Of a DNA stretch of 63,422 nucleotides, positions 1-63,422 are shown one piece after another. A model generated the notes under the pieces. It ran no database searches and was not told the origin of the DNA. It was given only the letters and a program-made list of their open reading frames with translations. Both the position numbers and the translations under genes were made by a program. Source of the stretch: Gemmatimonadota bacterium (lineage in GTDB: Bacteria; GCA-2686955); assembly GCA_002686955.1 (NCBI GenBank), contig NYZA01000258.1, positions 1-63,422 on the forward strand. The letters run 5' to 3'. Numbering within the stretch: position 1 is the first letter of the stretch; every line of letters starts with the position of its first letter.

Positions 1-351
1 CAGCCAGATCAGCCGCTTCTCGAGCAGCGACATCTCGATATTGCCCGCCTCGTCGATCGCATGCTGGGCGTGTTCCACTCCTTCGGAGTACCGCGCGAGC
101 CCCGCTTGGTAGATCGCCGCCACCGGACCGCGGGTCTTCATGCACAGCTCCCGCGCGCTCTCGACCCCCTTGCCGCGCAGCTCCGCCGCGACATCTTCGA
201 GGAACTTCTTCGTGTTCACCGTCGCGAAGCTCAGCGAATAGAGACGCTCGATCGAGACGATCAGCCCAATCACGAAGAGCAGGAGGATGGGCCACATGAA
301 GCCACCACCCTGCTGGAACTTTTCTACGAGGTCGAATCCGAAGTTGGGCAT
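1..351 (-). CDS. MotA/TolQ/ExbB proton channel family protein (C-terminal part outside window)
   Basis: The gene reads leftward and runs off the window; 117 N-terminal codons are present. The start is the ATG at 351-349, giving MPNFGFDLVEKF followed by a hydrophobic segment (residues about 19-35) ending in the typical SIERLYSL. This is the first transmembrane helix and cytoplasmic loop of TolQ/ExbB/MotA-type inner-membrane proton channels. Such channels use the proton motive force to drive outer-membrane work: TonB-dependent import, Tol-Pal envelope constriction, or gliding and flagellar motors. The partner gene (ExbD/TolR type) would lie beyond position 1, so which system it serves cannot be told. 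Family assignment is solid; the specific role is open. Confidence 0.85.
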   Translation of the reverse strand, partial: MPNFGFDLVEKFQQGGGFMWPILLLFVIGLIVSIERLYSLSFATVNTKKFLEDVAAELRGKGVESARELCMKTRGPVAAIYQAGLARYSEGVEHAQHAIDEAGNIEMSLLEKRLIWL

Positions 352-1096
352 TGCGTTCTCCGCGCGGTGTACGGCCGAAGTGCTTGGTTCCGAAAGGGTT
401 ATACGATCGCGGAACCCTATCCTCTTCAAAAGCGGGGTGTCAAGACGTGTTCTGCGCCCAGGATCCGCCACCTACGCCCGAGATCGGGCGGCAGACCTGC
501 CCCAGCGGGCGCCCGAACGTGAAGAATCATCCACTTGGCGCGGCGCGAGATGGGGCCGGGGCCCGCGTACGCAAGGGCGCGCCGGCATCCGCCATATTGG
601 ACGTCCGGCTCGGATGACCGGATCCAGGCACCCGAAAATCGGCATCGGGACAGCGCCGAAGGCTATCCCACCGCGCAGGGCGGAGGATGCGCCAGCTCCA
701 GGATCCTCATGCGGGCGCGGAGCAGTAGATCGGTGACCGGGCTCGCCGCTTGAAGCCGCACTCGTGACGGCGGCCAGATCGAGGTAGACAGGCAACCCGG
801 CCAGCCCCGCAAGGGTCGTCTTGCTGGTCTCCGGAACAGATTCGAAGGGAAGGACGCCTTGTGCTACCATGATCAATGCATGCGCTCGGGCGGGATCTAA
901 AGCTGGATGGAGGTTCGCCGCGCATCGAACGATTCCGGAGTTCGGTCAACAGATCGAATGTGGCCGGCGGGGAACTCGGCGACGGAAACCCGTACTGAGC
1001 TCGGAGACCGCCTCGAGCCATCCCGGCAATGAAGACGGCATCTCGGACACCCACCCGCAGCGGCCGGGGCGACATGCTCTACTGCCTCCCCCGGGC
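352..1096. other. 745-base intergenic stretch with one transposase scrap
   Basis: Apart from the transposase fragment at 751-876, I see no credible gene here. The first part should hold the leftward promoter of the TolQ-like gene. GGGTT and AACCC around 398-415 could form a weak hairpin. The remaining open frames are short and compositionally odd, with no recognisable protein signature. Confidence 0.5.
751..876 (-). pseudogene. IS1380-type transposase N-terminal fragment
   Basis: Reading leftward from about 876, the peptide contains QGVLPFE, a short spacer and then LAGLPVYLDLA. This is the pattern at the very N-terminus of IS1380-family DDE transposases. After about 42 codons the resemblance stops and the frame becomes Pro/Arg/Gly-rich junk; none of the catalytic domain is present. 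I saw no terminal inverted repeats of an intact element. It is best read as a decayed insertion sequence between the TolQ-like gene and the DUF2723 gene. The short length keeps confidence moderate. Confidence 0.5.
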
Positions 1097-3082
1097 TCAT
1101 CGCTCTCTCCTGGCTTCGACAGTGTCGAGCAAGGTCGCGACAGCCGGATCGGCGCCGCCGAGCTCCAACGCGCGGTGCAGATGTGTCGCTGCCTCGTCCA
1201 ACCGGCGCGCGGCGGCGAGGGCGGCGCCGAGAGCGGCGTGGGCACGCGGATCGGTGGGGGCCACGGCGATTGCTCCGCGTCCGTGCTCGACCGCGGAGGG
1301 AGCATCGAGCATCAGGAGAGCCGCGCGCGAGCGGAGGACCCGCGGGGTCACGCGGCGGGGGAAGGCCTCGATCGCGCGGTCGAGGCGCTGGGTCGCCCGA
1401 TCGATCCACCCGGCTTCCATAAGCGCGCGCGCCAGGTTCTCGGCGGTGCCCGGGTCGTCTGGGCGCAAGCGGGCGGCCTCGCTCCAGGCGGCGAGGGCGG
1501 CACCGGGATCCGCCCGGGCGGCGAAGACGATGGCACGGCTGGCGTGCAGGAGTCCCAGGCGGAGCGCCTCTTGGTCGTCGATGACGGCGCCGGGGCCCCG
1601 TGAAGCGGTGGGGGTCCAGACAGGAGCCTCGTCAATCGGGGGACCTAGATGCGATGCGCGAAACACCGGGCCGCGGGGGGCCAACCAGCCGGCCGGGAGC
1701 AAGGGACGAGACGCGGGACTGTAGTAGAGGGGCAAGGAGTTTCGGCGGACGATCTCCTGAGCGATGGCACCGGCACCGGTGATCGGTCCGTCGCGAGGCT
1801 CGGGCAGAATCAGGTCGGGGCGCTGCCGCCGGAGGGTTCGCCGATACCATGGGCGGGAGAGGAACGGGGTGTAGATCGCCGGGACGGGCCGGCCCTGGCG
1901 GTGCGCGGAATGCAGTGCGGCGAAGTAGTCAACCGTGGTGTCGGTGAGGAGCAGGCCACGGGGTCCGATCGCTTCGAGCACCTCTTCGGCGTGCGGCGTG
2001 ATGCTGCCCGGCGCGGGGTTTCGAACGGTGTGCAACGCGGAAAAGCAGGCTGCCGTGGACGCAAGAATGCCCACGCCGACCCCGAGCGCCGGCATCCGCG
2101 ATGCCGGGATCGATTGCGCGAGCCGTCCCATCCCCAATGCCAGGACGAAGCGCGGCACCATCAGGTAGCCCTCCACGTCGATGCCACCACCCAGATAGAG
2201 CGAGGCGACCAGGAGTGCGGGGAGGGCGGCGAGAAGCGATCGCCGCCGCCGGGCATCGCGGGCGGTCGCGGCCACCAGCGAGCCGGCGCAGGCGAGTGCG
2301 AATCCGACGCCGGCCGCGCCGGAGCTGAACGATATCCACGCGGTGCGTAGAGGGGACTGTTCCGCGTATTGCAAAGCGGTCAGGCCGGAGGAGAACTCGG
2401 CGGCGGTGATGACGCGCCAGAAGCGGACAAAGTTCTCGGGGTCTCCCCAATCGAGCAGGGGGTCGAGGATGGAGCGTAGGGGGAGAAGGAGGAAGGTGCT
2501 GGCGCCCAGCGCGATGAGCGGGACGGTGAGTCCGCGGCGCCAGTCGAGCAGTGGCAGCAAGAAGAGGAGCAGTGGATGCACGCCGAGGCCCAGTCCAAGA
2601 AGGTAGGCGGCGAGCAGGCGCGGCCGTGGAGAGGGCGAGGCCGACGCGGCCGTGATCCAGAGGGCGAGGAGGGCGGCGATCGCGTAGACCTCGCCGGTGC
2701 TGCCGAAGATGGCGGTGCCGGGGGCGGCGAGAGCCCAGGCGGAGGCTGCGAGGGCGAGGATGGGTGAGAGAGGTCCGCGATGCGGTGCCGAGCCAAAAGT
2801 GAGGAAAGAGAGCGATGCGGCGGCGACAGCGATAGCGAGCGAGGAGAAGCGGTTGATGCGAAGGTCGATCCGCTCGGGGCTGGCGGCGGTCGCGGCGGCG
2901 CTGCGGGCGAGCAGGGTGTGCAGTGGGGCACCGGGCGGGTGCAGGATCGAAAGGGTCTCGGCTACGAGATTGATCTCGGCTCCGTCACGCCATCCGGGTC
3001 CGGTCGGGGCGCGAGATCCGAACCAGAACAGGGTGAGAGCGAAAACGAGGAAGGCGCCCCACGTGCGAAGCGGGAATATCAT
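1097..3082 (-). CDS. DUF2723 multi-pass membrane protein with C-terminal TPR repeats
   Basis: A 661-residue protein. The N-terminus (MIFPLRTWGAFLVFALTLF) is a membrane helix, followed by RDGAEINLVAETLSILHPPG, a variant of the DUF2723 signature (an acidic residue in a loop, then AHPPGxP). About ten hydrophobic helices follow to near residue 400. Proteins with this fold are treated as GT-C-like glycosyltransferases of the inner membrane, but no reaction is established for this one. From about residue 500 to the end there are three or four TPR-like units, for example DDPGTAENLARALMEAGW and DPRAHAALGAALAAARRLDEA. The start is the ATG at 3082-3080, which overlaps the stop of the upstream radical SAM gene in an ATGA, indicating translational coupling. 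A longer in-frame reading to 3880 exists but lies antisense to nothing and inside the neighbour's coding region in another frame, so I reject it. Confidence 0.8.
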   Translation of the reverse strand: MIFPLRTWGAFLVFALTLFWFGSRAPTGPGWRDGAEINLVAETLSILHPPGAPLHTLLARSAAATAASPERIDLRINRFSSLAIAVAAASLSFLTFGSAPHRGPLSPILALAASAWALAAPGTAIFGSTGEVYAIAALLALWITAASASPSPRPRLLAAYLLGLGLGVHPLLLFLLPLLDWRRGLTVPLIALGASTFLLLPLRSILDPLLDWGDPENFVRFWRVITAAEFSSGLTALQYAEQSPLRTAWISFSSGAAGVGFALACAGSLVAATARDARRRRSLLAALPALLVASLYLGGGIDVEGYLMVPRFVLALGMGRLAQSIPASRMPALGVGVGILASTAACFSALHTVRNPAPGSITPHAEEVLEAIGPRGLLLTDTTVDYFAALHSAHRQGRPVPAIYTPFLSRPWYRRTLRRQRPDLILPEPRDGPITGAGAIAQEIVRRNSLPLYYSPASRPLLPAGWLAPRGPVFRASHLGPPIDEAPVWTPTASRGPGAVIDDQEALRLGLLHASRAIVFAARADPGAALAAWSEAARLRPDDPGTAENLARALMEAGWIDRATQRLDRAIEAFPRRVTPRVLRSRAALLMLDAPSAVEHGRGAIAVAPTDPRAHAALGAALAAARRLDEAATHLHRALELGGADPAVATLLDTVEARRER

Positions 3083-4494
3083 GCGGCCCGTAGCATCATC
3101 CCGGCGACGAAGCGAAGCGAGCGCAGGTTCAACCGGAGCTGGGTGAGAGAGCGGATGCGGCGGAGATGATCGATTACCTTGCCGGGCCGCAGGTAGAACT
3201 CGCGATTGGCGCGTCGGAGCCAGTACATCATCCGCTCCGGTTCCATCTCGTCGACGCGATGTACCGGGGCGGTGTAGATGCCGGTGCGGTCGGGGTCGTA
3301 GCGCACGAGGTGGCCCGAGGCGGCCAGCTCTCTGTATGCGCGGGTGCCCGGGAATGGCTTGAAAACGAAAAACTTGGCGAAGTCCGGGTTGGCCCGCTTC
3401 GCGAAGTCGATCGTCGCGAGGGCCGTGTCGTCGGTTTCGCCCGGGGAGCCGAAGAGGAAGTAGCACCAGGTCGCGAATCCCAGGGCCTTGGCGAGCTGGA
3501 TCGTGTCGAATGCCTGGTCGAGATCGATCCCCTTTCGGAGATTGGCGAGGATGCGGGGGGAGCCGGATTCGATCCCGAAGCCGACGTTTTGCATTCCGAT
3601 CGAACGAAGCGACTCGAGCAGCTCGCGATCGACGCGATCGACGCGAAGGCCGTTCATGAACATATAGTCGACGGGGAAACGTGAGCGGTGGAGCGCCTCG
3701 CAAAGCTCGAGGGTCCACTGGCGATCCTCGGTGAGCGAATCGTCGGCGAAATGGATCTCTCGGGCGCCATGGCGGTCGATCGCTTCGCCGATTTCGGCCA
3801 CGACATCGCCGACGGAGCGGTATCGGACGAGGCCTCCGAACGCCGCGGGGGAGCAACAGAATGTGCATCTGCCGGGGCAACCGCGGCTCGCCATGATGGT
3901 GGCGACTGGGGAACGGCGGGCATCCGGGGGTGAGTAGGAGGCGAGGCTCGGCAGGAGATCGCGCGCCGGGCGGGGCAGGTTGTCGAGATCGGAGATCAGG
4001 GGACGGCGGGGGTTGCGCACGATCGTGCCGTCCCCGCGCCGGCGGAACCAGAGCCCGCGGATGCCTTCGAGATCGGTCTCTGATGGGCGAAGGCGCAGCC
4101 TTCCGACCAGCTCGGCCACGGTCTCTTCGCCCTCGCCGATCGCGGCGGCGTGGAAGGCACCGGATCGGAGGACCCCTTCGGGATCAGCGGTCGCGTGGGG
4201 GCCGCCGATGATGCGCAGGGCCTTCGGGGCGATTCGGGCGGCCTGCCACGCAAGCGCCTCCGCATCGCTGAACACAGGAGTCGTCGCGGTGAGTGCTACG
4301 AGATCGGGATTGAGAGTGGCGAATGCCCCGGCGACGCCCTGACGGCCGGCCAGATCGGCATCGATGAAGGTCGGCTCAACCCCTGCGCGTCGCAAGACGG
4401 CGGCGATGTAGAGCAGGCCGAGCGGCGGGTACGGGGTCGAGAGGCGCACGCCGTACGCGCGGAGTTGAGACGGGTTTACTAGAAGTGCACGCAT
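3079..4494 (-). CDS. B12-binding-domain radical SAM protein
   Basis: A 471-residue protein. Residues 1-130 form a Rossmann-like cobalamin-binding-type domain (RALLVNPS start, IIGGPHA near 96, IGEGEETV near 119). The usual cobalamin DxHxxG motif is not visible, so B12 binding is uncertain. Residues about 195-400 form a radical SAM barrel with the 4Fe-4S cysteines C206, C210 and C213 in RGCPGRCTFCC. Such enzymes cleave SAM to a 5'-deoxyadenosyl radical; B12-type members often methylate unreactive carbons in lipids, hopanoids or natural products. The partner gene overlaps its stop and encodes a GT-C-like membrane protein, which suggests joint action on a lipid or surface glycan; that is inference. 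Confidence 0.85.
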   Translation of the reverse strand: MRALLVNPSQLRAYGVRLSTPYPPLGLLYIAAVLRRAGVEPTFIDADLAGRQGVAGAFATLNPDLVALTATTPVFSDAEALAWQAARIAPKALRIIGGPHATADPEGVLRSGAFHAAAIGEGEETVAELVGRLRLRPSETDLEGIRGLWFRRRGDGTIVRNPRRPLISDLDNLPRPARDLLPSLASYSPPDARRSPVATIMASRGCPGRCTFCCSPAAFGGLVRYRSVGDVVAEIGEAIDRHGAREIHFADDSLTEDRQWTLELCEALHRSRFPVDYMFMNGLRVDRVDRELLESLRSIGMQNVGFGIESGSPRILANLRKGIDLDQAFDTIQLAKALGFATWCYFLFGSPGETDDTALATIDFAKRANPDFAKFFVFKPFPGTRAYRELAASGHLVRYDPDRTGIYTAPVHRVDEMEPERMMYWLRRANREFYLRPGKVIDHLRRIRSLTQLRLNLRSLRFVAGMMLRAA

Positions 4495-4549
4495 TTGTCG
4501 GTCTGTCCCCCCCGGACCCCAAAGGCCAGACTATCGCATGCAACCGAAA

Positions 4550-4594
4550 GCCGACCATCCGGCGCGCCGCCCCCCGACGCGCCGAATGGTCGGC
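4550..4594 (-). terminator. Probable rho-independent terminator of the matrixin operon
   Basis: Two 20-base arms (4550-4569 and 4575-4594) are complementary except for two positions that can form G-U pairs. They give a very stable GC-rich stem with a short C-rich loop. On the minus strand the stem is followed by TTTCGGTT. It sits 40 bases past the stop of the matrixin gene and just upstream of the radical SAM gene, as expected for the end of the 5735-4634 transcript. Confidence 0.6.
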
Positions 4595-4633
4595 CTCCCT
4601 GTTCGACCCAGTTGAGGGTCGATTATCCGCGGC

Positions 4634-5215
4634 TCAGTCCGGGTAGCGGCCCCGGATGCCGGCGATGTCGTCGGAGTGCAGAACCCGCTTGTTCGCACTC
4701 ATACCGATCGACCACCACATCACCGCGCTGTTGTTCGATGAGTGGTCGAGACCGAGCTGGTGTCCGACTTCGTGGAGAATCACGCTCTCCAAGTCGAACT
4801 CGTTCCACCATGGATCGGAGGGGCCGCACTCCCAGTTCTGGTTCACGTCCATCTTGACATCGCAGTCGCGATCGCCCTGATAGTTGTTGAGAGTGGTCAG
4901 ACCGAGGACGCCCACATCGTTGATCTCTTTGAAGCGGATGGTGTTGAAGCCGTCTCCGGCGCCGCCGTAGGGGCCGCCCCAACCGCCGATGGTCCAAGAG
5001 AAGTCGGTGTTGGTAACCTGGTTCCAGGTGATGTAGGCGCGCTTGGCGGTTCCCAGATACTCGCTGGTTCCGGAGCAGTCTTCGAGATCGGTGGTTTGAT
5101 CGCCCCAGATCGGGACCGGAATCTGGTAGCTCTTGTAGACCTGTCCCCAGGATTCCCAGGCGAAAGCCGACCCGGAGAAGGCGAGGCAAGCGAGGGCAAG
5201 TGCAATCTTCTTCAT
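4634..5215 (-). CDS. Secreted matrixin-type (M10-like) zinc metalloprotease
   Basis: A 193-residue protein with a clear Sec signal peptide (MKKIALALACLAFSGSAFA, cleavage near residue 19). The zinc-binding motif is HEVGHQLGLDH (H148, H152, H158, catalytic E149), i.e. HExxHxxGxxH, followed by a Met-turn-like SAVMW with M166. This is the metzincin/matrixin signature. The protein is close to a bare catalytic domain: no propeptide cysteine switch and no C-terminal hemopexin or anchoring domain. It should be an exported endopeptidase of the periplasm or outside. The gene directly upstream (16-base gap) encodes a small secreted protein of a type often found with such proteases, so the two form an operon that ends at the hairpin at 4550-4594. 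Confidence 0.9.
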   Translation of the reverse strand: MKKIALALACLAFSGSAFAWESWGQVYKSYQIPVPIWGDQTTDLEDCSGTSEYLGTAKRAYITWNQVTNTDFSWTIGGWGGPYGGAGDGFNTIRFKEINDVGVLGLTTLNNYQGDRDCDVKMDVNQNWECGPSDPWWNEFDLESVILHEVGHQLGLDHSSNNSAVMWWSIGMSANKRVLHSDDIAGIRGRYPD

Positions 5216-5231
5216 CTCGTCATCCTCCTGG

Positions 5232-5735
5232 TCAGCGACCTGCTCGCTCTATGCGGGTTTCGAGGTGGTGGACGAATTCGCTCAGGGGTTGGCCGGTTCG
5301 CTCGACAATGCCCTCATTGCTCACGAGGTATTGGCCGAGTCCCCAATAGGCGACGTTGCTCATCGATTCCGCACGATCGTTCCATAGGAAGACGATCATT
5401 CGAGATCCGATCCGGTCGATCTCGGGTGAGCCCGGAACGGTGGTGGAGAACTCGCCGATCGTGCCGCCTGGTGAGCGAAGCTCAATCGTGGCGGACGTTG
5501 CGTCGCCCAGGATCTGCTGATCGACGCGAAGGGTCGCGAAGGTCGAGATCATCTCGTCGTCGTCCCAGTCTTGCTCGACCGAGACGATCTCTCCGACCAC
5601 GATTCGGTCCACTTCGCGGACCATCTCGTCGAGCGTTCGCTTGACGATGGTGGTGGCGCCCGCGTTGCCCGCGAGCGCGAAGAGGGGAGCGGTCAGCCCC
5701 AGGGCGAGAAGGCGCCGAGGGATGATGCGGAGCAT
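5232..5735 (-). CDS. Small secreted protein paired with the matrixin
   Basis: A 167-residue exported protein (signal peptide to about residue 27, ending NAGA). The mature part starts with LDEMVREVDRIVVGEIVSVE, then a beta-rich body with a PGGTIGEF turn, a PGSPEIDRIGSRMIVFL segment, and a GQYLVSNEGIVER end. This layout (disclaimed 'aDxVVvGxV', 'pGG', 'vvFL', 'GkY') recurs in small secreted proteins encoded beside matrixins in several phyla; the biochemical role is not known. The 16-base spacing to the matrixin gene argues that the two proteins act together, perhaps as inhibitor, chaperone or substrate adaptor. That role is inference only. Confidence 0.75.
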   Translation of the reverse strand: MLRIIPRRLLALGLTAPLFALAGNAGATTIVKRTLDEMVREVDRIVVGEIVSVEQDWDDDEMISTFATLRVDQQILGDATSATIELRSPGGTIGEFSTTVPGSPEIDRIGSRMIVFLWNDRAESMSNVAYWGLGQYLVSNEGIVERTGQPLSEFVHHLETRIERAGR

Positions 5736-5820
5736 AGTGTTCTCCTCTTTCGAATGCCGCTCTGCGGCGGCGCGTGTCGTTCTTTGATAAGGAAGGACCT
5801 ACCATCGCCATTCTTCTAAC

Positions 5821-6813
5821 ATGGTTCGATTCGGTCCGCGAGAACAGCCGGTGGTTTTTGGGGACTACTATGGAAGCGTGTTTCCCACCTTCTCGCTGAC
5901 GATCGCACTCTGCGCGGCCACCTCGCCGCCTGGCCAGCCGACTGAGGGGCCCGCTGGGAGCGACTATGCATATGCGGCGGTGCAGACGAGCGCGCACGGG
6001 GGTGGAGACGGGCGCTACTGGCTCTACGAGCCGGCCGATCCCGCCCCCGCTTCGGCCCCGGTGGTGCTCTACCTGCATGGCTACGGCGCTCTCGACCCCT
6101 CGCCCTACGAGGCGATGCTGAACCACGTGGCGCGCAAGGGTTTCACCGTCGTCTACCCCCGCTATGGCTGGTTTTGGAACCCCTGGGAGTACGAACAGAA
6201 CGCGATCAACTCTCTGCGCAATGCCCTCGATCGCCTGGAAGAGCCGGGACATGTCGCGCCCGAGCTGGAGCATTTCGCGGTGGCGGGCCATTCCCTGGGC
6301 GGAATTCTAAGCCTTCGTATCGCCAACCGCGTCGTGAGCGAGGGGTTGCCGGTCGCGCGGGCGATCGTGCTCCACGACGGCGCGGGAGCAATCACGCCCG
6401 CCTACCCCTTCATGCCGCTGGACGATCTCGACCAGATCGACGCCAGCGCCTACCTGGTGGTCGTGATCGCGGAGAGCTCCAGCGACGACGAGAACGCGCT
6501 GGGCGTGGTGCGCCGCGCGTGGCTGAACACGCCGCAGATCGCCCGCGACCAGCGGAATGGACTGCTGGTGCGGAGCGACGACTACGGCGAGCCCGATCTG
6601 GTCTCCGACCACCTCGGAGTCAACGGTCCACTCGTCGACGCCGTCGACTGGTTCGGCTACTGGAAGCCGACGGTGGCGATACTCCACGCAGCCTTCTACG
6701 GCACGGACGCGGAACATGTGCTGGGCGAGGGTCCCGAGGTGCGGGAGATGGGGAGTTGGAGCGACGGGGAGCCCGTGGTGAAGATCGGGGTGGCTTCGGA
6801 TCTTGGGTACTGA
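5821..6813 (+). CDS. Exported alpha/beta-hydrolase (lipase/cutinase-like)
   Basis: A 330-residue alpha/beta-hydrolase. The oxyanion-hole region YLHGYGA is at about 84-90 and the nucleophile elbow GHSLGG has S158. A serine hydrolase of esterase/lipase type is therefore expected; substrate unknown. The likely acid is in the DLDQID or SDDE region and the histidine in LVSDHLGVNG near residue 265. The ATG at 5821 has no good ribosome site. An in-frame GTG at 5878 would start at FPTFSLTIALCAAT, a short hydrophobic leader, so export from that start is plausible. It is transcribed divergently from the matrixin operon and converges on the unknown secreted protein that follows. Confidence 0.75.
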   Translation: MVRFGPREQPVVFGDYYGSVFPTFSLTIALCAATSPPGQPTEGPAGSDYAYAAVQTSAHGGGDGRYWLYEPADPAPASAPVVLYLHGYGALDPSPYEAMLNHVARKGFTVVYPRYGWFWNPWEYEQNAINSLRNALDRLEEPGHVAPELEHFAVAGHSLGGILSLRIANRVVSEGLPVARAIVLHDGAGAITPAYPFMPLDDLDQIDASAYLVVVIAESSSDDENALGVVRRAWLNTPQIARDQRNGLLVRSDDYGEPDLVSDHLGVNGPLVDAVDWFGYWKPTVAILHAAFYGTDAEHVLGEGPEVREMGSWSDGEPVVKIGVASDLGY

Positions 6814-6839
6814 CGGTCCCCCGGTCGCGATCGGAGTGG

Positions 6840-7472
6840 CTACCTCACCTGGAAGCACCAGGGGCGTGTGGTCCCTTCCTCTCCGGGAACCCTTCCGGGT
6901 GGAGAGAATCCGGGGTCGGGATCGAAGTACTCCACCGGCTCGGGACCGAAAATCACCGGACCGGCGAAGACCGGCGGAACGCCAACATTCACACCGCACT
7001 CATCATCGATGTCTTCATCGGGTCCCAGCGGAATCCCGTTGCCGCTGTCATTGCACTCCACGATCAGCGCCCAATCGAAATCACCCGGCGGGATCGATCC
7101 CGGTGGAGCCGTGTAGGAGAAGAGGATCTCCGGGTTGTTCGGATCTCCCTGCCAACGTTGGATTTCGCTCCGCAGGTTCTGGAAATGGACCACGATGTTC
7201 GTGGGCTTCGGTTTCCCTTCGATGCACTGCAGGACGAAGATGCTCGCCACATAGCTCGAGCACGCGTCCTCGGGCATGATTTTGTGTTTCCAGACGAAGG
7301 TCAGCGGCTCGAACATGCTAAACATGTAGCCCTCGAGCTCCGGGTCCAACGCGACCTCGATGTTGGTCGTCCAGCAATCTTGAAGCACCGTAACGGGGAA
7401 CTGCGCGTGAGCGGTCCCCATCATCAGACAGCTACACGCTGCTGCAATAGCGAAACTCTGTCTCTTGGGCAT
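6840..7472 (-). CDS. Secreted protein of unknown function
   Basis: A 210-residue protein with a signal peptide (MPKRQSFAIAAACSCLMMGTAHA). The mature part has five cysteines (for example CWTT, CSSY, LQCIEG, ECND, DDECG), suggesting disulfides outside the cytoplasm, and a Pro/Gly/acidic C-terminal third. I recognise no domain. Proteins of this kind (short, disulfide-rich, ending in a low-complexity tail) are common in secretome-rich uncultivated bacteria. It is read leftward, facing away from the acyl-CoA synthetase gene. Confidence 0.6.
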   Translation of the reverse strand: MPKRQSFAIAAACSCLMMGTAHAQFPVTVLQDCWTTNIEVALDPELEGYMFSMFEPLTFVWKHKIMPEDACSSYVASIFVLQCIEGKPKPTNIVVHFQNLRSEIQRWQGDPNNPEILFSYTAPPGSIPPGDFDWALIVECNDSGNGIPLGPDEDIDDECGVNVGVPPVFAGPVIFGPEPVEYFDPDPGFSPPGRVPGEEGTTRPWCFQVR

Positions 7473-7848
7473 GGCTACCTCTCTCTGTCATACGCCGAAT
7501 CGGTGTTCGGTCTCGGCCATCAGGCCAGCGTGGCTTCCATATGACACACCACGCCGACTTCGAATCCGCGCCCCCGGATCGCCTCCTCTCGGGTTCCGTC
7601 CACCAGCCATATCCATGCCGCTCGCCCTCGCGAATCGAGAGCACGCCCGCCTCGGGGGCCGGTCTTTCGGGGCCTGCGCGCGGCACGGGTCACCGAATTG
7701 GCTTATCTTGCGATCAAAAGATAACCTCAGCCGATGCGCCCGGTTGACGAGAATCCGGCCGAAACACTCTCGATCGAACCCTGGTCGCACGCTTCACTGT
7801 CATCTAGCCTCTTACCATTCCCCCGGCAAGAAATGGAGGAGCGATCCG
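7473..7848. other. 376-base divergent intergenic region
   Basis: This lies between the leftward secreted-protein gene and the rightward acyl-CoA synthetase gene, so it should carry both promoters. The only structure I see is the inverted repeat at 7703-7724. A GGAGGA ribosome-binding site at 7835-7840 sets the start of the synthetase at 7849. An in-frame reading upstream to 7465 exists but has no protein-like features. Confidence 0.5.
7703..7724. promoter_or_regulatory. Inverted repeat, possible operator of the acyl-CoA synthetase gene
   Basis: TTATCTT (7703-7709) and AAGATAA (7718-7724) are perfect 7-base arms 8 bases apart, AT-rich in a GC-rich setting and about 125 bases before the start codon. 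The shape fits a dimeric repressor site (TetR/GntR type). The regulator is unknown. Confidence 0.35.
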
Positions 7849-9654
7849 ATGGCCTCGCAGCCGACCCTCGTCCACCGCCTCGCCCACCACGCGGAAACCC
7901 GGCCCGACACGCCCGCCATTCACGGTCGCAACGACGATGGCACCTGGCGGACCTACACCTGGAAGCAGTACTGGTACGCCGCCCGTGAGGTGGCGAAGGG
8001 GCTGATGTCGCTGGGGCTGATGCCCGGAGACACCGTGGCGATTGTCGGCGAGAACCAGCCTGAATGGGTGATCGCGCAGCTGGGGATCATGATGGCGCGC
8101 GGCCTGCCGGCGCCGATCTACTCGACGAGCACGGTGGGCCAGGTCGGCTACATCGTTTCGCACACACGCGCGCGCTTCGCCATCTGCGACAAGAGGGAGC
8201 AGCTCGAGAAGCTGCTCGCGGCATCCGCGGAAGAGACGATTCTGGTCCGGCACTACGTCACGACCGGCGAGGACGCGAGCGACATCGATACGGGCGTCGC
8301 GTCGCTCCGCACCCTCGACGAGCTGCGAACACTCGGACGGGAGCAGCCCGACGACGAGCTCGAAAGGCGCCAGTCCGAGATCAAGCCGGACGAGACCGGG
8401 CTCCTCATCTTCACCTCCGGCACGACCGGCCGGCCGAAAGGCGCCGAGCTCGAGCACGGTAGTATGACCGCGGCCATCGACACAATTCTCGCACGCTATC
8501 CGATGCTCGACGCGAGATCCCGAGTCGTTTCGTATCTGCCGCTATGTCACGTGGCGGAGCAGCTGGTTACGAACTTCGGCGGTCTCACTCTCGGCTGCGA
8601 GGCGTACTTCTGCCCGGATCTAACGCGGATCAAGGACTACATCACCGAGGTGCGGCCCACCATCTTCCTTGGCGTGCCGCGGGTATGGGAGAAGTTCCAG
8701 GCCGCGCTCGAAGCGAAGCTTGCCGAGGCGTCGGGCTCGAAGGCGAAGCTGGTGGCGTGGGCGCTACGCACCGAGCTCGCCTGTCATCGGAGAAGGGTGG
8801 AGTCAGGCCGGCCGGAGAGGACGCTCGGCCGTCGCCTCGCGAACCAGCTCGTGCTCTCCAAGATCCGCGAGAAACTCGGGCTCGACGAGCTTGTTTTGGC
8901 GGTCTCCGGTGCGGCGCCGATCGCCGTGGCGACGCTCGACTTCTTCGCCTCGATCGGCATAGTGATCCACGAGGGTTTCGGAATGACCGAAACGAGCGGG
9001 GTCGGCACAGGGAGCGACTACGGCCGTCCGAAGGCCGGTCTCGTAGGCAGGGCTCTGGACGGGGTCGAGATCCGCATCGCGGAGGACGGCGAGATCCAGC
9101 TACGGGGCCGGAGCATGGTGAAGTCGTACTATCGGCTTCTGAAGGAAACCGCCGAGCTCTACACCGAGGACGGCTGGATGCGCACCGGCGATCTCGGTGA
9201 GCTGGACGCGGACGGAAACCTGAAGATCACCGGACGCAAGAAGGAGATCCTCATTACCGCAGGCGGCAAAAACGTCGCCCCCGTCGAGATGGAGGCGCAC
9301 CTGCAATCGATCCGCGGGATCGGTCAGGCCGTCGTTGTCGGCGATCGGAAGCCCTACCTCTCGGCGCTGCTCAGCCTGGATCCGGAGGCGATCCCCGAAG
9401 TCTGCGCCCGGCTCGGCCTCGCGGAAGCCTCGATCGGGGAGCTCTCCGGGGACGACACCTTGCGCGCCTATCTGGAGAGAGAGGTCGAAGAGCGCTGCAA
9501 CGCCAAGATCGCGCGCTACCAGACGATCAAGCGGTTCGAAGTGCTGCCGGTCGAGTTCTCGATCGATTCCGGCGAGCTGACCCCGACGCTCAAGTTGAGG
9601 CGAAGCGTGATCCACCGGAAGTACCGTGCTCAGATCGAGGGGCTCTACGTCTGA
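7849..9654 (+). CDS. Long-chain acyl-CoA synthetase (AMP-forming)
   Basis: A 601-residue adenylate-forming enzyme that activates a fatty acid with ATP and CoA. The AMP-binding P-loop FTSGTTGRPKGAE is at about residues 185-197; GFGMTETSG is the A5-type motif; the hinge GWMRTGDLGELDADGNLKI and the C-terminal GRKKEILITAGGKNVAP (catalytic lysine region) complete the set. The start is the ATG at 7849, 9 bases after a GGAGGA ribosome site. The length fits the bacterial FadD15/FAA1-like group. A second synthetase of the same family lies at 58091-59893. With the acyl-CoA dehydrogenase and glyoxylate-shunt genes nearby, a role in fatty-acid use is likely. Confidence 0.9.
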   Translation: MASQPTLVHRLAHHAETRPDTPAIHGRNDDGTWRTYTWKQYWYAAREVAKGLMSLGLMPGDTVAIVGENQPEWVIAQLGIMMARGLPAPIYSTSTVGQVGYIVSHTRARFAICDKREQLEKLLAASAEETILVRHYVTTGEDASDIDTGVASLRTLDELRTLGREQPDDELERRQSEIKPDETGLLIFTSGTTGRPKGAELEHGSMTAAIDTILARYPMLDARSRVVSYLPLCHVAEQLVTNFGGLTLGCEAYFCPDLTRIKDYITEVRPTIFLGVPRVWEKFQAALEAKLAEASGSKAKLVAWALRTELACHRRRVESGRPERTLGRRLANQLVLSKIREKLGLDELVLAVSGAAPIAVATLDFFASIGIVIHEGFGMTETSGVGTGSDYGRPKAGLVGRALDGVEIRIAEDGEIQLRGRSMVKSYYRLLKETAELYTEDGWMRTGDLGELDADGNLKITGRKKEILITAGGKNVAPVEMEAHLQSIRGIGQAVVVGDRKPYLSALLSLDPEAIPEVCARLGLAEASIGELSGDDTLRAYLEREVEERCNAKIARYQTIKRFEVLPVEFSIDSGELTPTLKLRRSVIHRKYRAQIEGLYV

Positions 9655-9720
9655 GTCGCAGGGGCGACGAAGGGTCCGCGCAAGAACAACTTGTCATTTG
9701 GCATCCCATCCGCACCGCAT

Positions 9721-9760
9721 CTCCGGCCGATCGGGGCGACCCGAAATCGGGTAGCCGGAG
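9721..9760. terminator. Hairpin between convergent genes, possible two-way terminator
   Basis: CTCCGGC (9721-9727) pairs with GCCGGAG (9754-9760), enclosing a second stem ACCCG/CGGGT with an AAAT loop (9739-9752). It lies midway between the ends of the synthetase gene and the bacterioferritin gene. There is no U-tract, so termination is a guess from position and structure. Confidence 0.35.
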
Positions 9761-9848
9761 CGGTTGCCCGATGGAGCAACGCAGCTGGCGTGGATGCAGC
9801 GGCGCCGAATGCCACCGTATTTGTGGAATAGAGTACAAAGGGTGAGAA

Positions 9849-10325
9849 TCAGCCCTCGACGATCTGTTGCGCGAGGTAGTTCTCGAGCCCGACCTGCTCG
9901 ATGAGCACGAGTTGGGATTCGAGCCAGTCGATGTGTTCCTCTTCCTTGGTGAGGATCTCTTCGAGAAGCTCGCGGGTGCCGTTGTCGCCTGTTTCGCGGC
10001 AAGCCTTGATGCCGGCGTTGAGGCGGGCTACGGCGTCCTGCTCGACGGCCAGATCGCTTGCGAGCTGTTCGGGCACGGTCTGGCCGATGTTGATCTTGCC
10101 GAGCTTTTGCACATTCGGCATGCCGTCTAGATAGAGAATGCGCTCGATCACCTCTTCCGCGTGCTTCATCTCGTCGAGGCTCTCGCTACGAATCTGCTTG
10201 TATAGACGTTCGTATCCCCAGTCGTTGCACATCTCGGCGTGCAGGAAGTACTGGTTGATCGCCGTGAGCTCGGCGCATAGCACGTCGTTGAGGAGCTTGA
10301 TGACTTTCGCGTCGCCCTGCGGCAT
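9849..10325 (-). CDS. bfr: Bacterioferritin
   Basis: A 158-residue four-helix iron-storage protein, the normal length for Bfr. Ferroxidase ligands are visible: E18 in [11 protein letters not shown], the E51-x2-H54 pair in [13 protein letters not shown]94 in [11 protein letters not shown], and E127-x2-H130 in [12 protein letters not shown] methionine in the LDEMKHAE segment matches the haem-ligand Met52 of bacterioferritins. It oxidises Fe2+ and stores the mineral core in a 24-mer shell in the cytoplasm. The gene follows the bacterioferritin-associated ferredoxin gene by 30 bases, so iron loading and reductive release are made from one transcript, probably under the operator at 10584-10606. 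Confidence 0.95.
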
Positions 10326-10355
10326 GAGGGCCTCCGTCTCTATTCTCTTGGGTTG

Positions 10356-10574
10356 TCAGGCCGCGATCGTATCGCTTGGGGGGCTGTTGCGCAGCTCTTC
10401 GTTCTTCTTCAATGCGTGAGCGTTGTGCAGAGCACGCGCCAGGTGCCGGGTGCATAGGCCACAGCCGGTGCCAGCCCCGCAACGGGAGCCGAGCTCGGCT
10501 ACGGTCCGGCACCCGGTTTCGGCGTGGGCGCGGACCTCGGAATCGGAGGTTGGATTGCAGAGGCAGATCAACAT
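10356..10574 (-). CDS. bfd: Bacterioferritin-associated ferredoxin-like [2Fe-2S] protein
   Basis: A 72-residue protein. It opens MLICLCNPTSD (C4, C6), then CGLC near residues 38-41, the C-x-C...C-x2-C arrangement of the Fer2_BFD fold that binds a [2Fe-2S] cluster. Bfd docks on bacterioferritin and passes electrons in to reduce and release stored iron. Additional cysteines (C22, C33) lie between. The tail of about 25 residues after the fold is polar. It is the first gene of a two-gene bfd-bfr unit, and its start codon lies only 9 bases from a palindromic operator. Confidence 0.9.
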   Translation of the reverse strand: MLICLCNPTSDSEVRAHAETGCRTVAELGSRCGAGTGCGLCTRHLARALHNAHALKKNEELRNSPPSDTIAA

Positions 10575-10583
10575 CGTGTCATC

Positions 10584-10606
10584 ATGATAATGACGGTCAC
10601 AATCAT
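10584..10606. promoter_or_regulatory. Palindromic operator in front of bfd-bfr (Fur-like or metalloregulator site)
   Basis: A 23-base near-palindrome: ATGAT, two bases, TGAC, a central base, GTCA, two bases, ATCAT. All nine outer/inner positions per arm match apart from the two-base spacers. On the plus strand the left half reads ATGATAATGAC, similar to a Fur half-site (GATAAT). It sits 10-32 bases upstream of the bfd start, where binding would block transcription or initiation. Iron control is inferred from the genes; the window also encodes a DtxR-family regulator that could bind here. Confidence 0.55.
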
Positions 10607-10640
10607 TGGCAAGCCTTGGATCGAAAACAAATGACCAAAC

Positions 10641-12899
10641 TCAGGTTTTCGCGCTGATCAGCTCCTCCAGCGCCCCGGTTTCGGGGTCGATGAGCTCCTC
10701 GATGCGCCGGGAGTCGACATCGGCGACGATGACCTTTCCGATCTCTTCGTCCACCTCGGAGTAGATCCCGCGCTCCCTCATCTTCTGGGTCTGGTGGTGA
10801 TTGTCGTCTGTGGGACTAACGTAGTGGACCGAGACCGCACGGTACCGATGAATCAAGAAGATGTGGAGCAGGGTCATCAATCGCTTGCGCCGGAGCCCGA
10901 GATCGAAGGTGTTTTGGTCGCGAACCGAGAGGAAATGCTGGCCGCGCCGATCTTTGATGTCGGTGAAGATGACGTTGGCGAGCTTCTCTCCGGCGGGATC
11001 GGCGATGTGGAGCTCCAGAAGCTCGGAGCTGGCGCGGTGGGGGCGGAGGACGGCGCGAAAGGGACCAGTGAGATCGTGGTGACGGGTCCAGATGGCCAGC
11101 CATCCTTCGAGCAGACCGGGGGGGACTTCGGTCAGAACCAAGTGCTGGAACTGTGTGGAGCCCTTCCCCATCGCCTTCGTAGTCGCGGTTCTGCCGGACG
11201 ATGCGGCGAGACCGCCGTCCAGGCGCGGGCCGCCGACGAGGGTCTGGGGAGTCTTGAAGGGGGAATCGAGAAGGCGGAACTTGCGCTGGAGCTGAGCCAG
11301 GGCGAGCATGCCCTCTTCCTGCAGCGATGCGGCGAACTCCTCGCCGGCGAGACCGTCGATCTGGTGCCCGCCGTAGGTGATGAAGTTGAAGACGAAGCCC
11401 ATCTTGCCCAGCTCTTCGGGGAAGGAGCGCATCTGGTCGTCGCTCATTCCGGTGCTGTCCCAGTTGAAGGAGGGGGAGAGGTTGTAGGCCAACATCTTGT
11501 CCGGGAAGCGGGCGTGGATCGCCTCTTGGAAGCGGCGGGCATCCTCGAGGTCGGCGGTCTTCGTCTCCATCCAGAGCAGGTCGGCGAAAGGGGCCACCGC
11601 CAGCGATTTGGCGATGGCGTAGTCGATGCCGCCCTGGATCTGGTGGTAGCCCTCCGGGGTCTTGGCGTGCTCGCAGCTCCAGGTCACCTGGATGCCCATC
11701 TCTCGGGCCCTCTCCTCGGCCTCCGTCGCTGACGCGCCCCGCGCGAACTCGAGCCACTCCTCCACCTCGAGTTCGAAGCGCTCCCCCTCGCTCGCTCTGA
11801 ACTTCATGACATCCGCGACCGCCTGGGGATAGGTCGTCAAGCCGGCCTCGGCCTGCCAGGTCTCGACCATCTGCGAAACCACCGAATCGAGCAGAGCGTC
11901 GGGGCCCACTTCCGGATCGCGAAGGTACTCGCCCGCGCTTTCGGTGAGGAACGGGAGTAGATCGGCCCGCCGCAACCAACCAACAGCTTCTTCGTATTCG
12001 TAGTCGGAGAGAGCATAGAGCAGATGGCCGTTCAGCTCCTCGACACCGGCCTCGTGGAGTTTCTTGAGCACAGTCAGGTAGGCCACCTTGTATCTTGGGA
12101 CGGTCGTGTTGGTCGCGCCGAGGACGAAGGGCTGGTCCCTTTCATCACCCTTGCTCTCGAGAAGTGTCGCCGCCTCGGCGTCGGTTCTGGCGACGATGAT
12201 CCCTGGGACCTCCATGATGTCGAGTTGGAATCGGGCCGCGTTCAGACGCTTGATCTGCTCATCCACTGGAACGAGCACTTTGCCTCCCTGGTGCCCGCAC
12301 TTTTTTGCCCCAGGTCGCTGGTCTTCTATGTGGTAACCGGGGACTCCGACTTCGACGAAGCGTCGCACCAGATTGCGTACATGGGCGTCGCCTCCGTGGC
12401 CGGTATCGGCGTCGGCGATGATAAAGGGGCGAAAGTCGTGCTCCGGTGTGGACTCTTGCTGCTCTGCGCTCATTCGCGATCGGGCAAAACACTGGTTCTT
12501 GTCGGCCGCCAAAAGGGCGCGCACGATCACTGCCGCCTCGTTCGGGACCTGGCTCAAGGGGTAGCTGGCAAGATCGGGACCGGGATCTTCGTGTATCGAG
12601 CCCTTCGCGGATGTGGCCCATCCCCCCAAATAGATCCCCTCGATTCCCATCCGCTTCATCGCTACGGCCTGACCCGGGGAGTATGGGCCGAAGGTGGTAA
12701 TGGAGCGTCTTCTCGCAAACAGGTCCCGGAGGAGAGCGTAGAAGCCCTCCGCGGCGTCGCGCGCGAGTGCATGGTCGTTACGGATCGTGCCCCTTTGCTC
12801 CACTACCTGCCGGGGAGAATAGAGCCGGAGGATGCCTTTGAAGCGAGGGCCGGCCATCCATTTGCGGCTGGTCTCGACCTCACGTTGAAACGTGCTCAT
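10641..12899 (-). CDS. aceA: Isocitrate lyase, long form
   Basis: A 752-residue enzyme, much longer than the usual 430-530 residues and close to the mycobacterial AceA/ICL2 class. The catalytic signature [13 protein letters not shown] holds K199-H203 with the active-site cysteine C201. ADADTGHGG (162-170) carries Mg2+ ligands, and YNLSPSFNW (about residue 480) the glyoxylate-binding serines. It splits isocitrate to glyoxylate and succinate, the first step of the glyoxylate bypass in the cytoplasm. The extra C-terminal part (about 590 onward) is the ICL2-type domain thought to be regulatory in mycobacteria. It follows malate synthase by 10 bases, so aceB-aceA is one operon; AGGAG lies just before the start. 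Confidence 0.93.
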
Positions 12900-12909
12900 T
12901 CCTTGGCTC

Positions 12910-14820
12910 CTATGAAGTTGTTTCGAAATCCAGGTTGTGCGTGATTCTCGTGCCGTCTCGCCAAAACGCCTTCATGTACATGTCTATCCGTTCCTTCGCC
13001 GAGGCGAGATCGCGGTTGTTGAGATTGATATTGAGAAGGTCGATGTACCAGGGCGCCTTGATATCCGCATTGACATAGGTAGCCACAATCTCCGCGGCGA
13101 TCGGGAGAGTCGTTCGCTTCGAGCTGTCGTGCACGTCGCGATTGCTCGCGCTCTCAAGCTTGAGCATCTCTTCGGCCAAGAGCCGGCGGAAGAGATCGGA
13201 GTCGAAAGAGTCGCCGACGCGCACACCGGTTTCTTCATCGTTCTCCGTGAAAGTAGCACCCTTGTGCAACCATTCCCACAAGATGCTCAGGCGGATCTCT
13301 CCGGTAGCCATATCTTCCATGAGGTAAAGTACGTCGTCGTTTCCGAAATGGTCGGCGGGCTTGAGCGCGGCGGCCTGCATGCCTTGACCGAAGGCATTGC
13401 CGTACTGAAGAGCCACACTGAGCAGATCGCGTGCCCCGCGCACCGTTCGGGGTGCGGGTTCCAGTAGAGCCAAGCCGTCGGCATCGGCCGGCGTGTAGGT
13501 CAGCCGGGGAAAGGCGCGTGCCGATTGGTTGTCTTCGCCGGCCTTCTCCCACACGGGCCGTACGATATGGACCATCTTCCAATGGGCGACCCATTTGCCG
13601 CTTGCGCCCTCGCGCTGCTCTCGTTCACCCCCGGCGACGGCTTTTTTCATGCTGCTCGCCACGCCCTCTTCGGAACCAACCGGGATATTGGGCTCCATCC
13701 CACCCTGCCAGAGGGCGCAACGGCCGGCCAGATCGGGGGTGTTGACGGCACGACGCACGCGATCTTCGTAGTTGCGCATGTAGCCGTATGTCATGACGAT
13801 CGAGTCGATATTCGGGTCGATAAAACCAGAGTGCCAGGTGAATGCGTCCGCCACGCTGTTGATGTAGTCCCAACGGCCCGTGTTGTAGCCTACGAAATGC
13901 TCGCCGAGCGCCGCGCGGATCTCCATTAGCTGGAAAGATGCTTCCAACTGTTCGACCAGCACGTACACTTTAACGGTGCCTATCGAGAGACCGAGATGTG
14001 TCTCGAGAGCGGAGAGCATCTCATTCCACAGCGCCGCTTCTTCGGCGGTCTGGATCTTGGGCAGATAGAGAACGATCGATCTGCCTTCGTCGCGCAGCCG
14101 CTCGTGGTTGTTCACCACGTATAGGCCCATGTCGACGATCGATGCGGAGAACCCTCGTCCATCGAGCGCGCGCACGTGGCGATCATCGAGATGCAGACCG
14201 CGGGCGCGAAAGATGCGGGTTGTGAAGTCGAGCTGCTGGCGCCAGTCTCCGATGATCGGTCGGCCGAAGAAACCTTCGGCCCATCGGTTCATCTCGACAG
14301 CGACCTCTTTTGCGGCATCGAGGAAGATCGGATCCCGGGCGATGGCGAGTTTGAGGTTTCGCTGGTTGTCGAGCGACATGGTGCCGATCTGTCCCAGGGC
14401 GTCCTCGCCGTCGAACATCCACCCGTCCGCACCGGAAAGCAACGCGTAGGCCACATTGCGGATGCTCCTCTCGATGGGTGCGTTCGGCTTCGCCGCGGGG
14501 CCGGTCCCTTGAATCCACTGGCGGATGAGATCGTGGGGAATCTCGCTTCCGGTGAACCGGCCATCACGGGCATCTTCCACGCGAATCGAGGTCCGCGGGA
14601 TCACGGAGTCCGGGGGAAGAAAGGTGATCGCCTCGCGGTCACGGGCGCGCCGACGGCGGCGCGCGATGCGGGACTCCATGATCCCTAGTCGCTCGGCATT
14701 GAAAGGAGCCAGCGCTTCGAACGCGGTCAAGGCCTCGACGGTGTAAACATCGGCGTAGGCTTGCTCTACGCCCGCTCGGATCTGGAACCCGGGCTCCCGC
14801 GAACTCTGGGTCCTGCCCAT
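12910..14820 (-). CDS. aceB: Malate synthase (family A-like)
   Basis: A 636-residue enzyme joining glyoxylate and acetyl-CoA to malate. Family marks are [15 protein letters not shown], the mid-protein [13 protein letters not shown] (GRWDYI is the malate synthase A signature), the [10 protein letters not shown] segment, and [19 protein letters not shown] near 510. It is about 100 residues longer than enterobacterial AceB, partly at the N-terminus. The start is the ATG at 14820 with AGGAGA about 8 bases upstream; a frame open to 15153 has no homologous features. It is the first gene of the aceB-aceA operon. An ATTCT...AGAAT inverted repeat at 14845-14859 lies close to its start. Confidence 0.9.
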
Positions 14821-14844
14821 ATTGTGGCTCTCCTGTTCTCCTCG

Positions 14845-14859
14845 ATTCTGATCGAGAAT
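14845..14859. promoter_or_regulatory. Short inverted repeat upstream of aceB
   Basis: ATTCT (14845-14849) and AGAAT (14855-14859) are perfect 5-base arms five apart, about 25 bases before the aceB start in the 199-base region between aceB and the divergent transglutaminase gene. It may be a repressor site. The arms are short enough to occur by chance. Confidence 0.2.
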
Positions 14860-15019
14860 GCACTCTGCGCTGGATACTCGGTCAAGATCGCCTTTTCGAC
14901 AAGGGTGGCATACCCATGGATCGAAGCGGGGCCTACTCTGGTGCGCGGAATCGCGCCAACGCGCGGCTTCCGGTATCCTGCTCGCCCAACACCGAACCCG
15001 CCTGGAACAGCCCGAGACC

Positions 15020-16087
15020 ATGTCGATTCGCCTTCTCGCCAACGTCCGTGGCGTCACCGCATTGACGGTATTCGGCATTCTGGGAGCGAGTGCTCTTGCA
15101 GGCTGCCGCCCGCCGGTTCCGGCGGCCGCGGTGGTTCCTGCGGACCAGGTCATTCGTCCGGTGGAAACCAGAAAGATCAGCTTTCGCTACGAGGTTGAAG
15201 TGGAGGAGGTACCGGCGACCGCGCGCCGGGCCCTGTTGTGGGTGCCGATCCCGCCGTCCGGCCGGGAACAGACGGTGCACCGGATCCGTATCGACGGCGG
15301 CGCGCCCCATGTCGAGGTGCCCGAGCCGAGGTTCGGAAATCGGGCCATGCGCTTCGAGTTGACGCCCGGAGTGCCGACCCAGAACATCGCGATCGAGTTC
15401 GAGCTGACCCGTCATGCGCCGAGTCCGGCGGCGGAGGCCAACCCTCTTGGTGAAGTCAACGCCAAGGTAGACGATCCAGGCGCTTGGTTGGCCCCGGATC
15501 GCTTGGTCCCGATCGACGGCTTCGTCGATGAGCTGGCGCGACGGATCACGGCGGGAGAGGTCGAGCGTGAAGCGAAGGCGCGGGCGATCTACGACTATGT
15601 CGTGCGAGAAATGAGCTATGACAAGTCGGGTTCCGGCTGGGGCAATGGCGACATCTATTGGGCTTGCGACACGAAACGGGGGAACTGCACCGATTTCCAC
15701 TCCCTTTTCATCGGGTGCGCACGAGCGCTGGGAATCCCAACCCGCTTCGAAATGGGTGTCCCGATTCCTACCGACAGGTCATCGGGCGAAATCGCGGGCT
15801 ACCATTGTTGGGCTCAATTCCATCTGGAAGATCGAGGCTGGGTGCCCGTCGACGCATCGGAAGCGCACAAGTACCCACAGAAGAGAGAGTTCTTCTTCGG
15901 AGGTCATGACACGGACCGAATACTTCTTAGCGCGGGTCGAGATCTGGTCTTCGAGGGAATGCGGAGTGGACCGATGAACTACTTCGTTTACCCCCACGTG
16001 GAAGTGGACGGCGAGAAGTGGAACAGAGTCAACCGACGCTTCTCATATCGCGATATACACAAGGAGAATCGAGATGGTGTTTCATAG
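15020..16087 (+). CDS. Transglutaminase-like lipoprotein
   Basis: A 355-residue exported lipoprotein: hydrophobic leader with lipobox ALAGC (C28 or so), so probably anchored to a membrane. The transglutaminase/protease-like core holds RGNCTDFHSLFIGCARALG with the catalytic cysteine, GYHCWAQFHLEDRGWVPVDASE with histidine and aspartate, and the preceding RAIYDYVVREMSYD helix. Members of this fold are mostly thiol proteases or peptide-crosslinkers of unknown substrate in bacteria. The start is the ATG at 15020, which places the leader correctly. The next gene overlaps its last 14 bases, forming an operon with two more small genes. Confidence 0.85.
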   Translation: MSIRLLANVRGVTALTVFGILGASALAGCRPPVPAAAVVPADQVIRPVETRKISFRYEVEVEEVPATARRALLWVPIPPSGREQTVHRIRIDGGAPHVEVPEPRFGNRAMRFELTPGVPTQNIAIEFELTRHAPSPAAEANPLGEVNAKVDDPGAWLAPDRLVPIDGFVDELARRITAGEVEREAKARAIYDYVVREMSYDKSGSGWGNGDIYWACDTKRGNCTDFHSLFIGCARALGIPTRFEMGVPIPTDRSSGEIAGYHCWAQFHLEDRGWVPVDASEAHKYPQKREFFFGGHDTDRILLSAGRDLVFEGMRSGPMNYFVYPHVEVDGEKWNRVNRRFSYRDIHKENRDGVS

Positions 16088-16595
16088 AGCCTTTCAAGAA
16101 TCGGTGATGCTGACGATGGTGCTCGGCGTTGCTCTGTCCTGCGCGCAGGCAATCGGTCAAGAACATCCGGAGCATCCGAGCAAGGGGGAACATGCGGAGC
16201 ATCCGGAGCATCCGGATAAGGGGGAGCACCCCGAGAGCGCGCACAAGGCTCCCACTATCGAAGAGGTCGCCAAGTTCCTCGAGAACCATGTGACGCGAGC
16301 CGCCGCCGGAAGTGATGGCGCTATCCACATCATGGACAAAAAGGCGGGTGTGAAAAGAAACCTGAAGCTGGACAAGATCCACCGCGAACGCCTCGCCAAG
16401 ACCGGGGAAGGCGTCTACTTCGTATGCGCTGATTTCAAGGACGACGCGGGCAAGGTCTTCGACCTCGATTTCTGGGTGAAGCGCTCCGGCGAAGGACTGA
16501 AGGTGGCCGACACCATGATCCACAAAGAGGCTGGAAAGGCGCGGTACAGCTGGTCCGAGAAAGGCGGGGTCTGGTCGCGGACATCGGTGGACTAG
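16074..16595 (+). CDS. Secreted protein with His-rich EHPEHP repeats
   Basis: A 173-residue protein that overlaps the transglutaminase gene by 14 bases, so it is translationally coupled. Signal peptide to about residue 28 (ends AIGQ). Residues 29-58 are an imperfect tandem repeat rich in EHPEHP and KGEH (DNA repeat at about 16161-16231), a likely metal-binding tail. The folded part (about 60-173) contains DGAIHIMDKKAGVKRNLKL, YFVCADFKD and DLDFWVKRS. This resembles small periplasmic proteins of unknown role in which a conserved cysteine (here VCADF) sits before an acidic strand. Metal binding or handling is inferred only from the histidines. Confidence 0.7.
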   Translation: MVFHRAFQESVMLTMVLGVALSCAQAIGQEHPEHPSKGEHAEHPEHPDKGEHPESAHKAPTIEEVAKFLENHVTRAAAGSDGAIHIMDKKAGVKRNLKLDKIHRERLAKTGEGVYFVCADFKDDAGKVFDLDFWVKRSGEGLKVADTMIHKEAGKARYSWSEKGGVWSRTSVD

Positions 16596-16601
16596 ACGCG
16601 T

Positions 16602-17087
16602 GTGACAACAGGGTCGGCCGCCCGCTTCGACCGTCGGCGACGCTACCGCTACACGCTTTCTCGCAGGTGGGATTCGGTGGGCGGAAAAGTCACGTTCGTG
16701 ATGCTGAACCCGAGCACGGCCGATGCCGTGGCGGACGATCCCACGATCCGCCGCTGTATCGGTTTTGCCCAGGCGTGGGGGTTCGGAGCACTGGAAGTGG
16801 TGAACCTCTACGCATACCGCGCCACGCGCCCGGCAGAGCTCTTCGCGGCGGATGATCCGGTGGGGCCGCGCAACAATCGCTTCGTGCGAGCGGCGGCCCG
16901 CTCGGCGGCACTGGTCGTTGCGGCATGGGGCGTGTATGGACGGCGCCACGGCCGCGACGCTGCGGTGCTCGCGACACTTCGGCGGATCGGACCGGTACAT
17001 TGCCTCGGAATGACACTGGGGGGGCAGCCGCGCCACCCCCTCTTCGTGCGACGCACCATGATCGCCGAGCTCTTTGCGCCCGGCTAG
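16602..17087 (+). CDS. DUF1643 family protein
   Basis: A 161-residue protein of the DUF1643 family: YRYTLSRRW, then VMLNPSTADA, DDPTIRRCIGFA, GFGALEVVNLYAYRAT and CLGMTLGGQPRHPL. These blocks span the whole family; function unknown, although the fold suggests a nucleotide- or nucleic-acid-binding enzyme. The start is a GTG at 16602, six bases after the preceding stop. The TAG stop (17085-17087) is made of the first bases of the inverted-repeat element at 17084-17248, so the element seems to have landed at or near the end of the gene and may have trimmed it slightly. Confidence 0.85.
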   Translation: MTTGSAARFDRRRRYRYTLSRRWDSVGGKVTFVMLNPSTADAVADDPTIRRCIGFAQAWGFGALEVVNLYAYRATRPAELFAADDPVGPRNNRFVRAAARSAALVVAAWGVYGRRHGRDAAVLATLRRIGPVHCLGMTLGGQPRHPLFVRRTMIAELFAPG

Positions 17088-17248
17088 TGTCCTGACACAG
17101 AGATTCGTGGCATGGATCCCGATGAATCGGTGTCGCCATCAAGGCGCGTCGACGCAGGCGTAGCAGCGCCACGTCAAGGAGACAGCAACGCAGAAGGCGA
17201 CGTTGAGACGCGGTAGATGTGCCACGAATCTCTGTGTCAGGACACTAG
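17084..17248. repeat. 165-bp element with 29-bp perfect terminal inverted repeats (MITE-like)
   Basis: The left end (17084-17112, beginning CTAGTGTCCTGACACAG) is an exact reverse complement of the right end (17220-17248). The 107-base interior has no gene and is unusually repeat-like, including TCGACGCAGGCGTAGC followed by GCGCCACGTC. The CTAG at both ends could be a target duplication or part of the repeat. It has no transposase, so movement would need one in trans. The end of the window (63317 onward) holds a diverged relative. It separates the DUF1643 gene from the acyl-CoA dehydrogenase gene and could act as a strong bidirectional hairpin terminator. Confidence 0.8.
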
Positions 17249-17276
17249 TAGTCACAAGCCCTTCTGCCTGAAACAA

Positions 17277-18521
17277 CTACTCGTACACTTTTTCCTCGGT
17301 CGCCCCCGCCTCAGCCGCATCGTCCTCGACATCGCGCCGGCCGGCCAGAGCTTCCGGCGTTCCGCTCTCGCGATACCATTCAGACGCGGCAATCGCCGAC
17401 ATTACCTCGTTGGTGCCGGTCCAGATCGAGGCCAGCCGCAGATCGCGATGTATCCGCTCAATCGGGTAGATATTGGTGTAGCCGATTCCTCCCATCACCT
17501 GCATCGAGTTGTGAACGACCCGCTGACACGATTCGGTGACGAAACGCTTTGTCTCCGACACCAGTCGCCGAATTCGCGGCAGCGGCTCGCCGCGGTCCAC
17601 CGCCAGCGATGTCGTGTAGACCATTGCCCGCGATGCGTCGAGCAGGGTAGCCGCCTCGGCGACCTGAAAGCTCACTCCCTGAAAGCGATTGATGGTCTTG
17701 CCGAAGGCCTTGCGGCGGCTGGTGTAGCGGGTCGCGACATCGAGGGCCGAGCGGGCCGATCCGACCGTCATCGCGGCTGTCCCCAGGCGCTCGGGAATCA
17801 TCATCGTGTCGAATACATCGACACCGCGATTCAGTCCCCCGAGCAGGTTCTCTTTCGGCACCCGCACCTCGTCGAAGAGCACCCGTCCCGCGCCCCCACC
17901 CCGGCAGCCCATCAGACCGTAGAGATAGCGCGTCTCGACCCCAGCGCCTCTTTCGACGATGAAAGCGCTGATGCTCTGGTGGCGCTCCGCATCAGGATCG
18001 GTGCGGGCATAGACCAGAAAGATGTCGGCCGCCGTCGCCCCGACGATGAAGCGTTTTTGCCCACTCAAAAGGAAATGGTCCCCCCGATCCTCTGCGCGGG
18101 TTCGGGTGCCGAAGAAATCGGATCCACCTTGAGGTTCGGTGAGACATTCGGCGGCGAAACTCTCCCCTGCCAGGAGTGGCTTCACGTATCGCTCCTGCTG
18201 CTCGGCCGTCCCATGGCGCACGATCGCGTCCGCGACGAGTTCACCGCCGATCCCGAATACGCACGCGAAGATGTACCCGAGCGCACCCACCTCTTCCATC
18301 ACCGCATTGGCAGCGACCCAATCGAGCTCACGCCCCCCGAGATGCTCCGGGTAGCGACACCCCATCACTCCGCGGCGACCCGCCTCACGCAAGAATTCGT
18401 GGGGGAACTCCACCTTGTCGGCGTCCATGTCGAGCAGGAGCTGTTTCGGCACAGAGCGCACCAGCTCGCGCACTTCATCGCGGATCGCACGTTGCTTCTC
18501 GTCGAGAACGAAATCGAACAT
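17277..18521 (-). CDS. Acyl-CoA dehydrogenase
   Basis: A 414-residue FAD flavoenzyme; MFDFVLDEKQRAIRDEVREL starts the N-terminal helical domain. AECLTEPQGGSD is the first ACAD signature, GQKRFIVGA the middle beta-domain, and QVMGGIGYTNIYPIERIHRD with WTGTNEVM the C-terminal part. It oxidises an acyl-CoA to the 2-enoyl-CoA in beta-oxidation or a related path and passes electrons to ETF. The catalytic glutamate position cannot be fixed by eye. The start is the ATG at 18521; a longer reading to 18734 adds non-homologous sequence and would overlap the opposite gene. It is transcribed alone, away from the subtilisin fragment. Confidence 0.92.
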   Translation of the reverse strand: MFDFVLDEKQRAIRDEVRELVRSVPKQLLLDMDADKVEFPHEFLREAGRRGVMGCRYPEHLGGRELDWVAANAVMEEVGALGYIFACVFGIGGELVADAIVRHGTAEQQERYVKPLLAGESFAAECLTEPQGGSDFFGTRTRAEDRGDHFLLSGQKRFIVGATAADIFLVYARTDPDAERHQSISAFIVERGAGVETRYLYGLMGCRGGGAGRVLFDEVRVPKENLLGGLNRGVDVFDTMMIPERLGTAAMTVGSARSALDVATRYTSRRKAFGKTINRFQGVSFQVAEAATLLDASRAMVYTTSLAVDRGEPLPRIRRLVSETKRFVTESCQRVVHNSMQVMGGIGYTNIYPIERIHRDLRLASIWTGTNEVMSAIAASEWYRESGTPEALAGRRDVEDDAAEAGATEEKVYE

Positions 18522-18636
18522 CGTCTGGTTCTCCGCTGAATTCCCTTCCGGGAACGGTATCAGACAAATCGGGGAGACATTACAATCAAGTCGTGCGCCG
18601 CCGAATACCGCCACCTCCAACACTGGTACTGACGTG

Positions 18637-19320
18637 ATGCAGCTCGCTCTCCTCCCCGCTGCCGCCCTGATCGCCCTTTCGAGCAGTCCCCCGCAAGGCG
18701 CCACCGAGACCGCCTCTGCCCGCCTGCTCGTCACGACCGAAAACGCTGCGATGCAACACGCGTGGCTCGACCACGCTCGTCGCGAATGGGGGATCGCGCC
18801 CCGCCATCGGCTGCGTTCGTCCGATGCAAGCTCCTTCGTGGTGCCCGAGGAGCTGGCGTACTCCCTGGTTGCCGACCGCAGCCTGCGAAATCGGGGCTGG
18901 CGGGTGTCAGTCCTCCGACCGATTCCGATGATCGAGAAGATGTCGTTTCCGGCTCCCGCCGCTCGACTGGCCGAGGGGCGATCGTACGTTCGGAACGATC
19001 CCCTCTACTCCGACCAATGGGGACCGGCCTGCATCGATCTCGAAACCACTTGGATGATCAGCCGCGGGCGGCGGCGCGCCACGCTCGCCGTGCTCGACAC
19101 CGGGGCAGAGCACGACCATCCCGATCTGGCCGACAACTTGGTGGCCGGCTACGACTTCGTGAATCTAGACGACCATCCCTATGACGACAACGGACACGGA
19201 ACAGCCGTCTCGGGGGTTGCGGCGGCCGTGACCGACAACGGTATCGGCATCGCCGGATGCTGGCCTCAAGCGGGAGAGCCGGGACACAAGAGCAACTTCG
19301 TGGCGACACCTATTCGGTGA
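18637..19320 (+). pseudogene. Truncated subtilisin-like (S8) secreted protease
   Basis: A 227-codon frame with a signal peptide (MQLALLPAAALIALSSSPPQGA), a propeptide-like region and the start of an S8 domain: the catalytic Asp in VLDTGAEHDHPDL and the His in DDNGHGTAVSG. The match ends at about 19260 after NGIGIAGC; the remaining 20 codons are unrelated. The oxyanion Asn and the catalytic Ser, some 150-200 residues further on, are missing. The DNA beyond belongs to the opposite-strand ceramidase-like gene, so the second half has been lost. It overlaps that gene's end by 11 bases. The product cannot be an active protease. Confidence 0.8.
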
Positions 19321-21430
19321 AGCAGGCGCGCTCCTCGGCTCCGTAGGGCCTGCTGTAATCGCCGAGGAGCGCCGCCAGAGCGTTGGCGACATCGTCTCCG
19401 AAGTGGGGCCCCGACGACACCTCTTCCTCGTAGTAGTTTGGGTGACTCATGTCTCCGAGGGGAACGTAGTCGGCGTAGGGAACCAGGTAGCCCGCTTCGC
19501 TATTTCCCATGTTGGCGACGAAACGATGCGGAGCCTCCATTAGATCGATCAGGCCCGGCATCGCCGGGAAATCGCAGATGTCGTTTCGCGGAGGGTTCCG
19601 GTAGCTGACGGTGGTGGCGTCGCGCCCCAACAAGTACTCCGGCGGCATTTCGCCCGGACTCGTGATGAATTGGGCATCACCGATCCGCACGATGTTCAGG
19701 TCGAGTGTGAAGTAGATCGCGCACGGGTCGTGCGCCGCGACCCGTGCGATGCAACCTGGGACCGTCAGAGGTTCGCACCAGCCGGGAATCCAGTACGGCT
19801 CATCGCTTTCTCTGAAATCGTCCAATTTAGTGCATCCAAAGAACCCGAGGAAGGGATTCTCCAGCTCGATCTCGACGGTGTCGTGCAAGATCTCGAGAGG
19901 CGGAGATTCGAGCCAGCTCGACGACGCCTCGATCGCCTCGATCGCCACATCGCCGATATAGAGCCCAAGTGAGCGCACCTTCTCGCGCGATTCACTCCAA
20001 GTCCATTCCGGTACGATCCGGCCGTTTGCATCGTAGAGACAGTCCTGCGGGTTCTCGGGGTCGATCTGGCAGACCAGATTGCCCGCCGCGTCATAGAGAG
20101 GCACCGGTGTAGAGGAATGCAGGTAGCCAATCTGATTCCCGACCGTACCGCTGACGAAGACACTGATTCCCCCCAACGCCCCTTCCAGTCGCTCCCGCAC
20201 ATAATGTGGATAGTCGGAGGATTGAATGTTGCCTTCGGCCGATCCAAGCACCTCGGGATGATTGGCGAAGTTGACCAGCGTCGCGATCGTCTCTCCGACT
20301 TCGCCATTCGGCGCAAGCTCCGCGAATTGCAGCACGGTAATCGCCATGTTACGGACCCATGGCTCCCGCAGATCGTTCTGTACGACGAAACGGTGATACC
20401 CCGGTTCTGGATTGATGTTCTGACCATAGTTGTTGTAGAGAACACAATCCTCGTCCCTGAGGAGAAGGTTGGTCTCCGGGTCGTAGCAAGCGATCGGCCG
20501 GCCCTGTGCCGACCGAACGAGCGATGGCTTCATTCCGGCGAGCGCTTCCACCGCGCTCAGCAACATTCGGTCCAGGACGCCGGTATCGTCGAGATCGATG
20601 CGTTGGCCGGCGCCGTGAATGTAGCGTTGATCGAGCCCGCCGCGAGGAAGATCCCAGAGTCCGAGCGCATCGGGAGAATTGTGGTTGTGTGTCGATGAGA
20701 TGACAATGTTCTCGTACGGCAAGTCGATCCCCAGATCGACCGCATGCTCGGAGATCCGTCGCTTCACGGGATTGATGAAATCGTGCATCATTGCCGCGAA
20801 ATCGACAGACATGATGAGCGTCGCGATCCCCTGCTCGTTCTCTATCGCGATCGAGCGGGCCCATATTCCATCGTTGATACCGTCTCCGTTGATATCGTCG
20901 TCGTTGATCTCGTTGACCGCCCGGAAGTAACCGACCGGCCAGTTGGGACCGAAGCCGGCCAGTCCGAAGTTGTCGAAGTGCAGATTCCCTTCATTCGCGA
21001 AGGGGCGAAGAAGCCAGTGCCAATTGTCTCGCGCGGGATCATCCATGTCGTCCGATCCCGGTGCTCCGTACTCCTTGCAGCGCTCGCGCGGGCGCATTAT
21101 GGGGTGCGGCGAGCGATCACAATCGTCAGTCGATCCATTCTGGTCGTCGTCTACGCCGACCCGTCCCGGCGCACCGTCGACGCCGAAGGCGCCCTCCTCC
21201 TCGAAATCGTAGAGTCGATCGTGGCCGGTATCGAACCAGGTTTCTCCGGCGAGACGATCGAAATGGCCGTTGCCGTTGGCGTCGTCATAGGCCTCCCAAT
21301 CGGTGCGGGTGAGATCGACACGAGATGCTCCCACATAGATCAGCGACGCGGAAGGTCGTGGAGATGATGCCGCAAGAACGGCGGTGGCCGAGGCTAATGC
21401 GGCGAGCAGGCATTGGACCGATGGGGGCAT
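19310..21430 (-). CDS. Secreted neutral/alkaline ceramidase-like hydrolase
   Basis: A 706-residue exported protein (hydrophobic leader in the first 22 residues). The signature is SSTHNHNSPDALG near residue 245, matching the zinc-site SSTHTHSGP of neutral ceramidases. Preceding MSVDFAAMM and following NFANHPEVLG, VSGTVGNQIG and ITSPGEMPPEYLLGR follow the same family order. Ceramidases cleave the amide bond of ceramide; many bacterial relatives have unknown amide or ester substrates. An Asp/Asn-rich insert (residues 50-130, DANGNGHFD, DDDQNGSTDD, NDDDINGDGINDG) looks like calcium-binding loops. Such loops are not typical of the classical enzyme. The family is likely; the substrate is unknown. 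Confidence 0.75.
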   Translation of the reverse strand: MPPSVQCLLAALASATAVLAASSPRPSASLIYVGASRVDLTRTDWEAYDDANGNGHFDRLAGETWFDTGHDRLYDFEEEGAFGVDGAPGRVGVDDDQNGSTDDCDRSPHPIMRPRERCKEYGAPGSDDMDDPARDNWHWLLRPFANEGNLHFDNFGLAGFGPNWPVGYFRAVNEINDDDINGDGINDGIWARSIAIENEQGIATLIMSVDFAAMMHDFINPVKRRISEHAVDLGIDLPYENIVISSTHNHNSPDALGLWDLPRGGLDQRYIHGAGQRIDLDDTGVLDRMLLSAVEALAGMKPSLVRSAQGRPIACYDPETNLLLRDEDCVLYNNYGQNINPEPGYHRFVVQNDLREPWVRNMAITVLQFAELAPNGEVGETIATLVNFANHPEVLGSAEGNIQSSDYPHYVRERLEGALGGISVFVSGTVGNQIGYLHSSTPVPLYDAAGNLVCQIDPENPQDCLYDANGRIVPEWTWSESREKVRSLGLYIGDVAIEAIEASSSWLESPPLEILHDTVEIELENPFLGFFGCTKLDDFRESDEPYWIPGWCEPLTVPGCIARVAAHDPCAIYFTLDLNIVRIGDAQFITSPGEMPPEYLLGRDATTVSYRNPPRNDICDFPAMPGLIDLMEAPHRFVANMGNSEAGYLVPYADYVPLGDMSHPNYYEEEVSSGPHFGDDVANALAALLGDYSRPYGAEERACFTE

Positions 21431-21523
21431 CGCGTGCCTCCTATGTCGGGGAAATTGGTGCGGGTGTCGACATGGTACACCCGCGTCGCGCGTTTCCTCA
21501 TGCGTTTCGGCGTGGACGAGTCC

Positions 21524-22108
21524 TCAGAGCCCGCCATCGTATACATAACGCTCCATCCTGTTGTCGTTGCGAAGCGCCAGGTGGGTGTGTCGGCTGCGGG
21601 TGCCGAGGAGGCCGTTGAAGACCAGCTCGCATGGTACCTTGTAGCCGGCGTAGTTGGCCCCCTCCGGTGGGCCGGTGATGGTGAACTCGACGAGTCGCTC
21701 GGTGCGCATCCAAGCGATCAGGGCCTCTGAGTCGCAGAATGGCCGAATCCGATTCCATTGCCGATGTTTCCAAGCCTCCAGCACGACCTCGGTCACCTCC
21801 ACCGGACCGAGATCGGCGTAGGCGTTCGAGCGCGGTTCGGCGTACGCCGTGAGACGAACGCCGCGGGGCACCTCGACCGTGAAGAGCAAGTCGGGCAGAC
21901 GGTCTCGATAGTCGATCGAGCGCAGCTTCTCGACGAGCACTTCATCGCCGTCGTATGTCACGTGCTTTTCTATGTCGGTGAGCAGATTGGTGCCGCTTTC
22001 CCACGACACCACCGTCCTCCGATCGAATTGCTGAAAGTAGCTCGGGGTTGCCGATTGGTTCGGCGGAATCTCGAGGCCCCCGGGCGATCCGGGCGGGTCA
22101 GGCCCCAC
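21524..22108 (-). CDS. Hypothetical protein
   Basis: About 194 residues. The C-terminal 150 residues look like a real protein (SWESGTNLLTDIEKHVTY, LPDLLFTVEVPRGVRLTAYAEPRSNAY, VEVTEVVLEAWKHRQWN, VPCELVFNGLLGTRS). I do not recognise the family. The start is uncertain: no ATG is in frame, and the GTG at 22108-22106 is the most reasonable. A reading to 22345 would overlap the divergent hotdog gene and is low-complexity. There is no signal peptide, so a cytoplasmic location is the default. Confidence 0.5.
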   Translation of the reverse strand: MGPDPPGSPGGLEIPPNQSATPSYFQQFDRRTVVSWESGTNLLTDIEKHVTYDGDEVLVEKLRSIDYRDRLPDLLFTVEVPRGVRLTAYAEPRSNAYADLGPVEVTEVVLEAWKHRQWNRIRPFCDSEALIAWMRTERLVEFTITGPPEGANYAGYKVPCELVFNGLLGTRSRHTHLALRNDNRMERYVYDGGL

Positions 22109-22239
22109 TGATAGGCTAGATGCCGAAGCGGGTTGAGGTGTTCGCTTCGCGCTTCGAGAATCGCTCGAGGCGGGGGTTACTCTTCGCTCGCCATCAGCAG
22201 TACACGAACCGCCGCGCGATGCGGCTCCGGAGAGCAGGA

Positions 22240-22752
22240 ATGAGCGGCTTCCCGCGCCCCTTCGACGAAGAGTTCCTCGACCGGAATCTCTACAGCCGAC
22301 CAGCGATTCTGATCGATGAGATCCTGGGGATCGACGCGAAGGCACATGAGATCGTCTGCCGCATGCAGACCGACAAGCCGGGGATTCCGCTGATCGAGGA
22401 GCAACGCGATCCTTTCGGCACGCATCCCAAGCACTTGAACGGCGGCATCTTGGTTCATCTCAGCGGAGTCATGGGGATCGCGCACTCCTGGTACGTGGAA
22501 GGTTTGAGGGTCGCCGATGGCTGGGTTGGATACGGCACGACGATCCACCATCTCGACTTTCGTGGCCCGATCGAGATCGGTCCTCCCATGGAGCTCATGG
22601 TTCGCGCCACGCGGCGGAGGATCCGGTCGAAGGTGAGAATCGTGCGCTACGACCTCGTCTACACGCAGAAGGACCGAGTCGTCTATCGGGGCGACCAGAG
22701 CGCGATCTGGCGCAAGATGCCGATAGTGAAGCAGCCGGGCGAGTCGGAGTAG
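22240..22752 (+). CDS. Hotdog-fold (thioesterase/dehydratase-like) protein
   Basis: A 170-residue single-domain hotdog protein. The core contains NGGILVHLSGVMGIAHSWYVEG, with the long hotdog helix, followed by GTTIHHLDFRGPIEIGPPMEL. The latter is the strand pattern (hhLDFrgPi) of PaaI/4HBT thioesterases and related acyl-ACP dehydratases. It probably hydrolyses or dehydrates an acyl-CoA or acyl-ACP. The start is the ATG at 22240, with AGAGCAGGA before it. It runs divergently from the unknown gene on its left and is followed 108 bases later by the C39-like secreted protein. Confidence 0.75.
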   Translation: MSGFPRPFDEEFLDRNLYSRPAILIDEILGIDAKAHEIVCRMQTDKPGIPLIEEQRDPFGTHPKHLNGGILVHLSGVMGIAHSWYVEGLRVADGWVGYGTTIHHLDFRGPIEIGPPMELMVRATRRRIRSKVRIVRYDLVYTQKDRVVYRGDQSAIWRKMPIVKQPGESE

Positions 22753-22860
22753 AGGCTGATCGAGATCCGAGCGGGCGCCCCGCTGGTACGGTTATCCTGA
22801 GGGGGCCGTAGCGTGAAGCTGCGCTCGGCAGGAACTCGACCCATTGCAGGAGCAGAGAGA

Positions 22861-24033
22861 ATGAACGCCTCACGAAGACTCGTCCTATCCAGCTCGATCA
22901 TCGCCTGGGTTGCGCTGGGTGCAAACGCAATCGAGCCGCAACAACCGGCCCATTCGTACGACCGATGGGCTCCAGACGCCCAGAGCACGTCCGGCCCGAT
23001 GGCGCCGAAGTGGATCGAAAAGGGTGCCTTGGCCGCGACGCTCGACTACGAAGTGGTCATTCCCGATGTTCCGGCATACAACTGGTACCGTGGCTGCGGC
23101 CCGACCGCCGCTGGGATGCTGCTCGGCTACTGGGATGGGCAGGGCTTCGATGATCTGGTCGCTGGCAGCGCCGAGACCCAGACCACCGCCGTCAACAACA
23201 TGATGTCCAGCTCCGGCAACTACGAGGACTATTGTCTGCCGATCGACTACTCGCCAAATATGTTGCCAGACAAGTCGGAACCGCCTTTTGGGGACGAGCA
23301 TCCCAATGACTGCATCGCCGATTTCATGGACACTTCACAGAGCTATCGCAACAATTACTACGGTTGGAGCTGGTTCTCCGACGTCGACAACGCGATCTCA
23401 GGCTACGTCGAATTCGCCGCGCCTCACTATGACGCGACGGTACAGAATCTCACGTGGGGCAGCTTCCCATGGTCTGCGTTCTGCACGGAAATCGACGCCG
23501 GCCGCCCCTCGGTGTTCTTGGTAGACACCGATGGCAACGGAGGCACCGACCACTTCATCACAGCGATCGGCTACGGTGAGCAGGGAAGCACACGGATGTA
23601 CGCCTGTCTCAACACTTGGGACTACTCGATCCACTGGTACGAGTTCGCCCAGATCTCCTACGGACAGCCCTGGGGAATCTACGGCGTCACCACCTGCCGG
23701 CTCGAAACGGTCGAGCTGACCCAGGTTCACCTGCTCTACCCCGAGGACCAGAGCATCTTGAGTTCTCCGCCCGTCTTTTCATGGGTCCCGAACGGTGGTG
23801 GCGACAATGTATTCGCCGTCGATGCCAGCTTGACTCCGACATTTGCAGGCTACTGGTCGAGCTACGAAGATCTGGGCGAGCTGATAGAAGACACAAGCTG
23901 GACACCCCCGCTCTCGGCCTGGAACCGACTCCCCAACCAGCGGATCTACTGGCGCGTACGGGGAGCCGATCTTGATATTTCGCCGATCGAATTGATCACC
24001 AGCGACGAAGTGTGGTCTTTCTTCAAGGAGTAA
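22861..24033 (+). CDS. Secreted C39-like (papain-fold) peptidase-like protein
   Basis: A 390-residue exported protein with a signal peptide (to about residue 24). The catalytic core is of the C39-like family: NWYRGCGPTAAGMLLGYWDG with the cysteine C79 at the start of the helix, HFITAIGYG with the histidine near residue 231, and CLNTWDYSIHWY with a downstream Asn/Asp. The C-terminal 110 residues (VHLLYPEDQSILSSPPVFSW onward) are a beta-sandwich-like domain (FnIII-like: WRVRG...SDEVWSFF), probably for binding or spacing. It could be a cell-wall or protein-targeting thiol hydrolase; the substrate is unknown. The start is the second ATG, after AGGAGCAGAGAGA. It converges with the Feo-operon barrel (11-base overlap). 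Confidence 0.7.
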   Translation: MNASRRLVLSSSIIAWVALGANAIEPQQPAHSYDRWAPDAQSTSGPMAPKWIEKGALAATLDYEVVIPDVPAYNWYRGCGPTAAGMLLGYWDGQGFDDLVAGSAETQTTAVNNMMSSSGNYEDYCLPIDYSPNMLPDKSEPPFGDEHPNDCIADFMDTSQSYRNNYYGWSWFSDVDNAISGYVEFAAPHYDATVQNLTWGSFPWSAFCTEIDAGRPSVFLVDTDGNGGTDHFITAIGYGEQGSTRMYACLNTWDYSIHWYEFAQISYGQPWGIYGVTTCRLETVELTQVHLLYPEDQSILSSPPVFSWVPNGGGDNVFAVDASLTPTFAGYWSSYEDLGELIEDTSWTPPLSAWNRLPNQRIYWRVRGADLDISPIELITSDEVWSFFKE

Positions 24034-24796
24034 GGGTCGGCAGAGAGGCGATCATGCCGACCATGACGCCGACGGAGAACGACTCACCCGACTGCGGCAG
24101 ATCGAAGTGGATCTGGTTGATGAGCTCGATTCCGCTTTCATCCCCGAGGTAGTAGTTGAAGCCGAGAGCAAGGCCGCCGATTTCGAGATCCCGCTCACCT
24201 GCGGCGGGATTTGGGTGGAGCACCATATCGTATTCGATCAGCAATTGGCTGTTCACTGTCGCGGTCCAGTAGCTGCCGAAAGCGGTCTCGAAGTGGTGGG
24301 CCGAGTCGTGCTGCTCGGTTTCGGGTTCCGAGCGGCCATAGATCGGTGAGCCGGCGCGAAGATATGCGCCCCAGGACGCAAGATCGGGCTTGGCGTCGTA
24401 GTTGAGCTCGACGGCGGGTGCGAACTGTAGCTGGCCCGATGCGTCGCCACTGATATCGAGGAAAAGGTCAAAGTCGAAATGATCGGTGTCGAGCGCGGTT
24501 CCGAATAGCCCGAAGTAGAGGCCGGTCGCGCCGTTGCTCAGATAGCCGTCCCCTTCCAGGGTCGTGCCCAGATACGCGGAAACCTGACCGGTCAGACCGT
24601 AGCCGAGCATGATGTCGCCGAATACGGCGCGGTCGGAGCGATCGTCGCGCAATCCGTCGATCCCCATGTAGAAATCGACATCGGTGGCGCCGACATCCCA
24701 AATCTCTACGGTATCGGCGGAGCGTGCGGTCCCGGCCAAGGCAAAGAGCCCGGCCGAAGAGAGCAATATCGAGCGAATAGCACTGTGAGGAAACAT
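24023..24796 (-). CDS. Predicted outer-membrane beta-barrel protein of the feo operon
   Basis: A 257-residue protein: signal peptide to about residue 26 (TARS-A), then alternating amphipathic strands rich in Gly, Tyr, Asp and Phe with short turns (AVFGDIMLGYGLTGQVSAYLG, ATGLYFGLFGTALDTDHFDF, LALGFNYYLGDESGIELIN). It ends in a strand, as barrels do. By length it could have 10-12 strands. It is the last gene of the ferrous-iron operon, 4 bases after the FeoB-associated peptide gene. It may be a porin for Fe2+ or a metal-binding surface protein, but the role is inferred from location. It resembles the MetA/OMP-b-barrel group of small porins without a confident family match. Confidence 0.65.
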   Translation of the reverse strand: MFPHSAIRSILLSSAGLFALAGTARSADTVEIWDVGATDVDFYMGIDGLRDDRSDRAVFGDIMLGYGLTGQVSAYLGTTLEGDGYLSNGATGLYFGLFGTALDTDHFDFDLFLDISGDASGQLQFAPAVELNYDAKPDLASWGAYLRAGSPIYGRSEPETEQHDSAHHFETAFGSYWTATVNSQLLIEYDMVLHPNPAAGERDLEIGGLALGFNYYLGDESGIELINQIHFDLPQSGESFSVGVMVGMIASLPTLTP

Positions 24797-24800
24797 CTGG

Positions 24801-25001
24801 CTAGCACCCGTTTGCGGAGGATCGAGATTCGGATGGTGCGTCTCGTGCGCCATCGCATGACGAGCACGTCTCGGTGCACGTGGGTGGTCCTTTGGTCGTC
24901 GCTGCGGCGCGCATTCCGCGCACCGAGCGCAGGGCGCGCCGAGCAACCGACACGCCGGCGATGCCGACGACGATCAGAACCAGAAAGAGCTCAAAATCCA
25001 T
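24801..25001 (-). CDS. FeoB-associated Cys-rich membrane protein
   Basis: A 66-residue peptide, too short for most gene finders. Residues 4-20 (ELFLVLIVVGIAGVSVA) form one membrane helix; the C-terminal half carries C42, C46, C49 (CTETCSSC) and C66. This is the layout of the FeoB-associated Cys-rich peptides (FeoC-like in position, not in sequence) found beside feoB in many bacteria. It may regulate FeoB or pass iron or electrons. The gene lies 11 bases past feoB and 4 bases before the barrel gene, so it belongs to the same operon. Confidence 0.8.
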   Translation of the reverse strand: MDFELFLVLIVVGIAGVSVARRALRSVRGMRAAATTKGPPTCTETCSSCDGARDAPSESRSSANGC

Positions 25002-25012
25002 CTCTCATCGCA

Positions 25013-27151
25013 TCAAATCAGAAGGCTGCCGACCTGATATACGACCAATGAGATCAGGTAGGCAACGGCAGTGAGCCCGCCAAACTGTAGCCAGGCCCAA
25101 CGCCATGAGCCTGCCTCGCGGCGCGTGACGGCCAGAGTCGCCATGCAAGGAGAAGAGATCAACAAAAAGAGCATCAACGACACTCCCGTAAGGGGTGAGT
25201 AGTCGCGCGCCAGCGTCTCGCGCAGTCCCTGCGACTCCTCATCGGTCTCACCCATGGCGTAGACGATACCCATCTGGGCAACAAATACCTCTTTCGCCGC
25301 GAAGGCGCCGATCATCGCAGTGCCCATCTTCCAATCGAATCCCAGCGGCGCGATCAGCGGCTCGATGGTTCGCCCGACCCGACCGGCGATGGAGAAGCGC
25401 AGGTCTTCCGCCGTGCGGGCGTTTTCGATCTCTTCATCAGAGAGGGTGATGGCTCCCGAGGCGATCTGGGCGTCGACATCGTATTCGGCACGGCTCGGAT
25501 AGGCCGTCGCGGCCCACATCAGAATCGATATGCCGAGGATGATCGTGCCGGCCTTGCGCAGATAGAGCCAGGAGCGCTCCCCCATCTTCATGAGCACCGC
25601 GCGTGCCGTCGGCACGCGATAAGGGGGCAGTTCCATGACAAAGGGCGCGTCTTCGCCCTTGAGCACCGAGCGTCGCAACACCAGCGCCAGAACCAGCGCG
25701 AGGGCGATGCCGAAAGCGTAGATCAGCCACAGAACCGGGGCGCGCCAAACCGGAGCGAAGAACGCGGGGATCAGCAGCATCCAGATCGGCAATCGGGCAC
25801 CGCACGACATGAGCGGTAGAACCAACATCGTCGTCAGTCGGTCGCGCTCGTTCTCAAGAGTGCGAGTCGCCATGATACCGGGAATTGAGCAGCCGAATCC
25901 GGTCATCATCGGTACGAAGCTCTTGCCGTGCAGTCCGAAACGGTGCATGATCCGGTCCATCAGGAAGGCCGCGCGCGCCATATAGCCTGTGTCTTCCAAG
26001 AGCGCCAGGCCGATGAATAGCAACAGAATATTCGGCAAGAAGATGATCACTCCGCCGACACCGCCGATCACACCATCGACCAGGAGCGACTCGAGCGGAG
26101 ATTCCGAGCCTTCCGGCCAGAAGCCGGTGATCGCCTCGCCCAGCCAGCCGAAGCCGGCATCGATCCAGTCCATCGGGATCGCCCCGAGGGTGAAGGTGAC
26201 CCAGAAGATCAGATACATCAACGCCGCGAAGATCGGCAGACCGAGAGCGCGATGGACCAAGATCTTGTCGACCGCATCGGAGACCGCCCGAGCGTCCTTT
26301 CGGGGCACCTCCCTGACCACCTCTCTCAGCAGCCCATCGACGAAACCGAAATAGCGCTCGGTGACGAAGAGAGCGACATCTTGACCGGTGCTCGACTCGA
26401 TCCATTTGCGTTGCCGCTGTGCTTCCTCGATCGCAGCACCACCCCAGTCTCCCTCCACCCCTTGCATCCGTTGCACGAACTCCTCTTCACCCATCATCAG
26501 CTTGGTAGCAACCCAATCTCGGCCGCCCGCCGCCCCGTGCATCGGCTCCATATGCCCGCGAATGGCGCCGATCGCCTTCTCCATCCGTTCCCCCAGGACC
26601 AGCCGTGGGCGTCGAACCGGAGAATCGGCCGCGGCGTGCACCGCATCGACCAATCGATCCACGCCGATCCCCCTGTGGCCGACAGTCTGCACGATCGGAA
26701 TGCCGAGCAGCTTCCGCATCTGACCGAGGTCGAGACGCAATCCGGTGCGCTCGGCTTCGTCCGACATGTTGAGGCAGAGCACCGGGTTCGCTCCGGTCTG
26801 CATCACCTGCGCCAGCAGCACCAAAGACCGCTTGAGCGACATCGAGTCGACCACCACGACCACCACATCGTGTCCCCCGTCGAGTAGCTCGTTCTGGGCG
26901 ATCCGTTCCTCTGGAGAGAAAGAGGTGAGGCTGTAGGTGCCGGGCAGATCCTGCACATTGAAATCGGTTCCCTTCGCAGTGAACCCACCCCAGCGCTTCT
27001 CCACGGTCACACCGGGGTAGTTGCCGACATGCTGATGGGCGCCGGTCAGCGAATTGAATATCGAAGTTTTTCCCGAGTTGGGATTGCCGGCGAGCGCAAC
27101 CCTGATTGTGCGAATGGTCACCTCTGGAATCGGTAGTCTTAGCTGTGACAT
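25013..27151 (-). CDS. feoB: Ferrous iron transport protein B
   Basis: A 712-residue inner-membrane Fe2+ transporter with an N-terminal G-protein domain: G1 GNPNSGKTS at 22-30, G2 T-containing VGNYPGVTVEK, G3 DLPGTYS, G4 NMSDEAER. A helical spacer follows (about 170-270), then eight or so membrane helices with the gate motifs (LPLMSCGARLP and SSPCMATLAV, each with a conserved cysteine). GTP hydrolysis gates Fe2+ entry. The gene sits 60 bases after the DtxR-FeoA gene; a run of seven T on the minus strand (27186-27180) lies in that gap, which might reduce read-through. I see no FeoA gene elsewhere, because FeoA is fused to the regulator. Confidence 0.96.
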   Translation of the reverse strand: MSQLRLPIPEVTIRTIRVALAGNPNSGKTSIFNSLTGAHQHVGNYPGVTVEKRWGGFTAKGTDFNVQDLPGTYSLTSFSPEERIAQNELLDGGHDVVVVVVDSMSLKRSLVLLAQVMQTGANPVLCLNMSDEAERTGLRLDLGQMRKLLGIPIVQTVGHRGIGVDRLVDAVHAAADSPVRRPRLVLGERMEKAIGAIRGHMEPMHGAAGGRDWVATKLMMGEEEFVQRMQGVEGDWGGAAIEEAQRQRKWIESSTGQDVALFVTERYFGFVDGLLREVVREVPRKDARAVSDAVDKILVHRALGLPIFAALMYLIFWVTFTLGAIPMDWIDAGFGWLGEAITGFWPEGSESPLESLLVDGVIGGVGGVIIFLPNILLLFIGLALLEDTGYMARAAFLMDRIMHRFGLHGKSFVPMMTGFGCSIPGIMATRTLENERDRLTTMLVLPLMSCGARLPIWMLLIPAFFAPVWRAPVLWLIYAFGIALALVLALVLRRSVLKGEDAPFVMELPPYRVPTARAVLMKMGERSWLYLRKAGTIILGISILMWAATAYPSRAEYDVDAQIASGAITLSDEEIENARTAEDLRFSIAGRVGRTIEPLIAPLGFDWKMGTAMIGAFAAKEVFVAQMGIVYAMGETDEESQGLRETLARDYSPLTGVSLMLFLLISSPCMATLAVTRREAGSWRWAWLQFGGLTAVAYLISLVVYQVGSLLI

Positions 27152-27211
27152 CGTTCGTTAGGCTCGTCTTCTATCGGACAAAAAAAGAGTGCTCGCTACC
27201 GCCGCCACATC

Positions 27212-27961
27212 TCATGTCGGCATGTCGACCAACACGGCCTCCGCCTCTTGCCGCCGGAGCGCCAGCTGGGTGCCGTCCAGCTTGATCCAGACCGGCTCGC
27301 CGGCCGGCGCTACACGCTCCAGCTCGACCTTCGCCTGCGGCAGAATCCCCATATCGAGAAGCCGCTGCCGGATCGCGCCTCGTGCGTTTACCTGGCTCAC
27401 CCTCGCGTGGTCTCCCGGGGTCAGATCAAAGATACTCATTGGTCCTCCGCTGTCTGAAATCGTGCTTCCCCACATCGAATCGCATTCGTCCGGACACGGT
27501 GGGGCGTCATCGTTCATGAGTGGGCATCTATGGAAACGGTCGAGGAAATCGGGAGCGCAGCTCGTGCACGCGCCGAGGAATTCGATCAACCTCACGAGCC
27601 GATCCATCCCCTCGTCGGAGAGGCAGTGCTCCATCGCGCAGGCATCCCGCTCGGCCTCCTCGCTCGGCATCTTGAGGATGCTCTCGAAGAAACGTGTCAA
27701 CACCCGATGCCGGGAGTACACTCGCCGTGCCTGCTCCTCCCCCTCGGGTGTGAGGGTGACGTACTCGCGACGCAGGTACTTCACCAACCCCATGTCGGCC
27801 AAGCGCTTGAGTGCCGGCGAGACGGAGCCGGCCTTGACGTCCCGCGCCTTGGCGATATCGCGCACGCGAGCGATCGGTTGCTCCTGGAGTAACTGGTAGA
27901 TAGTCTCCAAGTAGTCTTCCAGGGCGCTCGTCAGGTTGCGTTGTTCGACTTGTTGGGTCAT
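27212..27961 (-). CDS. DtxR-family iron-dependent regulator fused to FeoA
   Basis: A 249-residue fusion. Residues 8-125 form a DtxR/IdeR/MntR-type winged-helix and dimer domain; metal ligands C108, E111 and H112 (ACAMEH) match the DtxR C102-E105-H106 site, with H85 a candidate for the ancillary site. A Cys-rich linker follows (C132, C135, C146, C156, C160). Residues 175-248 (MSIFDLTPGDHARVSQV, RQRLLDMGILPQAKVELERV) form a FeoA SH3-like domain. The protein could therefore both sense iron and act on FeoB. It heads the feo operon. A TAGAT...ATCTA repeat at 27986-27997, across the divergent GH92 start codon, is a candidate autoregulatory site. Confidence 0.9.
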   Translation of the reverse strand: MTQQVEQRNLTSALEDYLETIYQLLQEQPIARVRDIAKARDVKAGSVSPALKRLADMGLVKYLRREYVTLTPEGEEQARRVYSRHRVLTRFFESILKMPSEEAERDACAMEHCLSDEGMDRLVRLIEFLGACTSCAPDFLDRFHRCPLMNDDAPPCPDECDSMWGSTISDSGGPMSIFDLTPGDHARVSQVNARGAIRQRLLDMGILPQAKVELERVAPAGEPVWIKLDGTQLALRRQEAEAVLVDMPT

Positions 27962-27988
27962 CGGAGGCTCGCTTCGAGATCTTGTTAG

Positions 27989-30274
27989 ATGAATCTACGG
28001 AATTCAGTCGCCGCTGTCCATGCCTTTCTACGCCGGCCTCCAAGAACGGCGACCGCCATAGTTTTTCTTGCCCTCACGGCTCTCTCTGCCAGTGCGCTGT
28101 CGTCTAAGCCTGGCGATCCTCTCGACGAGGTGAATCCCCTGATCGGCACCGGCGGTCGGGGCTTCGGCATCGGCTCCGTCCCCCCCGGGGCACAGGTGCC
28201 TTTCGGCCTGGTGCGCCTCTCCCCCGATACCGCGCTCGACGGTCTCAACATCCCGTGGCGGCACACCGGCGGCTATCACTATCGCGACACGCATATTCGC
28301 TACTTCTCGCATCTGCATATGGTCGGCGCGGGCACGCTCGACGCGGGAAATATCGGCGTCATGCCGGTGACCTCGATCGCCGACGAGATCGTCGTAGGTT
28401 ACGGCTACAGGTCGCGCTTCGCGCACGCCTCCGAGTCGGCCTCACCCGGCTGGTACCGCGTCACTCTTCTCGATTCGGGCATCGACGCGGAGCTCACGGC
28501 AACAAAAGACGTTGGCCTGCACCGCTACAGTTTCACCCCTACCGACACCGCTATCGTCCTGATCGACCTCTTCGCCGCGCTAGGATTCGGCGCGATACGT
28601 GACGCACGAATCGAGATCGATGCGGCTCGGCGCGAGGTGAGTGGGTGGGTTGAGAACGCCGGCGACTACTCGGTACGCTTCGGTGGCTACATCATCCACT
28701 TCGTCGGTCGTTTCAATCGGAGCTTCGAAGGCGTAGGGACCTGGACTGATGGCGTGCTGTCCCCGGGTTCGATTCATGCCGAGGGACGCAAGATCGGCGT
28801 CTATTTCGACTTCGGGAGGGCGGGGGACGATCCCGTAGAGCTGGCTCTTGCGCTCAGCCTGATCGACGAGACTCAGGCGCGCGTCAATCTGGCGCGTCAG
28901 GTCGGGCGACGCGGCTTCGACGAGGTGCGTTCCACGGCCCAATCGCGTTGGCGTGAGGCGCTCAGCCGCATCGAGATCGAGGGAGGGACGCCGGAGCAGC
29001 GTACGATCTTCCTCACCGCGCTCTACCACGCGCAGTTGGCGCCCACCGAGCTCAGCGAATCGGGGGGACGCTATTTCGGGTTCGATGGCCAGGTCCATGA
29101 CGCGGAGGACTGGACCTACCACAGCGATCTTTCGCTATGGGACACCTTCAGAACGCTACACCCGCTCTTGGTCCTGATCGCGCCCGAGCGACAGCGCGAC
29201 ATCGTTCGCTCGATGGTGGCGATGTACGAACAGGGAGGAGATCTGCCCAAGTGGGCCTTCATGACCGGCTACACCGGCGGCATGATCGGATCCCACTCCG
29301 ATGTGGTGATCGCCGACACTTATCTCAAGGGGATCACCGACTTCGACGTCGCGCTCGCATATCAGGGGATGCGCGAACATGCGATGGGGCCGCGTCCGAA
29401 CGCGGGCCGCGGGGGGATCGAGCACTATATCGAGCTGGGCTACTGCCCGAACGATCTGGTGAGCGCTGGGACCTCGCGAACCTGCGAGTTCGCTTACGAC
29501 GACTGGGCGATCGCGAACCTCGCCGAAGCGTTGGGCGAACAGTCGGACCGCGACCTCTTCATGACGCGTTCGCTGAGCTACCGCAACGTATGGGATCCTG
29601 AGACCCGCTTCTTCCGAGGGCGCAACGCCGATGGATCGTGGGTCGAGCCGCTCCTGCCGACCTGGGTCTTCGACGAGCAGTTCATCGAGGGGGACGCCTG
29701 GCAATGGCGCTGGTTCGCGCCACACGACGCGGCGGGACTAATCGAGCTCTTCGGATCGAATGACGCGTTCGTGAGTCAACTGCGTCGCTTCTTCAGCCGC
29801 TCGACGCGACGCCCCGACACCTTGCTGCCCGACCCGTACTACTGGCATGGCAATGAACCCGATATCCACGCCGCCTATCTCTTCAACGACGCCGGCCGCC
29901 CCGATCTGACGCAGAAATGGGTGCGCTGGATCATGAAGACCCGATATGGGGACGGGGCCGCGGGACTCGATGGAAACGACGACTACGGAACACTCTCGGC
30001 CTGGTACATCTTTTCGGCGATGGGGCTCTATCCGCTGGCCGGATCGACGCGCTATTGGATCGGCAGCCCGATCTTCGACGGAGTCACCGTCCATCTGGGG
30101 GACGGAGAGCTGCGAATCGTCGCCCACGACGCTGGACCGGGACGCTACTACATTCAAGACGCCCGAATCGATGACGTACCTCTCGACGCGCCCTTCATCG
30201 ACCATGGCCAAATCGCGGAGGGGGCGACGCTGGAGTTTTGGATGGGGGACCAGCCTTCGGGCTGGGGACGCTGA
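27989..30274 (+). CDS. GH92 alpha-1,2-mannosidase
   Basis: A 761-residue exported glycosidase. The leader has a hydrophobic segment at residues 21-37. The mature start VNPLIGTGGRGFGIGSVPPGAQVPFGLVRLSPDT is the GH92 opening block. Later blocks are HTGGYHYRDTHIRYFSHLHMVG, WTYHSDLSLWDTFRTLHPLL, MTGYTGGMIGSHSDVVIAD and EPDIHAAYLFNDAGRP with GNDDYGTLSAWYIFSAMGLYP. GH92 enzymes are calcium-dependent exo-mannosidases that trim alpha-mannosides (alpha-1,2 most often) from N-glycans and similar glycans. It is divergent from the feo operon and 3 bases from the following TTG-start gene. Confidence 0.92.
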   Translation: MNLRNSVAAVHAFLRRPPRTATAIVFLALTALSASALSSKPGDPLDEVNPLIGTGGRGFGIGSVPPGAQVPFGLVRLSPDTALDGLNIPWRHTGGYHYRDTHIRYFSHLHMVGAGTLDAGNIGVMPVTSIADEIVVGYGYRSRFAHASESASPGWYRVTLLDSGIDAELTATKDVGLHRYSFTPTDTAIVLIDLFAALGFGAIRDARIEIDAARREVSGWVENAGDYSVRFGGYIIHFVGRFNRSFEGVGTWTDGVLSPGSIHAEGRKIGVYFDFGRAGDDPVELALALSLIDETQARVNLARQVGRRGFDEVRSTAQSRWREALSRIEIEGGTPEQRTIFLTALYHAQLAPTELSESGGRYFGFDGQVHDAEDWTYHSDLSLWDTFRTLHPLLVLIAPERQRDIVRSMVAMYEQGGDLPKWAFMTGYTGGMIGSHSDVVIADTYLKGITDFDVALAYQGMREHAMGPRPNAGRGGIEHYIELGYCPNDLVSAGTSRTCEFAYDDWAIANLAEALGEQSDRDLFMTRSLSYRNVWDPETRFFRGRNADGSWVEPLLPTWVFDEQFIEGDAWQWRWFAPHDAAGLIELFGSNDAFVSQLRRFFSRSTRRPDTLLPDPYYWHGNEPDIHAAYLFNDAGRPDLTQKWVRWIMKTRYGDGAAGLDGNDDYGTLSAWYIFSAMGLYPLAGSTRYWIGSPIFDGVTVHLGDGELRIVAHDAGPGRYYIQDARIDDVPLDAPFIDHGQIAEGATLEFWMGDQPSGWGR

Positions 30275-30277
30275 GCC

Positions 30278-31240
30278 TTGTCGAAGAAGCTCGAAAAGGC
30301 GCTCGAAGAGGTTCGAGAGTTGCGCGCCGATCCGCGCGCGGAAGGAGCTTTGGAGAGGTTCCGTGCGATCTTGGCGACGGCGCCGTCGCACGCCGTAGCT
30401 GCGGCCGCACGGCTGGCGGCCGAGGCCGAGCTTGGCTCTTTGGAGGACGATCTCGCAGCGGCCTTCAAACGTCTCGTGCCGCAGGGGGCCAAGAGTGATC
30501 CCGGTTGCGCCGCGAAGGCGGCCATCGCGGACGCCCTCTACCGCCTCGACCGCGGCCGCGAATCGGTGCACCGGCGGGGAGTCCGGATGCGTCAGATGGA
30601 ACCGGTGTGGGGGGGACAGGCCGACACCGCCGCAGAGCTTCGAGCCATCTGCGCCCTGGGTTTGGTGCGCATGAACCACCCTGACGCCATGGGAGAGCTG
30701 GCGGAGCTCTTGGCCGATACCGATACTGGTGCGCGAATCGCAGCCGCCCGGGCTTTTGCCTACGCCGAGGACCCGGTTGGAGGATCGGTTCTGCGGCACA
30801 AGCTCTTGTTGGGGGACGAAGAGACGGCGGTGATTTCGGAGTGTATGCGCGCCATGCTGCGCCTGTCTCCGGCCGCCGCCCTCGATCTGGCCGGACGCCT
30901 GCTCCGTCGCTCCGAGACGGAGCGCTCCGAAGCGGTAGCGCTCGCTCTCGGCGAATCCCACGATCCGGCCGCGGTCGAGCTCCTGATCGCCTGGGCGGGT
31001 GAGGCGGGAGCACCGCGCGATGTCGCTCTGCTCGCGTTGGCCACGGCGCGCACCGATGCAGCCTTCGACCACCTCTTCGCCATGGTGGCGAGCGCCGACG
31101 GCCCCAGCGCGCGGGAAGCGATCGATGCGTTGGCGATCCATCGACACGATGAGGCGCTGATGGACCGCCTTCGGCGGGTCGCCGCGGATCGCGACGATGT
31201 CGATCTTCGAGGGGCGCTCGCAAAGGCGCTCAGGCGATAG
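30278..31240 (+). CDS. HEAT-repeat protein
   Basis: A 320-residue protein, alpha-helical throughout, of HEAT/Armadillo-like repeats (HPDAMGELAELLADTDTGARIAAARAFAYAED, followed by DPAAVELLIAW and DAAFDHLFAMVASAD). No signal peptide, so probably cytoplasmic. Such repeats bind proteins or peptides; no enzyme motif is visible. The start is a TTG at 30278, three bases after the GH92 stop, so it is probably translated together with it. I found no better start. Confidence 0.7.
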   Translation: MSKKLEKALEEVRELRADPRAEGALERFRAILATAPSHAVAAAARLAAEAELGSLEDDLAAAFKRLVPQGAKSDPGCAAKAAIADALYRLDRGRESVHRRGVRMRQMEPVWGGQADTAAELRAICALGLVRMNHPDAMGELAELLADTDTGARIAAARAFAYAEDPVGGSVLRHKLLLGDEETAVISECMRAMLRLSPAAALDLAGRLLRRSETERSEAVALALGESHDPAAVELLIAWAGEAGAPRDVALLALATARTDAAFDHLFAMVASADGPSAREAIDALAIHRHDEALMDRLRRVAADRDDVDLRGALAKALRR

Positions 31241-31649
31241 GGGCCGCCGCATCGCGCGAGACCGCCGCGACACGGATTGGAACCGCGACCAGCCGGCGAA
31301 GCGCGGATTCGACCCGATCCCGGCGCCGAATCGCTCGAATCCTCCGAGCCTCCTCCCAGATCTGAAAGTTGAAACGTGTGTGGTGGGCGACCTCTAGTCG
31401 GGAGATCGTGCTGTGGGGTAGGCAAGTGATGGAGTGCATGATGTCCGTCCGGTTGGCTGGAGCCCGATCCGGCTCCGAGGGCCGCCCTTCTCGCGCCCGA
31501 TCTGGTGCGCTCGAAATGGGCGTCTACCCGCATTCATGGGACGGGTGCGGCCTGTGTTACATCGATCCCTGAGTCGCCCGGCGATAAAAGGAGCGGTGGC
31601 AGCTGCCGATAGTAGATTCATGGGCGCGCGGCGGACGGAGGATGACGCA
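31241..31649. other. 409-base intergenic region
   Basis: This holds the promoter of the receiver gene. The only clear signal is the GGAGG ribosome site at 31637-31641, eight bases from the start codon. A minus-strand open frame at 31230-31439 contains IWEEARRIR and similar stretches but matches no family I know, and I do not call it a gene. Confidence 0.5.
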
Positions 31650-32048
31650 ATGACGGAACGCGACATCACAGTGCTGATCGTGGACGATGCTCCAGAGGCG
31701 CTCAAAAACCTCCGCGCTCTTCTGCGGGCTCTTGGCTACGCTCGGGTGGAGGTAGCGAACAGCGTCAAGATTGCGCAAGGCATTGTCAACCAACAAAATA
31801 TAGATGTGGTCCTCTGCGATATGAAGATGCCAGGAGCCGACGGTCTGGCCTTTCTGCAGGGATTACGCTCGGATCCCCGATTCGCGAAGCTCCCCTTCGT
31901 GATGGTCTCCGCACAGGCAGCGAAGCAACCCGTCGTGGCCGCACTGAAAGCGGGGGCCGATGCGTATGTCCTCAAGCCGGCCTCGCCAGAGGTGATCGAC
32001 GCAAAGATACAGAGCGTACTCATTCCCACCTCGGAGTCGACGGCCTGA
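31650..32048 (+). CDS. Stand-alone response-regulator receiver (CheY-like)
   Basis: A 132-residue single receiver domain: LIVDDAPEALKNL with the acidic pair D11-D12, the phosphorylated aspartate in LCDMKMPGADG (D54 or so), a Ser in MVSAQA (switch residue) and Lys in YVLKPAS. No output domain. Such proteins relay phosphate or bind motors and partners, as CheY does. The start is the ATG at 31650, fixed by GGAGG eight bases before; upstream in-frame ATG codons have no site. No kinase gene lies in the window; the closest signalling gene is the GAF-SpoIIE phosphatase at 47607. Its last 29 bases overlap the convergent MFS gene. Confidence 0.88.
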   Translation: MTERDITVLIVDDAPEALKNLRALLRALGYARVEVANSVKIAQGIVNQQNIDVVLCDMKMPGADGLAFLQGLRSDPRFAKLPFVMVSAQAAKQPVVAALKAGADAYVLKPASPEVIDAKIQSVLIPTSESTA

Positions 32049-33186
32049 TACCGGGTCGGGTAGACGTCAGCGCAGTCACGCAGAGACCGCCGAGCAGAAA
32101 TGCGATGCTCAACACGAAGGGAGCGGCCAGCGATAGGGTGAGCGCCGCGAGCCCACCGCCCAGCAGAGGCAGAGTCGAGCTTCCCGCGCCCAGAAGTGTC
32201 TCGTGGAGCCCGGCACAGCGGCCCCGTTCGTGGGAGCGATCGAGACTCTGGTGCAGTGAGGCGTGATAAGCCAAACCTGTCGCGGCGCCCAAAGGTAACA
32301 GGACCACCAAGCGCAGCAGCGATCCCGACATCAGCAGAAAAAGCATCAGCGCCAGGGTGGCCATGGCGAGCGATAGGAGCAATGTTCCCCGCTTCGGCCT
32401 CGGATGCACGAGCGCGACGGCGGCGAAGGTGAGCGTCTGAACCAGCAAGACCGCCCCAAAGATGAGCCCGAATTCGGATGGGCCGGAGCCGAGATCGATC
32501 AGGTATGCCGGAGCATGCATGTTGAATGTCCCCACCACACCATAGGCCAGCGCGTTGGTCATCCAGGCGAGTCGCAGCAGCGTGTCGGCTTGGCTGGGGG
32601 AGCTCGTCGATGTCCCGTCGGACAAGGCCGGGCGCACGGTCAGCGCGCGGCGCTCCGGGTCGGTGGACAAAAGGGCGAAGGTCGCCAGAACCGGCAGTCC
32701 GGCGAGCATCAGAACGAAGTCCGGCGCAAAGGTCTCCGCGAGCACGCCGCCGAGCACGATCCCAGTCCCCTTTCCGAGGCTCCACGCGACATTGAAGATC
32801 CCCAGGGTTTTGGGCAGCTGGCAGGGCTCGCTTCGATCGGAAAGCGTTGCCTGGATCGGGGACCAAAAACACCCCAGTGCAATCCCCAGAAAGGGTATCG
32901 TTGCCGCAAGGCTGAGTAGAGTGGAGACCTGGGACAGAATCAGGCTGCCGGCCACGAAAAGGGCACAGCCGGCGCGCGCCAGGGTGAGCCTGGGAATCCG
33001 GTCCGATAGGCGCCCGCCCAGAGCCGCGGCGCACATGTAGGTACCGGCGTAGAGAGTGGGAAGGGCTCCCAGAGCAACCGGCCCCGCGCCGAGCTCCAAG
33101 GCTCGAAAGGGCAGCGCGGCAAAGACAAAGTAGAGACCCGCGTCGGTCAGGAGGGCCGCCCAATGGAGGCGAAAAGAGGAGCGCAC
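32020..33186 (-). CDS. MFS transporter
   Basis: A 388-residue membrane protein with about 12 hydrophobic helices. The MFS loop 2-3 motif is GGRLSDRIPRLTLARAG. An amphipathic loop (around residue 185-205, TSTSSPSQ) separates the two six-helix bundles. The substrate cannot be inferred; short MFS proteins of this kind often export drugs or small metabolites. It is 96 bases downstream of the phosphodiesterase-like gene and overlaps the receiver gene at its 3' end by 29 bases. Confidence 0.85.
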   Translation of the reverse strand: MRSSFRLHWAALLTDAGLYFVFAALPFRALELGAGPVALGALPTLYAGTYMCAAALGGRLSDRIPRLTLARAGCALFVAGSLILSQVSTLLSLAATIPFLGIALGCFWSPIQATLSDRSEPCQLPKTLGIFNVAWSLGKGTGIVLGGVLAETFAPDFVLMLAGLPVLATFALLSTDPERRALTVRPALSDGTSTSSPSQADTLLRLAWMTNALAYGVVGTFNMHAPAYLIDLGSGPSEFGLIFGAVLLVQTLTFAAVALVHPRPKRGTLLLSLAMATLALMLFLLMSGSLLRLVVLLPLGAATGLAYHASLHQSLDRSHERGRCAGLHETLLGAGSSTLPLLGGGLAALTLSLAAPFVLSIAFLLGGLCVTALTSTRPGIRPSTPRWE

Positions 33187-33282
33187 GTTGTGATTGTATC
33201 TGTGTCGGTTCAGCCGGCGCCAATCGGCGCGACGGTCATCGATTCCGGCGCTCGAACCGTTGGTGTACGCGCGAACGCCATG

Positions 33283-35112
33283 TCAATTCAAGTACCCCAA
33301 CGAGCGCAGCTCCGCCTCGAGATCCTCGTCCATCTCGGGATCGACTTGGAAGGAGCTACGGCGCGATTCGACCTCGTACGAGGCGACCCTGAGTGGAGGG
33401 CGATTCCGCAAGACCTCGCGGCGCACCCCATCGAGCCGAGCCTTTCCCGGCATCTCCTCCGCCAAGGGAAACCCCATCAGGTAGAGCGCCGTCGGTGCGG
33501 CGTCGACCAGGTGGACCGGATCCTCCAAGACGGTCCCCGCCTCGATATCCGGTCCCCACATCATGAAGACCCCCTCGACACGGTGGTTCCCGCTCCATAG
33601 GTTGCGCGCCTTCCCCTTCGACCAGAGATCGAGGATCCAGCCATGCTCCTCTTCCCAAGGGCCGGCGCCATGATCTGAGATGATGATCAGATCGGTGGAA
33701 TCGTCGAGCACGGCTAGAAGCGAACCGAGCATATCGTCGACATGCCGGTAGACCGCCTCGATCGGGTCGTAGTCGACCTCGGCGGATCGCAGGCCGCCTA
33801 CCGATTCCGGATCGTGAAACTCCCAGAATTGGTGTTGGGCGACGTCGGGTCCCTTCACGTAGATCGAGAGGAAGTCCCACTCCTCTCCCTCGGCCAACAT
33901 CGGGCCGAGCACCATGGCGAGATTGTCCCATTTGAATAGATTCGTCACGTGCTGAGGGATGGCGGTTCCGTCGGTCTCGTCCCCGTCGCAAGACACGAAG
34001 ACATTGCCCACCGAGAATGCTCTGGTCAGTCCGGGCAGTCCGTAGCGCTCGACCAGCTCTGCAGGCATCACCCGCCCAGCTCCCTCGATCTCCCCCCGAT
34101 AGCGATCGGAAACGATGAACCCGTTGACATCTTCGATCGGCCAGGAGGGCCACCAGGCAACGCTGCCTACCGTCCTCCCATACTCCGAGAAGATCTGCCA
34201 GAGCGACTTCACGCGCCGCATCCCAGCATTCGCCGGCAGATAGCTCAAACGATCCGACTCGATCGGAAGGCGGAATGGGAGCGGTTCTTCGAGCCCCGGC
34301 ACGAAGGTGACCTCCATGTCGAGGATCCCGTGGTCCTTCGGCTCCCGCCCGCTGATCACGGTGCTCCACAAGACCGGTGAACGCATCCCGCCCGAGGCGC
34401 TGTTCGTCAGCGGCTGAATCGGCGAGACCGTGGACTGGAGCGTTCCCCGAGCCCCTTCCGCGATGACGCGGGCGAAGTTCGGTAGCTCCCCCCTATCGAG
34501 CATCGGATCGATCACTCGCCAGGTGGCCCCGTCCACGCCGAGCAGCAGAACCCGCCGGTCGGTGGGCCGAAGGGCGGCCTCGATCTCGGCGCGATCGCCG
34601 CGAGGCTCGGGCAGCCGCAAATAGCGCGCCGCTCCGACCAGCATAAAGACGAGCAGCACCGGCGCCACCCCCCATGGCCCGGGTCTCCGCTCCCGAACGA
34701 GGAATCTCGAGAGCAGATAGCCTCCCAGCAGGCAGACGAGAAGCACGGCCACCAGCTCCGCGTGAATCGTGCCGTCGGAAGGGCTGAAGGGACGCCTCGC
34801 GAGCACCCGCCCGGGCGCGATCGCGAGCCCCGCTCCCAGACCGAGCACCACCGTGGCGGCACCCCGCCCGGCCACCCGATTCTCGCCTCTCAGCGCCTGG
34901 GCCGTCAGCTCGACCAAGAGCGCGACCGCCGCCATCGGCAACCCCACGTACAGAACGAAATAGCGCCAGATCCGCAGGAAATCGACAAAAAGGGGGAGCA
35001 TCTCGAAGATTCGCACCACCTGCATCTCGATCGCCAGCGATCCGATCAGCCCCCCGGCACAAGCCCAGCCGAGACCGCGGCGCAAGGCGTTTCCGCTATT
35101 CGACACCCTCAC
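33283..35112 (-). CDS. Membrane-anchored alkaline-phosphatase-superfamily phosphodiesterase
   Basis: A 609-residue protein with five hydrophobic helices in the first 170 residues, then a soluble catalytic domain of the type I phosphodiesterase/nucleotide pyrophosphatase superfamily. LLLGVDGATW carries a metal-binding aspartate; SPVLWSTVISGREPKDHGI the nucleophile Thr/Ser region and metal-binding DHG; LIIISDHGAGPW metal ligands. It ends in the LRSLGYLN tail common in bacterial members. It probably faces the periplasm and cleaves phospho- or sulfo-esters of lipids or glycans. Its first 17 bases overlap hisS. The substrate is unknown. Confidence 0.8.
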   Translation of the reverse strand: MRVSNSGNALRRGLGWACAGGLIGSLAIEMQVVRIFEMLPLFVDFLRIWRYFVLYVGLPMAAVALLVELTAQALRGENRVAGRGAATVVLGLGAGLAIAPGRVLARRPFSPSDGTIHAELVAVLLVCLLGGYLLSRFLVRERRPGPWGVAPVLLVFMLVGAARYLRLPEPRGDRAEIEAALRPTDRRVLLLGVDGATWRVIDPMLDRGELPNFARVIAEGARGTLQSTVSPIQPLTNSASGGMRSPVLWSTVISGREPKDHGILDMEVTFVPGLEEPLPFRLPIESDRLSYLPANAGMRRVKSLWQIFSEYGRTVGSVAWWPSWPIEDVNGFIVSDRYRGEIEGAGRVMPAELVERYGLPGLTRAFSVGNVFVSCDGDETDGTAIPQHVTNLFKWDNLAMVLGPMLAEGEEWDFLSIYVKGPDVAQHQFWEFHDPESVGGLRSAEVDYDPIEAVYRHVDDMLGSLLAVLDDSTDLIIISDHGAGPWEEEHGWILDLWSKGKARNLWSGNHRVEGVFMMWGPDIEAGTVLEDPVHLVDAAPTALYLMGFPLAEEMPGKARLDGVRREVLRNRPPLRVASYEVESRRSSFQVDPEMDEDLEAELRSLGYLN

Positions 35113-36433
35113 CCCTTTCGCCGAGGCGGGCGATCAGAGCCTCTTCGTCGAATGCCCTCTCCTCGCCGCTCCGCAGATCTTTGAGATTCCATGCACCTTT
35201 CGCGCGCTCGTCCGGTCCCTGAATCGCGACGTACGGCACCCCCCCACGATCGGCGGCCCGAATCTGCTTTTTCAGCGCCCTTCGTTCCAGCGGTACCTCC
35301 ACCGCGACGCCCACCTCGCGCAGGCGGCGCGCCAGGGCATGGGCCGCCGCCCTCCCCTCGTCGTCGAAAAGGGTCACCATCACCTTCGCGGTAGACCGGG
35401 GAAGCTCCAGCTCCCCCTCCTCCGCCAGCCCATCGAAGATCCGGTCTAGCCCGAGCGAGATGCCCACCGCCGACACGTCCTTGCCGCTGAAGGTGCCGAT
35501 CAGGCCATCGTATCGCCCCCCGCTCATCACGCTGCCCAGCTCCGGCATGCGTTGCGCGATGGTCTCGAAGATCGCGCCGGTGTAGTAGTCCATCCCGCGC
35601 GCTATCGATATATCGATCGCCAGATGCCCTGCCGCCACCCCCATCTCGGCGGCGCGCTCGATCATGCCGCGCAGCTCCGCAACCCCTTCGGCCCCGGCAC
35701 CTCTACCGCCGAAGAGCCGCTTGGTCTCATCGAGAGCCACGAGAGGGTCGAGTGAATCGATCACGCCGTTCAGATCCAGAAAGCCCTTTAGCGCGTCCGC
35801 CGCGACCTCGGGGGCGAACTTCCGGATCTCCGCCACAGCCCCTTCCACGCCAATCTTATCGATCTTGTCGACAGCTCGATAGAGGGCGTGGGCATCGGCG
35901 CCGTCGACACCCATCGATGCGGCGAGGCCGTCGAGGATGCGCCGGTGGCTGATCCGGATCCGATACTCGTCGATCCCCACCGCCGCCATCAGGTCGCAGC
36001 CGACCGCCAGGCATTCCGCATCGGCGGCCAGGGAATCGCTCCCAACGATGTCTGCGTCGCACTGGTAGAACTCGCGAAAACGCCCCCGCTGCGGTTTCTC
36101 GCCCCGCCACGCCGGCGCGATCTGATAACGCTTGAAGGGCGAAGGAAGTGCCTGCCCGTGCTGCGCGATCATGCGCGCCAGCGGAACCGTGAGGTCGTAA
36201 CGCAGGCATACGTCGCGCCCCCCGGAGTCGGTGAAGCGGTAGACCTGCCGCGCTACCTCGTCCCCCCCCTTCGTGAGCAGAAGCTCGGCGAGCTCGAGGG
36301 CGGGCGTCTCGACCGGCAGGAAACCGTAGCGTTCGAAGCACTCCTGGACCCGGCGAATAAAGCGCATTCGCGCGATCATCCGTTCCGGCAAGTAGTCGCG
36401 AAACCCCTTCAGAACGCGGGGTTGAACAGCCAT
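35096..36433 (-). CDS. hisS: Histidine-tRNA ligase
   Basis: A 445-residue class II aminoacyl-tRNA synthetase that charges tRNA-His. Motif 2 region FREFYQCDADIVG, the histidine-specific RGMDYYTGAIFE and motif 3 GGRYDGLIG (shared with the HisRS family) are all present, and the C-terminal anticodon-binding domain spans about 340-430. It starts at MAVQPRVLKGFRDYLPERM. The gene lies between a secreted metallopeptidase and a membrane phosphodiesterase with gaps of 13 bases and a 17-base overlap, so this housekeeping enzyme is probably co-transcribed with envelope genes. Confidence 0.96.
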   Translation of the reverse strand: MAVQPRVLKGFRDYLPERMIARMRFIRRVQECFERYGFLPVETPALELAELLLTKGGDEVARQVYRFTDSGGRDVCLRYDLTVPLARMIAQHGQALPSPFKRYQIAPAWRGEKPQRGRFREFYQCDADIVGSDSLAADAECLAVGCDLMAAVGIDEYRIRISHRRILDGLAASMGVDGADAHALYRAVDKIDKIGVEGAVAEIRKFAPEVAADALKGFLDLNGVIDSLDPLVALDETKRLFGGRGAGAEGVAELRGMIERAAEMGVAAGHLAIDISIARGMDYYTGAIFETIAQRMPELGSVMSGGRYDGLIGTFSGKDVSAVGISLGLDRIFDGLAEEGELELPRSTAKVMVTLFDDEGRAAAHALARRLREVGVAVEVPLERRALKKQIRAADRGGVPYVAIQGPDERAKGAWNLKDLRSGEERAFDEEALIARLGERGEGVE

Positions 36434-36446
36434 GCGGATCCCCCTC

Positions 36447-39383
36447 TCAAGGGTTGCGGCGAATCAGTGGAGCGGACCAGGGCGCGGCGATCGACACCAT
36501 CCAGCGTGCGCCAAACTCGTCCTGCTCGCCGAGCAGCTCCGGGTGGTTCAACCAGACCGGCAGATCGAGGCGAATCGGCAGGCGTCCCAAGAGGCTTCCG
36601 CGAATCCCGATCCCCGCGTCGTCGAGCGACCCGAGACCGGCCGTGTCGACCCCTACGCCGCCCGGGCTCGCCGAATCGACGAAGAGAAAGAGCCGCGGCT
36701 TCGAAAGCGCCTTGCCCACAACCCCCCCGATCAGCGGAAGCGGGCCCTCGACCTCGGCGCTGATCGCCGCCAGTCGCTGTGCCGCGAAATCGCCCGCGCT
36801 GCCGAAATAGCCCCGCGCATTCCCCCCACCGGGCATCCAGACATGCAGATCGTCGGGCACTCCGCCGGGCGACGCCAGCCAGGGCGCCTCGTGCCGCGCC
36901 CTCACACCTGCCCCCCCCACCCGGAATCGCTCGTGCGCCGGAGTCGGTTCCGAGCTCAGCCCTGCCAGGAAACGCAGCCGCACCCGCAGATCGCTCCTCG
37001 GCACCTCGCCCGTCACGCGGGCGCCCAGAGCCAGCCGATCGAATCCGTGGTCTCCGCCGAAGCTCTCGATCCCCCGCCTGAAGCCGATCGACGCGCTCAG
37101 ATCGAAAGGGTACGGCCGCGCCGAGACATCGTGGAAGAGCCCGAGGACGTGCGTATCGCCCCGCTCCCATCCCGCGCCGGCGAGACGCTCACCGACCGTC
37201 TCCCGAGAGATCCCGAACCCGAAATGGTGGTGGGGCGGATAGATCTTCTCCCTCGACCCCCAGCGTTCGAAGCGCCACTCCCACCGCTCCAACCCCTCGA
37301 TATTCTCGACGGTGAAGAGATGCGTTCCATCCCGCCCCCAGCGTCTGAGACGCCGCGAGGGGAGCGACAAACGCAGCCGCAGATCGAAGCGCTCCCGCTC
37401 CTGAGACCACCAGGCGCCCATCAGGCTCTGGTCGAACCATCCCCCGTATCCAAGCCTGAGATTGCCACCCAAACGGTATCCGTCGACGTCGTTGTGCCAG
37501 CCCCCCGGGCGAAAGCGCAGAGCATAGGCATCCTCGTCGGGCTCGGCGTGTGCCGGCCAATCGATCCCGAAGGAGGTCGCCCGCGGCCACCGATCGTTCC
37601 GGCGATCGACATCGGCGAACTCTCCCCGCGGATCGAGGATGTAAGCATCGGGCCGTTCCCGGGTCACGACTGTCAGCTCGCTGACTCGATCCTCACCCGC
37701 GCCATCGATCACCACTTCTGTGTTCTCGTCCTCCCCCACACGCCCGCGCCCTCCTCGAAGATGGAGTTCGAAGGGGACGGCGATATCCCCGATCCTCTCG
37801 ACGGTCACGGTGCTTCGCCACGATCCGTCCGGCTCCTCTTCGACCGCCACGTCGTCGATCGCCATGTCGATGCCGTCGGTTTTCCGGACCCAAGCATCGA
37901 AGACCGCTTCCAAAGGCTGGCCCGACGCATCCTCCATCGCCTCCCGAAAGCGGTCCTCGGTGACGTGATCGAGCGCCCAACGTTCGTAGTAGAGACGCAT
38001 TCCCCGATCGAAGGTCTCCCGTCCGAGCAGATTCTCGAGGTGATCGAGGAAGAGGGAAGCGCGCCCGTACACCATGTCGCGATAGGCCTCGACGAAGCGG
38101 TGGGAGTGGGTGTCGACCGGCTCCATCCGTCCGCGCCGCAGTCGCGCCGCGTGCCGCCGCCGCCCCCGCTCCCAGAGCGCTTCCGGCCCCAGAAGCGAAT
38201 CGTAACGGCTCAGTTTCTCCTTCTTGCCGTTGGGCCCATAGCGCTCGGTCAGATAGCGGGTGGTTTGCCAGGTGGTGAAGCCCTCGTCGAGCCAGGCGTG
38301 GTCCGTCTCGTCGTTCGCCAGGATGCCGTAGAAGTAGATATGGCCGACCTCGTGCAGCACCAATCCTTCGCTCGCGCGCCCGTCCATGACGAGCATCGGG
38401 TACTCCATGCCGCCGCTAAGCAATCCGTGCACGAGGCTGAGCTGCGGATAGGGGTAGGGTCCAACCAGACGATCGAGCCATTCCAACGCACGCGCTCCGT
38501 AGACATGCACCGAGTCGCGCCACGCGTCGCCGTCGGAGGAACGGATGAAGCTGTGTATCTCCGTCCCATTGAACGTCGTGTCTATCAGCGCGAAATCGGG
38601 CGACGCGCACCAGGCGAAATCGTGGACATCGTCGGCTTCGAATGTCACGCTACGGCGCTCTTCGGGATCCCGTTCCGGAGGGCTTTCGTCGTCGAAGCGG
38701 GCGCGTGCGTCGCCCCAGCCCGGATTGCCCTCGGTGGGCACGCCGGTCGCCGCGACTACGTGGTCGGCCGGCACATCGATCGTGACACGGAAGGATCCGA
38801 ACTCGCCGTAGAACTCCCCCTTGCGGTAGGGATCGAGATCCCATCCATCCGCATCGTATACGGCTACCTTCGGATACCACTGGGCCATGTCGAACTGGCG
38901 GCCCCGCCAGCCTGATCGGGTGCTGTGCTTGCGGATCTGTCCACCCCAGACGAGGTCGATGCGAGTGGATGAGCCTGGAAGAAGGGGAGGATCGAGAGGG
39001 ATGCGGAGCAGGGTGTAATCGACGGCGAATTCGCTCGGGCTGCCGGCGACGGAGAGGGAGTCGATATCGATCCAGCCGCGCTCCTCGTCACCGAGGGCAT
39101 CGACGAGGCGGCCGTTGTGGTGACGCCAATGGTCGCGGCGCATCGGTGATGCCTCGTCACGGAAGGCGTTCGGGTAGAGGTGGAAGACGAGCTGCGTCAA
39201 GGTGTCGGGGGAGGCGTTGTGGTAGTCGACGCTCTCCCTGGCCTCGAGCGATTTCGCGCCGGCATCGAGGCGCACATCGATCGTGTAGCTCGGCACCTGG
39301 CGCCAATCGTCGGCCGGCTCGGCGGCGGCCTGGGCTCCGAGGAAGACGCAGATGAAAAGGGTGATGAAGCCGGGAATCCGCAT
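36447..39383 (-). CDS. M1-type metallopeptidase fused to a predicted outer-membrane beta-barrel
   Basis: A 978-residue protein with a signal peptide (to about residue 21). Residues 30-470 form an M1 aminopeptidase-like part: the substrate/exopeptidase loop GGMEY (324-328) and zinc site HEVGH (344-348) with the third ligand E367 in WLDEGFTTW. This is HExxH-x18-E. Residues about 600-978 have no peptidase features and read as beta-strands alternating with turns (GNLRLGYGGWFDQSLMGAWW, RVGGAGVRARHE, RWMVSIAAPWSAPL), ending in a strand: a barrel like that of Omp85/BamA-type surface proteins. The fusion would hold the peptidase at the outer membrane. It is the first gene of the hisS operon, transcribed from the 228-base gap to the restriction gene. 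Confidence 0.8.
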   Translation of the reverse strand: MRIPGFITLFICVFLGAQAAAEPADDWRQVPSYTIDVRLDAGAKSLEARESVDYHNASPDTLTQLVFHLYPNAFRDEASPMRRDHWRHHNGRLVDALGDEERGWIDIDSLSVAGSPSEFAVDYTLLRIPLDPPLLPGSSTRIDLVWGGQIRKHSTRSGWRGRQFDMAQWYPKVAVYDADGWDLDPYRKGEFYGEFGSFRVTIDVPADHVVAATGVPTEGNPGWGDARARFDDESPPERDPEERRSVTFEADDVHDFAWCASPDFALIDTTFNGTEIHSFIRSSDGDAWRDSVHVYGARALEWLDRLVGPYPYPQLSLVHGLLSGGMEYPMLVMDGRASEGLVLHEVGHIYFYGILANDETDHAWLDEGFTTWQTTRYLTERYGPNGKKEKLSRYDSLLGPEALWERGRRRHAARLRRGRMEPVDTHSHRFVEAYRDMVYGRASLFLDHLENLLGRETFDRGMRLYYERWALDHVTEDRFREAMEDASGQPLEAVFDAWVRKTDGIDMAIDDVAVEEEPDGSWRSTVTVERIGDIAVPFELHLRGGRGRVGEDENTEVVIDGAGEDRVSELTVVTRERPDAYILDPRGEFADVDRRNDRWPRATSFGIDWPAHAEPDEDAYALRFRPGGWHNDVDGYRLGGNLRLGYGGWFDQSLMGAWWSQERERFDLRLRLSLPSRRLRRWGRDGTHLFTVENIEGLERWEWRFERWGSREKIYPPHHHFGFGISRETVGERLAGAGWERGDTHVLGLFHDVSARPYPFDLSASIGFRRGIESFGGDHGFDRLALGARVTGEVPRSDLRVRLRFLAGLSSEPTPAHERFRVGGAGVRARHEAPWLASPGGVPDDLHVWMPGGGNARGYFGSAGDFAAQRLAAISAEVEGPLPLIGGVVGKALSKPRLFLFVDSASPGGVGVDTAGLGSLDDAGIGIRGSLLGRLPIRLDLPVWLNHPELLGEQDEFGARWMVSIAAPWSAPLIRRNP

Positions 39384-39611
39384 GGGGTGGGACTCGGGGG
39401 ATGAGGATGAATCCGGACGCGGGGGTGGGAACGGGAGAGGATACGCTGGACGGGGGCGTTTTGGGTCGGCGAAGGGATGGCGCTCCGGGTTTGCGCCCCT
39501 TAGGGCCCGCGAGGAGAGGAACTTGCCGAGATTGGCCCGGGAACCGAAGAGCGCGCTCCGAGAGAGCTTCGACTATGATCTGCCCCAGTCCACACCGACC
39601 CGGGGGCAAGA

Positions 39612-42600
39612 ATGGCCGAGCAGTTCTTCGAACGACCGATCCTCAACTCCCCCTACGCCTATCCGCTCCGCCACTGGGAGCTGGATGGGGATGGTCAGCC
39701 GACCAACCGCGTCATCGAGCGGCGACGGCGCGCCGAGTTCATCACGCCGATCCCCAAGCCGAAGAAGCGACGCCGGGACAGCGCGCAATCCGAGATCGTA
39801 TTCGACGAAGGCAAGGGGCTCTCGACGGCAGCGCAGCAGTACGACCCGACGCCGATCATCAACGAGCTTCGCCGGACCGTGGACCACTGGCGGGAGGTAC
39901 CCGACGAAAGCGGTTGGCGCGTCACCCCCGAGACCGCGCGGCTGCTCAAGCACTGGCGCCACCACCGATTCAGCGGCATCCGCCCCTTCTTCTGCCAGGT
40001 CGAGGCGATCGAAACCGTCATCTGGTTGACCGAAGTCGCACCCAAGAGCGGCAAAGGGGGACGGCGCTTTCTGCATCACCTCGAAGCCGCGAGCGATCAG
40101 GCGAATCCGGGGCTCGGCCGACTGGCGCTGAAGCTGGCCACGGGAGCGGGCAAGACGACGGTGATGGCGATGCTCATCGCCTGGCAGACGATCAACGCGC
40201 TGCGCCGCCCGGGCAGCAAGCGATTCACGCGCGGTTTTCTCGTCGTCACCCCCGGCATCACCATTCGCGACCGCTTGCGAGTGCTGCAGCCGAACGACCC
40301 CGACAGCTATTTCCGCGACCGCGAGCTGGTCCCTGCCGAGATGCTGGGCGATCTCGAACGGGCACGGATCATCATCACCAACTACCACGCATTCAAACCG
40401 CGCGAGACTTTGAACCTCTCCAAAGGGGGCCGATCGCTTCTGCAAGGGAGGGGGCCGGATCTGCGGACGGTCGAGACCGAGGGGCAGCTCTTGCAGCGCG
40501 TCCTACCGGAGCTGATGGGGATGAAGCAGGTGCTGGTGCTCAACGACGAGGGCCACCATTGCTACCGCGAGAAGCCGGGGGACGACGCGGAAAGAGCGCT
40601 GAAGGGCGACGACAGAAAAGAAGCGGAAAAGAACCGCGAAGCAGCGCGCCTGTGGATCTCGGGTCTCGAGATGGTCGAAAGGCGGATCGGCCTGCAGCGG
40701 GTCATCGACTTGTCGGCCACACCTTTTTTCCTGCGCGGTTCCGGCTACGCCGAGGGAACGCTCTTCCCATGGACCATGAGCGACTTCTCGCTGATGGATG
40801 CGATCGAATGCGGAATCGTCAAGCTGCCGCGAGTGCCGGTCGCCGACAACATTCCCGGCGCGGAGATGCCGAAGTTCCGCAATCTCTGGGCGCACATCGG
40901 CGTCAAGATGCCCAAAAAGGGGCGAGGAAAGGCCGGTGGGCTCGATCCGCTGAGTATTCCGGTGGAGCTCCAGACCGCGCTGGAGGCGCTCTACGGGCAC
41001 TACGAGAAGACATTCGAGCTGTGGCGAGAAGCGGGGATCGAGATGCCGCCCTGCTTCATCGTGGTCTGCAACAACACGTCGACATCGAAGCTGGTCTACG
41101 ACTACATCTCGGGCTTCCATCGCGAAGGGGAGGGTGGCGCACGCACGTTGGAGCAGGGACGCCTTGCCCTGTTTCGGAACTTCGACGAGGACGGCTCGCC
41201 ATTCCCGCGCCCCCGCACGCTGCTGATCGACAGCGAGCAGCTCGAATCGGGCGACGCCCTGGACCCCTCTTTCCGCAAGATGGCGGGGGACGAGATCGAG
41301 CGGTTCAGGCGCGAGATCCTCGAGCGCACCAACGATCACCGTCTGGCGGCGAATCTGTCGGACCAGGATCTTTTGCGCGAGGTGATGAACACGGTCGGCA
41401 AGCGGGAACGGCTCGGCGAATCGGTTCGTTGCGTCGTTTCGGTGTCGATGCTCACCGAGGGATGGGATGCGAATACCGTGACCCACGTGCTCGGCGTGCG
41501 AGCGTTTGGCACCCAGCTCCTCTGCGAACAGGTGGTGGGCCGGGCGTTGCGCCGCCAGTCGTACGATCTGAACGAGGAGGGGCTCTTCAACGTCGAGTAT
41601 GCCGATGTGCTCGGCATCCCCTTCGACTTCACCGCCAAGCCGGTCGTCACGAAGCCCCAGACGCCCCCCGAGGCGATCGTCGTCTGCGCCGTCCGCCCCG
41701 ACCGGGACGCTTGCGAGATCCGCTTCCCGCGCGTGGCCGGGTATCGAGTGGAGCTGCCGAATCAACGACTGAGCGCTGACTTCGACGACGACTCCAAGCT
41801 GGAGCTCACTCCCAAGCTGGTGGGCCCCTCGAACACACAGAACCAGGGCATCATCGGTGAATCGGTCAACTTGAATCTGGTGCACACCCGATCCCTGCGC
41901 CGCTCCGCGCTCGTCTACTACCTCACCAAGCAGCTCCTCTACAGCGATTGGCGCGATCCCGGCGAGGAGCCGAAACTGCACCTCTTCGGCCAGCTCAAGC
42001 GGGTCACTCGCCAGTGGCTCGACGAGTGTCTGGTGTGCAAAGGGGACACCTATCCGGCCCAGCTCATGTATCAAGACCTGGCCGCGATGGCGTGTGCGCG
42101 CATCACCCGAGGAATCATCACGAAGCTGGCGGGGAAAAGCCCGATCAAGGCGGTGCTCGATCCCTACAACCCGACCGGCTCCACCAACCATGTCCGCTTC
42201 AGCACCTCGCGGAAGAAGACATACTTCAAGACCGACCCCCGCCGCTGCCACGTCAATTGGGCGGTGTGCGATTCCGGCTGGGAGGGGGAGCTCTGTCGGG
42301 TCGCGGAGGATCATCCTCGGGTGCGAAGCTACGTGAAGAACCAGGGACTCGGGTTCGAAGTTCCGTACCGCTACGGTGCGACCGCGCGCATCTATCGGCC
42401 CGACTTCATCCTCGTCATCGACGACGGACGTGGTCCGGACGACCCGCTGCAAATGGTGGTCGAGGTCAAGGGGTACCGAGGCGAAGACGCGAAGGAGAAG
42501 AAGGCGACGATGTTGACCTACTGGGTGCCCGGCGTGAACGAGCTCGGCAGCTACGGTCGCTGGGGATTCGTCGAGCTCACCGACGTGTTTCAGATGACCG

Positions 42601-42677
42601 ACGAACTGAACTCCGCGATTAACGCCTGTGTCGAGGCGGGGAAGAGCGATCGCAGAGCGGTCGGACAAACGGCGTAA
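39612..42677 (+). CDS. Type III-like restriction helicase-nuclease (BPTD_3080 family)
   Basis: A 1021-residue SF2 helicase fused to a nuclease. Walker A is ATGAGKT (176-182); the DEAD-box variant is LNDEGHH; motif III is LSATPFF; motif V/VI are VSMLTEGWD and QVVGRALRR. A C-terminal PD-(D/E)xK-type site reads YRPDFILVID, then VVEVKGY. This is the restriction subunit of the Res type of the BPTD_3080 family; it translocates on DNA and cuts unmodified sites together with its methyltransferase. The partner methyltransferase starts 14 bases on. The protein begins MAEQFFERPILNSPYAYP, a known start of this family. It is divergent from the M1 peptidase. Confidence 0.9.
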   Translation: MAEQFFERPILNSPYAYPLRHWELDGDGQPTNRVIERRRRAEFITPIPKPKKRRRDSAQSEIVFDEGKGLSTAAQQYDPTPIINELRRTVDHWREVPDESGWRVTPETARLLKHWRHHRFSGIRPFFCQVEAIETVIWLTEVAPKSGKGGRRFLHHLEAASDQANPGLGRLALKLATGAGKTTVMAMLIAWQTINALRRPGSKRFTRGFLVVTPGITIRDRLRVLQPNDPDSYFRDRELVPAEMLGDLERARIIITNYHAFKPRETLNLSKGGRSLLQGRGPDLRTVETEGQLLQRVLPELMGMKQVLVLNDEGHHCYREKPGDDAERALKGDDRKEAEKNREAARLWISGLEMVERRIGLQRVIDLSATPFFLRGSGYAEGTLFPWTMSDFSLMDAIECGIVKLPRVPVADNIPGAEMPKFRNLWAHIGVKMPKKGRGKAGGLDPLSIPVELQTALEALYGHYEKTFELWREAGIEMPPCFIVVCNNTSTSKLVYDYISGFHREGEGGARTLEQGRLALFRNFDEDGSPFPRPRTLLIDSEQLESGDALDPSFRKMAGDEIERFRREILERTNDHRLAANLSDQDLLREVMNTVGKRERLGESVRCVVSVSMLTEGWDANTVTHVLGVRAFGTQLLCEQVVGRALRRQSYDLNEEGLFNVEYADVLGIPFDFTAKPVVTKPQTPPEAIVVCAVRPDRDACEIRFPRVAGYRVELPNQRLSADFDDDSKLELTPKLVGPSNTQNQGIIGESVNLNLVHTRSLRRSALVYYLTKQLLYSDWRDPGEEPKLHLFGQLKRVTRQWLDECLVCKGDTYPAQLMYQDLAAMACARITRGIITKLAGKSPIKAVLDPYNPTGSTNHVRFSTSRKKTYFKTDPRRCHVNWAVCDSGWEGELCRVAEDHPRVRSYVKNQGLGFEVPYRYGATARIYRPDFILVIDDGRGPDDPLQMVVEVKGYRGEDAKEKKATMLTYWVPGVNELGSYGRWGFVELTDVFQMTDELNSAINACVEAGKSDRRAVGQTA

Positions 42678-42690
42678 GGAAGATCCACCG

Positions 42691-45525
42691 ATGACCCGCA
42701 AAGCGACCAAGAAACCGAAGCAGATCGAAACTCTCAAGCATCACGAGGCGAATCGCAGGAACATCCCCACGGCGGAGTATCGATCGGTCCTCGCCGAGGA
42801 GGAGCGCAGCCCGGTGCGGGTGGCCTACGAGCATCGCAATCGAGACCTCGATCCCCAGCTCGTCTGGCGCGGGAAAGACGTGCGGGACTGGTCCGACCTG
42901 GTCGTGCAGGCACCTCCTCTGTACATCCAGGAAAAGGTGCATCCCAAGGTCTTGATCGACGACCTGATGCGCCGGACCGAGCGGGCCGAGTCGGAGCGGG
43001 CGGCCCGGGAAGAAGGTTCCCAAACCGATCTCTTCGCCGACTTCAACGGTCTGCCGAACGAAGCCGCGCGCACCGAGTTCTACCGGCACGACGCCAACTG
43101 GACCAACCGCATGATCCTGGGCGACAGCTTGCAGGTGATGGCCTCGCTGGCCGAGCGCGAGGGGCTGCGCGGAAAGGTGCAGTGTATCTACATCGATCCA
43201 CCCTACGGCATCAAGTTCAACTCGAACTTCCAATGGTCGACGACAAGCCGCGACGTGAAAGACGGCAAAACCGATCACATCACGCGTGAGCCGGAGCAGG
43301 TGAAGGCATTTCGGGACACTTGGCGGGATGGGATTCACTCCTATCTGACCTACTTGCGGGATCGCTTGACTGTGGCGCGGGATCTCTTGACCGATTCGGG
43401 ATCGGTATTCGTGCAGATCGGGGATGAGAATGTGCATCGGGTGCGGGCGGTGTTGGATGAGGTTTTTGGGGAATCGACCTTTGTCGCGCAGATTGGATTC
43501 ACCAAGACGACAGGCTCAACGACCGACACGATAGCGGCGGTCTTCGACACTCTTTTGTGGTACGCAAAGGACGAATCACAACTCAAGGTGCGCAAACTCT
43601 ACTGGCGACAAAGTCCCGGAGAGGAGGGTGCCCGAGAATACAAGCGTGTCGAAACCAAGGACGGGCGCCTGGTTCCGATCAGTCAGTTTCGAGTTGAAGG
43701 CAGGACAGATCTGCCGGAAGGAGCGACAGTCCTAGCTACGGACAGCATTGTGTCGAAGGGCGGTGACGATCCGGACCTCGAGTTTCCATCAAGCAAAGGG
43801 CCTATCAGGCTCTCGTGCAAACCGAATCGCCACTGGAAACCGGGGCCGGATGGTATCAAGCAGCTTTGGAACATCGGTCGGCTTCTGCGGCAGTCCGGCC
43901 TGCGTATCTACAAGCGATACCTGGACGATTTTCCATATCGACACATGACCAACATCTGGACTGACACTCGAGGTGAGGATGATCCGTCGTATGTAGTGCA
44001 GACGGACGAGAAGCCGTTGGAGCGCTGCCTCCTAATGACCACCGACCCCGGCGACCTCGTCCTCGACCCCACCTGCGGTTCCGGCACCACCGCCACCGTC
44101 GCCGAGCAGTGGGGCCGCCGCTGGATCACGATCGACACTTCACGCGTTGCGCTTGCCCTGGCCCGTGCTCGCATCATGGGTGCCCGCTACCCCTACTATC
44201 TGCTCGCCGATAGCAAGGAGGGTCAGCTCAAGGAAGCAGCAGTCACGCGAACCGAGCGGTCGTCGGCCCCAACGCACGGCCGCGTCCGCCAGGGCTTCGT
44301 CTACGAGCGCGTCCCCCATATCACGCTCAAATCGATCGCCAACAACGCCGAGATCGATGTCATCTGGGAACGCTACCAGGAGCTGCTCGAGCCTCTGCGT
44401 GAAGCGCTCAATCGCGCGGGCGGCGAGAGCTGGCAGGAGTGGGAGATCCCGCGCGACGCCGGGGAAGGCTGGTCGGCCGAGACAAAGAAGATCCACACCG
44501 AATGGTGGCAGCACCGGATCGCGCGTCAGCAAGAAATCGACGCATCCATCGCCGCACGGGCCGACTTCGAGTACCTGTACGACAAGCCCTACGACGACAA
44601 GAAACGCGTGCGGGTCGCCGGCCCCTTCACGGTCGAGAGCCTCTCGCCCCATCGGTTGCTCGCCGTAGACGAGCACGATGAGCTGATCGACTCCGTCGCC
44701 GAATCCCCGCCGCCCTACGGAGAGACACAAGACTTCGCCACCATGATCCTGGAGAACCTGCGCATGGCGGGGGTGCAGCAGGCGCACAAGGAGGATCGCA
44801 TCGTCTTCGGTTCGCTCACCCCCTGGCCCGGCCACATGATCTGCGCCGAGGGGCGCTATCTCGAAGGGGAGGAAGGAGACGGTAGCGCCCGCGAGAAGCG
44901 CGCAGCGATCTTCATCGGCCCCGAGTTCGGCACCGTCTCCCGCCCCGACCTCGTCGAGGCCGCGCGCGAGGCGGCCGATGCCGGCTTCGACGCGCTGATC
45001 GCTTGCGCCTTCAGCTACGAAGCCCACACCGCCGAGCTAGACAAGCTGGGGCGGATCCCCATCCTCAAAGCGCGCATGAACGCCGACCTGCACATGGCGG
45101 GCGATCTGAAAACCACCAAGCACGCCAATCTTTTCGTCGTCTTCGGCGAGCCGGATATCGAGATCGGTCCCGCGACGGGCGAGGACGCGGGCGACGACCA
45201 GATCCAGGTCGAGATCAAAGGCGTGGACGTCTTCCACCCCAGCAGCGGTGAGATCCGCAGCGACGGCCCCGAGGGCATCGCCTGCTGGTTCATCGACACC
45301 GACTACAATGAAGAGAGCTTCTTCGTCCGCCACGCCTATTTCTTGGGCGCGGGCGATCCCTACAAATCCCTCAAGACAACTCTCAAAGCAGAAATCGATC
45401 GCGACGCTTGGGATACGCTGCACAGTGCCGTATCGCGTCCCTTCGACCAGCCGAAAACCGGCAGGATCGCGGTCAAGGTGATCAACCACCTGGGCGATGA
45501 GGTCATGAAGGTCTTTCGGACATGA
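42691..45525 (+). CDS. DNA methyltransferase of the type III-like system
   Basis: A 944-residue site-specific DNA methyltransferase. Motif IV DPPYG is at 169-173 and motif I DPTCGSGTT near 459, i.e. the beta-class order (IV before I) with a recognition domain between (about 260-450). DPPY points to N6-adenine, though N4-cytosine is possible. A further 480 residues follow (from about 465, with ITLKSIANNAEIDVIW and a C-terminal nucleotide-fold-like part), longer than classical Mod subunits. The start is the ATG at 42691; the upstream frame overlaps the restriction gene. The recognition stretch (43500-44035) is visibly less GC-rich (near 55 %) than its surroundings. Confidence 0.9.
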   Translation: MTRKATKKPKQIETLKHHEANRRNIPTAEYRSVLAEEERSPVRVAYEHRNRDLDPQLVWRGKDVRDWSDLVVQAPPLYIQEKVHPKVLIDDLMRRTERAESERAAREEGSQTDLFADFNGLPNEAARTEFYRHDANWTNRMILGDSLQVMASLAEREGLRGKVQCIYIDPPYGIKFNSNFQWSTTSRDVKDGKTDHITREPEQVKAFRDTWRDGIHSYLTYLRDRLTVARDLLTDSGSVFVQIGDENVHRVRAVLDEVFGESTFVAQIGFTKTTGSTTDTIAAVFDTLLWYAKDESQLKVRKLYWRQSPGEEGAREYKRVETKDGRLVPISQFRVEGRTDLPEGATVLATDSIVSKGGDDPDLEFPSSKGPIRLSCKPNRHWKPGPDGIKQLWNIGRLLRQSGLRIYKRYLDDFPYRHMTNIWTDTRGEDDPSYVVQTDEKPLERCLLMTTDPGDLVLDPTCGSGTTATVAEQWGRRWITIDTSRVALALARARIMGARYPYYLLADSKEGQLKEAAVTRTERSSAPTHGRVRQGFVYERVPHITLKSIANNAEIDVIWERYQELLEPLREALNRAGGESWQEWEIPRDAGEGWSAETKKIHTEWWQHRIARQQEIDASIAARADFEYLYDKPYDDKKRVRVAGPFTVESLSPHRLLAVDEHDELIDSVAESPPPYGETQDFATMILENLRMAGVQQAHKEDRIVFGSLTPWPGHMICAEGRYLEGEEGDGSAREKRAAIFIGPEFGTVSRPDLVEAAREAADAGFDALIACAFSYEAHTAELDKLGRIPILKARMNADLHMAGDLKTTKHANLFVVFGEPDIEIGPATGEDAGDDQIQVEIKGVDVFHPSSGEIRSDGPEGIACWFIDTDYNEESFFVRHAYFLGAGDPYKSLKTTLKAEIDRDAWDTLHSAVSRPFDQPKTGRIAVKVINHLGDEVMKVFRT

Positions 45526-45586
45526 AATCTCGCGCGTACGCGGGTGATCGCGGTGTCGAGCTCGCGAAGCTGAAAGGGCGGCGTCG

Positions 45587-46594
45587 ATGACGCAGAAAAT
45601 CGCAACCCTGACGCGGGTCCGAATCGAGAACTATCGTTGCCTGCGAGAGGTCGATGTGCCGCTTGCGCCACTGACCGTGCTCATTGGGCCGAACGACTCC
45701 GGGAAGAGCACGTTCTTGGGGGCGCTCGAGAGGCTGGGGCAGGCCGCCCGATCGAAGTGGGACGGAACATCGTGGCTGGGCGACCCGAGCGCACAACCGA
45801 GCATACTCGGGGAGCTCTCCAGCGGTGAGAGCCGAGCGATCGGCGGCGATCAGCACGTTCATCCGCCCCCGGGCAGTGTCTTGCTGCCGCGCGCCCATTC
45901 GGGCCCGAAAGTCGGAGGAGGAACTTACTTCGACCTCGCCCCGTCCAGGCTGCCCCAGGAATCGGGAGGGCATGGCGACAAGCGGGGCGTGCCGAAGCTG
46001 GACGAGGTCGGCGGCGGTGCCGCAGCGTTGCTCGACTACCTGCTGCGAAGAGACCGGGAGCGATTCGACGCCTACGTTGCGGCGGCTCGAGCCCAGATCC
46101 CGGGACTGAAAGACCTCCGAATCGCGACTCCGGAACCCGAAAAGCGCCGCATCGACCTGGTGACCGAAAAGGGCTTCGAGGTTCCCCCCGCGCACCAGTC
46201 CGCCGGCGTCCGCCTGATGCTCTTCATGCTGGCTCTGGCCTTCCACCCCAGCCCACCCGGGCTGGTGCTGATCGACGAGCCGGAGAACGGGATCCACCCA
46301 AGGCGGCTCAAAGAGGTGATCTCGTTGCTCCGCCAGTTGAGCAGAGGCGAGCACGGCGATCACAACGCGCAAGTCGTACTCTCGACCCATTCCCCTTATC
46401 TACTCGACCACATCGATCCCGAGCAGGACCAGGTGCTCGTTTTCCGGCGCAATGAAGAAGACGGGAGCCGGACAGCGGAGCCCGTTGATCCGGAGCGGGT
46501 GCGGGGCTTCCTGGATGAGTTCATGCTGGGCGAAGTGTGGTTCAACCAGGAAGAAAGCGCCCTGGTGGCCAGGAGGACGGAGAGCAAGGGGTGA
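45587..46594 (+). CDS. AAA/ABC-type ATPase of a defence-like pair
   Basis: A 335-residue ATPase of the SMC/RecF-like (AAA_21) kind. It starts with the typical LTRVRIENYRCLREVDVPL; Walker A is GPNDSGKS (34-41), the signature-like AHQSAGVRLML at about 202-212, Walker B LVLIDEPENGIHP (226-238), and the H-loop STHSPYLLDH (H268). It has no nuclease of its own. Its last four bases overlap the GTG start of the next gene, so the two proteins are made together. ATPase-plus-TOPRIM pairs of this design (OLD, Gabija and PARIS-like) work in phage defence, and this pair stands 61 bases after the restriction-modification genes. Defence is inference. Confidence 0.8.
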   Translation: MTQKIATLTRVRIENYRCLREVDVPLAPLTVLIGPNDSGKSTFLGALERLGQAARSKWDGTSWLGDPSAQPSILGELSSGESRAIGGDQHVHPPPGSVLLPRAHSGPKVGGGTYFDLAPSRLPQESGGHGDKRGVPKLDEVGGGAAALLDYLLRRDRERFDAYVAAARAQIPGLKDLRIATPEPEKRRIDLVTEKGFEVPPAHQSAGVRLMLFMLALAFHPSPPGLVLIDEPENGIHPRRLKEVISLLRQLSRGEHGDHNAQVVLSTHSPYLLDHIDPEQDQVLVFRRNEEDGSRTAEPVDPERVRGFLDEFMLGEVWFNQEESALVARRTESKG

Positions 46595-47202
46595 TTCGGC
46601 TCTTGATCGTTGGGGATGGCGCGAGGGATTGTGCGATGTTGCCGCGCCTGGTCGAAACGATTCTGGCGGCGAGCGGTGAAGAGGTGGTTGTGGACTCGGA
46701 GTCGCGATCCTGAGCCCGCTTGCACCGCGGCGGTCGCGGCTACGCCCGGAAGCTCCTCTTCGCGATCCTGCAAGCGATCGACGCTGACCTCGAAGGCGTT
46801 GTGGCGGTGGTGGATGCCGATCGCGCAAAGCCGGCGAAGCGACTCGCCGAGCTGAGAAAGGGTCGCGATCGGCATCGGGAGAGGAGCACCCCCTTTCCGA
46901 CCGCCGTCGGCGTGGCCGATCCGCATGGCGAGGCTTGGCTGCTGGACGACCGGCAGGCGATTCGATCCGTGCTCGGGCTCCCTGAAAGCGCGAGGATCCC
47001 AACCGTCGTGCAGGCCAGGCGTGACGCGAAGGGCGCGCTCCAGGCTGTGATCGATGAGAGCGAGCGCGCAGGAGACCGGGTCATGGAGCTGATCGGGAAC
47101 GTCGCGGCGCAGGTCGATCCGCGCCGATGCGTGCACGCTGATCGCACCGGATTCGGCCCCTTCGCGAAAGATGTGCGCGACGAGCTCGGGAAACTGCCCT
47201 GA
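46591..47202 (+). pseudogene. TOPRIM-like partner of the ATPase, interrupted by in-frame TGA
   Basis: A 203-codon frame starting at the GTG 46591 that overlaps the ATPase stop (GTGA). It begins VIRLLIVGDGARDCAMLP, which resembles the first strand and loop of TOPRIM/DUF4276-type proteins, then reaches TGA at 46711-46713 (codon 41). The same frame continues without a shift through RGGRGYARKLLFAILQAID and GVVAVVDADRAKP (D75, D77: DxD motif) to the TGA at 47202. Both halves are protein-like, so a single-base nonsense change (TGG or CGA to TGA) is simplest. A short stem (CCGC 46725-46728 with GCGG 46736-46739) follows; selenocysteine recoding is conceivable but unlikely. Function: probable nucleic-acid-cutting partner. 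Confidence 0.6.
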
Positions 47203-47454
47203 TCCGCTCCGATTTTGCCCCCGTGAGTGGGCAAGAAGTCCGGCGGGAGTGAGGGCCGGAAAGGCCCGGGATCTCAAGGGGGCCGCGAAATCGGCGCAAC
47301 CAAGCGCAAGGGCGACCGAGAGGCGAACGGAAGGGGGCCGACCGCGGGGATGGACGGCTCTCAACCGAGCTCGCTCAGACCCCGCGCGCTCCCCAAATCC
47401 CTCCCTCTCTCAACTAGAATCGTTCGATTCGGGCTGCCAAACGAAACCACACCC

Positions 47455-47622
47455 TTGCTCTTCTACTTCGCCAAAACCCTGCAAGCGGCCGGCATGATCG
47501 CCGTCGGCGCGTCGGTCTATCTCGGCTTCGCCCGCGGGCAGGCTCCCGATGTGCCGGCCTTTGTGATCGGGCTCGTGACTTTCTATGGCGGGCGCCTCGC
47601 CGAGCGTTACGCCGGGCGTTGA
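47455..47622 (+). CDS. Small membrane protein
   Basis: A 55-residue peptide starting at the TTG 47455 (MLFYFAKTLQAAGMIAVGAS). Hydrophobic residues 2-24 form one helix and VPAFVIGLVTFYGG a second shorter one, with a basic end (RLAERYAGR). Tiny two-helix peptides of this form, starting LFYxxKTLxAAG, are widespread but uncharacterised. A longer in-frame upstream sequence (to 47227) is low-complexity. It converges on the phosphatase gene, overlapping it by 16 bases. Confidence 0.55.
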   Translation: MLFYFAKTLQAAGMIAVGASVYLGFARGQAPDVPAFVIGLVTFYGGRLAERYAGR

Positions 47623-49322
47623 GAACGAATCCGCCGCGCACCCAGTAAGGTGATGTCGTCGTGGCGGTGCTCGCCGGCACGGTGGCGGCGCAGGCGAGAG
47701 AGCAAGGTCCGCAAGATCTGGTGCAGATGGCGACCCTTTTGTTTCGCCTCCTCGCCCAGGAGGGCATCGAGCCGGTCCAGCCCGAACTCTTCGCCCTCGG
47801 GCGATCGGGTCTCGGTCACGCCGTCGGTGTAGAGGAGGAGCAGTGATCCGGGCGGAAGCTCCACGCGCCCGGTTTCGTAGAGCGCCTCCGGCATGACTCC
47901 GAGCACCAAGCCCCCTTCATCGAGCTGCTCATGGCTGCCGTCGTGGCGCACGACGATCGGTGGATCGTGACCCGCGTTGACGTATTCGAACGCGCCATTC
48001 GCTGGATCGAGAAGGCCGACGAAAAGCGATGAAAATCGCGCGTGGGCCATTCGCGCGCCGCAGAGCAGACGGTTGGCCCCGGCGACCACGCGCGCCAGAT
48101 CGCGCTCACGCTGCAGCCCGTGCCGAATCGCGGCGTGGAGGGTGGCCGCGAGCATCGCGGCCGGCGCCCCTTTCCCCATCACATCGCCCACGACGAGCGC
48201 GAGATCACGGTCACGCTCGACCACGTCGTAGAGATCTCCACTCATCTCGAGCGAAGGGAAATTCGCCCCCAGAATCTCCCAGCCTTCGGGCTGTGGAATG
48301 TTGCGGGGGAGCAGCCCGCGCTGAATGCTGCGGGCAGTCTTGAGCTCTCGCTGGAGCGCCTGCGCCTGCACCTCGGTGGTGTGGAGGCGGGCGTTCTCGA
48401 TCGCGACGGCGGCCTGCGCCGCGACCGAAGCCAGCATCTCGCGATGCTCTCTCCGGTAGGCCGCGGGCGAATCGCTCTCGAGCACGAGCACGCCGATGTG
48501 CACACCGGTGACCGTCAGCGGGATCGCGACCGCCGAGCGGGTCGAAGCGCGGGCCTCCACATAGCGGCTCTCGTTCGCCACCTCGGAGACTGCCACGGCA
48601 TCTCCGCTTGCCAAGGCCAGTCCGGCGATCCCCTGAGTGGTCTTCAGCTTGACCGATCCGAGATCGGAAAAACCGCGTGCCGTGGCGGGCTGAAACTCCT
48701 TGGCCCCCTCCCGCAGAAGGAAGATCGCCGCCGCATCGTAGGGGACGACATCCGCGAGCGAATCGAGCAGCCGTTCGATGACCTCATCGATCCGCAGCGA
48801 ACCCGTGATATGCCGCTGCAGGTCGAGAAGCACCCGCCGCTCGTGGCTGAGGCGGCGCGCCCTCGCCAGACGCCACGAGTTCACCAGACCCCGATTCAGA
48901 GCGCCCCCGAGCCGTTCGAGACGGCGGCGCTCCCCCCAGGGCACCCCGCGGAGCAGCACGAATCCGTCGATCTCCGCATCGCCCGGGAGCAGAAGCACCA
49001 ACTCGACCGCGGAGTCGAGCAGTCCCGGTTCGCACTCCGACAAAAAGTGCTCGAGCTCCTCCTCGCCGCGCGCCAGGCTTCTTCCCTCCGGAAGTGTTTT
49101 GGAGGGCGCGAGAGATACCGCGGGCGGCAGCTCGAAGCTCTGGAGCAGTACCGGAACCCGCGCTTCGCCACTTCCGACACGCAGGAAGATCGCGGCTCCG
49201 GCGATTCCGTGAACGTGGCGGAGCCCATCCAAAGCGACCTGACCGAGGCGCGGCAGATCGATTGCCGACGCCACCTCGACTAGCAGCTCCAGCCGGTCTC
49301 TTTCGTTCTCGCCGATTGCCAT
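47607..49322 (-). CDS. GAF-domain SpoIIE-type (PP2C) serine phosphatase
   Basis: A 571-residue signalling protein. Residues 1-150 are a weak GAF-like domain; 165-315 are a clear GAF domain (LLDSLADVVPYDAAAIFLL, GIAGLALASGDAVAVSEV, AVAIPLTVTGVHIGVLVLES). Residues about 335-565 are a SpoIIE/PP2C phosphatase with metal-binding aspartates in MSGDLYDVV and VVGDVMGKGAPAAML and the late DGVTETRSPEGEEFG and HRHDDITLLGAR. The short linker helix with LQRELKTARSIQRGLLP is the usual regulatory crossover switch. It likely dephosphorylates an anti-sigma-factor antagonist in response to a small ligand; its targets are not in the window. Confidence 0.92.
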   Translation of the reverse strand: MAIGENERDRLELLVEVASAIDLPRLGQVALDGLRHVHGIAGAAIFLRVGSGEARVPVLLQSFELPPAVSLAPSKTLPEGRSLARGEEELEHFLSECEPGLLDSAVELVLLLPGDAEIDGFVLLRGVPWGERRRLERLGGALNRGLVNSWRLARARRLSHERRVLLDLQRHITGSLRIDEVIERLLDSLADVVPYDAAAIFLLREGAKEFQPATARGFSDLGSVKLKTTQGIAGLALASGDAVAVSEVANESRYVEARASTRSAVAIPLTVTGVHIGVLVLESDSPAAYRREHREMLASVAAQAAVAIENARLHTTEVQAQALQRELKTARSIQRGLLPRNIPQPEGWEILGANFPSLEMSGDLYDVVERDRDLALVVGDVMGKGAPAAMLAATLHAAIRHGLQRERDLARVVAGANRLLCGARMAHARFSSLFVGLLDPANGAFEYVNAGHDPPIVVRHDGSHEQLDEGGLVLGVMPEALYETGRVELPPGSLLLLYTDGVTETRSPEGEEFGLDRLDALLGEEAKQKGRHLHQILRTLLSRLRRHRAGEHRHDDITLLGARRIRSQRPA

Positions 49323-49533
49323 GGGTCTCGCGTCGGATTCTTGGGGGGAGAAGGAGAGGATGCTAGCCCGCTTTTCTCACAAAGTCCCGTCGCGGCAGGG
49401 AGTGTGAGAGGATTGCGAGCCACCACGCAATAATTCCCCCCCTGGCGGAGGGTGTGATCGGTCCGCATATGCGCTGAAGCAGTGCGTAACGCAACGCCGC
49501 ATCGCGGCGATCACTCAACAAGGAACGAAAGAC

Positions 49534-50157
49534 ATGATCCGGCATCGCTCTCCTTCTCGGTTCGCCCTCTGTCTCTCAACCTGCTTCTTGCTCGAAGCGG
49601 CCCCCGCTCTCGCCTTCAGCAGCGGTCCGCCTCCGGGTCGAACCGGAGCACCGGGCGAGCTGACCTGCAACGCTTCCGGCTGTCACAACAGCTTCACTCT
49701 CGATTCAGGTCCTGGATCGATCGTGATCGACGCCCCGCTCTCTTACGAGCCGGACGCCAGCTATGGGCTCACGATCACCGTGAGCGAGACCGGAATGCAA
49801 CGTTGGGGCTTCGAGATCACCGTGCTCGACGCGGAAGACAACTTCGTGGGGCAGCTGGTGGTAACCGATCCGACGAACACCCAGTCGTTGACCGACCAGG
49901 GGCGCGACTACATCGAGCACACCAGCGCCGGCACCCAGGAAGGCACACCCTTCGGAGCCTCCTGGGGGCTGGCCTGGGATGCCCCCGCGACCGACGTCGG
50001 CCCCGTGACCTTCTATGCGGCGGGCAACGCCACCAACGCCAGCCACTCCCCCGCGGGCGACCAGATCTACACGACCACCGCGACGGCGACCGCGGCAACG
50101 GTGATTCAGTCGGTGAGCTGGAGCCGGATCAAGAGTGAGGGGAATCGTCAGCGCTGA
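49534..50157 (+). CDS. Secreted choice-of-anchor V domain protein
   Basis: A 207-residue exported protein (signal peptide ending PALA). The mature start FSSGPPPGRTGAPGELTCNASGCHNSF matches choice-of-anchor V/reelin-like domains, in which a TGAPGE-x-C...CH motif follows the leader; here the spacing is C-x4-C-H, which differs from a haem CxxCH. The rest is a beta-sandwich (GLTITVSETGMQRWGFEITVL, VGPVTFYAAGNATNAS). Members occur in secretion-sorted proteins, but no anchor is obvious here. It converges with the S8 protease gene by 10 bases. Function unknown. Confidence 0.8.
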   Translation: MIRHRSPSRFALCLSTCFLLEAAPALAFSSGPPPGRTGAPGELTCNASGCHNSFTLDSGPGSIVIDAPLSYEPDASYGLTITVSETGMQRWGFEITVLDAEDNFVGQLVVTDPTNTQSLTDQGRDYIEHTSAGTQEGTPFGASWGLAWDAPATDVGPVTFYAAGNATNASHSPAGDQIYTTTATATAATVIQSVSWSRIKSEGNRQR

Positions 50158-53030
50158 GCGGCCTCGCTCGTAATCGTAAGCTCGAAGCTGGATAGCGCCT
50201 GGACCGTGTCGGGGAGCTGACCGAGCTTCGCGTTGAAGTGATACTCGCCGGGTGTCGATCCCGGCGGAACCTCTTGTGAGAGCGCGCTCAGAATCCGGGT
50301 CTCACCCGCCGCCAAGGTGTCGGTATGGGTCTCGACTGGACCGAAGACCACCGGGCCACCTGCCAGCGACAGATCGAGCCACCAGTCGAAGATCCGCGCT
50401 TCATCGGTGTTGTTGACGAGCGCCATTTGATACTCGACCGTGCCTCCCGCCGGCCCGATCTCGACACCGGTCTCCGCGGGAAGCAACAGAATCGCGACCG
50501 GTGAGGAGGCCGCGTCCGGGGCCGCGATCAGATCATCGATGTACCAGCCCTCCTCCGTGACATATCCGTCGGTCCCAAATCGGAATCGCAGGCTCGCATT
50601 GCCCGAGAAGGCACTGAGGTCGATTATCTCCTCTCGCCAGTCGTGGGTACCGGAGAAGCAAGGAGTTCCTGGCGCGAAGGGGCTGGCATCGTTGTCCACG
50701 ATCGTATACGGATACCCTCCCTCCGGCGTCACTTGCTGGAAGGCTCCTCCGTCAATCGATATCTCAACGATTCCGCCGTCCCATGCTTCGCTCTGATCGA
50801 GCACCTCCGCATCCATCCAATGCCAGAAGTGCAGATTGGTGTTCGGTTGCAATGGAATCATCGGTGTCTCGAGCGCCGCATCGAGCTCATCCGCGTAGTC
50901 TCCGATTCCGGTGGAACCACATTTCCACGAGGTCGTCCCCTCGCTGGTATGGTTCCGTTGCGTGCTCTGATGCCACTGATCCCCGTAGCCGGGCGTGACG
51001 TTGTCGTGGGTCCAGCCGTTCTCGCCCGACTCCATATCGTCGGAGAGACCGCTCCTCAAGGGCAGCGCGAGCAGGGTGAATCCGCCGCCGTCGACCGAGA
51101 TTTGTTCGCTCTTCGAAGCGTAGCCGGCGGCTGTTCCATGAACGGCGTAGGTATCACCGACCGGAACACCGGGGACCAGGTACACGCCCCGCTCGCTGCT
51201 CGTTGCGGCCGGAAGGGGTGTATCGAGCACCTCGACGAGGGCGCCTGAGATCGGCAGGCCGTTGTCGGTATCGATCACCATGCCCGCAAGTGTACCCGAG
51301 GGCGAAGATACGAGAGGGAAATCGAGCGTTGTCGTGTCGTCCGGCACGACATAGATCGCTTGCTCCGCCATCTCGTAGCCGAAGTAGCTAGCCTCCACCG
51401 TGTATGTCGAATCGCCTGGCAAAATGAAGAAGTAGTCGCCCGTGACCGAATCGGCAGTCTTCTTGCGTGGCGTTCCCGCGATCGTCAGCTCGGCGGGGAT
51501 CGGATCTCCGCTGACGGCATCTTCGACCGTCCCCACGAGATAACCAACGCCGCTCATGACCATCGTTACCGCCTCATATGCATCGATGAATCCGGCGCCA
51601 TAAGTGTTGTCTTCTCCCGCCACACCGAAATCGTGGGCGCTTGCCATCAAAACCTCCTTGATCTGATCGACATCGAGGTCCGGATTGGCCTCGCGCATCA
51701 GAGCAACCACACCGGCGACGTGTGGTCCAGCCATCGAAGTGCCGCTCCAACCGGATTGGTAGCCGCCGCCCGGCACCGAGGAATAGACATCGACACCCGG
51801 CGCGGAGACCTCCGGCTTTATGGAGACACCGTCACACCCCGAGGGGCCACGGCTGGAGAAGCTGGCGATCGGATAAGGGTAGTTGGCGTTCGTTGCGTCC
51901 ACTGCTCCGATCGAGTAACAATTGTACGGTGTCGTCGCGCGATCGGACGGTGACCGGTGCGATTGCGGACCGGGTCCTTCGTTGCCCGCCGAGAAGGTCA
52001 CGACACAACCGGCCGCCTCACAGTTGTCGATTACCGACCACCATCGGCTGTCGCAATCGGTGTAGGGTGGGTCGCTCCCGAACCCCTCGTTGATCCCCCA
52101 GGAATTCTGTACGACGTCGGGCACGTCATCGACCGTGCCGGGATCGCCATCGGGATCGGCCAACCACTCGAAAGCGACGACGACGTCGTTGTCGAACTCC
52201 GGCCCCGCCCCCTGGTCGACCGCGTTGCAGGCGATCCAATGGGCGCCGAAAGCGACGCCAACCGTGTCGCCGGTGGCCTCACCGAGACCGGCCATCGTGC
52301 CCATCACGTGGGTGCCATGGCCGTAGTAGTCCACCGGAAAACTGGAGCCGCCGTAGACCAGGTCGAGCCAGGCTTCGGACCAGTCAACACCCGGCAGCAC
52401 TCCCCGCCAGCGCTCGGCCAGGGCGGGATGAAAGCCATCGACGCCGGTGTCGAGATCGGCGACCAATCGGCCCGCTCCAGTGATCCCCAGCTCCTTCCAG
52501 ACTCGATCGGCGTTGATCGCCTCGAGTCCCGGTGTGACGCCGATGCCGTTGATGCGAGGAAGAGATCCCTCTTCGCTACGAACCGGCTCGATCAGGCTGA
52601 TCGAGAAGTTCGGCTCGATCAGGCCCACCTCCGGGCGCTCACGAATCCGCGAGATTTCCGCCTTCGTGGCCTGCACGACCACCAAGTTGCTGATCCAGTG
52701 GGGAGTGAAACCGACGACCCGGCCGGCCGCTCTCGCTTCGCCAAGATAGGCGAGCAGTGGGGGCTGGGTCCTCGACGCCACATCGCGCAGAGCCGTGATG
52801 ACGCGCCGGTGCCGATCCTGCCGTCCGACCCCCTCCTTGCGGAGTTGCGGCCCCAGATTGGCGATATCGGCCTGCTCGGTGAGGTGAACGATGACCGAGG
52901 CGGTCGCATCGTCCGGCATCGCCGCCAGGCGATCCTCGAGCTCGACCGGCATATGTGCGGCGCTCGCGGCGAGTGGCGCTTGAATCGAGCAGAACAACGC
53001 AAAGAGGACGGGCACGATCATCTTACGCAT
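50148..53030 (-). CDS. Secreted subtilisin-like (S8) protease with C-terminal carbohydrate- or binding-type domains
   Basis: A 960-residue exported protease. Signal peptide (MRKMIVPVLFALFCSIQAPLA), inhibitor-like propeptide (residues 30-150), then the S8 domain: catalytic D194 (ADLDTGVD), H238 (YYGHGTHV), S433 (GTSMAGPHVAG), oxyanion Asn in VQNSWG. From about residue 500: a carboxypeptidase-regulatory-like domain (VGTVEDAVSGDPIPAELTI), a second such repeat (AGMVIDTDNGLPISGALVEV) and a MAM/jelly-roll-like domain (DWREEIIDLSAFSGNASLRFRF). The ATG at 53030 has GGAG nine bases upstream; a GTG 24 bases further is an alternative. This intact protease contrasts with the truncated S8 gene at 18637. 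Confidence 0.9.
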   Translation of the reverse strand: MRKMIVPVLFALFCSIQAPLAASAAHMPVELEDRLAAMPDDATASVIVHLTEQADIANLGPQLRKEGVGRQDRHRRVITALRDVASRTQPPLLAYLGEARAAGRVVGFTPHWISNLVVVQATKAEISRIRERPEVGLIEPNFSISLIEPVRSEEGSLPRINGIGVTPGLEAINADRVWKELGITGAGRLVADLDTGVDGFHPALAERWRGVLPGVDWSEAWLDLVYGGSSFPVDYYGHGTHVMGTMAGLGEATGDTVGVAFGAHWIACNAVDQGAGPEFDNDVVVAFEWLADPDGDPGTVDDVPDVVQNSWGINEGFGSDPPYTDCDSRWWSVIDNCEAAGCVVTFSAGNEGPGPQSHRSPSDRATTPYNCYSIGAVDATNANYPYPIASFSSRGPSGCDGVSIKPEVSAPGVDVYSSVPGGGYQSGWSGTSMAGPHVAGVVALMREANPDLDVDQIKEVLMASAHDFGVAGEDNTYGAGFIDAYEAVTMVMSGVGYLVGTVEDAVSGDPIPAELTIAGTPRKKTADSVTGDYFFILPGDSTYTVEASYFGYEMAEQAIYVVPDDTTTLDFPLVSSPSGTLAGMVIDTDNGLPISGALVEVLDTPLPAATSSERGVYLVPGVPVGDTYAVHGTAAGYASKSEQISVDGGGFTLLALPLRSGLSDDMESGENGWTHDNVTPGYGDQWHQSTQRNHTSEGTTSWKCGSTGIGDYADELDAALETPMIPLQPNTNLHFWHWMDAEVLDQSEAWDGGIVEISIDGGAFQQVTPEGGYPYTIVDNDASPFAPGTPCFSGTHDWREEIIDLSAFSGNASLRFRFGTDGYVTEEGWYIDDLIAAPDAASSPVAILLLPAETGVEIGPAGGTVEYQMALVNNTDEARIFDWWLDLSLAGGPVVFGPVETHTDTLAAGETRILSALSQEVPPGSTPGEYHFNAKLGQLPDTVQALSSFELTITSEAAQR

Positions 53031-53114
53031 GGCTGGAGTCTCCGGTGGGTTCACCGCGAGGGGAGGGGACTTCGGGAATCGGGAGCTTCCCGTATCAAAA
53101 CACGGAAATCTCGA

Positions 53115-54587
53115 TCAGGGGCGGCGAAGAAAGCGCTTCCCCTCGAGCAGACTCACGCCGACCCCCGCCACGGCCGAGAGCAGGAACGCTGGCACGAGCT
53201 CTTCTAGTGCGCCCAGCACCGCGCCCACCACCGGAAGCGATGGAGCGACGAACTTGAAAAAGGGCACCGAAGCGAAACCGATCACCATCGCCACCAACGC
53301 GCCGCGTGCGGTGAATCGATTCCAATAGAGGGACAAGATGATGGTCGGACAGAATGTCGCCGCGATTCCCGACCAGCCGAAAATGACGAACCAAAATATG
53401 GTGCGTTCCGGTGTCGCTACGGCAACGCTGAGCGCGAGAGCGAGCGCGACGGCAGCCAATAGAAGTGTTGCAATCCGACTCGTGGCAACCAGATCCTCAT
53501 CAGCGAAGCTCGGGTGCAAGACTTTCTGATACCAATCCCGCACGGCCGCGCTCGCCGCCAGCACCAGAAGCGAATCGGCGGTCGACATGATCGCCGCGAG
53601 CACGATCGCGATGTACAGGCCGATCGCGAAGCCCGGCATCAGGTGGGCAACGAGATCGGGCAGCGCCGCCTCGCCCGAAACGCCGAGAAGATGACGCGCG
53701 AGCAAGCCGATCAGGACCGCGCCGGAATCGGCCAAAGCGGTCCAGATCAGCGCAACGGTCGCACCCCGCTCAATTTCGTCTTCCGAGCGCAGCGCGAGGA
53801 ATCGAACGAAAATCTGTGGCGAGCCCAAGAAGCCGATTCCGATACACAAGAGCGCGATGATCCCAGCGACTCCGACCATGCCGCTCCCATCGGGAGGCGC
53901 GAAGCTGAGCAGAGCCGGATCGCGAGCGCGGAGCCCCTCGATCAAGGGATCGATGCCGCCGATGCCGATCAACCCCACCACAGGCAGGATCACCAACCCG
54001 AGAAACATCATCGTCCCCTGAAAAACGTCGGACCAGACTACGGCGAGAAACCCGCCGCCCGCGGTGTAGAGCAGCACTACGGCGAACCCGACGATCGCCC
54101 CCACGAAGTAGTTCCACCCCAGGAACTTCTCGAAGGCCTGGCCCGTGGCGTCGATCTGGGCGCTTACATAGATCGTCACGAAGACGACCAATGCCGCAGC
54201 GGCCACGATCCGAAGAGCATGGGAGCGATCGCCGAAGCGCGACTCCAAGTAGTCGGGCACCGTCACCGAATCGTAGCGGTCGGTCAAGCGCTTGAAGCGC
54301 CGAGCTAGCAACAGCCACGCCCCCGCCACACCTAGGATCTCTCCGGCGACCACCCAGAACGCACGCACACCGATCGCCGCCCCCATGCCGGTCAGCCCGA
54401 GGAGCAGCCAGGCCGATTCCCCCGTGGCGCGCGCCGAGAATGCGACCGACCAGTAGCCGAGGCGCTTCCCCCCCACCACGTAGTCGCGGATGTCGTGCAT
54501 GCGCCTCGACGCCGCCCAGCCGATCACCAGGAGCACACCGAGATAGATCCCCAGTCCGATCATCTTCACGCCCATATCGTCGGCCAT
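53115..54587 (-). CDS. Sodium:solute symporter (SSS family)
   Basis: A 490-residue membrane protein with about 13 helices. It begins MADDMGVKMIGLGIYLGVLLVIGW. SSS features: GGKRLGYWSVAFSARATGESAW after helix 1, the LTDRYDSVTVPDYLESRFG loop, and ADSLLVLAASAAVRDWY in helix 8. These match PutP-like Na+/proline transporters; the substrate could be an amino acid or another small organic solute. AAAGGTG before the ATG at 54587 sets the start. No partner gene adjoins it. Confidence 0.9.
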   Translation of the reverse strand: MADDMGVKMIGLGIYLGVLLVIGWAASRRMHDIRDYVVGGKRLGYWSVAFSARATGESAWLLLGLTGMGAAIGVRAFWVVAGEILGVAGAWLLLARRFKRLTDRYDSVTVPDYLESRFGDRSHALRIVAAAALVVFVTIYVSAQIDATGQAFEKFLGWNYFVGAIVGFAVVLLYTAGGGFLAVVWSDVFQGTMMFLGLVILPVVGLIGIGGIDPLIEGLRARDPALLSFAPPDGSGMVGVAGIIALLCIGIGFLGSPQIFVRFLALRSEDEIERGATVALIWTALADSGAVLIGLLARHLLGVSGEAALPDLVAHLMPGFAIGLYIAIVLAAIMSTADSLLVLAASAAVRDWYQKVLHPSFADEDLVATSRIATLLLAAVALALALSVAVATPERTIFWFVIFGWSGIAATFCPTIILSLYWNRFTARGALVAMVIGFASVPFFKFVAPSLPVVGAVLGALEELVPAFLLSAVAGVGVSLLEGKRFLRRP

Positions 54588-54829
54588 GCGCACCTTTCGT
54601 CGAAGAAGTCCATGCAAGAGGTTATCGACATCGGCCGACGCCACCAACCCCCGGTACGCGCCCTGAGCTGCTCAGCTCTAACCGTGCGCAGCTTGGCGCA
54701 AAGGGTCAGCCGCATCGCCGCGGGTGTTGCCGATGTCAAGTGGCGGACGGTGGCGATTATCGAGCACGGATCGACAATGTTGAGTGTGTGCGATCGATGA
54801 TGTTCTTGCGAAAGAAGGGGGGATTCGCG

Positions 54830-55243
54830 TCAGCGTCTCGGTAGCCAACCCCCATTGTCGCTGCCCCCGTATGCTCCCATGTCCGACCTCGAACCGTTCG
54901 GATACCAAGGGGGCCACCGCGGGTGCCAGTCCGAAATCTCGTCTTCGACGGCGAGGGTACCAGCGTCGATGCACGGGGAATCGGGCCGAAGCAGGACATC
55001 GTAGCCTCTGATGTTGGTGAATCGCGGATCCGCGTCGATGTTTCCTTCGCCCGGCCAGCCTCCCTGGACATCGGAGTAGGCAATCGTGGCGACGCCCGGG
55101 GCCTCCTCGATCTCCTCCGGCCGATCGGCCCACAAAATGCAGTTGGTGAGGGTCGGGGAGGAGGTGAAATAGCAGTAGAGGCCACCGCCGAAGACGGAGG
55201 CCGAATTCTCCGTAATCGTGCAGTTGGTGAGATCCGGGGAAGG
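54830..55243 (-). pseudogene. C-terminal remnant of a right-handed beta-helix (choice-of-anchor Q-like) protein
   Basis: Read leftward, this frame begins just after a stop codon (TGA at 55246-55244) and has no start. The peptide has the beta-helix repeat pattern: NCTITENSASVFGGGLYC, TLTNCILW, YSDVQGGWPGEGNIDADPRF, LRPDSPCIDAGT and the closing DMGAYGG. These phrases are characteristic of choice-of-anchor Q or polymorphic-repeat proteins, normally 400-1500 residues long. About 138 codons of the end remain, so the gene has lost most of its length. It lies between the symporter and the FAD-enzyme remnant. Confidence 0.7.
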
Positions 55244-55555
55244 TCAGGAATCTCCCTTTCATGAATGGCGAACACTCGACGATGAACAGAGTCTAACTCC
55301 CGGGACCGGCCGAGAGCGGGCCGGATCCGTGTCGGTTTGGATCGGCGAGGGAATTGCTGTCATGCCCCCCCAATGCCTGCCGAAAGACCGGGCGGAGATC
55401 CCGCACCTGGACACGGAGCCTTCGATCGGTGAGTGCCGAAATCGGACGACTAGCAGGGCCACTTCAACGATTTCGGGGCTGGCCGAACGGCCGATTGCAG
55501 CAAGGGGGGGATGCGAACGCGGGGAGTTGTCTCTTCGACGTCCTAGACTGAGGCG
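55244..55555. other. 312-base intergenic scar region
   Basis: No gene is visible. It separates two gene remnants: the beta-helix end to the left and an FAD-enzyme start to the right. It is likely the place where sequence was lost or joined; the frames here are short and not protein-like. Confidence 0.4.
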
Positions 55556-55735
55556 ATGATCGAGCATGATGCCATCGTCATCGGCGGAGGCCCCGCGGGA
55601 AGCAGCTGCGCCAGACACCTGGTCCGCGGCGGCCGTTCGGTCGTCGTGATCGACTCCGCGACCTTTCCCCGCGTCAAGCTCTGCGCGGGCTGGATCAGCG
55701 AGCCGATCTGGGGGGAGCTCGATCTCGATCGGTCT
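55556..55735 (+). pseudogene. N-terminal fragment of an FAD-dependent oxidoreductase (geranylgeranyl reductase-like)
   Basis: The first 60 codons read HDAIVIGGGPAGSSCARHL (dinucleotide-binding GxGxxG, here GGGPAG), then VVVIDSATFPRVKLCAGW. The last phrase (FPRxKxCAGxI) is typical of geranylgeranyl-reductase-like flavoenzymes of about 380 residues. From about 55735 onward the frame, though open to 56005, runs antisense to the HAL2-like gene and resembles nothing. The enzyme is thus cut at about one sixth of its length. Confidence 0.75.
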
Positions 55736-55783
55736 CTCTCACCGGTGCAGAGCCACCAGGAAGATAGAGCCGGCGCAGCCCCC

Positions 55784-56773
55784 TCAGACGCCGAGCACCG
55801 ACCGCACGGCGGCAACGACCCGATCGTGCAACCGCCCGTTGGTCACGATCACACCGAGGTTGTCCCTGAGAGTTCGGCCGATAGAGAAGTCGAGCTCATC
55901 GCCGCGCACATCGGTGACCCTGCCGCCGGCCTCGGTGATCACCATCGCTCCGGCCGCATGATCCCAAATCTTCTCCTCGTACCCCTTACGGGTCGGCAGC
56001 CGTAGATAGATCGACGCGTCGCCGCGAGCCACCGCCGCGTACTTGCACTGACTGTCGATCCGAAAAGGCTCGACTTCGATGCCCAAACGCGCCGCCACCC
56101 TCGCGGCATCGGACTGCGAAGAGTGGGCCTTCTCGACCGACTCGCAGAACGATGCTCGGGTCGGATCATCGATGTCGGTGACGCGGATCGGAAACTCGAC
56201 CGCATCTTCCATCGTCCTCATGGTGGCGCCTTCACCCTTGACCGCCGTAAAGACACAGCCGCGCTCCCCCTCCCGGGGGGTCGCGTCGTGGGGCAAATTG
56301 GGGCAGCCGAGAACACCGAGAACCACCTTGCCCTCCTCGATCAGAGCGAGTGCCACGGCGTACTGGTCCCCTCGGAGAAAGCCCTTGGTACCATCGATCG
56401 GATCGAGAGTCCAATGTCGTCCCTCCGGCCCTCCCGCGTATGTTCCATGGTCGATCGCGGCCAGCACCTGATCATCGCTGAGCTCGGGGTGGATCGCGCT
56501 GACGTGCCGCACGACCTGCTCCCGAATCTTCATGTTCGAGGACTCGCGCAGATCCGCAGCGTCCTCTTCCCCCACCAGACGATCAGCCGGAAAGTGGGTC
56601 ATCAAGTCGCGGCTGACCACCGCCTGGGCGCCGAAGTCGGCGACGGTCACCGGCGAACGGTCCTTCTTCACATGAGTCGCTTCCTCGACCAGATTGGCCT
56701 GGACCGATCGACAGAGTCTCGACGCTTTCAGCACGGCTTTCAGCGCGATTTCGCGCTCCAGTTCGTAGGGCAT
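55784..56773 (-). CDS. HAL2/CysQ-like 3'(2'),5'-bisphosphate nucleotidase
   Basis: A 329-residue inositol-monophosphatase-superfamily enzyme. Metal-binding motifs: LVGEEDAADL, LDPIDGTKGFLRGDQYAVALALI and WDHAAGAMVITEAGG. The GTKGFLRGxQ block and length fit the HAL2/SAL1 type, which converts 3'-phosphoadenosine 5'-phosphate (PAP) to AMP in sulfate metabolism and is inhibited by Na+ and Li+. A simple inositol-phosphate phosphatase role cannot be excluded. Its gene is 21 bases after the K+-channel gene, so the two form an operon. Confidence 0.85.
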   Translation of the reverse strand: MPYELEREIALKAVLKASRLCRSVQANLVEEATHVKKDRSPVTVADFGAQAVVSRDLMTHFPADRLVGEEDAADLRESSNMKIREQVVRHVSAIHPELSDDQVLAAIDHGTYAGGPEGRHWTLDPIDGTKGFLRGDQYAVALALIEEGKVVLGVLGCPNLPHDATPREGERGCVFTAVKGEGATMRTMEDAVEFPIRVTDIDDPTRASFCESVEKAHSSQSDAARVAARLGIEVEPFRIDSQCKYAAVARGDASIYLRLPTRKGYEEKIWDHAAGAMVITEAGGRVTDVRGDELDFSIGRTLRDNLGVIVTNGRLHDRVVAAVRSVLGV

Positions 56774-56794
56774 CTCGTTCCTTTTTCTGGAAGC

Positions 56795-57916
56795 TCAGGA
56801 GGGAGCGCGAGCGAACGCTCGCAGGTCTTCGATCTCCGACCGATTGCCGAGGGCCAGAAGCGTACCTTCCGGCTGAAGCAGCTCCTCGGGGGAGGGATTG
56901 TAGTGGTAGCGTTCGCTTTCCGGCCCCCGGACTCCGATCACCAAACAGTTGCAGCGGCCCCGCAGGTTGGCATCCCGGAGTTTCAATCCCCCGATATCGG
57001 AACCGCTTTCGATCGTCACCTCCGCCATTTCGACCGATTCGACGGAGGGAGCGTGAAGTGTGTCGACGAACGACACGACCGCCGGGCGCACGATCTCGTG
57101 GGCGAGGCGGCGGCCTCCCATGAGCGCCGGTGAGACGACCGAGTTCACCCCCACCCTACGGAACTTCTCGGTGCTCTTGATGTCGACGACACGAGCCACG
57201 ATCCGCAGCCCCGGATTGATCTGGCGAGCCGAGAGGCACAAGAAAAGATTGTCTCGATCTTCGCGAAGCGCAGCCACCAGTCCGCGGGCATTCTCGATCG
57301 ACGCGCCGATCAATGTCGCGTCTTCGAGCGCGTCGCCTTGGATCGTCGGTACATCCTCACCGAACTCCGAGACCAGGGCGTCCACCTTCTCGGTATCGTA
57401 CTCGATCACCACCACCGGTGTTCCCGCTCCGTGCAGCTCACGCACGACGTGAATCCCGGATCGACCCACTCCGGCAACGATTACATGGTCGCGCATCGTC
57501 GCGATGGTCTTCTCCATTCGGCGCCTCCAAATGCTGTAGAGCAGATCCCCCTCGACGAGGAAAACCGTCACCGAGGTGAAGAAGTAGAGCACCGATCCCC
57601 CACCGACAAGGACGAGGAGGATCGTAAAAAGAGTCAGGTCGGTCGCCCCCCTCACCGGTACGACCTCTCCGAAGCCGACGGTCGAGATCGTGATCACCGT
57701 CATGTAGAGGCAGTCCAGCAGAGATACGTCGCTGCCGGTCAACACGAGATAGCCCAGTGTTCCAAGGGCCAAGACGACCGCCACCAGGCCTCCCGCCCTC
57801 AGAACACGCGCCCGACGCTCACTCGCCTGGCGCTCGAATTCGCCACCACCCCCCGGCTGAACGGCAAGGCGCGGCGGAGTCGCCAAGGGGATTCGAACCC
57901 GCTCGACGCGACTCAT
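56795..57916 (-). CDS. Potassium channel with RCK/TrkA domains
   Basis: A 373-residue two-helix K+ channel subunit. Helix 1 lies at about 42-60, the pore and selectivity filter TVGFGE at 79-84 (a TVGYGD variant), and helix 2 at about 95-120. The RCK_N domain follows (DHVIVAGVGRSGIHVVREL, NAD-binding-type GxGxxG), ending EDATLIGASIENARGLVAAL, then an RCK_C-type domain to the end. Such channels let K+ flow in response to ligands bound by the RCK ring. The start is probably the ATG at 57916 with AGGTGGG upstream; a GTG at 57922 is possible. It leads the operon with the HAL2-like phosphatase. Confidence 0.9.
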   Translation of the reverse strand: MSRVERVRIPLATPPRLAVQPGGGGEFERQASERRARVLRAGGLVAVVLALGTLGYLVLTGSDVSLLDCLYMTVITISTVGFGEVVPVRGATDLTLFTILLVLVGGGSVLYFFTSVTVFLVEGDLLYSIWRRRMEKTIATMRDHVIVAGVGRSGIHVVRELHGAGTPVVVIEYDTEKVDALVSEFGEDVPTIQGDALEDATLIGASIENARGLVAALREDRDNLFLCLSARQINPGLRIVARVVDIKSTEKFRRVGVNSVVSPALMGGRRLAHEIVRPAVVSFVDTLHAPSVESVEMAEVTIESGSDIGGLKLRDANLRGRCNCLVIGVRGPESERYHYNPSPEELLQPEGTLLALGNRSEIEDLRAFARAPS

Positions 57917-58090
57917 CGGCACCCACCTGAGGCCGTCGATTCGGGAGCCGTCACGCGCATGGCGAGAGCTTAGTGGGGACCAGCCCCCGGATCAATCGTC
58001 CGGGCGCCACCGGATTGAATTACGCTAGACTCGCGACCGTCAGTCCAAACTCTCGGCGCCCGCGAAGTGCCATCCACGAGGAGCCCACGA

Positions 58091-59893
58091 ATGTCCCAGC
58101 CAGCACAGTTCAAGAACCTCCCAGACCTCTTGCTGCAAAGCACGAGACGCTTCGATACCCGGCCGCTCTTCGGAACCCGTTCCGTGGACGGTGAATGGAC
58201 GTACACAACTTATGGGGAATTCGGCGAGTTGGTCACGAAGATGCGGGGCGGCCTCGCCGGCTTGGGACTGGCGAAGGGCGAGCGCGTCGCCTTTATTTCG
58301 AACAACCGGCTGGAGTGGGCCGTGAGCGCCTACGCCACCTACTCCCTTGGCGGCTGCGTCGTCCCGATGTACGAGAAACAAAACGAGGAGGATTGGGCCT
58401 ACATACTCAAAGACAGCCAGGCCAAGATCCTGCTCGTCGCCAATGACGAGATTCTGGCCAAGGCCGAGGGCTTGAAAACGAAGATCGAGACGCTCGAACA
58501 CATCGTCAACTTCGAGGGGCGTTCCGTTGAACCGCTTTCGTACCGGGCTCTGCTCGAGAAGGGCGCGGAAAGCCCGGTTCCCTCCGCCGATCCGGATCCT
58601 GGCGAACTCTGCGGTTTCATCTACACGTCGGGCACCACGGGCAATCCGAAGGGGGTGATGTTGAGTCATGGCAACATCACGAGCAATGTCAATGCGATGC
58701 AAGAGATCTTTCCGCTCGCGATCGACGATCGTTCTCTCTCCTTTCTGCCATGGGCCCACAGCTTCGGCCAAACCGTCGAGCTGCACATGGGTATCAGCTA
58801 CGGCATGTCGATGGCGCTCTGCGATGAAGTCGACAAGCTGCTGGTCTACCTCGCCGAAGTCAAGCCGACACTGCTGATCTCTGTTCCCCGCATCTTCAAT
58901 CGTGTATACGACAGCTTGAACAAGAAAATGGCCGATGCATCTCCGATTCAACAGAGGCTATTCGCCGCGGCCATGGCTACGGCGAACGAACGGCGAGAAC
59001 TGTCGGCGCGCGGAGAGAGCAGTACCTTGGTCGACCTGAAGCATGGTCTATTCGACAAGCTGATATTCACGAAAGTTCGAGACAGACTGGGTGGCAATCT
59101 GCGCTACGCGATCTCCGGTGGTGCGGCGATCAGCAAGGAGGTGGCTCAGTTCATCGACAACGTGGGGGTGACCGTCTACGAGGGGTACGGACTGAGCGAG
59201 ACCTCGCCGATCGCAACGGCGAACTACCCCGGCAATCAACGAATCGGTTCGGTTGGTCGGGCAATCCCAGGGGTCGAGATCATCATCGACGCCGACGCGA
59301 CCAAAGGAGCACCGGAAGCCGGGGGAGAGGTCCTAATCAAAGGTCCGAATGTAATGCGGGGCTACCACAATATGACGGAGGAAACCGCCGCCGTGATTCG
59401 CGATGATGGAGCGTTTCGAAGCGGAGATATGGGGAAACTCGACGACGATGGCTACCTGTTCATTACCGGCCGCATCAAAGAGCAGTACAAGCTCGAAAAC
59501 GGGAAGTACGTCGTTCCTTCTCCCCTCGAAGAGCAGCTCAAGCTCAGCGGCTTCATCAATCAGGCATTGGTGTACGGCGACAATCGGCAATTCAATGTCG
59601 CGCTCATTGTTCCCGATGCAGAGGCGCTGGCCAAGTTCGCGGAAGACAAAGGTGTCGCCGGCAACCTGGACGCATGGCTCACGAACGCGGTCGTGCACGG
59701 CCTATTCCGCGGAGAGATCGAGACCTTGCAGAGCTCTGTGTTCAAGGGGTACGAGCGCATCGGTGAATTCCGCCTGATCCCGGAGGAATTCACGACCGAC
59801 AACGATATGCTGACGCCGACGCTCAAGCTCAAGCGCAGAAACGTCATCAGCAGGTACGGCTCAATCCTCGACGAGATGTACGCAGGGTCCTGA
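58091..59893 (+). CDS. Long-chain acyl-CoA synthetase (AMP-forming)
   Basis: A 600-residue adenylate-forming enzyme. FIYTSGTTGNPKGVMLSH is the P-loop block, SFLPWAHSFGQ and YEGYGLSETSP the middle blocks, GAFRSGDMGKLDDDGYL the hinge and GRIKEQYKLENGKYVVPSPLE the C-terminal catalytic block. The motif GRIKEQYKLENGKYV is typical of the FAA1/ACSL-type long-chain enzymes. It is a second copy next to the synthetase at 7849, only moderately similar to it, so the two may differ in substrate. GAGGAG precedes the ATG at 58091. It is followed 16 bases later by the formiminotransferase gene. Confidence 0.93.
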   Translation: MSQPAQFKNLPDLLLQSTRRFDTRPLFGTRSVDGEWTYTTYGEFGELVTKMRGGLAGLGLAKGERVAFISNNRLEWAVSAYATYSLGGCVVPMYEKQNEEDWAYILKDSQAKILLVANDEILAKAEGLKTKIETLEHIVNFEGRSVEPLSYRALLEKGAESPVPSADPDPGELCGFIYTSGTTGNPKGVMLSHGNITSNVNAMQEIFPLAIDDRSLSFLPWAHSFGQTVELHMGISYGMSMALCDEVDKLLVYLAEVKPTLLISVPRIFNRVYDSLNKKMADASPIQQRLFAAAMATANERRELSARGESSTLVDLKHGLFDKLIFTKVRDRLGGNLRYAISGGAAISKEVAQFIDNVGVTVYEGYGLSETSPIATANYPGNQRIGSVGRAIPGVEIIIDADATKGAPEAGGEVLIKGPNVMRGYHNMTEETAAVIRDDGAFRSGDMGKLDDDGYLFITGRIKEQYKLENGKYVVPSPLEEQLKLSGFINQALVYGDNRQFNVALIVPDAEALAKFAEDKGVAGNLDAWLTNAVVHGLFRGEIETLQSSVFKGYERIGEFRLIPEEFTTDNDMLTPTLKLKRRNVISRYGSILDEMYAGS

Positions 59894-59909
59894 CGGCGGA
59901 GGAGGACCG

Positions 59910-61751
59910 ATGAAGCTGGTGGAATGTGTTCCGAATTTCAGCGAAGGCAGAAACCGCAATGTGATCGACGCGGTCGTCGATGCCGCGGCGGGAGTCGATG
60001 GCGTGAAAGTCCTCGATGTAGACCCGGGCACCGATACGAATCGAACGGTTCTGACCTTCGTCGCTGAACCGGACGCGGCAGTCGAAGGAGCATTCGCGGT
60101 GGTGCGGAAGGCTGCCGAACTGATCGACATGAGTCGTCAATATGGAGCACACGCGCGGCACGGGGCGACCGATGTTTGCCCCTTTGTGCCGGTGAGCGGT
60201 GTAACGATGGACGATTGCGCCGAGCTCGCCCGCAGGCTGGGTGAGCGGGTCGGTGAAGAGCTCGGAATACCGATCTACCTCTACGAACACGCGGCGAGCC
60301 GTCCGGAATGGCGCAATCTGGCGGTCGTAAGAAAAGGGGAGTACGAAGCCCTGCCCAAGAAACTCACGGCACCGGAGTGGAAGCCCGACTACGGCCCGGC
60401 TGAGTGGAACGAGCGGGTCAAGCGGAGCGGAGTGGTCACGGTCGGGGCTCGCGAGTTCTTGATTGCGTACAACATCAACCTAAACACCCGAGATAAGCGC
60501 TATGCCAAGGATATCGCCCTCGAGATTCGAGAGGCGGGACGCGCCAAGCGGACCGGGAATACCGATCCCGACTACTTTCGCGGTGAGCGCTTGCGCTATC
60601 AACCGAGCGGGGACCGATGGCCCTGCGGCATCTGCGACCACATCGCCGGCACGCTCGAGGAGATTCGAACCCATTTCTCCGCCGCGCATCGGACCACATT
60701 CGATGAGCACCTCTCGCGCTATGGGCAGAAGCTGGAGAGTCTCGAGGGGAAGATCGTCAAGAAGCCGGGGCTCTTCGATCACTGCAAAGCGACCGGATGG
60801 GTGATCGAGGAGTACGGTTGCGCCCAGGTCACGATGAACCTGACCAACTACCACGTGTCACCCCCGCATCTCGTTCTCGAGGCGGTGCGCGATCTGGCGA
60901 GGCAGCGAGGAATCACCGTTACCGGATCCGAAATCGTGGGTGTGGTGCCCTTCCAGGCGATGATCGAGGCGGGTCGCTACTACCAGTCGAGGTACGGAGG
61001 CAGCACCGCGCTGCCTTGGCGCGACCTGATCGAGATCGCCGTCCGCTCGATGAATCTGGCCGACGTCGCGCCCTTCGAAATCGACAAGAAAGTGCTGGGA
61101 CTCCCAGAAGCCCCAGGGGGCTGCTTGATGGCGCTCCCTTGTCGGGAATTCGTCGATGAGGTCTCGCGTGAATCGCCGGCGCCGGGCGGAGGCAGCGTGG
61201 CCGCGCTCGTCGGCGCCCTGGGTGGCGGACTGGCCGCGATGGTCGGGAATCTGGCGATCGACAAGGTTGGCTACGAAGAGCAGTCCCCAAGGCTGAATGA
61301 GCTCGCGCTACGGGCCCAGATCGTAAAGGACCGGCTAGGGCGTTCGGTCGACACCGACACCGAGGCGTTCAACTTCGTGCTCGATGCGATGCGATTGCCG
61401 AGAGGTAATCGGAAGGAAAAGGAGGCAAGGGCCGTTGCGATTCAGCAGGGCTATCAAAGAGCCTCTAGGGTCCCCCTGGAAACGGCGAAGAGCTGTCTCG
61501 AAGTGATCGATTTGGCGATCGAAATCGGCGAACTCGGAAATCCGGCATCTCTCAGCGACGCGGGCGTGGCCGTGCTCACCGCTTGTGCGGGGGTGGAGGG
61601 AGCAGCTTACAATGTCAGGATCAATCTACCGACGATCGATGATCCCGCATTTCGTCAAGAACTGAGCACTGAACTCGATGAGATCGTCGCAACCGCCAAG
61701 CAGCGGCGGGACGAGTTTGATCAACTTGTTCTGAAGAAGCTCAGCGCCTGA
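59910..61751 (+). CDS. ftcD: Glutamate formimidoyltransferase / formiminotetrahydrofolate cyclodeaminase with C2H2-like insert
   Basis: A 613-residue bifunctional enzyme of histidine breakdown and one-carbon metabolism. Residues 1-230 form the formiminotransferase start (VECVPNFSEGRNRNVI, ARHGATDVCPFVPVSG, FLIAYNINLNTRD). Residues 232-300 are extra compared with known FTCDs: they carry CGIC (C239-C242) and H255, H260 in an arrangement C-x2-C-x12-H-x4-H. The transferase then resumes (KPGLFDHCKATGWVIEEYG, VTGSEIVGVVPFQAM). From about 395 the cyclodeaminase (CREFVDEVSRESPAPGGGSVAAL) follows. It moves a formimino group from formiminoglutamate to tetrahydrofolate and cyclises it. GGAGGAGG lies before the ATG. 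Confidence 0.92.
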   Translation: MKLVECVPNFSEGRNRNVIDAVVDAAAGVDGVKVLDVDPGTDTNRTVLTFVAEPDAAVEGAFAVVRKAAELIDMSRQYGAHARHGATDVCPFVPVSGVTMDDCAELARRLGERVGEELGIPIYLYEHAASRPEWRNLAVVRKGEYEALPKKLTAPEWKPDYGPAEWNERVKRSGVVTVGAREFLIAYNINLNTRDKRYAKDIALEIREAGRAKRTGNTDPDYFRGERLRYQPSGDRWPCGICDHIAGTLEEIRTHFSAAHRTTFDEHLSRYGQKLESLEGKIVKKPGLFDHCKATGWVIEEYGCAQVTMNLTNYHVSPPHLVLEAVRDLARQRGITVTGSEIVGVVPFQAMIEAGRYYQSRYGGSTALPWRDLIEIAVRSMNLADVAPFEIDKKVLGLPEAPGGCLMALPCREFVDEVSRESPAPGGGSVAALVGALGGGLAAMVGNLAIDKVGYEEQSPRLNELALRAQIVKDRLGRSVDTDTEAFNFVLDAMRLPRGNRKEKEARAVAIQQGYQRASRVPLETAKSCLEVIDLAIEIGELGNPASLSDAGVAVLTACAGVEGAAYNVRINLPTIDDPAFRQELSTELDEIVATAKQRRDEFDQLVLKKLSA

Positions 61752-61785
61752 CGAACGCGTACCCACGCCACAGATACCAACATGC

Positions 61786-61801
61786 GAGGGGCACGCCCCT
61801 C
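61786..61801. terminator. Hairpin between convergent ftcD and secreted-protein genes
   Basis: GAGGGG and CCCCTC form a perfect six-base stem with a CACG loop, 35 bases beyond the ftcD stop and about 70 bases from the end of the opposite gene. No U-run follows it. Position suggests a terminator shared by both directions. Confidence 0.45.
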
Positions 61802-61871
61802 TCTGCCAGCACGACCTGGACACTTTCGGGCTCTCCCTATCGGCTGACGGTAAACGTCACCATATATGGCG

Positions 61872-63152
61872 CTACATCGGATCGTCTTCGATCGATTCGC
61901 TGAGGGGGACAGGAGCGTGTATGGAGAAGCCCCCTCGAACGGGAGTATCGGATTCACCCACCGACAGGCGTTCGGCGTAATCCCGTGCCTCGAGTACGGC
62001 CGCTTGGAGATTGGCGGTCACGAATTCACCCTCGATCCAGACATCGGCGGCGACCACCGCCCAGATCACGATTTCACTCTCGCCGGGTGCGAGGTCCGCT
62101 ATTCGATGCGAGAGAAGAAACCGTGCGTCAGATGGATCGGAGAGGTCGAGGAGATCGGGATCCGGCGGTTCGGCTGCCCAGTTGCCGAGCACACGGTACT
62201 TGTTGGCATCCCCCAAGGGCGTTCCATCGACACCGTCCGGAAAAGGAAGTCCCGGTCCCCAGTCCCGATCGGGCACGGGATCGGAGATCCACCAATTGCA
62301 GTGAGAGCTCCATGCGTAGGGATCTTGAACGAAGGACAAGCGCGTCACACCGATGCCGACGGGCACCAAAGTGTCATCCCCATAGGAACCGGTCTGCACG
62401 CCGTCGGCAATGAACGCGAGAAGGGTCTCGCCTCCGCGGCCATCGTCGATCGTTCTCGACCCTGCAACATCGTCCGATGCGTTGGCGGCCGCCTCGTTCA
62501 GCGTTTCCGGTGTCGGTCCAACATCGCCGTCCCAATAGAGACCGACGTATGTATCCTGGAGCACCTGCTCGGACCGGTTGGTGATCCGATACGCGAGAAG
62601 CAGGAACTCCGCATCGGGGTCGGCTGGTCCAATCGTAGCCATGTCAACAGAGATTCGCATAGGCCGGTGGGACTCATAGGCACCTTCGCACCCGTCGAAT
62701 CGATCCGCGAGGCGAGTCCCGAAGGCCAGGTCGGCCGGATAGGCATGACGCTGCAGCTCCTGCTCGTCCCGTAGCGGTCGGATTTCACGATCCGAGTACC
62801 AACCATCGTGACCGGTGGATACGTGTACCTCTCCGCTGATCCGAGCCCCTACCCACAGCGTTGCCATGAATAGAGTTTCGAATTCGCACTCGCGAACGAG
62901 CAAGCCGGTCGCCGGCTGCTGCGGGTCCAGATCCCAGGCTCCCAGGAGCCCATTTGCTGTCATGGCCGCAACGAGAGCGGTCGAATCATGGAGCTCCCAA
63001 TCCGCAGACATCGGGCACTCGTCGCCTTGGATTCTCGCCGCCGTCGCCACCGGAAGAGTGAGCTGAATCAGGGCACCGGCTACACCGGCGGCGCAGAGTC
63101 GGCAAACCGGCTTGCGGTGATGGACTGCTGTCCGTGCGTTGACATTCGACAT
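61872..63152 (-). CDS. Secreted protein of unknown function
   Basis: A 426-residue exported protein (MSNVNARTAVHHRKPVCRLCAAGVAGALIQ; cleavage near ATAARIQ). The body is beta-rich, with long segments such as ETLFMATLWVGARISGEVHVS and FLLLAYRITNRSEQVLQDTYVGLYWDGD. The phrase YRITNxSxQxLxDxYVGLYxDxD is common in secreted proteins of uncultivated bacteria (often with a C-terminal sorting tag), but no such tag is visible here. GAGAGGA precedes the ATG at 63152. No enzymatic motif. Confidence 0.75.
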   Translation of the reverse strand: MSNVNARTAVHHRKPVCRLCAAGVAGALIQLTLPVATAARIQGDECPMSADWELHDSTALVAAMTANGLLGAWDLDPQQPATGLLVRECEFETLFMATLWVGARISGEVHVSTGHDGWYSDREIRPLRDEQELQRHAYPADLAFGTRLADRFDGCEGAYESHRPMRISVDMATIGPADPDAEFLLLAYRITNRSEQVLQDTYVGLYWDGDVGPTPETLNEAAANASDDVAGSRTIDDGRGGETLLAFIADGVQTGSYGDDTLVPVGIGVTRLSFVQDPYAWSSHCNWWISDPVPDRDWGPGLPFPDGVDGTPLGDANKYRVLGNWAAEPPDPDLLDLSDPSDARFLLSHRIADLAPGESEIVIWAVVAADVWIEGEFVTANLQAAVLEARDYAERLSVGESDTPVRGGFSIHAPVPLSESIEDDPM

Positions 63153-63316
63153 CGTTCGGTCCTCTCGTACGAAAGGTGCTGAGAAAAGCAGACCGACACT
63201 TTTGCAGAGACCCTCTAGCAAGAAGTGTGACGACGCGTGCGGGTATTCATGGAGCAGCGATGTGACAACAAGTTATGGAGGGATTCGCCGCCGGGGGACA
63301 CTTTCGCGAAAGGGAG

Positions 63317-63422
63317 CTAGTCCGGATATCTCACGAGATTCCGTAGCGAGACCGTGCAGGTTCTTGTCCTGCCGGTGCTTCGTGCCGGTTCGACGCGGAG
63401 GCGTAGTGGTGCTACGTCGCAC
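63317..63422. repeat. Second inverted-repeat-type element, cut by the window end
   Basis: It opens with CTAGTCCGGATATC and continues ACGAGATTCCGTAGC, echoing the left end of the 165-bp element at 17084 (CTAGTGTCC... AGATTCGTGG). Its interior contains TTCGACGCGGAGGCGTAGTG followed by GTGCTACGTCG, a variant of TCGACGCAGGCGTAGC... in the other copy. The hairpin CCGGTGC-TTC-GTGCCGG can form with two G-U pairs. The matching right end should lie just past the window. Confidence 0.55.

What the first reader, a model, noticed from the sequence alone, without database searches (positions are those of the whole stretch)
45587..47202. ATPase/TOPRIM-like defence pair with an in-frame TGA in the second gene
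An AAA/ABC ATPase (Walker A GPNDSGKS, Walker B LVLIDEP) overlaps by four bases (GTGA) a 203-codon gene that looks TOPRIM-like (LLIVGDGARD..., DxD at D75/D77), directly after a restriction-modification pair. TGA at 46711-46713 interrupts it, yet the frame reads on unchanged. Explanations: a point nonsense mutation, read-through, or UGA recoding (a 4-bp stem with a GGTC-containing loop follows at 46725-46739). The TOPRIM does not carry the usual VEG glutamate, so it may be a new subtype. Sequence facts are seen; the defence role is inferred from ATPase+TOPRIM systems (OLD, Gabija, PARIS).
Basis: partly seen in the sequence, partly recalled or inferred. Interest (0 to 1): 0.62.

Follow-up and report, generated by a model that had tools for sequence, protein, structure and literature searches.

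The report
Defence gene pair, broken by mutation
An ATPase gene and a nuclease-like partner gene of a known kind of candidate phage-defence pair lie next to a restriction-modification system, and the partner gene is cut short by one stop codon at a position where its intact relatives have tryptophan, so this is most likely an ordinary inactivating mutation (or a sequence error) and not a special way of reading the stop codon.

Summary
An intact ATPase gene (45587-46594) overlaps by GTGA a 203-codon frame (46591-47202) broken only by TGA at codon 41 (46711-46713). Read through, the second protein is a DUF4276/HEC-01B-type TOPRIM: AlphaFold pLDDT 93.6, and its best solved match is the nuclease region of OLD (6nk8, Z 9.0, 167 aligned). 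Orthologous pairs were found, with ATPases of the same short form and unbroken second genes. The three closest (43, 41 and 38% identical) all have Trp (TGG) where the window has TGA; a fourth has Phe and none has Cys. The best explanation is therefore a TGG-to-TGA nonsense change, real or a consensus error, in an otherwise well-preserved gene; the truncated product lacks most of the active site. The genome does carry selenocysteine machinery (tRNA-Sec, SelB), so recoding had to be tested. It is disfavoured: no Cys orthologue, no unusually stable hairpin, and the loop motif occurs by chance at about 9% of codons. The missing 'VEG' glutamate is a conservative Asp shared by the closest orthologues, not a new subtype. 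The pair sits after a type III-like R-M system, and the defence role is inferred. Ordinary finding, low interest.

The parts
45587..46594 (+). Gene A: OLD/HEC-01A-type ABC ATPase, 335 aa, intact
   Evidence: AAA_21 3.2e-30; HEC-01A PDLC04182 1.9e-36; 49-53% identical to orthologues of similar length in L056 and L057; fold matches retron and Septu PtuA Z 14-15 (model confidence moderate, pLDDT 65)
46591..47202 (+). Gene B: DUF4276/HEC-01B-type TOPRIM gene, 203 codons, interrupted at codon 41
   Evidence: HEC-01B PDLC04196 3.9e-9 read through; orthologues 43/41/38%; model pLDDT 93.6; OLD nuclease region top in VIA-align, Z 9.0
46591..46594 (+). GTGA overlap: start of gene B and stop of gene A
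   Evidence: sequence; the orthologous genes lie as close (L056 A ends 5001, B starts 5004; L057 A ends 1662, B starts 1662)
46711..46713 (+). In-frame TGA, codon 41; Trp (TGG) in the three closest orthologues
   Evidence: same column when the residue is masked as X, C or R
46714..47199 (+). Rest of gene B after the TGA, 162 codons, open; holds D75, D77, E114 and K147
   Evidence: single copy in the genome; HEC-01B 2.8e-8 on its own
46725..46739 (+). CCGC/GCGG hairpin with GGCGGTC loop, judged a chance feature
39612..42677 (+). Type III-like restriction endonuclease (BPTD_3080 family), full length
   Evidence: NF046055 1334 bits, cut-off 800
42628..45525 (+). Type III-like DNA methyltransferase, full length
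   Evidence: PADLOC MTase_III PDLC03632 1381 bits; N6_N4_Mtase 1e-31

Best explanation
It is a two-gene ATPase + TOPRIM module of the HEC-01 (ATPase + DUF4276) kind next to a type III-like R-M system, whose TOPRIM gene carries a TGG-to-TGA change at codon 41 (Trp to stop): a recent nonsense mutation in this strain or a consensus error in the metagenome-assembled genome. The intact module would most likely work like PARIS or other OLD-type systems: the ABC ATPase senses infection and holds or releases a two-metal TOPRIM nuclease that cuts nucleic acid (inferred, target unknown). As sequenced, translation stops after 40 residues. The fragment keeps D9 and D13 but lacks D75, D77 and E114, so no active site can form and the module is inactive, apart from whatever trace of full-length protein low-level UGA misreading would give. 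Shown: intact ATPase, TOPRIM family and fold, Trp in orthologues. Inferred: sensing, nuclease activity, loss of function.
For: The TGA column is Trp/TGG in 3 of 3 and Phe in L058, also when the window residue is masked; only 2 of 203 columns are Trp in all three, so a stop placed at random would fall on one about 1% of the time. TGG to TGA is a single transition. The rest of B is undamaged: single frame, conserved EAWLLDD and TGF, coding bias. Standard code: 20 of 29 predicted genes in the window end in TGA, gene A among them. TOPRIM: model pLDDT 93.6 with OLD nuclease region 6nk8 ranked first, Z 9.0, 167 of 198 residues. Active-site acids D9/D13/D75/D77/E114 are spaced like BpOLD E400/E404/D455/D457/E508 (PMC6755086).
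Against: No reads were available, so a real mutation cannot be told from an assembly error. The absence of further damage in B could also mean that the stop is tolerated or read through. The genome has tRNA-Sec and SelB. Orthologues are only 38-43% identical. The fold match is only modestly above unrelated rows (Z 9.0 against 8.4), though it covers more of the protein than nearly all of them.
Confidence: 0.88

Rival explanations
1. UGA at codon 41 is decoded as selenocysteine, directed by the stem-loop just downstream.
For: The genome encodes tRNA-Sec (76.9 bits, anticodon TCA) and SelB (above cut-off). A hairpin with a G-containing loop starts about 15 nt after the UGA, the expected place for a bacterial SECIS.
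Against: Orthologues have Trp or Phe, never Cys; bacterial selenoproteins are recognised by Sec/Cys pairs (PMC1088965). The hairpin is no more stable than shuffles and such hairpins are common here: 50% of codons for a GG loop, 9% for a GGTC loop. The protein is a metal-dependent nuclease type, not a redox enzyme.
Confidence: 0.02
2. UGA is read through as Trp at a useful level (near-cognate tRNA-Trp or a suppressor tRNA), giving a small regulated dose of nuclease.
For: The residue that misreading of UGA usually inserts, Trp (own knowledge), is exactly the one in orthologues, and the frame beyond is well preserved.
Against: No orthologue keeps a TGA. TGA is the commonest stop in the window. 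No stimulating element beyond chance was found. A recent mutation explains the same facts.
Confidence: 0.06
3. Two separate proteins: a 40-aa leader and a second protein starting at TTG 46720.
For: A TTG lies 7 bases after the TGA and the remaining 160 codons are open.
Against: No ribosome-binding site at usable spacing was seen by eye; the split falls between the first and second pairs of metal ligands; all orthologues are one gene.
Confidence: 0.03

Closest known systems
HEC-01 (PADLOC Hma-embedded candidate 01: ATPase HEC-01A + DUF4276 HEC-01B)
   Same: Adjacent ATPase and DUF4276-like genes in the same order; both hit the models; the arrangement is also annotated on Streptomyces and Meiothermus plasmids as AAA ATPase + DUF4276.
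   Different: Gene B is a distant member (3.9e-9) with VGDG in place of the usual VEG, and is interrupted by a stop codon.
PARIS (AriA-AriB)
   Same: Separate OLD-type ATPase and TOPRIM genes; gene A hits AriA models; AriB is a two-metal TOPRIM nuclease (PMC12409363).
   Different: Gene B hits no AriB model in the PADLOC search; the tRNA target of AriB was not tested here.
OLD family nucleases (Class 2, BpOLD/XccOLD)
   Same: Gene B model matches the nuclease region (Z 9.0) and the acidic active-site pattern corresponds, with Asp for E400 and for E404 (PMC6755086).
   Different: OLD is one fused protein; here ATPase and TOPRIM are two genes.
Gabija (GajA/GajB)
   Same: GajA models match the ATPase part of gene A.
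   Different: No fused TOPRIM and no GajB helicase gene beside it.

Membership tests
HEC-01 (ATPase + DUF4276 pair) | ATPase matching HEC-01A | tested here: met
   PDLC04182 E 1.9e-36
HEC-01 (ATPase + DUF4276 pair) | Adjacent partner matching HEC-01B/DUF4276 | tested here: met
   PDLC04196 E 3.9e-9 read through and 2.8e-8 for the part after the stop; Pfam DUF4276 below threshold for this protein but matched by 15 of 17 aligned relatives
HEC-01 (ATPase + DUF4276 pair) | Both genes intact | tested here: not met
   TGA at codon 41 of gene B; orthologues intact
HEC-01 (ATPase + DUF4276 pair) | Phage defence activity | not testable with these tools
   needs a plaque assay
TOPRIM two-metal nuclease (OLD type) | TOPRIM fold | tested here: met
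   model pLDDT 93.6; 6nk8, 6njv and 6njw at Z 8.1-9.0 over 160-167 residues. Modest Z, but greater coverage than nearly all unrelated rows
TOPRIM two-metal nuclease (OLD type) | Acidic residue at the Glu position, DxD, and further metal ligands | tested here: met
   D9, D13, D75, D77 and E114 conserved in the three closest orthologues; L058 has Glu at position 9 and the others unchanged. First position is Asp instead of Glu. Correspondence to BpOLD rests on order and spacing, not on a superposition
PARIS | AriB-type partner | tested here: inconclusive
   no AriB model among the PADLOC matches of gene B up to E = 1; a weak profile miss does not exclude kinship
Gabija | GajA with fused TOPRIM plus GajB helicase | tested here: not met
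   gene A ends after the ATPase; the neighbour is gene B, then an unrelated gene on the other strand
Bacterial selenoprotein | Sec machinery in the genome | tested here: met
   tRNA-Sec and SelB
Bacterial selenoprotein | Cys (or Sec) at the UGA position in homologues | tested here: not met
   Trp, Trp, Trp, Phe
Bacterial selenoprotein | SECIS hairpin beyond chance after the UGA | tested here: not met
   z +0.9 to +1.0 and a common motif

The most novel reading that the evidence does not exclude
The UGA is a maintained, leaky stop that lets a small and perhaps regulated fraction of ribosomes insert Trp and make a low dose of a potentially self-harmful TOPRIM nuclease.
Probability: 0.05. Interest if true: 0.6.

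Novelty: new member of a known kind. Interest (0 to 1): 0.15.

Why it matters
It adds a divergent branch (short ATPase plus VGDG-type TOPRIM, so far seen in planctomycete-related genomes and here) to the ATPase + DUF4276 candidate defence pairs. It also shows how to separate a nonsense mutation from UGA recoding in an organism that really has selenocysteine machinery: orthologues decide. Otherwise it is an ordinary case of an inactivated accessory defence gene.

Tried and rejected
(1) Close relatives by single-protein scans: none in viral contigs, genome contigs, phages or plasmids; orthologues were found only with a motif-directed alignment and a profile search. (2) Suspected decay in gene A, because of weak codon periodicity at 45707-45946 and short length: dropped, since orthologues L056, L057 and L088 have the same short form and no other frame scores better. 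(3) A second HEC-01B with an internal TGA (L016): an artefact, the match ran past the gene's own stop. (4) Selenocysteine: see rivals. A check for formate dehydrogenase as a native Sec control found no in-frame TGA. (5) Foldseek alone gave no significant solved match for B, and sequence profiles found no solved relative of B. (6) Empty site in the only relative of the same family: the flanking genes lie on different contigs there, so no clean empty site could be shown. (7) A literature search for DUF4276 found nothing in the held library.

Full report
Observation. Every sequence statement in the finding was confirmed. Gene A (45587-46594) encodes a 335-aa ABC-type ATPase. Gene B (46591-47202) begins in the GTGA overlap and is a 203-codon frame interrupted once, by TGA at codon 41 (46711-46713). 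Beyond the TGA 162 codons stay open, keep the genome's coding bias in the same frame and are conserved in orthologues.

Family. Gene A matches AAA_21 (3.2e-30) and PADLOC HEC-01A (1.9e-36). Gene B read through matches HEC-01B (3.9e-9), against 2.8e-8 for the part after the stop alone. Pfam DUF4276 is below threshold for this protein but is matched by 15 of 17 aligned relatives. The same two-gene layout is annotated as AAA ATPase + DUF4276 on Streptomyces and Meiothermus plasmids.

Orthologues. Ordinary scans found no relative. A motif-directed scan of 84,980 genomes gave L056 (Planctomycetota, E 5e-45) and L057 (Phycisphaerae, 4e-30) among 23 loci, and a profile search of 195 further genomes gave L088 (7.6e-39). 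Each has an ATPase of the same short type directly upstream and an unbroken gene B of about 191-210 residues. At the TGA column L056, L057 and L088 have Trp, coded TGG, and L058 has Phe. Masking the window residue as X, C or R does not move the column. Only two columns of 203 are Trp in all three orthologues. A TGG-to-TGA transition is therefore the simplest history.

Fold and active site. With a 17-sequence alignment the read-through protein is modelled with pLDDT 93.6. Foldseek gave no significant match, but realignment of its top 1000 chains put the nuclease region of Burkholderia OLD first (6nk8, Z 9.0, 167 of 198 residues), with Xanthomonas OLD at Z 8.3 and 8.1 over 160-164 residues; other rows cover 97-131 residues, apart from 2p62 (172 residues, Z 7.3). 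In BpOLD the metal ligands are E400, E404, D455, D457, T506 and E508 (PMC6755086). By order and spacing, gene B offers D9, D13, D75, D77 and E114; D13, D75, D77 and E114 are identical in the four relatives, and D9 is Asp in three of them and Glu in L058. The 'missing VEG glutamate' is thus a conservative Asp shared by the closest orthologues and also seen in a more distant member (L076). It does not make a new subtype.

Is the UGA recoded? This had to be taken seriously, because the genome carries a tRNA-Sec (76.9 bits, ARAGORN anticodon TCA) and SelB. Three results speak against it. Orthologues have Trp or Phe, not Cys. The downstream RNA folds no better than shuffles (z +0.9 to +1.0). And hairpins meeting the same criteria follow 50% (GG loop) or 9% (GGTC loop) of all in-frame codons in this GC-rich window. 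TGA is the commonest stop in the window (20 of 29 genes), so it is not a general Trp codon. Low-level misreading of UGA as Trp would give some full-length protein (established knowledge of near-cognate decoding); whether it matters is open.

Mechanism. Intact relatives most likely work as OLD/PARIS-like modules in which the ATPase senses infection and controls a two-metal TOPRIM nuclease; in PARIS the TOPRIM cuts tRNA (PMC12409363) and in Class 2 OLD it cuts DNA (PMC6755086). A survey describes such OLD-ABC + TOPRIM modules as widespread companions of BREX-type and restriction-like systems (PMC12839542), which fits the position here, 61 bases after a full-length BPTD_3080-family restriction enzyme and type III methyltransferase pair. 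As sequenced, the stop leaves a 40-residue fragment without the DxD and E114 positions, so the module is probably inactive. Real mutation and consensus error cannot be separated without reads.

Verdict. A correct observation with a sober explanation: a new, divergent member of a known kind of candidate defence pair, with a nonsense change in its TOPRIM gene.

Noticed in passing
G000 contigs C140:4533-4625 and C119:7703-9577 (loci L037, L044, L051), outside the window: The genome encodes tRNA-Sec and SelB, so it probably decodes UGA as selenocysteine somewhere; its true selenoproteins were not identified (the formate dehydrogenase alpha-like matches show no in-frame TGA).
   Followed up: partly
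39612-45525: Full-length type III-like R-M pair (BPTD_3080-family restriction enzyme with a large N6/N4 methyltransferase), the two ORFs overlapping by 50 bases.
   Followed up: partly
36447-49322 and G001 C261/C880: In the only other genome of the same family the orthologues of the genes flanking the R-M plus ATPase block lie on different contigs with other neighbours, which fits an accessory insertion or rearrangement.
   Followed up: partly
L056 4015-5633, L057 589-2294, L088 520-2079: A VGDG-type TOPRIM branch with short (roughly 316-357 aa) ATPases, found in planctomycete-related genomes; in L056 it stands between argininosuccinate synthase-like and glutamine amidotransferase-like genes (function read from sequence only) with no R-M genes next to it.
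   Followed up: partly
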